A stretch of 22,873 bases of DNA. Source: a virus. Below are positions 1 to 22,873 of this stretch, piece after piece. Position 1 is the first letter of the stretch. Every line of letters begins with the position of its first letter. The stretch lies in the IMG/VR virus record IMGVR_UViG_3300031973_000729, positions 1-22,873 of that record; one strand, 5' to 3'. A model generated the notes under the pieces. That model was not told the origin of the DNA. It worked only from the letters and a program-made list of their open reading frames with translations, and did not search any database. A program made the position numbers and the translations under genes.

Positions 1-282
1 AGTTGTAGTAGTCCCTAAAGTCAATTCTCTTAGGTGTCTTAATACTTTCCAATCAGTATCCCTTAAGAACTTTGAAGCTTTCTCATTAATCTCTTCTTGT
101 GTTATCTCTGAGTCCTTAATGTTAAAGGCACCATCAACGTACTCTAGGTACTGTGTATATGGGTCAAACTGAGGTATCTCACCCTCAGCCCACTCATACC
201 CTTCTTCTAGCATCCTTTCGTCAGCCTCCTGTCCAGCTAAACTTAGGACTCTATCTCCATCTTTTAGTATATATATTCCCAT
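1..282 (-). CDS. Tail-fibre assembly chaperone-like protein, partial (N-terminal 94 codons)
   Basis: The frame is open from an ATG at 282 to the left edge with no stop, so only the first 94 residues are visible. An AGGAG (complement of 288-292) lies 5 nt upstream of the ATG and supports this start. The protein begins MGIYILKDGDRVLS, has an acidic middle, and then carries EINEKASKFLRDTDWKVLRHLRE. That last stretch resembles the '(L)R-x-TDW-x-(V/L)-R' helix common in small tail-fibre assembly chaperones encoded just downstream of phage fibre genes. The position immediately after the 1196-aa fibre gene fits a role in folding or trimerising that fibre. The family call is by motif and context only; it could also be a small structural protein. 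Confidence 0.55.
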   Translation of the reverse strand, partial: MGIYILKDGDRVLSLAGQEADERMLEEGYEWAEGEIPQFDPYTQYLEYVDGAFNIKDSEITQEEINEKASKFLRDTDWKVLRHLRELTLGTTTT

Positions 283-291
283 TTATTCTCC

Positions 292-3200
292 TTAATATGG
301 TAGTTCAAACTGCATAGGGGCATCTACAGATTGAGTTGAACCCAACCTAACGCCATAGTGCCCATTATAGCCCCAAGCATACATCTCACCTTTAGTGGTC
401 TTAGCTACATATACTCTACCATCAGATGTAGTCTGAAAAAACCCAAGTTTATCTATACCATCAGGTAGTTTAGCTTTAGTCAGACTCCTAGTGTTATCTC
501 TATGTCCTACTCCTAATATACCATTTACGTTGTACCCACACCCATAAAGGTATCCGTCCGTTTTTTTAACAAATAATTGGTTATTAGATGAAGACACATC
601 TGTAGTAAATCCTGAACTTAAAATCTCACTAACACCTGTAGCTACTGACACCTTTGTAGACCTATTTGTTGCTGAACCATCACCTATTTGTCCATGGTTA
701 TTATATCCCCAACCTACTAGAGTGCCATCAGTATATAATACATGAGATGTCATAGCTGAACTAGATATTTGCTTCACGTTAGTTTCAGACAGTCCAGTTG
801 GTTTTAGAGGTGAGTTCCTTTGCACATTCGTACCATCACCTAATTGGTTATAGTTGTTAGACCCTGAAAGCCTAATCCTATTACTAGAGCCAGACTTAAG
901 CCACATCATCACGTGACCATATCCCCCATTATGCTGGTGGAACATTCCTTGTATATCTTGTATCTCCCATCCTGACCCCCAGTTAGCTGATACATTTATA
1001 AAACTATTCTGTTGTGTAGTATTTCCAATGCCAAGCCAACCTTGAGCATTAGAACCACAAACCCATATAGAGTTATCTGTCTTCTGAACGAAAGTACACC
1101 CAACATGGCACCCTAAGTTCCATAAGTTTTTAACTGAAGTCCCTAGTGCTGTTATCTTGTTCCAGCTTACCCTACGTGTAGTGTCCCCTAAACCCAAAGC
1201 ACCATTCGCGTTGTATCCACAGCCATATATGTAGTTATCTGTTTTCTTAATGAATAGCCTATTCTGACTAGCAGTAACCCCTGAGTTTGTTCCATGATGG
1301 TAGACCTTCACAACATTTGAGGCTGAAAGTGTAGGTGTAGGTACAGCTGTAGTATGTCCTAAACCACATTGACCATGTGTATTTAATCCCCAAGTATATA
1401 GTTGTTTATTCTCTAAAAGGGCAAAAGCCACAGAACTACCTAATACACCAGCATCTATAACAGGACTAGTAGAAGGCATTGGTACCCTAGCGTAGTTACT
1501 AGTACTAAATCCTGATATACGACCATGTAGTCCTCTACCTGATGTGTAATGTACATTGGTACCAGCAGTACTATATAGTTTTCCATCTTTTACTATTAAG
1601 GATGAGTTGTACCCTGAGTGATTAATAAAAGTAACTCCTTTTCCTGTTATTGAGTCTCTTACAGCATTAGCCTCGCTTAAAGCCTTATCATAAGCTGTCT
1701 TAACAGCCTTACTTGAAGCACTTACTGAAGTACTTGAGCTAGTTACACTATCACTTATAGACCTTTGAGTGTTAGTATCTGTAATCTTAACCCCAATATT
1801 AGTAAGCCATGACTTAAAGGCTGTACTATTCATTGTCCTAATGTAATTGTCCGTAGTACTATTCCTAAAGGCTATGTCAGCTGAAGTTGATGGAGCTGTA
1901 GTTTGCTCACCAAAAGTTGACCTAAATAATCTAGCTGTAATATCCCCTGAAGAATCTCGTCCAGCTACTGTGTCCTTTGTAGCACTCGTAGACCTTTGGT
2001 GTCCATCTAAAAGGTCAGCATCAAGTCCACTTCCTGAACCATCAACTGTCTTAAGCTTATTAAGAATATCAGTAGCATCATTGTCAAGCCTTACCCAAGG
2101 TTTCCATGAAGACGAATACCAAGCTCTTGCATAGACGTGACTCTCATGATAAGTAGTATACCTTTGATATACCATAGAGCCATCCGCATATACTTCCAGT
2201 AGCCCAGCTAGGTACTCAGGGTAGTTTGAGCCACCTGAGGCATTGGTATTAGAATTTTGGTGATACCAACCCGTTGTCTTGAAGTTGTTTAGGTCTAGGT
2301 CATTCCCTATGTCAGCCTTCTGAGCATACATAGCAGACCCATGAATACCATCTACCATGTCAGCATCAATACCTGAACCTGACCCATCTACAGTCTTAAG
2401 CTTATCTCTAACCTGTATAGCAGTATCAGGACTACCATCAGCTCCTGCATTACCTGTATTACCTTTAGGTCCTTGAGGTCCTGTAGCACCTTGACTCCCT
2501 GTGTTACCTTTAACACCTTGAGCACCTTGAGGTCCCGTAACACCTTGAGGTCCTGTAACACCTTGAGCCCCATCTGTACCTTTTAATGAAGCTAACCAGT
2601 TAGATATTGTACCTGTGTTACCTGCATCAAGCCATGTCTCATAGGCATCTCTACCTTCTTGACCTCTAGGTCCAGTTGCACCAGTGGCTCCAGTATTACC
2701 CTTAGGTCCTATAGCTCCTGTACTACCTTTAACTCCTTGAGGTCCAACAGCACCAACAGCTCCAGTAGAACCTTTAGGTCCAACAGCTCCAGTAGAACCA
2801 GTGTAACCTTTAACTCCCTGAGGTCCAACAGCACCAACGGCACCAGTAGCACCAGTTATACCTTGTAATCCTCTAGCTCCAGTATTACCAATAGGTCCAA
2901 TAGGCCCAACAGCTCCAGTAGAACCTTTAGGTCCAGTAGGGCCTTCTGCTCCAGTTAATCCTGTACTACCTTTAACTCCTTGAATACCCCTAGCTCCAGT
3001 AGAACCAGTGTCACCCTTAGGTCCTATAAGCCCTATTGGTCCAACAGCTCCAGTAGAACCTTTAGGTCCAACAGCTCCAGTAGAACCTTTAGGTCCAGTT
3101 ATACCTTGAATACCTACTTCACCTTCAGCACCCTGAGGTCCAATAGCTCCAGTATTACCTGTGTTACCTTTAAGCCCTATTGGTCCTATTGGTCCTGTAT

Positions 3201-3882
3201 CTCCTTTAAGTCCTTGAATACCCTGTAGTCCAGTAGAACCTTTAGCTCCCGTAGAACCTTTAACACCTTGGATACCCTGAGGTCCAATAGCTCCAGTTAT
3301 ACCAATAGGCCCAATAGCTCCAGTAGAACCTTTAGGTCCAGTTGCTCCTTGAATACCTTTAACTCCTTGGATACCTTGAGGTCCAGTAGAACCTGTATTC
3401 CCTTTAGCTCCAGTTAAACCTATGATACCTTGGATACCTTGGGGACCTATGTCACCCTGAGGTCCAATAGCCCCAGTATTACCTGTACTACCCTTAGGTC
3501 CAATAGGTCCAATAGCTCCAGTAGAACCTACAATACCTTGGATTCCTCTAGCTCCAGTAGAACCCTTAGGCCCAATGTCTCCAGTAGAGCCTTTAGCTCC
3601 AGTTGCTCCTTGAATACCTTGAATACCTTGAGCACCCTTAGGGCCTATAGCTCCAGTAGAGCCTTTAACTCCTTGGATACCTTGAGGGCCTATAGCTCCT
3701 CTTTCAGACATTACTGCCCATGGTGAGTTAGCACTTGTAGGTGTAACTCCCTTGGGTATACTTGTTGATGTCACATATGATGCACCATTATAAGTTACGA
3801 CTGTCATACCTTCGTAGGCCTTCAGTGCGTTCCATTCTCCTTGTAAGCTAAATCTTACTTTACCAATCTTTATTACTGCCAT
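292..3882 (-). CDS. Large tail fibre protein: collagen-like stalk, pyocin-knob-like domain and RCC1-type beta-propeller tip
   Basis: This 1196-aa fibre is the likely receptor-binding protein. Residues 1-61 form a small N-terminal domain with W/Y-rich strands ([15 protein letters not shown], then NSPWAVMS) like those in many phage fibres. Gly-X-Y repeats run from 62 to about 411. They are broken by a known collagen-interruption motif ([22 protein letters not shown], 413-434) and resume from 435 to about 483. Two KTVDGSGSG(I/L)DAD(M/L)(V/L)DG elements (496-512, 611-627) flank a pyocin-knob-like domain (about 534-600, TGWYHQ...WKPWVRL). A linker (about 640-765) leads to RCC1-type repeats with cores at 828, 885, 939, 1004, 1055, 1112 and 1167, for example [15 protein letters not shown]. 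Spacing is 51-65 residues, giving seven blades. GGAGG lies 10 nt upstream of the ATG, inside the end of the preceding gene. Fibre identity is strong; receptor specificity is inference. Confidence 0.88.
3041..3094 (-). repeat. Perfect 27-bp tandem duplication in the collagen-coding region
   Basis: A 27-bp unit occurs twice back to back (3041-3067, 3068-3094) and encodes nine residues (GPKGSTGAV) repeated in the fibre stalk. Near-identical copies recur elsewhere in the stalk, for example around 2770 and 2905. Identity at the DNA level, including third positions, points to recent slippage or recombination. Confidence 0.85.
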
Positions 3883-3884
3883 TA

Positions 3885-5582
3885 TTAATATACCTCCACG
3901 TATAAATTACCATCTGCATCTATAATAAAATCATCAGGGTTTGCTTCACCATAATGTTCTACAACTAAATCACCTTCTGCATCTATCTTAAAAGAGCCAA
4001 AAGCCATAGGAAGGGCTGTAGGTCCCATAGGTCCTTGGTTTCCATCAGGTCCTTTAACACCCATACCACCTTGAGGTCCTTCTATACCTTGAGTACCTTT
4101 AGGTCCAATAGGTCCAATAGGTCCTAAAGGCCCAACAGGTCCCTCAACTCCAGTAACACCTTGAATACCTCTAGGTCCTTGGTCTCCAGTAAGTCCTTTA
4201 GGTCCAATAGGCCCTTCTATACCTTGCTCTCCAATAACACCCTGAGCTCCAGTTAAACCAGTATCTCCAGTAAGTCCTTTAGGTCCTACAGGTCCTTCTA
4301 TACCTTGTTCTCCAATAACACCCTGAATACCTCTAGGTCCTTGGTCTCCAATAAGTCCTTTAGGTCCTACAGGTCCCTCTATACCTTGTTCTCCAGTAAT
4401 ACCTTGTTCTCCAGTAATACCTTGTTCTCCAGTTAATCCTATAGGTCCTATTGGTCCTTGAGCCCCAGTGTCACCTGTAAGTCCTTTCTCTCCTCTAGGC
4501 CCTTGAGCTCCAGTATCTCCAGTAATCCCTTGAGGCCCTTCTATACCTTGCTCCCCAGTAATACCTTGAGGTCCTATTGGTCCTTGAGAACCAGTCTCAC
4601 CTTTGTTACCTTGAGTTCCTTTATCTCCAGTGTCACCTGTGATACCTTGAATACCTCTAGGTCCTTGTTCACCAGTAAGACCTTGTTCACCTTGTTCACC
4701 TGTTAAACCTATTTCACCTTGAACTCCAGTTGGTCCTAAGTTACCCTGAGGACCAATAACACCTTGAGCTCCAGTTGGTCCAGTTAGACCTATCTCACCC
4801 TGTAACCCTTTGTCTCCTACTACTCCTTGAATACCTCTAGGTCCTTGAGCTCCAGTAGGTCCAGTTAAACCTATCTCACCTTGCTCACCTTTGTCACCAA
4901 CAGCTCCTTGAGCTCCAGTAATACCTTGAGGTCCTATAGGCCCAGTTAAACCTATCTCACCTTGTAAACCTTTATCTCCAGTAACACCTTGAGGACCAAT
5001 AGCCCCAGTTGCTCCTGTATCTCCAGTTAAACCTTGTTCTCCTTGGAGTCCTGTTTCACCTCTAGGTCCTTCAACACCTTCAGGTCCTATAGCCCCTGTC
5101 TCTCCAGTAGCCCCAATAACACCTTCAGGTCCTTGTAAACCTGTCTCACCTTTAGGTCCTCTAATACCCTGAGGTCCTCTAATACCTTGAATACCTTGTT
5201 GTCCTTGCTCACCAGTCGGACCTGAAGGTCCTAAAGCTCCTTCAGGTCCAGTTGCTCCAGTTGGTCCTTGAGGTCCTTCTGATAGATAGAAAGTAAGCCT
5301 ACCTGTGTCTTTACTGTACTCTGAGTAACCCTCTGAGCCATAAGGAAGTCTAACTAGTGTTGTCTCTAGACCTGTAAGCTCATTCTGTATTTGAATGATA
5401 TTAAGCATCTTCTCAACCCACTCTTTATTAGTAGCATCAGTCTGAGCTATAGGTTCCTTTACGTTCTTTAAAAGTGAGTCTTCAAAATCTACTGTGTTAC
5501 CTTGTTCAGTATTAACCATTCTAACAATCTTAGCGTTACCAACACCTGTATTAACGTTACTACCAAAGGCTTCATTCATCAT
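3885..5582 (-). CDS. Collagen-like fibre or virion appendage protein
   Basis: This 565-aa protein has an N-terminal non-collagenous domain (1-102), which probably anchors it or mediates trimerisation. It is followed by about 140 uninterrupted Gly-X-Y triplets (103-522). The 43-residue C-terminal cap holds two related motifs, [13 protein letters not shown] and [13 protein letters not shown], of a type often seen closing phage collagen-like fibres. The stalk is rich in Glu and Asp (GEQG, GEIG, GDTG, GDKG), unlike the Lys-rich stalk of the next fibre. The start is the first of two adjacent ATGs. It overlaps the amidase stop by 4 nt (ATGA) and has AGGAG 8 nt upstream. Gene position is that of a tail fibre or fibre adaptor. 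Because the other fibre also lacks a T7 gp17-type N-terminus, this protein may connect to the tail, but that is inference. Confidence 0.82.
4383..4437 (-). repeat. 18-bp tandem repeat, about three copies, in the acidic collagen stalk
   Basis: The 18-bp unit ACCTTGTTCTCCAGTAAT (plus strand) occurs perfectly at 4383-4400 and 4401-4418, and with one inserted base that extends into the following codon at 4419-4437. It encodes repeated GEQGIT hexapeptides. Exact synonymous-site identity suggests recent expansion. Confidence 0.88.
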
Positions 5583-6001
5583 GAGCAGAACTCCTGTAAG
5601 TATTCCTCAACATTAAAGTTAGGGCAACTCTTAGAGCTATACTCATAGTGTCCCTTGATGTCATCGTTAGTTAAGTTGAATACCACTTTAAGTCCATTAA
5701 GTAAAGACTTAAGTGACTCTCTTTGTTTATCTGTGAACTTATCAACACCTATTAAGCATATACCAATAGTATTTCTATTATGACCACTACAGTGAGCCCC
5801 CATCTTTTCAATAGGTCTCCCTGCTTCTATGAAGCCGTCATCACTTGGAGTATCCTTACCCTTATCCCTAAAACCATTAAGAATTACATAGTGATATCCA
5901 ATACCTGACCATCCTCTTTCCTTGTGCCATTGGTCTATATCTGAAGCATCCCCAAAAGAGGAGGCTGAGCAATGTATAAGTATTTCTTTTATCTTTCTCA
6001 T
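5579..6001 (-). CDS. N-acetylmuramoyl-L-alanine amidase, T7-lysozyme type (endolysin)
   Basis: This 140-aa protein is a single Amidase_2 domain close in length to T7 gp3.5 (151 aa). By alignment of motifs, the zinc ligands are His10 (in LIHCSAS), His118 (in KGHYEY) and Cys126 (in KSCPNF). These match T7 His17, His122 and Cys130. The catalytic pair is Tyr36 (GYHYVI) and Lys124, matching T7 Tyr46 and Lys128. The QWHKERGW segment matches T7 QWHKEQGW. Function: cleaves the amide bond between MurNAc and L-Ala in peptidoglycan to release progeny. There is no signal peptide, so a holin encoded elsewhere would be needed. AAAGGA lies a few nt upstream of the ATG. In T7 this gene is in the DNA-metabolism region; here it lies among late virion genes, so it may act mainly in lysis. 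T7 lysozyme also inhibits the phage RNA polymerase; whether this one does cannot be seen. Confidence 0.95.
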   Translation of the reverse strand: MRKIKEILIHCSASSFGDASDIDQWHKERGWSGIGYHYVILNGFRDKGKDTPSDDGFIEAGRPIEKMGAHCSGHNRNTIGICLIGVDKFTDKQRESLKSLLNGLKVVFNLTNDDIKGHYEYSSKSCPNFNVEEYLQEFCS

Positions 6002-6012
6002 ATTAATCCTTT

Positions 6013-9000
6013 CTATCTACCATCTGCCTCTTTATTAAGTGAGTTTAAGTACTCAGAAATAAGAGGCAGTGACATTCCAATCCCTATATTTGACTTAAGG
6101 GCTGTACCTATTCTTGAATCCCACCTCATGTCTCCATCTTCAACCATATCAGATAAAGCGTGGGCTCCTTTGATTCCTGAGGCTATCCTACTTGTAGATG
6201 CACCACCAAGGATATCTTCTAGTCCTCTAGCTCTGTAATCCGAACCAAGACTCTCCATACCCATAAAGTACTTCCCAAGGTTAGCCATATATGTACCTGA
6301 GCCCAACACTGAGTTACGAGATACTGCATAGCCTACAAGGTTCTGAATACCATCTTCTGTAGTTACATCATACTTTCTATCTTTCTCTTTGATGTTACCT
6401 AAGGCTATGTTTGCCTCTTCTCTTAGTAATACTATAGAAGAAGTTAAACCTAGTGAGAACATAAAACCTGCTACTCTCTTTGCATCCATCTCTGAGTACC
6501 CTCTACGTAATAACTGACCGTGTGATGCCATAGTCCATCTCATGAACTGTGTGAATAACCTAGTTGGGATAGCATTACTATCTTGGAACTCTAAAGGTAT
6601 ATGGGCTTGCTCACCCCTTAGGATGGCACTTCTAACTCCTTGGTTCATACTAATCTGAAGCTTATCTCTAAGCCCTGAATCCCATTTATCTAAATCAGGA
6701 ATCTTATATCCATCAGTCATCTTCCATGGTTGTTTACCAAAGGCTTTAATGTCATCCGCAGATAACCCTAACTTACTCCAGTATCTCTCTTCTACTTTAG
6801 ATAGAGTACCTCCTTCTTGTAAGCTGTGAGCCTTTCTCATTAAGTTCTTAGTCTGAGCCAAAGCAAATACCATCTCTGAACCACCTGTTATAGATGAAAG
6901 ACCTGAGTATTTAGTAGTAACCTGTACACCTTTATCAAGTAACTGTTCAAACTTAGATGTTCTGTATTGGTAATCAGCATCCACATAACGTGATGAAATC
7001 GCATTATCATAGAAGTCTGAAGCCATTCCTAAATCATCTACAATGTATTTCATAAGTTCTGTATCCCTCATATTTCCTTTAAACATTCTAGGTACTTCTT
7101 TTAGTATAGGTAACGCTGTAAGCATATTCCTAACACCTGTATCTGCTACAATAACTCCAAATTCACCAAATGCATTTAGAGCCATAGCCCATCCTGTAGT
7201 TGAGTACCCCACTTTGTTAAACATTCTCATGAAGTTAGACCCGAAGCTCATGGGCTCTGTATTGTGGGTATGGGTAATAGCTTTGTACATTCCTTTAATC
7301 AGTTCAGCACTCTTTTTAAGGTCAGCTTCACTAATACCATTCTCTGATGCATACTCACTCATTTCATTGAATAGATGTTGCATATCATCAGAACTCCTAA
7401 TACCTACAGCCTTAGCCATTCCTATACGTCCTGCTGTGCCTACATGGTACTTACCAATCACAGCTGAAATGTCAGTATTATATAAAGGCATGGCTAGGTC
7501 CTGTCTAACTTCTATAGTTCTACCTCTAAGTGAGCCTGACATACCTACTACCTTCTCTGACTTAAGCTGTACCTTAGTTACATTCCTAACTATAGCCTCA
7601 GCATCTTTTCTAAGTAAGGCATTAAGGTTAGCTACAGACTCACCTGTCTCTTGACTAGTTCTGTAAATCATGTTCCTATTTAGGGGATGCCCTATCATCG
7701 CTTCGTACATAATCTGACCTGCTCTAGCCTCTCCTAAAGCCTCTAGTTTACGCACTGAGAACTGTTTAGGTAAGTAGTTTTGGAGTCCATTAATAAGTCC
7801 TGCATCAACTGCTTCATCCATCATCTCATTGAAGTACTTTTGTACCGCTCTAGCTGTTGGTGAAAGTGGTGCTTTATCCACACCCTCATAGTTCTTAGCC
7901 ATCTCTTCATAGATAGACTCATGGAAATCTTCTTCTTTTAACGAAGGGTCAGCCTGTTTAGCCTTTAAGTACCCTCCTTTAATTTCTCTATTAACCTTCT
8001 TGTGTTTATTATCTAAGGCATAAACATAATCATAAGCTGTCTTTCTACCTTGAACTACAGCTTCTCCTGCTCTGTTAACTACAGCTACAGTTGGTTTAAT
8101 TACAGCCTGAGCAAACGCCCTAACATAAGGACTAACATTTGCGTGTAACCTGTCAGCTACAGATATGGCTCCTCTTTGAATGATAGTGTTAGCAATCTCT
8201 TCACCACTCTCTATTCGTTCTTTAATATTTCTAATATCATTAGGATTGTCAGGTTTAGGTTTTTCATCAACTTTAGTAGTGCCTTTTAGATTACCTAAAG
8301 TCTTATCTAATGAGACACCCTCTACAACATCTTCTTCTAGTAAGTTATAAGAAGTATCTAACTCAGGCTCTACCTCGGGTTCACCCTCAATCTTTGCATT
8401 AGCTGTGTACTGTTCTGCTGTAGGTCCTTCAGTCTCCTTATTGTTCTTTATCTCTTCTATACTAGCCCTATCAATCTTCTTGGCATCTTTCTGTACCCTC
8501 TTCTGAGCACCTTTTCCTTTACCACCCTTACGATTACCTTGCCTCTTCACTAACCGAGCCCCTAGCCTGTCTAATGACCCTTGAACAAGTGTATCTCTAT
8601 TCATGATAGATTGTGCTCTTTCAGCTCTATTAGTATAGTTACCTGTAGTGTACTTTACAGCCTGTTTAGTCTGCTCAGGTGTGAATGGTGTCCGTGCTCC
8701 ATTTGAAGGTACTATTTGTTCAGGGTATTGTTTCATTAAGTCTTTATAAGGCTTAACTACCTCAGTTGGAAGCTTATGTCCATTCTTAAGTGCTTCCTTA
8801 ACCATCTTCCTATGAGCATACTCTGCCTCAAAGCCTTTGTCTGAATAGAACTTAAAGTGGTCTAAGTCAGGGTCTAAGTTAGTTACTCTACTTTGTCCTT
8901 TCTTCCCTTTTGAAGCTAGTTTAGCCCTTGGTTTATCAGGAGCAACATATGAATGCTTATAGTTATCAATCATGTGTTCTATCTCGTGCCTGATAGTACC

Positions 9001-10203
9001 CATAGTAGACCCCTCAGGTAAGTTCATCTTAAAGTTTCTAGGGTCTTCTCCTAGTTTCCATGTGTACTGTACTGAACCTGAAGCCCCTTGAGTTGACTGA
9101 GTTGTTACTTCTACATCATTACCCATCTTTTTAGCATAGTGCTGAACGATAGCCTGAGTATCATTAGTGTCAATACCTTCAGCTTGTAATCTAGATTTTA
9201 TTAACTCCTCAATATCTGCCTCACCTTCTATAGACCTAGAGTTAGGATAAGTAGCCTTAAGCTCCTCTACAGTTGGTATACCTGTAAACTCATTATCAAT
9301 ATTAGGGGTTGGCTGAGCCTGAAAGTCAGGATTATTTAAAATAACATCAGTACTTGCATTTCTATTCCTAACTACCATATCCTCAACAGAACCTATACCT
9401 CCACCGATGGCAAGACCTAAAGTACCTGCAATAAGGTAATCAGTGTCATCTCCTGTCATAGTCTGTTGTTGATGTACATACTCACTAGCAATACTCTCAG
9501 CCATTGCAACACCACCATATTGGTACTTCTTAGGTACCTTACTTAATGATAGGCTTAAGGCTTCATATGCCTGTACTTTCTTATTAAAGTTAAATGCATT
9601 ATAAGCTTTCTTAGTTAATCCTAAACCACCTGTAGTAGCTATTAAAGCTAAGTCCACTGGGTCTGTAATCATTTGACCTACAAATAACGAAGCCTGTCCC
9701 TTAAAGCCATGCCTCATAACCTGTTTCATTCTCTCTTGGTAATGTTTAGACCTATTCAGTAAAGACTGAGCGTGTCTAGCATTCTTGGCTTCTTCCATGA
9801 TATTCTTTTGAACTTCCATAGGTACATCAGCCATGCCTTCTAATAGGTCTGTATCCTTTGTAGCATCATAGCTCTCATCAACCTCATTCCCGAACTCAAT
9901 GTCAGGTGACTCTGAATCATACAGTGGACTGATAGCCCCTGCTAAAGGTTTCCAAAAGTCAGCATCTCTAGCTTCTTTTGCTTTGTCCTCTTCCATTTGT
10001 AAAAGTTTATCACCATGTCCTGATAGGTCCAAAGGCATCTCTGTAAGAGCCTGTGGTTCAACTTCAGGTTGTGGTTCAACTTCAGGTTGTGGTTCACTCT
10101 GAATCAAAGGCTCAGGTGCCTCTACAGGTGTCTCAAGAAGAGGTGTTAGTTCCTCCTGTTGGTCCATGTTATTTTGTCCTAAAAGGTTTTCTTCCTCTTC
10201 CAT
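6013..10203 (-). CDS. T7 gp16-like internal virion (ejection) protein with an HExxH motif
   Basis: This 1396-aa protein is the last of three ejection proteins, as gene 16 is in T7 (1318 aa). Features resembling gp16 include a hydrophobic segment at about 170-200 (ITDPVDLALIATTGGLGLTKK), an Ala/Gly-rich stretch (256-272), a conserved helix region (about 995-1045, with ALPILKEV) and a C-terminal segment (about 1213-1265). The T7 lytic transglycosylase domain is absent; the N-terminus is acidic, with Pro-Glu repeats (37-51). Instead HEIEH occurs at 406-410, followed by a candidate third zinc ligand near 459-461 (FEAEY), the pattern of a gluzincin-type protease. A Lys/Arg-rich stretch (549-576) may contact DNA. 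Likely role: part of the trans-envelope channel for genome entry. GGAGG lies 7 nt before the ATG, overlapping the previous stop. Family assignment is good; peptidase activity is inference. Confidence 0.85.
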   Translation of the reverse strand: MEEEENLLGQNNMDQQEELTPLLETPVEAPEPLIQSEPQPEVEPQPEVEPQALTEMPLDLSGHGDKLLQMEEDKAKEARDADFWKPLAGAISPLYDSESPDIEFGNEVDESYDATKDTDLLEGMADVPMEVQKNIMEEAKNARHAQSLLNRSKHYQERMKQVMRHGFKGQASLFVGQMITDPVDLALIATTGGLGLTKKAYNAFNFNKKVQAYEALSLSLSKVPKKYQYGGVAMAESIASEYVHQQQTMTGDDTDYLIAGTLGLAIGGGIGSVEDMVVRNRNASTDVILNNPDFQAQPTPNIDNEFTGIPTVEELKATYPNSRSIEGEADIEELIKSRLQAEGIDTNDTQAIVQHYAKKMGNDVEVTTQSTQGASGSVQYTWKLGEDPRNFKMNLPEGSTMGTIRHEIEHMIDNYKHSYVAPDKPRAKLASKGKKGQSRVTNLDPDLDHFKFYSDKGFEAEYAHRKMVKEALKNGHKLPTEVVKPYKDLMKQYPEQIVPSNGARTPFTPEQTKQAVKYTTGNYTNRAERAQSIMNRDTLVQGSLDRLGARLVKRQGNRKGGKGKGAQKRVQKDAKKIDRASIEEIKNNKETEGPTAEQYTANAKIEGEPEVEPELDTSYNLLEEDVVEGVSLDKTLGNLKGTTKVDEKPKPDNPNDIRNIKERIESGEEIANTIIQRGAISVADRLHANVSPYVRAFAQAVIKPTVAVVNRAGEAVVQGRKTAYDYVYALDNKHKKVNREIKGGYLKAKQADPSLKEEDFHESIYEEMAKNYEGVDKAPLSPTARAVQKYFNEMMDEAVDAGLINGLQNYLPKQFSVRKLEALGEARAGQIMYEAMIGHPLNRNMIYRTSQETGESVANLNALLRKDAEAIVRNVTKVQLKSEKVVGMSGSLRGRTIEVRQDLAMPLYNTDISAVIGKYHVGTAGRIGMAKAVGIRSSDDMQHLFNEMSEYASENGISEADLKKSAELIKGMYKAITHTHNTEPMSFGSNFMRMFNKVGYSTTGWAMALNAFGEFGVIVADTGVRNMLTALPILKEVPRMFKGNMRDTELMKYIVDDLGMASDFYDNAISSRYVDADYQYRTSKFEQLLDKGVQVTTKYSGLSSITGGSEMVFALAQTKNLMRKAHSLQEGGTLSKVEERYWSKLGLSADDIKAFGKQPWKMTDGYKIPDLDKWDSGLRDKLQISMNQGVRSAILRGEQAHIPLEFQDSNAIPTRLFTQFMRWTMASHGQLLRRGYSEMDAKRVAGFMFSLGLTSSIVLLREEANIALGNIKEKDRKYDVTTEDGIQNLVGYAVSRNSVLGSGTYMANLGKYFMGMESLGSDYRARGLEDILGGASTSRIASGIKGAHALSDMVEDGDMRWDSRIGTALKSNIGIGMSLPLISEYLNSLNKEADGR
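10052..10098 (-). repeat. 18-bp repeat encoding Pro-Glu repeats in the gp16-like N-terminus
   Basis: The 18-bp unit TGTGGTTCAACTTCAGGT (plus strand) occurs at 10052-10069 and 10070-10087, with a partial third copy from 10088. It encodes PEVEPQ repeats near residues 37-51. The segment looks like a flexible, low-complexity linker. A shorter EPEVEPE occurs again near residue 608. Confidence 0.85.
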
Positions 10204-10214
10204 AAATTATCCTC

Positions 10215-12566
10215 CTATAAATCACCCAAACTTGAATATGTCTGAGTCTCTTTGTTTTCTCTTGTACGAGCACCTTCACCTCTACCCTTATTGGCGTTTA
10301 GGTAATATTCTTTCACATCATTTACATCTATCGTGTAAGACGATGTCCTATTACCGTTTAAGTTAATCGAATACTTATCCGCTCCACTTATTTTAGTTAT
10401 CCTAAAGTTAATATCTTTATGTGTTTGAGGGAATGATAACTGTATCTTGTTCTTAACAGTACGCTCTAGTGTGTCCATAAAGTCATCAGGAGAAGTTGTT
10501 TTAAACATCCCTAATTCTTTAGGCATCTCTACGAACTGACCATTAACTTCAACTCTACCTTTAGTATAAGTCTCTTTTGTTTTCTTAAGAGCTAGCTCAT
10601 GAGCCATCGTCGCTCTATTAACTTTGTAGATATCCTTAAACTCTTTACGTTCAGTAAGCGTTATACCTGAAGAAATGTCATCAATCTCTTCATCTACCTC
10701 CTTTAAATCCTCAGAAGGTACTTTAACGCCTTTACTTTTCTCCATGATATCATTAGCCTTTTGAATCAACTCAGGACCCATCTCCATGTCTTGTAATAGA
10801 ACATTATATGTATCCATCATAGCAATCTCTGAGGGCTTCATGTGTCTTTCTATGAAGTTCTTATATGAATCACCCATGTTTATAGCCTTGTTGTACAGTT
10901 GTAAGGCCCCGTCAATGTCTCTAACATTCCCCATCATGATACCCGCTAAGGCTGACTTATCCGATGTAGTAAGTCTGTTTGCACTCATAGAGTCCTCTAT
11001 ACGCTTCTCAGTAGGTTTATTACCATGTAGCTTGTCAAAGTTAGCTGTATACGCCTTCTTCTCTTTAGGGGATAGGTCATCAAACCTAAGCTCACCCTTA
11101 TCTATTTTCTTAAGAGTTTCAGCCTCAGCTACTCTAGCCTTCTTCCGTTCCTCTTTCTTAGCCCTTAAAGTCTCAGTCATACTGGCCATTTCAGTTGCTG
11201 AGTATATACCTGAGCTCTTTAATCTAACCATATATTCCTCAGGAGTTACTTGGTCTATTAAATCCGAATTAATAATCTCCTTATCATAAGCCCTAACATC
11301 AGCCTCAGCATTAGTAATGTTCTTCTTATTCCCCTCAATGGCTTTCTTAAGTGTATTATTAGTAAAGCTAGTGTAGTAATTAGCACCTTCTTTAGCTGTG
11401 ATTACGCCCTTCTTAACAGCCACATCTATGTCTGCTTTGAATTGTTCCTTAGTTAAGTCATTCTTCAAGTCAGGGTTTGTGTATTGCTTTAGGTTAATCA
11501 AGAAGTTCATCTTCTGTACACTTACGTCACCTTTCTGATGTTCCTTAATCTTCTCTTCTTGAGCTTTCTTAAGTTTCTCTTGACGTAATATGTAATCCTT
11601 CTTTCGTTGTTCTTCTTCTCTTCTGAAGGCTCTCATCTGAGATGTAGCCCCACTATCTGATAACTTACCATCTTCTACTAGCTTAGATAGGAACGCCTCA
11701 TACTTGTCACCATTTCTCATACCTGCTCTCATTTCGTCTAAACCATTAACAAGCTCAAACGTGTCTTTAGGGTTCATTACTTTATGAGCTGAGACAGCAT
11801 ATCCTCTCCATTGTCTAAGTTCTTCTAGAGCTTTAGGGTCCATATTCTCAACACCTATTTTATTATAAAGTTCATCCATAGCCTCAATATCCCCATTCAT
11901 GTAAGCTTCTGCACCTACTTGAGTAATTATGTTAGCTAGCATAGCTTCATTATCTAGAGGAGCCCCGTACTCTCCTGCCTCATTCTTAACTTTGAACTTA
12001 TTGTATTTATTAAGCATAACATCCATGCCACCTTCTTTGTAAGCTGTATTCATCTCTGTAGCTATATTATCCTGTAACTTAATAGTTCTGTTCTTAATGA
12101 TGTTCTTTTGGACAGCTACGTTAAGGTCTGTCTCTAGCTTAATAGCTTTACTATCAAACCTATCTGAGTAAATCTTAGACTTACCCTCTAGGTACTTAGC
12201 TCTAGTATTAGCTATGTATTCATCAAAGCCCTGTGTTACTGGGCCTTCTTCAGTTTCTGTAGTTATTGACCCATCTAACTGGTTAATGTTTGCACTAGCT
12301 GTCTTAAGCTCTCTGTAGTACTCAAGGGATGCGTTATCCCCTTCAGCCTCTTCTTCAGCATTACTTAACTTTTGCATCTGCTCTACAGTACTTAAGCCTG
12401 TCTTAACAGCGTTGTTTAGTATTTCAATATCCTTAGTCTTACTTTCATCTAATTTCTTAGTTGTGTAAGGGTCAGTAGCTTGAGCCACAACATTAGTAGT
12501 TTGTGGTTTAGAAAGAAAACTCTTAGTAACTCTTCTAGGTTTTAGTCTTGTATTATCTATTCTCAC
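10215..12566 (-). CDS. T7 gp15-like internal virion (ejection) protein
   Basis: This 783-aa, mostly helical, Lys/Glu-rich protein lies between gp14- and gp16-like genes, where T7 has gp15 (747 aa). No short motif is diagnostic to my eye, so the call rests on synteny, length and composition. A highly charged region (about 325-350, REEEQRKKDYILRQEKLKKA) may be coiled coil. In T7 this protein forms the tube of the ejectosome in the periplasm together with gp16; the same role is inferred. The start is GTG at 12566, supported by AGGAGG (complement of 12574-12579) 7 nt upstream. It overlaps the end of the gp14-like gene by 14 nt, suggesting translational coupling. Confidence 0.8.
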   Translation of the reverse strand: MRIDNTRLKPRRVTKSFLSKPQTTNVVAQATDPYTTKKLDESKTKDIEILNNAVKTGLSTVEQMQKLSNAEEEAEGDNASLEYYRELKTASANINQLDGSITTETEEGPVTQGFDEYIANTRAKYLEGKSKIYSDRFDSKAIKLETDLNVAVQKNIIKNRTIKLQDNIATEMNTAYKEGGMDVMLNKYNKFKVKNEAGEYGAPLDNEAMLANIITQVGAEAYMNGDIEAMDELYNKIGVENMDPKALEELRQWRGYAVSAHKVMNPKDTFELVNGLDEMRAGMRNGDKYEAFLSKLVEDGKLSDSGATSQMRAFRREEEQRKKDYILRQEKLKKAQEEKIKEHQKGDVSVQKMNFLINLKQYTNPDLKNDLTKEQFKADIDVAVKKGVITAKEGANYYTSFTNNTLKKAIEGNKKNITNAEADVRAYDKEIINSDLIDQVTPEEYMVRLKSSGIYSATEMASMTETLRAKKEERKKARVAEAETLKKIDKGELRFDDLSPKEKKAYTANFDKLHGNKPTEKRIEDSMSANRLTTSDKSALAGIMMGNVRDIDGALQLYNKAINMGDSYKNFIERHMKPSEIAMMDTYNVLLQDMEMGPELIQKANDIMEKSKGVKVPSEDLKEVDEEIDDISSGITLTERKEFKDIYKVNRATMAHELALKKTKETYTKGRVEVNGQFVEMPKELGMFKTTSPDDFMDTLERTVKNKIQLSFPQTHKDINFRITKISGADKYSINLNGNRTSSYTIDVNDVKEYYLNANKGRGEGARTRENKETQTYSSLGDL

Positions 12567-13125
12567 TCTTTATCCTCCTAATCTTTTGGTCATAGAACTT
12601 ATCACCACCACCTGTGCTCATACTTTGTCCCATTGAGTAGCCTTGGAGACCACCTTGGACTGCACTAACAAGTAATCTACTACTACCTCCTGCATTTGCG
12701 TAGTCAGTCTGAGCATTTCTTATTCTACCCATAGCTGTTACATTAATCTTTTCAGTCTCTCTTGTAGTCTGAGCTTGGGAGTTCTCCCAGTTCTTATTAA
12801 TAGAGCCCTCATCAAAGTTCTCATTAAAATATGATGTATTGAATAACCTATCTATAGTATTACCATTAGCACCTTTATTATTAACTGTCATGGTTGCTCT
12901 TTCTCTTAGAGCCTCACGTTGTCTCTGTAACTTAGCATCTTGAGCTTGTCCTGAAATCTGTTCAGACTTCTCACGTTGTGCATTAAGGTCAGCTATCTGA
13001 GCATTCTCAGCATTCTTCATATTTACTTTAGCTGTGTTTCTCTGTGCCTTCTGTTGTGCCTGCATTGATGACACTGACATAGCCATGGAAGCAACAGCCA
13101 TTCCTATACTCACTGGTTCACACAT
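12553..13125 (-). CDS. T7 gp14-like internal virion (ejection) protein
   Basis: At 190 aa this matches T7 gp14 (196 aa). It starts MCEPVSIGMAVASMAMSVSS, a Met-Cys start followed by a short hydrophobic, Ala/Ser-rich helix, as in gp14 relatives. A Gln/Ala/Asn-rich amphipathic helix follows, then a Gly/Ser-rich C-terminus (SSRLLVSAVQGGLQGYSMG) that could insert in membrane. In T7, gp14 forms the outer-membrane portion of the ejection channel. The ATG lies inside the end of the gp13-like gene (8-nt overlap, ATGTGTGA), with AAGGAGG about 9 nt upstream. Gene order 13-14-15-16 supports the assignment. Confidence 0.85.
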   Translation of the reverse strand: MCEPVSIGMAVASMAMSVSSMQAQQKAQRNTAKVNMKNAENAQIADLNAQREKSEQISGQAQDAKLQRQREALRERATMTVNNKGANGNTIDRLFNTSYFNENFDEGSINKNWENSQAQTTRETEKINVTAMGRIRNAQTDYANAGGSSRLLVSAVQGGLQGYSMGQSMSTGGGDKFYDQKIRRIKSENR

Positions 13126-13597
13126 TTATATAATCCTCCTTATATAAGTAGAACTGTTCAAAAGGTTGCTCATTTAACCACTTAGTACTCTCCATAAAGT
13201 CAAAACCTATAGACTTTAACCATTTCTTAGATTGCTTATTCTCAGACCATACTTGATTAGTTAATAAGTACATTTCTAAGTTATCAAAGCAATAGGTAAA
13301 CAACCCATATGTAAGGGCGTTAACAGTGAATAAGTGGTCTTTAACAAACGTATCTGTTGACAGTAACCATGGTATTCCTATACCTTCTTCTTCAGGGTGA
13401 GGTGTAATTCCACCAACCCCTACTACAACATCATCTTCAACTGCAAACCATGTAGTCAAAGATACCTCTAAGCTCTGTGATAGAGCCTCTGTTGGAGTCA
13501 GTCCTGTTGCATGAGTTAATTCCTCCTGCTCAACTGCTCCTATTTCTAACTTAAGGACTCTCTCTTTATCCTCTTTTGTATATAAATATACTTTCAT
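13118..13597 (-). CDS. T7 gp13-like protein, GNAT-fold (DUF2833 type)
   Basis: This 159-aa protein is placed and sized like T7 gp13 (138 aa). The segment SLEVSLTTWFAVEDDVVVGV (42-61) followed by GIPWLLSTD (74-82) matches the '(S)LEVS...W...GVPWMLGTD' pattern of the DUF2833 family. Its C-terminal half, with NQVWSENKQSKKWLKSIGFDF (114-134), matches the T7 gp13 stretch VGNTSHIRFLKTIGAVF. This is the acceptor side of a GNAT acetyltransferase-like fold. In T7, gp13 is needed for virion morphogenesis, and no acetyl-transfer substrate is established to my knowledge. The ATG is 1 nt after the preceding stop, with GAGG 10 nt upstream, so coupling to the gp12-like gene is likely. Confidence 0.82.
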   Translation of the reverse strand: MKVYLYTKEDKERVLKLEIGAVEQEELTHATGLTPTEALSQSLEVSLTTWFAVEDDVVVGVGGITPHPEEEGIGIPWLLSTDTFVKDHLFTVNALTYGLFTYCFDNLEMYLLTNQVWSENKQSKKWLKSIGFDFMESTKWLNEQPFEQFYLYKEDYINV

Positions 13598-13598
13598 A

Positions 13599-16067
13599 TT
13601 ACATTTGCCTCGCTCTATTAGTTACTAACAGCTCAAAAGAAGCTGACTGAATTGACACAGGGTCTGTGCCGTTACTCTCTATAACTACTGAAGTGTCCTT
13701 TGAGTCTCCTCTTAGTATAAAGCTCTTACTCACAAACTCTGTAATACCTGCACGTTTCATATAGGTATTAGTAATTCTATCCCTATCCTTAGGTAAGTTC
13801 CTAGCTGTAATAGTAAAAGATGAATCCTTTTGGAAGTACAATAGTAATCTTCTTAGAATAGATGAACCTTCTATCTCCCCTAAGCCTGAGCCGTTCTTAA
13901 CAAACATAGGTGAGAATGAATACTTAAAGTTATAAGGGTACTGCGTAGGTCCTCCTACACTGTCTAGTAAAGGTAAGTTCTCGTAGTTAAACTCTATAAC
14001 TTCTAGCTTACCTCCAATAAAGTAGATGTATAACTTATTGTTAAACTCAAATGTATGGATTATGTCCCTATTAAATACCCACTTACTCCATGAGCTTTGA
14101 GTCTTTTGGTCTCCTGCCCAGTTATACTTATATGTATACAGTGACTTAGAACCATCAGATATGAATAGGATATCCTCATTAGGAATACCTATCATAGACA
14201 TCCCTTTAGTATTAGTGATGTAATAGGGCACATGGTCAGCAACATTAGGAGCATCTGTTAGTACCCCATCAGCCTGTATAAAGTATTCTCTTAATGCCAT
14301 AAAGTTTCCTCTAGGTGATAAGAAGTAAGCTGATTGTCCAATAGCTAAAGGCTCTACATCAGGTGTGCTTGGATACTTTAAGATAGGCGTTATGTTGGCA
14401 GTTACAGGTGACATAGGGTCTCCACCTGACCCCATTATGTATTGACTATTCTCTGAAAATAACATTAAGTAATCTTTAGAAGGTAGTGCATGATAAATGT
14501 TTGACACATCACTTGCGGGGACATCCATATCTATAGGGTCATCATCTAGTGAATCTGTTACTGTTGCAGGGAAGAAGTTAAAGAACTCTCCTGCCCTTGT
14601 AAGACACACAGAAGTTCCTGTAAGAACTCCAAGTCTATTAGCAAATAAGAAGATGTCATTTATTGTTCTCCCTACGAAACTAGGAGCAGGAGCTGAAGTT
14701 GCATCACCTACCTTTCTATCCTCCCAGTTACAAGCCTCTACAGAGAAGTATAAACCATAAGGATTAATCGCAGTAGAGTACTTAGATACATTTTGTCTAC
14801 GTACTATTTGTAAAGGCACAGTATCACTCTTGAACTTATGAGCCTTATTAGGTTCTCTAGATTCTTTCCATGTACCTGTAGTCTCTACTAGTTGTCCATC
14901 TTGAGTATATGATGTCACGTATTTAACCCAATATGACCCTTCATCTGTACTAGTCTTACCTGTAATCTGAAGTATAGCTCCTTCAAAGCACTTAGCAGGT
15001 AAATCCCCAAATGATTGTGCTGAGCCTTTGAAACCTTTAATTGCTAAATCACCCCAAGAGTCATGTACATCAAACTCAAAGTCATCCCCATCAGGTTGCC
15101 ATATCTTTATTACAGAACCTTTTATTCTACATTGGTAACCTTGAGCCATAATAGCTGAGTATAAGTTATCAGCAATCACATCAGTTTTGTAAGTGTGAGC
15201 TTGTGATGTTGTCCCTGAATCATAAGAAGCAACTACAGCCCCATTGATTGTAACACTATACGTCTGTAGTGCTACACCTTTTGATACATACACATAAGCC
15301 ACGTTATCGTAAACTAGTTCAGTAGCTGAGGCAGGAGTATAAGCTGATGTTAAGTTAGGCGTAAGGGCTACAAAATCTTGACCATCAGTTCTAACAAAGT
15401 AGAAGTAATTTCCAACAACTAGAGTTGCAGAATACCCTGAAGTCAAGTTAACCTGTTCCCTTAGTTCCTGTATAACCTCTAGTTGTCCTCTGTTTGTAGT
15501 TGTATAACCATTTTCAGAATCCCCAGTTGTATAAGAACCTTGAGCAGTTGCTATGGTTACATCATCTACAATAATGCTATAAGTTTGTGTACCTATAGCC
15601 CCTATGGTAACTTTACATTTCCCTGCATTTTGTACTGTAACATTATCATTAACAGCCTCCATCTCTATCTCTTGGTACTTGTTAGCTACAATCGTGTAAT
15701 CAGCTATAGTAGTCATAGATAAATCTGTAGATGGTTTAACTGAACTCAAGTACACCTCATGCTCACTTGAGCTCTCTATAGGCATCATATGCCCTTCTAA
15801 GTCTGCTACTGTAAGTACACCTGAAGCATTAATACTTAAGATGTACTGTTCTTTATCATCTCTTCTTATTGGATGATAGATGTCATTAGGACCCCAAGGC
15901 ATATTCCCTACGAACTTTGTAGGTGGTCTTGAAGTTAATCCATGTACTAAACTAGACCAACCATTAATCTGTTCCTCTGCCTGTGTCTCTAACCTTAGCG
16001 TAGGTGCCTGTTGAGATACCCCATTAAATAGCCCTGCTATATGCTTAGTAACTAATGCACTAGACAT
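13599..16067 (-). CDS. Tail tubular protein B (T7 gp12-like nozzle)
   Basis: This 822-aa protein is close to T7 gp12 (794 aa). The N-terminal segment GVSQQAPTLRLETQAEEQ plus INGWSSLVHGLTSRPP (about 16-49) closely follows T7 GISQQPDILRYPDQGSRQVNGWSS...GLQKRPP, the family signature. The remainder is beta-rich with Thr/Ser/Gly-rich strands, consistent with the nozzle beta-propeller. It forms the distal part of the short tail, below the gp11-type adaptor. The ATG begins 1 nt after the stop of the gp11-like gene, with only a weak ribosome-binding site, so it is probably translated by coupling. Confidence 0.95.
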   Translation of the reverse strand: MSSALVTKHIAGLFNGVSQQAPTLRLETQAEEQINGWSSLVHGLTSRPPTKFVGNMPWGPNDIYHPIRRDDKEQYILSINASGVLTVADLEGHMMPIESSSEHEVYLSSVKPSTDLSMTTIADYTIVANKYQEIEMEAVNDNVTVQNAGKCKVTIGAIGTQTYSIIVDDVTIATAQGSYTTGDSENGYTTTNRGQLEVIQELREQVNLTSGYSATLVVGNYFYFVRTDGQDFVALTPNLTSAYTPASATELVYDNVAYVYVSKGVALQTYSVTINGAVVASYDSGTTSQAHTYKTDVIADNLYSAIMAQGYQCRIKGSVIKIWQPDGDDFEFDVHDSWGDLAIKGFKGSAQSFGDLPAKCFEGAILQITGKTSTDEGSYWVKYVTSYTQDGQLVETTGTWKESREPNKAHKFKSDTVPLQIVRRQNVSKYSTAINPYGLYFSVEACNWEDRKVGDATSAPAPSFVGRTINDIFLFANRLGVLTGTSVCLTRAGEFFNFFPATVTDSLDDDPIDMDVPASDVSNIYHALPSKDYLMLFSENSQYIMGSGGDPMSPVTANITPILKYPSTPDVEPLAIGQSAYFLSPRGNFMALREYFIQADGVLTDAPNVADHVPYYITNTKGMSMIGIPNEDILFISDGSKSLYTYKYNWAGDQKTQSSWSKWVFNRDIIHTFEFNNKLYIYFIGGKLEVIEFNYENLPLLDSVGGPTQYPYNFKYSFSPMFVKNGSGLGEIEGSSILRRLLLYFQKDSSFTITARNLPKDRDRITNTYMKRAGITEFVSKSFILRGDSKDTSVVIESNGTDPVSIQSASFELLVTNRARQM

Positions 16068-16068
16068 A

Positions 16069-17367
16069 CTACACGCTCATCTTTAATCTGTAAGTATTCA
16101 CAGGGTTCCCTGCTGTTACCTCAGGTAATTCATCATTGTTAACTAGCCTAGATACAGATGTACTATTCATCATTGATTGAGCAGGTAAAGCATGACTAGC
16201 ATTAGCCTTAGCTCTCATAACCATTTGCCTATCTATAACGTATCTTCTAGGGTCTCTAATAGCTGAAGGTTGGTGAATAAATGTAGCTCTATACTTAGCA
16301 TACGTAAACACCGCCTCGGGGATATCTGAATCTTGTACACCCTCTTCTATAGATAATTCAGTCTTAACTTCATTTAATACTCTTTCATATAAAGCTTTTG
16401 GTGTTATTAAGTTAACTATAAGTGCTGACTCAGCTCCTGCTAGGTCTTCTACTGTAAATGGTCTATCATCTGTTTGTGGTATTAAAGTAGCTTGTAGCCT
16501 CCACATAGTTAAGAACAAGATATGCTCTTTCATTAATGCTGTTTGCTCACTAACCGTGTAACCGTAAGTTGCTGTAAATTCAGCTTCAACTTTAAGGTAT
16601 AAGTCTTGTGGATATAATTTGTTAGTAACTAACGCCATCCTAAAGTCAATCTCATCTTGTGACTTCTCATCTTGTGATATAACATAATCATCTACACTAA
16701 GTATTACTTTTTGTAACTCCCATGTAGCCATTACTTTAATTAACTGAGAGGCATCATCCATAGACGTAACATCTATAGGTATAGCCCCTGTGAATCCATA
16801 CCTTGAGTAGTAGTCATCTCTAACCCTTTTAATGATATGTAAAGGTACATTCCTAGTAAGGATTAAGTTCTTCTTATAAGACATTAATTGTCTATCCACT
16901 GCCTCAGCACTTAGTACATACTCTTCAGGTTTACTAAACATAAGGCTTTGGAACTTAAGAATCCCTAAGTTATCCTTTAATGATTTAGGTATCTCTGACC
17001 TATCAAAAGGCAACATAGCCTCTAACTCTTCATCAACTTCAAGTAGTAAAGCTTTTGGTATTAGTTTCTTTCTAATTAAAACTCTCTTAGAGCTTAACTC
17101 ATCTTCTTGTGAAAACTGATGTAGTATCTCTGAGCCTACATTACTAGCTTGGAATTTGCGAACAGCTCTAACCACGCATAGGTTGTATACCTCAGGAGGC
17201 ATCTCTTCATAATTAATATTGAAATCTTCACTATTATAAGGTAACTCAGTTAACACAAATTCAAGTGTAGATTTAGCCATTAAAGCCTGAGGTTCCGTTA
17301 AATCAGTCACCTGTTCTTCTGCAACACTTGCTAATATTATATTAACAGCTTCTAATATTTTTGACAT
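16069..17367 (-). CDS. Tail tubular protein A (T7 gp11-like adaptor), enlarged by tandem repeats
   Basis: This protein sits in the gp11 position but has 432 aa against 196 in T7. The first 90 residues match T7 gp11: EAVNIILASVAEEQVTDL (6-23) to SAVNDILASIGEPPVSTL, FNIN (49-52) to FNIE, and EEMPPEVYNLCVVRAVRKFQ (54-73) to DEMPECFRYWIVTKASRQF. T7's intervening segment between these matches is absent. The remaining 340 residues contain four related units of roughly 70-80 residues. They start near 97 (LIRKKLIPKALLLEVDEEL), 168 (LILTRNVPLHIIKRVRDDY), 246 (LVTNKLYPQDLYLKVEAEF) and 316 (LIVNLITPKALYERVLNEV). The adaptor ring joins the portal to the nozzle. An AAGGAG lies 4 nt before the ATG, just past the capsid terminator. 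Confidence 0.85.
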   Translation of the reverse strand: MSKILEAVNIILASVAEEQVTDLTEPQALMAKSTLEFVLTELPYNSEDFNINYEEMPPEVYNLCVVRAVRKFQASNVGSEILHQFSQEDELSSKRVLIRKKLIPKALLLEVDEELEAMLPFDRSEIPKSLKDNLGILKFQSLMFSKPEEYVLSAEAVDRQLMSYKKNLILTRNVPLHIIKRVRDDYYSRYGFTGAIPIDVTSMDDASQLIKVMATWELQKVILSVDDYVISQDEKSQDEIDFRMALVTNKLYPQDLYLKVEAEFTATYGYTVSEQTALMKEHILFLTMWRLQATLIPQTDDRPFTVEDLAGAESALIVNLITPKALYERVLNEVKTELSIEEGVQDSDIPEAVFTYAKYRATFIHQPSAIRDPRRYVIDRQMVMRAKANASHALPAQSMMNSTSVSRLVNNDELPEVTAGNPVNTYRLKMSV

Positions 17368-17386
17368 AATTCTCCTTTAAGTCTAT

Positions 17387-17446
17387 TTAAAAAACAATAG
17401 GTAGAGCATATAGCCCTCCTATTATATGTTCAGGGTATCTCTACCC
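17387..17446 (-). terminator. Intrinsic terminator downstream of the capsid gene
   Basis: On the minus strand GGTAGAG (complement of 17439-17445) pairs with CTCTACC (complement of 17400-17406). An inner 6-bp stem CATATA/TATATG stacks on it, with a 10-nt bulge on the 5' side. The stem is followed by TATTGTTTTTT (T run complement of 17389-17394). A competing stem AGGGTA-GAGA-TACCCT overlaps the 5' arm. The site lies between the capsid gene and the gp11-like gene, exactly where T7 has Tphi, so it probably gives partial termination to boost capsid and scaffold transcripts. Confidence 0.75.
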
Positions 17447-17452
17447 TAAGCC

Positions 17453-18517
17453 TTACGCTGTGAAAGAACCTGCAGGTAATTTACCTGAACCAACTCTGTT
17501 TCTATCAAAGATGATTTGCCCCCAGTTAGCAGGTAATGCAGACTTTCTAATCTCTATTGCACACTCAGGTCTCATAACACCCATACCGCACGCTAAAGAT
17601 GCTCTAGTCCATGTTCCCATTCTCCCGTTGTCATCCCAAATCTTAGTTGAGATATTACCACCTCTAAGTACTGCAACCGACTCTTTAGTACCCATGAATG
17701 CTACTGTACCTGTACAGTTAATACCATGGTACTCATCATAGAACTCAGTGTTAGCTACGTCAGTTCCATCTGATTGTGGGATGTAGTTATGGTAAGATAA
17801 TGGAACTCCACCAATTCTGAATACTTCACCTTCAGCATAATCACCAACATTCCCAAAGTCTTTGTTTAATAGAGTTCTGTTCTCTACTACTTCAAAGTAA
17901 GTATCAGGGTCTGTGATTGCAAAGATAGTACCTTTAACATTCTTCTTGATTAACTCTTTTCTACCTGTAATTAAGGCTTTAGCAAATGCGTTAACCTTAA
18001 CAGCTAAATCAGCTGAAGCCAAACCAGCATCAACGATAACAGAACCACCTGCGTACTCAGACATTACATTCTTTAATCTTGAAGCAGTGATGAATTTCAT
18101 TTGGATATTTCTATCGTACTTTTGAGCTAATACCTCACCCATCTTTCTTGTGTATTCTTTTCTAGAATCATAGTGAGCCATAGACTCTTGGAAATCATCT
18201 GTGAAGAATGAAGAAACGATTGGTCTATCTAAAGTAAGTTCCGATTTATCGTGACCTACATTTAACCCTTTAACGTGCTCACCTGCATTGTGGTAGTACG
18301 CTCCAATAGAACCTACGTGTTCAAATCTTAGTGACTTACCACCAACTAAGGCTTTCTTCTCATACTTACCTTCCATTAATACTGATTTATCAAATGATGC
18401 AATAATCTCACCAGTTGCTTTCTCAATTAATAAGGCTCTATCTGTAGCCTCCATGTTATCAAATCCACCGTCCACTGAACCTGTATTTTGTACTGTTGCT
18501 GTTCCTAAATCTGTCAT
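17453..18517 (-). CDS. Major capsid protein (T7 gp10-like, HK97 fold)
   Basis: At 354 aa this is close to T7 gp10A (345 aa). Motifs shared with gp10 include GGKSLRFEHVG followed by AYYHNAGE (59-80; T7 GKSAQFPVLG, AYLAPGE), SMAHYDSRKEYTRKMGEVLA (112-131; T7 AMNHYDVRSEYTSQLGESLA) and a C-terminal GMGVMRPECA (T7 MGHGGLRPEAA). It builds the icosahedral shell with the upstream scaffold. AAGGA lies about 9 nt before the ATG. In T7 a -1 frameshift near the end gives a minor longer form; here no comparable slippery run is visible, and stops follow quickly in the other frames, so a single product is expected. Confidence 0.97.
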   Translation of the reverse strand: MTDLGTATVQNTGSVDGGFDNMEATDRALLIEKATGEIIASFDKSVLMEGKYEKKALVGGKSLRFEHVGSIGAYYHNAGEHVKGLNVGHDKSELTLDRPIVSSFFTDDFQESMAHYDSRKEYTRKMGEVLAQKYDRNIQMKFITASRLKNVMSEYAGGSVIVDAGLASADLAVKVNAFAKALITGRKELIKKNVKGTIFAITDPDTYFEVVENRTLLNKDFGNVGDYAEGEVFRIGGVPLSYHNYIPQSDGTDVANTEFYDEYHGINCTGTVAFMGTKESVAVLRGGNISTKIWDDNGRMGTWTRASLACGMGVMRPECAIEIRKSALPANWGQIIFDRNRVGSGKLPAGSFTA

Positions 18518-18546
18518 ATTGTTAATTCCTTTTATTTGTTAGTTGG

Positions 18547-19317
18547 TTACTTTTTAAAGCCACCAAACTTTAATGTTCTAGACAACTTATTGTCCACCTC
18601 TGCTCTATACTCTGCGTTGTTCTCATACTCTTCTGAAGCCACGGCTTTAGCGTACCCTTCTCTAGTGATGAAGACATCCTTAGTATCTTTACCTGAACCC
18701 ATGTCACCCATTTGGATGTTAGGTTTGTTGTTCACATTAGCCATATCGTATTGAGCCTTCATGCCTTTGATAGCCATAAGAGCTAGTTGTTCATTACCGC
18801 TCAGTACTGCATTATCATAAGCCTCAGTCTCTTCTTTACTCATGTTCTGTGAAGCCCACGTTACCATGTCAGTATAAGACTTTTCACCACCTACAGCATC
18901 AAAAGCTTTTCTCTCTGATTGCTCTATAGCATGGCTCGTAGCTACTTTCATGTTTTCAATATACATATCAACTAGGTTCTTAGGGAATGTCTTATAAAGT
19001 TCTTCTTTAGACTTCTCACTAATATCACCTGTTTCTAAGAACTCATCTTGGTATGGTGAATAGTCAAACTCACCTTCAGTTTTATCCTCTACATCTCCTT
19101 CAGTTTTAGTTTCAGTATCACTAGTTTCATCCTTAGGGTTTCCCTCTTGAGTCTCCCCTGCTTGTACTTCTGAACCTTCTCCTTCAGTACTCTGTTCTGA
19201 TTCAGCAGTTTCGCCTGCTTCAGTAACTGGTACTGTAAGATTAGACCCAGGAGTAGGTGCCGTATTCTCAGTTGTATCTTCCGTACTAACTGTTTCATTT
19301 GTAATCTCCTCAGCCAT
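18547..19317 (-). CDS. Capsid assembly scaffolding protein (T7 gp9-like)
   Basis: This 256-aa protein lies directly upstream of the capsid gene, as gene 9 does in T7. The N-terminal 90 residues are very acidic and rich in Thr/Glu/Gly (low complexity, probably disordered). The middle is helical (about 95-185). The C-terminus is short and basic (KLSRTLKFGGFKK), typical of scaffold tails that contact the capsid shell by charge. T7 gp9 is 307 aa. There is no enzymatic motif. The start follows the 73-aa gene's stop by 2 nt with only a weak AGGA upstream, so translation is likely coupled. Identification rests on position and composition rather than sequence motifs. Confidence 0.87.
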   Translation of the reverse strand: MAEEITNETVSTEDTTENTAPTPGSNLTVPVTEAGETAESEQSTEGEGSEVQAGETQEGNPKDETSDTETKTEGDVEDKTEGEFDYSPYQDEFLETGDISEKSKEELYKTFPKNLVDMYIENMKVATSHAIEQSERKAFDAVGGEKSYTDMVTWASQNMSKEETEAYDNAVLSGNEQLALMAIKGMKAQYDMANVNNKPNIQMGDMGSGKDTKDVFITREGYAKAVASEEYENNAEYRAEVDNKLSRTLKFGGFKK

Positions 19318-19319
19318 AC

Positions 19320-19541
19320 TTAATTCCTAATAACAGACTGACTGCCCATCTTATATGTCCCTGTGTTAGGTTTAGATAACTTAAACTCAACACCTTCAGC
19401 TGTACCCTTTGGTACTACAATGATAGGGCTTTCTTTAGTCTCAGCCTCATCACATCTTTTGATTAACTTTTCATCACTGATATTCTTTTGGTAACTAATA
19501 CCTAAGTCATCAGCTCTCTTCATTACTTCTTCACTTGCCAT
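19320..19541 (-). CDS. Small protein with HeH/SAP-like N-terminus, function unknown
   Basis: This 73-aa protein lies between the portal and scaffold genes, a place where T7 has no gene. The start has AAGGAG 6 nt upstream. Residues 5-34 (VMKRADDLGISYQ, then ISDEKLIKRCDEAE) look like a helix-extended loop-helix (HeH/LEM/SAP-like) fold, seen in small head or DNA-associated phage proteins. The remaining 40 residues look like short strands with a basic end (GTYKMGSQSVIRN). Tight spacing on both sides and a good ribosome-binding site support a real gene. A head-decoration or DNA-binding role is possible, but I do not recognise a specific family. Confidence 0.75.
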   Translation of the reverse strand: MASEEVMKRADDLGISYQKNISDEKLIKRCDEAETKESPIIVVPKGTAEGVEFKLSKPNTGTYKMGSQSVIRN

Positions 19542-19556
19542 TCTATTCTCCTTATA

Positions 19557-21113
19557 TTACACCCCTTCTTGGGTTCCTTGTTCTACCATGCCTTTAGCCA
19601 TAGCTCCTGCCACAGGTCCTGTTGCTTTGTCTATAACACCTGATACTTGTTCATCTTGAGCTGTCTTAGCTTGTTGTTCTTGTGAGATAACATAGTCTTC
19701 AGCCTTAAGTCCAACTGCCGTAGCTAATTGAATTACTACAGTGTTGTAGTTAATCTGTTTAACAGCCTGTTCACCTAACTGTGATACGCCTGCTAAGAAC
19801 TGTGATATCTTATTGTAATCCTGACCTCTACCAAGCCCATCAAGACCTGTAGTAATAACAGGGTCAATCTCTTTAGCATCCTCAGGGAACTTACCTTCAG
19901 CAGTCATCCTAACTATCTTAATCTTTACATAAGGCTTTTGGAACTCTTGTGATAGAACTGTATATGTCCCACCTAATGAATCCTCTAGCTCTTGTGCCAT
20001 TGTTCTAATCTCTTCAGCCGTCACACGTTCTGCGTTACGTTGAATACTTGAGTTCAGTAAATAGTGATAAGCTAAGTCTTGTTTTATGTCTAAGATTGAT
20101 TCTCGTACTACTTGTAAGTCTGAAGTCTTTTGTGTTTGTAGAACTGTAACTTCATCAGCACGACCTTCAATAACTTCTAAGTTTTCTGCATTAGCTAATT
20201 TAGTTGAGTTCACAGTCCCGTTAGGGTCTACGAAGAACACAACCTTAGCACTTGCACTAACAGCTTCTTGTCTAGCCTGTGACAGTCCCTCTAGAGACCT
20301 TAAATCACCTATAGCTTCATCAGTATGTCCTCTACCATAATCTTCATTGGCTAAAGCATTCCATCTTAAGGCTAAGTAAGGTAAATCATCTTTCTCAAAC
20401 TCTCCTGCTGATTCATTCATTGGTTCATTATTTACTTCTTGAGTTACTAACCACTTATTAGTATCTCTATCTAATACAGCTCTTGTGAATAAGTCCACAT
20501 AGTTCTTAACACCTTCATTCTTCTTAATCTCTACTAGTACTTTAGCCTTTACAGCTTCGTCTTTAATAGCTTGTGGTGCTATCTGTTCTTTTATAATAAG
20601 CTCTAAGATATTCCCTAGTGGGTCTCTCACAACTACATATTGGTCCAACTTATAGACCTTCATACCACCACCTTGGTCCGTTGGGGGGAAATACAATAAA
20701 GCATTACCTGTAACTACTAATAGTCTCACCCATTGGAACGTGGCAACTCTATCTCCACTTGACTCTATATCTCTTACTAAGATACTCTCCATCTCTGCTA
20801 AAGTTGAGTTCATCTCAGCATCATCCTGTCCACTATCTTCCACTAACGCAGGGTCAATAGTAAACTTAAAGAATGGTGAATTTGGAGGTAATAGTGTAAG
20901 CATCAGTTTAGATGATAAGTTATTCACACCTCTAGCTCCCATAGACTGATATGGTTTATATAGTCTAGTTTGCTCATCATGACCATCAGGAGGCATAAGG
21001 CTAGGAATAGTCAACTTAGCACATTCTCTAGCTCTCTCTAAGACCTCACTTCTTTTACTTTCTAGTTGTGTATATCTTTCACCAATCTTTACATCAACAG
21101 CTTCACTTGCCAT
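19557..21113 (-). CDS. Portal protein (T7 gp8-like head-tail connector)
   Basis: This 518-aa protein is close to T7 gp8 (536 aa). The N-terminal region matches closely: RARECAKLTIPSLMP (27-41; T7 RAQNCAQYTIPSLFP) and GARGVNNLSSKLMLTLLPP (59-77; T7 GARGLNNLASKLMLALFP). It forms the dodecameric ring through which DNA is packaged and ejected, and which docks the gp11-type adaptor. The C-terminus is Gly/Gln-rich and probably lines the channel exit. The ATG shares its first base with the stop of the preceding gene (TAATG), and TAAGG is just upstream, indicating coupled translation. Confidence 0.97.
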   Translation of the reverse strand: MASEAVDVKIGERYTQLESKRSEVLERARECAKLTIPSLMPPDGHDEQTRLYKPYQSMGARGVNNLSSKLMLTLLPPNSPFFKFTIDPALVEDSGQDDAEMNSTLAEMESILVRDIESSGDRVATFQWVRLLVVTGNALLYFPPTDQGGGMKVYKLDQYVVVRDPLGNILELIIKEQIAPQAIKDEAVKAKVLVEIKKNEGVKNYVDLFTRAVLDRDTNKWLVTQEVNNEPMNESAGEFEKDDLPYLALRWNALANEDYGRGHTDEAIGDLRSLEGLSQARQEAVSASAKVVFFVDPNGTVNSTKLANAENLEVIEGRADEVTVLQTQKTSDLQVVRESILDIKQDLAYHYLLNSSIQRNAERVTAEEIRTMAQELEDSLGGTYTVLSQEFQKPYVKIKIVRMTAEGKFPEDAKEIDPVITTGLDGLGRGQDYNKISQFLAGVSQLGEQAVKQINYNTVVIQLATAVGLKAEDYVISQEQQAKTAQDEQVSGVIDKATGPVAGAMAKGMVEQGTQEGV

Positions 21114-21301
21114 TATGTAACCTTAGGTACAGCTAAACCAGTTGTAGGTGCATTCTTCTTAATAGGCACAGTTAGCTTAGAAGTGCCTTTCTTCTTCTTC
21201 TTGTTAAGTGTATCTTCACCTACTTTTAACTCAGCAGACTCTACAGGTGCTGATGGTGGCGGTGCTTCTACAGGTGCAGGTGCCCCTCCTCCGTTACACA
21301 T
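21113..21301 (-). CDS. Small virion protein, T7 gp7.3-like (tail assembly)
   Basis: This 62-aa protein directly precedes the portal gene, where T7 has 7.3 (99 aa). It has a Met-Cys start, a Pro/Ala-rich N-terminus (APAPVEAPPPSAPVESAEL), five consecutive lysines (34-38), and then GTSKLTVP...PTTGLAVPKVT. The pattern 'Pro-rich, basic patch, (K)xSxLxI, GLxIP' recurs in the small tail-assembly or virion proteins at this locus in T7-like phages. GAGG lies 8 nt upstream of the ATG, immediately after the stop of the preceding gene. No enzymatic role is expected. The protein is short, so family identity rests on synteny and composition. Confidence 0.75.
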   Translation of the reverse strand: MCNGGGAPAPVEAPPPSAPVESAELKVGEDTLNKKKKKGTSKLTVPIKKNAPTTGLAVPKVT

Positions 21302-21313
21302 ACTTTAATCCTC

Positions 21314-21514
21314 TCATTGTTGTTCTCCTCTTTTTAGTTTGTTTAAGTTATCAATCAAGTTGTCTATCAGGGCTCTCTGTCCCAGTCTGAAGAACAACTC
21401 TCTCTCTGTTAAGTTAAAGTCAGGAGACTTAAGTGACCTGACATCAATCTTTGGATAGTTCTTCTCTAGACTCATAATTAATTTCTCATGGTCTAATGTA
21501 ATAGGTAATGCCAT
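21314..21514 (-). CDS. Hypothetical protein, first gene of the structural operon
   Basis: This 66-aa, probably helical protein (MALPITLDHEKLIMSLEKN..., ending LNKLKRGEQQ) has no signal or membrane segment and no family I recognise. It is the first gene after the 242-bp intergenic region. AGGAG lies 11 nt before the ATG, a rather long spacing. The stop is followed 12 nt later by the ATG of the gp7.3-like gene. Its codons run without interruption and the frame is embedded in a tight operon, which supports a real gene. In T7 the equivalent place holds gp6.7/gp7, small non-essential or virion proteins; equivalence is only positional. Confidence 0.7.
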   Translation of the reverse strand: MALPITLDHEKLIMSLEKNYPKIDVRSLKSPDFNLTERELFFRLGQRALIDNLIDNLNKLKRGEQQ

Positions 21515-21527
21515 GCCTTTTAGTTCT

Positions 21528-21649
21528 CCTTTAGTATTTACTTAAGTATTACTTTAAGTAGTTATTTGTTTAGTTTATTGTAGAAGTAACAGCTATAGTA
21601 AAGCTTAAGTAAGACTTAGAGTAAACCCCCAAACCCCCTTAAGTAATCC
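21528..21649. repeat. Degenerate roughly 12-bp periodic repeat (core CTTAAGTA) in intergenic region
   Basis: On the plus strand, copies of a CTTAAGTA-like core recur. The AGT of each falls at 21533, 21545, 21557, 21572, 21585, 21597, 21608, 21620 and 21642, spacings of 11-15 nt with one of 22. The best copies contain the palindrome CTTAAG (21541, 21604, 21638). The G-rich minus-strand run GGGGGTTTGGGGG interrupts the array near 21625-21639. The array occupies the leader just upstream of the first structural gene and could bind a protein or shape the transcript leader. Confidence 0.5.
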
Positions 21650-21669
21650 CCATATTGTTACTCTAGTGT

Positions 21670-21696
21670 GGCTCAAATCCGTCTGTTACGTGAGCC
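21670..21696 (-). other. Perfect 6-bp hairpin in the intergenic leader
   Basis: On the minus strand GGCTCA pairs with TGAGCC around a 15-nt loop. No T run follows, so this is not a standard terminator. It lies about 10 nt downstream of the putative transcription start and so would be in the leader of any transcript from the promoter-like site. Confidence 0.4.
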
Positions 21697-21699
21697 TTT

Positions 21700-21722
21700 C
21701 TCTCCTATAGGGGGCTTACTAT
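21700..21722 (-). promoter_or_regulatory. Putative phage RNA-polymerase late promoter
   Basis: The minus strand reads CCCCTATAGGAGAG, matching the initiation half of T7-family promoters (T7 CACTATAGGGAGA; SP6 CACTATAGAAG). The presumed +1 G is at 21705. The upstream recognition half (ATAGTAAGCCCC) is not T7-like, as expected if the cognate polymerase has diverged. It is the only such match I found outside genes, in the position of T7 phi6.5 ahead of the structural genes. It is a single copy, so support is moderate. Confidence 0.4.
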
Positions 21723-21744
21723 CTACACGCCCCTATTCATGGGC
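21707..21744 (-). other. Two mutually exclusive hairpins downstream of nrdB
   Basis: On the minus strand GCCC (complement of 21741-21744) can pair with GGGC (complement of 21730-21733). Alternatively ATAGGGG(C), complement of 21730-21737, can pair with (GC)CCCTAT, complement of 21707-21715. The two structures share the middle arm. Neither is followed by a T run. They could protect the nrdB 3' end, give RNase processing, or be attenuator-like; this is speculative. Confidence 0.35.
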
Positions 21745-21756
21745 TTTTAGGATTTA

Positions 21757-22794
21757 CTAGAAATCATCAAATCCACTCACAGCTGATGACTGATTGTATG
21801 CCGTATTGTTACCCTCAAAGAAGTTACCTTTAGATGAACCTTCACCACCAACATCAGCAATCTCTTCAAGGTGCTTATATGGATTATGTGTTACTTCAGG
21901 ATAAGGTAAAGGCAATCTAATAGCTTTAGCTCTCCTATTTGCTAAGTGTTTTGTGTATTGTTCCGTAGAAGCCTCTGAGATACCGAGGATGTTATTCCCT
22001 AGTATGTGGTTAGACCAAGTTACTTCTTGCTCTACAGCCACGCTGAACATATCCTGTATCCATTCTTTATCAGCACCATTAACATCACATATCTCTTTAA
22101 TCAAATGTTCAAAGATTATTACGTGTGTAAGTTCATCTCTATTGATTAGTTTAACAATCTCAGCAGTACCATTCATAAGTCCTCTATTAGCTAAGCCATA
22201 GAAGAACTGAAAGCCATTGTAAAAGTAAAGACCTTCTAGTAAATAATTAGCCACTAGAACTCTCTTAAAGTTCTGCTCAGTCTTGTTGTCTAAGTAATCT
22301 TGGAATACTTGGGCAATGTACTTTACACGCTTTAAAAGGATAGGGTTATCCCTCCATAGGTCATACAGGTAATCACGCTTCTCAGGTGGTAGTATGGACT
22401 CTATGATGTACTGATAGCTCTGACTATGAACAGCCTCTTGGTAAGTCTGAATAGAAAGTATTAGATTTACTTCAGGTGCTGTTATTACAGAACTAATATT
22501 AGGAACATTAGCTGTTTGCATTGAGTCAAGAAATATAAGGAAACTTAAAGTCCCATCATAAGCTGTCTTCTCATCTTCTGTAAGCAAAGGATAAGTGCCC
22601 TTATCACTTGTTATATTGTTCTTTTCAGGAATCCAAAAGTTCTCCATCATCACTCTATATAGCTTGTTAGCCCAAGTGTACTTTACGTTGTTTAGGTTCA
22701 TAATATTAGTAGTATTACCATTGATTAATTGCCTAGCCTCTTTACTATCATCTCCATTTACATTTAGTAATAGTTTATCCTGCACAAGATTCAC
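21757..22794 (-). CDS. nrdB: Class I ribonucleotide reductase, small (radical) subunit
   Basis: The protein has 345 aa from the GTG at 22794. It carries the full di-iron set by alignment with E. coli NrdB: Asp90 (FLDSMQ), Glu120 and His123 with radical Tyr127 (EAVHSQSY), Glu187 (LLEGLYFY), Glu221 and His224 (RDELTH). These match E. coli D84, E115, H118, Y122, E204, E238 and H241. The C-terminal tail ends SGFDDF, the likely peptide docking into NrdA. It generates the tyrosyl radical for reduction of ribonucleotides to deoxyribonucleotides, feeding phage DNA synthesis. An ATG 33 nt upstream (22827) is in frame, but GGAGG sits 6 nt before the GTG, so the GTG is preferred; it overlaps the nrdA end by 20 nt in another frame. 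Two stops in a row (TAG TAA) end the gene. Confidence 0.96.
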   Translation of the reverse strand: MNLVQDKLLLNVNGDDSKEARQLINGNTTNIMNLNNVKYTWANKLYRVMMENFWIPEKNNITSDKGTYPLLTEDEKTAYDGTLSFLIFLDSMQTANVPNISSVITAPEVNLILSIQTYQEAVHSQSYQYIIESILPPEKRDYLYDLWRDNPILLKRVKYIAQVFQDYLDNKTEQNFKRVLVANYLLEGLYFYNGFQFFYGLANRGLMNGTAEIVKLINRDELTHVIIFEHLIKEICDVNGADKEWIQDMFSVAVEQEVTWSNHILGNNILGISEASTEQYTKHLANRRAKAIRLPLPYPEVTHNPYKHLEEIADVGGEGSSKGNFFEGNNTAYNQSSAVSGFDDF

Positions 22795-22873
22795 AACTAG
22801 CCTCCTCTTTTGAAACACTATTTGCATCCTTCTGTACGTACCTAATGTAGTAGATAGTCTTAATCTTTCTAGT
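22775..22873 (-). CDS. nrdA: Class I ribonucleotide reductase, large (catalytic) subunit, C-terminal end only
   Basis: The frame is open from the right edge to TAA at 22775-22777, giving the last 32 residues. These include KTIYYIRYVQKDANSVS and end SCESCAG. KT-(I/L)-YY-(I/L)-R is the usual last strand of NrdA. The final Cys-x-x-Cys pair is the redox shuttle that relays electrons from thioredoxin or glutaredoxin to the active site. The following gene is nrdB, confirming the assignment. Its last codons contain the nrdB ribosome-binding site (AAAGAGGAGGC), so translation of the two subunits is linked. The rest of the gene lies outside the window. Confidence 0.9.
   Translation of the reverse strand, partial: TRKIKTIYYIRYVQKDANSVSKEEASCESCAG
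22801..22807 (-). promoter_or_regulatory. Ribosome-binding site of nrdB, inside the nrdA coding end
   Basis: GAGGAGG on the minus strand lies 6 nt before the GTG at 22794 and encodes part of the NrdA tail (KEEAS). It decides the nrdB start over the in-frame ATG at 22827, which has no comparable site at proper spacing (only AGAAGG directly before it). Confidence 0.8.

Follow-up and report, generated by a model that had tools for sequence, protein, structure and literature searches.

The distal tail fibre protein of a T7-like podovirus, P0001, ends in a region that, by its sequence and predicted structure, is an RCC1-type beta-propeller, a fold whose best-known examples are eukaryotic regulators. 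We consider it quite likely that this region (residues 749-1196) serves as the receptor-binding tip of a collagen-stalked fibre made of two proteins, P0001 forming its distal half. Its receptor-binding role is suggested by its position, by its modularity and, by analogy, by precedent.

Organization of the Phage Record and the Fibre Genes

The window, i.e. the whole stretch of DNA analysed, is a 22.9-kb virus record that reads on the minus strand and is probably a fragment of a phage genome. T7-type virion proteins are encoded in order (Gp10A-like, Head-tail_con, Tube, Phage_nozzle and T7_gp14), with capsid, portal, tube, nozzle and internal virion proteins arranged as in Autographiviridae. Judged by these genes, the phage is a short-tailed, T7-like podovirus (Autographiviridae-type). 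The T7-type virion genes (connector, capsid, tube, nozzle and gp14) are followed by genes for large proteins, an amidase and the fibre. Searches with the portal and nozzle proteins returned no close relative of the phage, and the search with the capsid protein returned two, neither of which has an RCC1 match. The L021 contig stops within the first fibre gene.

Several other genes of the window were noted. The gene for a ribonucleotide reductase small chain (21757-22827, minus strand; PF00268, 5.2e-71) adjoins the head genes, while that for an N-acetylmuramoyl-L-alanine amidase (endolysin-like; 5579-6001, minus strand) lies between the gene for a 1396-aa protein and the fibre genes. The tail tube protein (16069-17367, minus strand) has 432 aa, and its Tube family match is confined to residues 52-98; the tube protein of L030, a relative, has 446 aa, and T7 gp11 has about 196 aa. 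The tube protein of the window may be enlarged or duplicated. Finally, the product of 13118-13597 (minus strand) has a weak acetyltransferase-like match (PF13302, 0.006) and falls into the PHROGs class of internal virion proteins.

The fibre region comprises the following features:

1..282, minus strand: P0003, of which the window contains the N-terminal 94 aa, probably an assembly chaperone of the tail fibre (weak tail match to phrog_8716, 0.005)
292..3882, minus strand: distal tail fibre protein P0001, 1196 aa, an intact ORF with collagen, pyocin-knob and RCC1 domains
295..1467, minus strand: seven RCC1 repeats of P0001, R1-R7, residues 806-1196 (PF00415/PF25390; mutual homology; about four strands each in the models)
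1468..1638, minus strand: R0, residues 749-805, a conserved segment at the N-terminal end of the tip, with 3-4 strands (family conservation; predicted strands)
1669..1758, minus strand: phage tail fibre repeat, residues 709-738, a neck ahead of the tip (PF03406, 7.9e-4, just below the cut-off)
2050..2352, minus strand: pyocin-knob-like domain, residues 511-611 (PDB 6cl5, 6ct8 and 6cl6, 1.5e-14; tail-fibre PHROGs)
2428..2580, minus strand: second collagen segment, residues 435-485, 17 triplets by count
2581..2646, minus strand: residues 413-434 (22 residues), which break the G-X-Y register of the collagen rod
2647..3699, minus strand: collagen rod, residues 62-412, 117 uninterrupted G-X-Y triplets (PF01391, 6.6e-61)
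3697..3882, minus strand: probable N-terminal adaptor of P0001, residues 1-62 (matches to Roseobacter phage, HTVC024P and Fussvirus N-termini)
3885..5582, minus strand: P0002, probable proximal collagen fibre protein, 565 aa (PF01391, 1.3e-67; C-terminus like CRP-114 gp41 and CRP-125 gp39)

A collagen rod and a pyocin-knob-like domain had already been proposed from the sequence-only reading of this DNA, and both are borne out by the matches listed, those of the knob being to tail fibre structures of R1/R2-pyocins. The minus-strand placement of the fibre gene (292-3882) corrects that earlier reading. P0001 combines a tail-fibre gene position with several fibre domains (collagen, pyocin knob and fibre repeat).

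The adjacent protein, P0002, consists of an N-terminal region, a run of 140 G-X-Y triplets without interruption (residues 103-522) and a conserved joining segment at the C-terminus (residues 523-565). Against Pfam it shows no match to PF03906 and no recognised anchor domain; CRP-114 gp41, which it resembles at the C-terminus, carries the T7 fibre anchor (PF03906, 1.8e-31). The N-terminus of P0001 is 34-43% identical to that of the protein whose gene lies immediately downstream of the anchor fibre gene in CRP-114/CRP-125, HTVC024P and Fussvirus S30C28. Neighbouring genes of the Roseobacter phages CRP-114 and CRP-125 match the P0002 C-terminus and the P0001 N-terminus, and in Pelagibacter phage HTVC024P and Fussvirus the genes matching the P0001 N-terminus occupy the corresponding position. 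From these matches, P0001 is probably the distal half of a two-protein fibre in which P0002 is the proximal collagen fibre, and residues 1-62 of P0001 probably join the two. P0003 is 24-34% identical to proteins encoded after the RCC1 fibre genes of L048 (Phage_tail_APC, 3.6e-13) and L051, and is probably a tail fibre assembly chaperone, an assignment made from weak identity and for a gene incomplete at the window edge. The fibres of CRP-114 and CRP-125 share with the present one the proximal and distal collagen proteins, the joining segments and the gene order with the assembly chaperone next, but have unrelated tips with no RCC1 repeats.

RCC1 Repeats and Predicted Structure of the Tip

The earlier description of seven repeats with a G-x-N core in the C-terminal part of the fibre is confirmed by Pfam, by motif counts and by profile comparison. 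In HMM searches, RCC1-family models score far above their cut-offs: the tip matches WD40_RLD/RCC1-like (PF25390) at 6.8e-60 and 203.7 bits (cut-off 150), RCC1 (PF00415) in seven stretches at 1.3e-30 and RCC1_2 (PF13540) at 6.2e-19, the latter two also above cut-off. The repeats R1-R7 begin at residues 806, 856, 916, 971, 1033, 1082 and 1141, and their G-x-N motifs at residues 832, 889, 943, 1007, 1059, 1116 and 1171, i.e. with a spacing of 52-64. A strict G-x-N-x2-[GN]-x2-G-x-G pattern fits six of the seven motifs, compared with 0.01 expected in shuffles; the seventh motif, 11 residues long, deviates from it. R1-R7 also detect each other as profiles (hhalign, most pairs >90%), and among proteins of solved structure UVR8, HERC and RPGR are related to the tip in sequence. 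With the family cut-offs passed and seven homologous repeats of about 50-60 residues, the tip is, at the level of its sequence, an RCC1-like (RLD) repeat domain.

The domain searches also bear on whether the propeller could be an enzyme, such as a polysaccharide-degrading tailspike domain, rather than a binder alone. Degradation of surface glycans is common among phage tips, and enzymatic propellers exist; against this, no depolymerase family was matched in the searches and, to our knowledge, RCC1 propellers have no hydrolase activity. We therefore regard an enzymatic tip as very unlikely.

An AlphaFold2 monomer model of the tip, built on an alignment of 23 sequences, has a pLDDT of 87.4 and a pTM of 0.88. 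Its secondary structure consists of seven four-strand runs, preceded by four short strands at residues 750-771. UVR8 is the best Foldseek match in the PDB (E 2e-27, TM 0.61/0.72, of which 0.72 is target-normalised, rmsd 4.9), while among phage models an uncultured Caudovirales RCC1 protein (TM 0.91), Littlefix (0.88) and PollyC (0.85) were found. The tip model thus fits the phage models better than the UVR8 structure, and its fit to solved seven-blade RCC1 folds is moderate (TM about 0.7). When the N-terminal group is removed (residues 804-1196), model confidence is about unchanged (pLDDT 89.8, pTM 0.87) and the fit to UVR8 is slightly worse (0.64/0.67, rmsd 5.6).

Of the closed seven-blade propeller that had been proposed, an RCC1-like propeller with seven four-strand blades is what the model predicts, whereas closure as a plain seven-blade ring is put in question by the 3-4 extra N-terminal strands and by the TM and rmsd values of the UVR8 match. 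With the strands of R0 added to its seven blades, and with a fit to seven-blade folds that is only moderate, the modelled ring may have eight positions, or else seven blades that the extra segment closes or caps. R0 is conserved across the fibre-tip family and resembles a blade weakly; it could be a degenerate eighth blade or a closure or cap. We do not claim it as a plain eighth RCC1 repeat: a single-blade HMM scores 10.6 bits on R0 of P0001, a value reached by 1% of its own shuffles, and in most relatives the scores are near shuffle level (hhalign <=26%). We know of no eight-position RCC1 propeller, composed of seven RCC1 blades and a divergent N-terminal blade, as a fold variant, and of no N-terminal R0 segment in the propellers of UVR8, HERC, RPGR or RCC1. 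Since R0 belongs to the tip, the latter starts near residue 749 (about base 1638) and not at base 1530.

Relatives of the Tip

The tip finds a match in 51 of 50,697 phage records, 29 of them over at least 80% of its length, and is most closely related to as yet uncharacterised tips of fibres from other phages. The fibres of the T7-like Pseudomonas phage PollyC and its relatives Ppr_SeaP1-4 (Autographiviridae) end in the same RCC1 subfamily, PollyC gp38 and the SeaP proteins being 31-34% identical over nearly the full length of the tip. Unlike P0001, these single-protein fibres join a T7-type anchor (weak match to PF03906) to an alanine-rich stalk, with no collagen match and no pyocin knob noted. 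In the Schitoviridae phage Littlefix, the same tip family is found on a tail protein, gp88, which differs from P0001 in belonging to another phage family and in being a 1365-aa protein without a collagen match. A collagen stalk with an RCC1 tip also occurs in metavirus L047 (IMGVR_UViG_3300043436_003929), whose fibre carries collagen repeats and a C-terminal RCC1 tip (38% identical), but which is 2239 aa long with several further domains and a Ser/Thr-rich collagen. UVR8, HERC, RPGR and RCC1 share the repeats and the fold of the tip; they are cellular regulators with seven blades and about 20% identity to it.

Three further arrangements were observed. L048 encodes three tandem RCC1 tip proteins (5241-9967), each with a short N-terminal region; a Phage_tail_APC chaperone gene comes after the three, which are possibly a set of alternative tips. 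In the propeller of the SeaP1 fibre (L017:8822-11524), a stretch of roughly 35-40 residues is duplicated in tandem almost exactly; according to the alignments, SeaP4 does not have this duplication. The viral contigs L007, L009 and L008 (G003-G005) have 28 RCC1 repeat matches each, spread over several ORFs of about 380 aa, and their RCC1 proteins form a separate RCC1 group.

In a tree of 56 RCC1 domains, 12 of which are fibre tips, the latter form one clade (100/97) apart from the sampled bacterial and other viral RCC1 proteins; the bootstrap had not settled completely, and the sequences outside the clade came from hits to the same query. This clade is relevant to the view that DNA or chromosomes are the target of the RCC1 domain, in condensation or packaging. 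PHROGs places the RCC1 families 4219, 7220 and 16766 under DNA metabolism, and the study of phage W70, whose virion contains three RCC1 proteins by mass spectrometry, repeats the suggestion that such proteins help package DNA (PMC11370258). The W70 virion data are, however, also compatible with a surface role. In P0001, moreover, the domain shares one polypeptide with collagen, a pyocin knob and a tail-fibre adaptor, and tail fibre proteins from other phages fall within its clade. Given this fibre context, a role in DNA condensation is rejected here as highly improbable.

Exchange of Tips on a Shared Adaptor

Among viral contigs, the 72 complete metaviral genes with the adaptor start fall into 23 C-terminal clusters, at least three of which are RCC1 and most of which are not. 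In CRP-114, the same two-part fibre carries a different tip, and the matching distal proteins end in tips other than that of P0001. A variable C-terminal tip on a conserved N-terminus, as in receptor-binding fibres, is thus found here. The phage L029, whose capsid protein is 67% identical to that of the present phage, has a collagen fibre that ends in a glycine-rich stretch and lacks RCC1 repeats. In L274, L210 and L238 the adaptor is linked to other, more distant RCC1 domains (confirmed by Pfam), and RCC1 tips have therefore probably been joined to the adaptor more than once. The many unrelated tips on one adaptor support a swappable receptor-binding cassette, and the P0001 tip is probably such an exchangeable host-recognition cassette.

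The same comparison addresses the alternative that the propeller is mainly structural, a fibre cap or folding domain, with the host being recognised elsewhere, for example by the pyocin knob. Pyocin knobs are indeed folded fibre domains, and fibre C-terminal domains often help trimerisation. Yet it is the C-terminal tip that varies among adaptor-sharing phages, and a monomeric propeller would be a poor trimerisation clamp. A mainly structural role is thus unlikely, and we favour the receptor-binding tip.

Proposed Function and Precedents

In the fibre that we propose, P0002 would anchor the structure to the tail, and its C-terminal segment would bind the 62-residue adaptor of P0001. The collagen parts, which as collagen imply trimers, would form triple helices. 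A collagen triple helix rises 0.286 nm per residue, and the computed lengths, if triple-helical, are about 100 nm for the P0001 rod, 15 nm for its second segment and 120 nm for P0002, together up to about 235 nm. At the end of each trimeric fibre, three propellers would bind with avidity to a structure on the cell surface, probably a glycan. P0003 would aid folding of the fibre, and tips would swap between phages as cassettes, RCC1 being one of many on the same adaptor. A further-reaching reading, which we hold tentatively and regard as rather doubtful, sees the tip family as an RCC1 propeller with eight positions that acts as an exchangeable, lectin-like cassette for receptor binding, three to each collagen whisker of about 235 nm.

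Precedents exist for parts of this arrangement. Gp45 of Staphylococcus phage phi11 bears a propeller on each of its three monomers, with the stem trimeric and a GlcNAc-sized cavity as the proposed receptor site (PMC4901313). It resembles the proposed P0001 trimer in using propellers as a trimeric receptor-binding platform (PMC4901313), but its propellers are five-bladed and non-RCC1 and its triple-helical stem is alpha. The eBAP3 fibres of eCIS combine beta-propeller lectins with collagen-like shafts; unlike the present fibre they belong to contractile injection systems, and RCC1 is unmentioned in the paper (PMC12923769).

In the open-licence literature we found no paper on an RCC1-tipped phage collagen fibre or on an RCC1 tip as a receptor-binding propeller. 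The design is less singular than first suggested, in view of the PollyC and Ppr_SeaP1-4 tips and of collagen with RCC1 in L047. The parts are known and similar tips have been deposited, while the combination and the tip clade appear to be undescribed.

The finding connects RCC1 propellers with probable host recognition by short-tailed phages. A role in chromosome or DNA condensation is the common annotation for RCC1 proteins of phages, whereas the fibre-fused clade more likely binds cell surfaces. If this is true, many phage RCC1 annotations would be open to rereading, and a little-studied class of binding domains would be open to testing.
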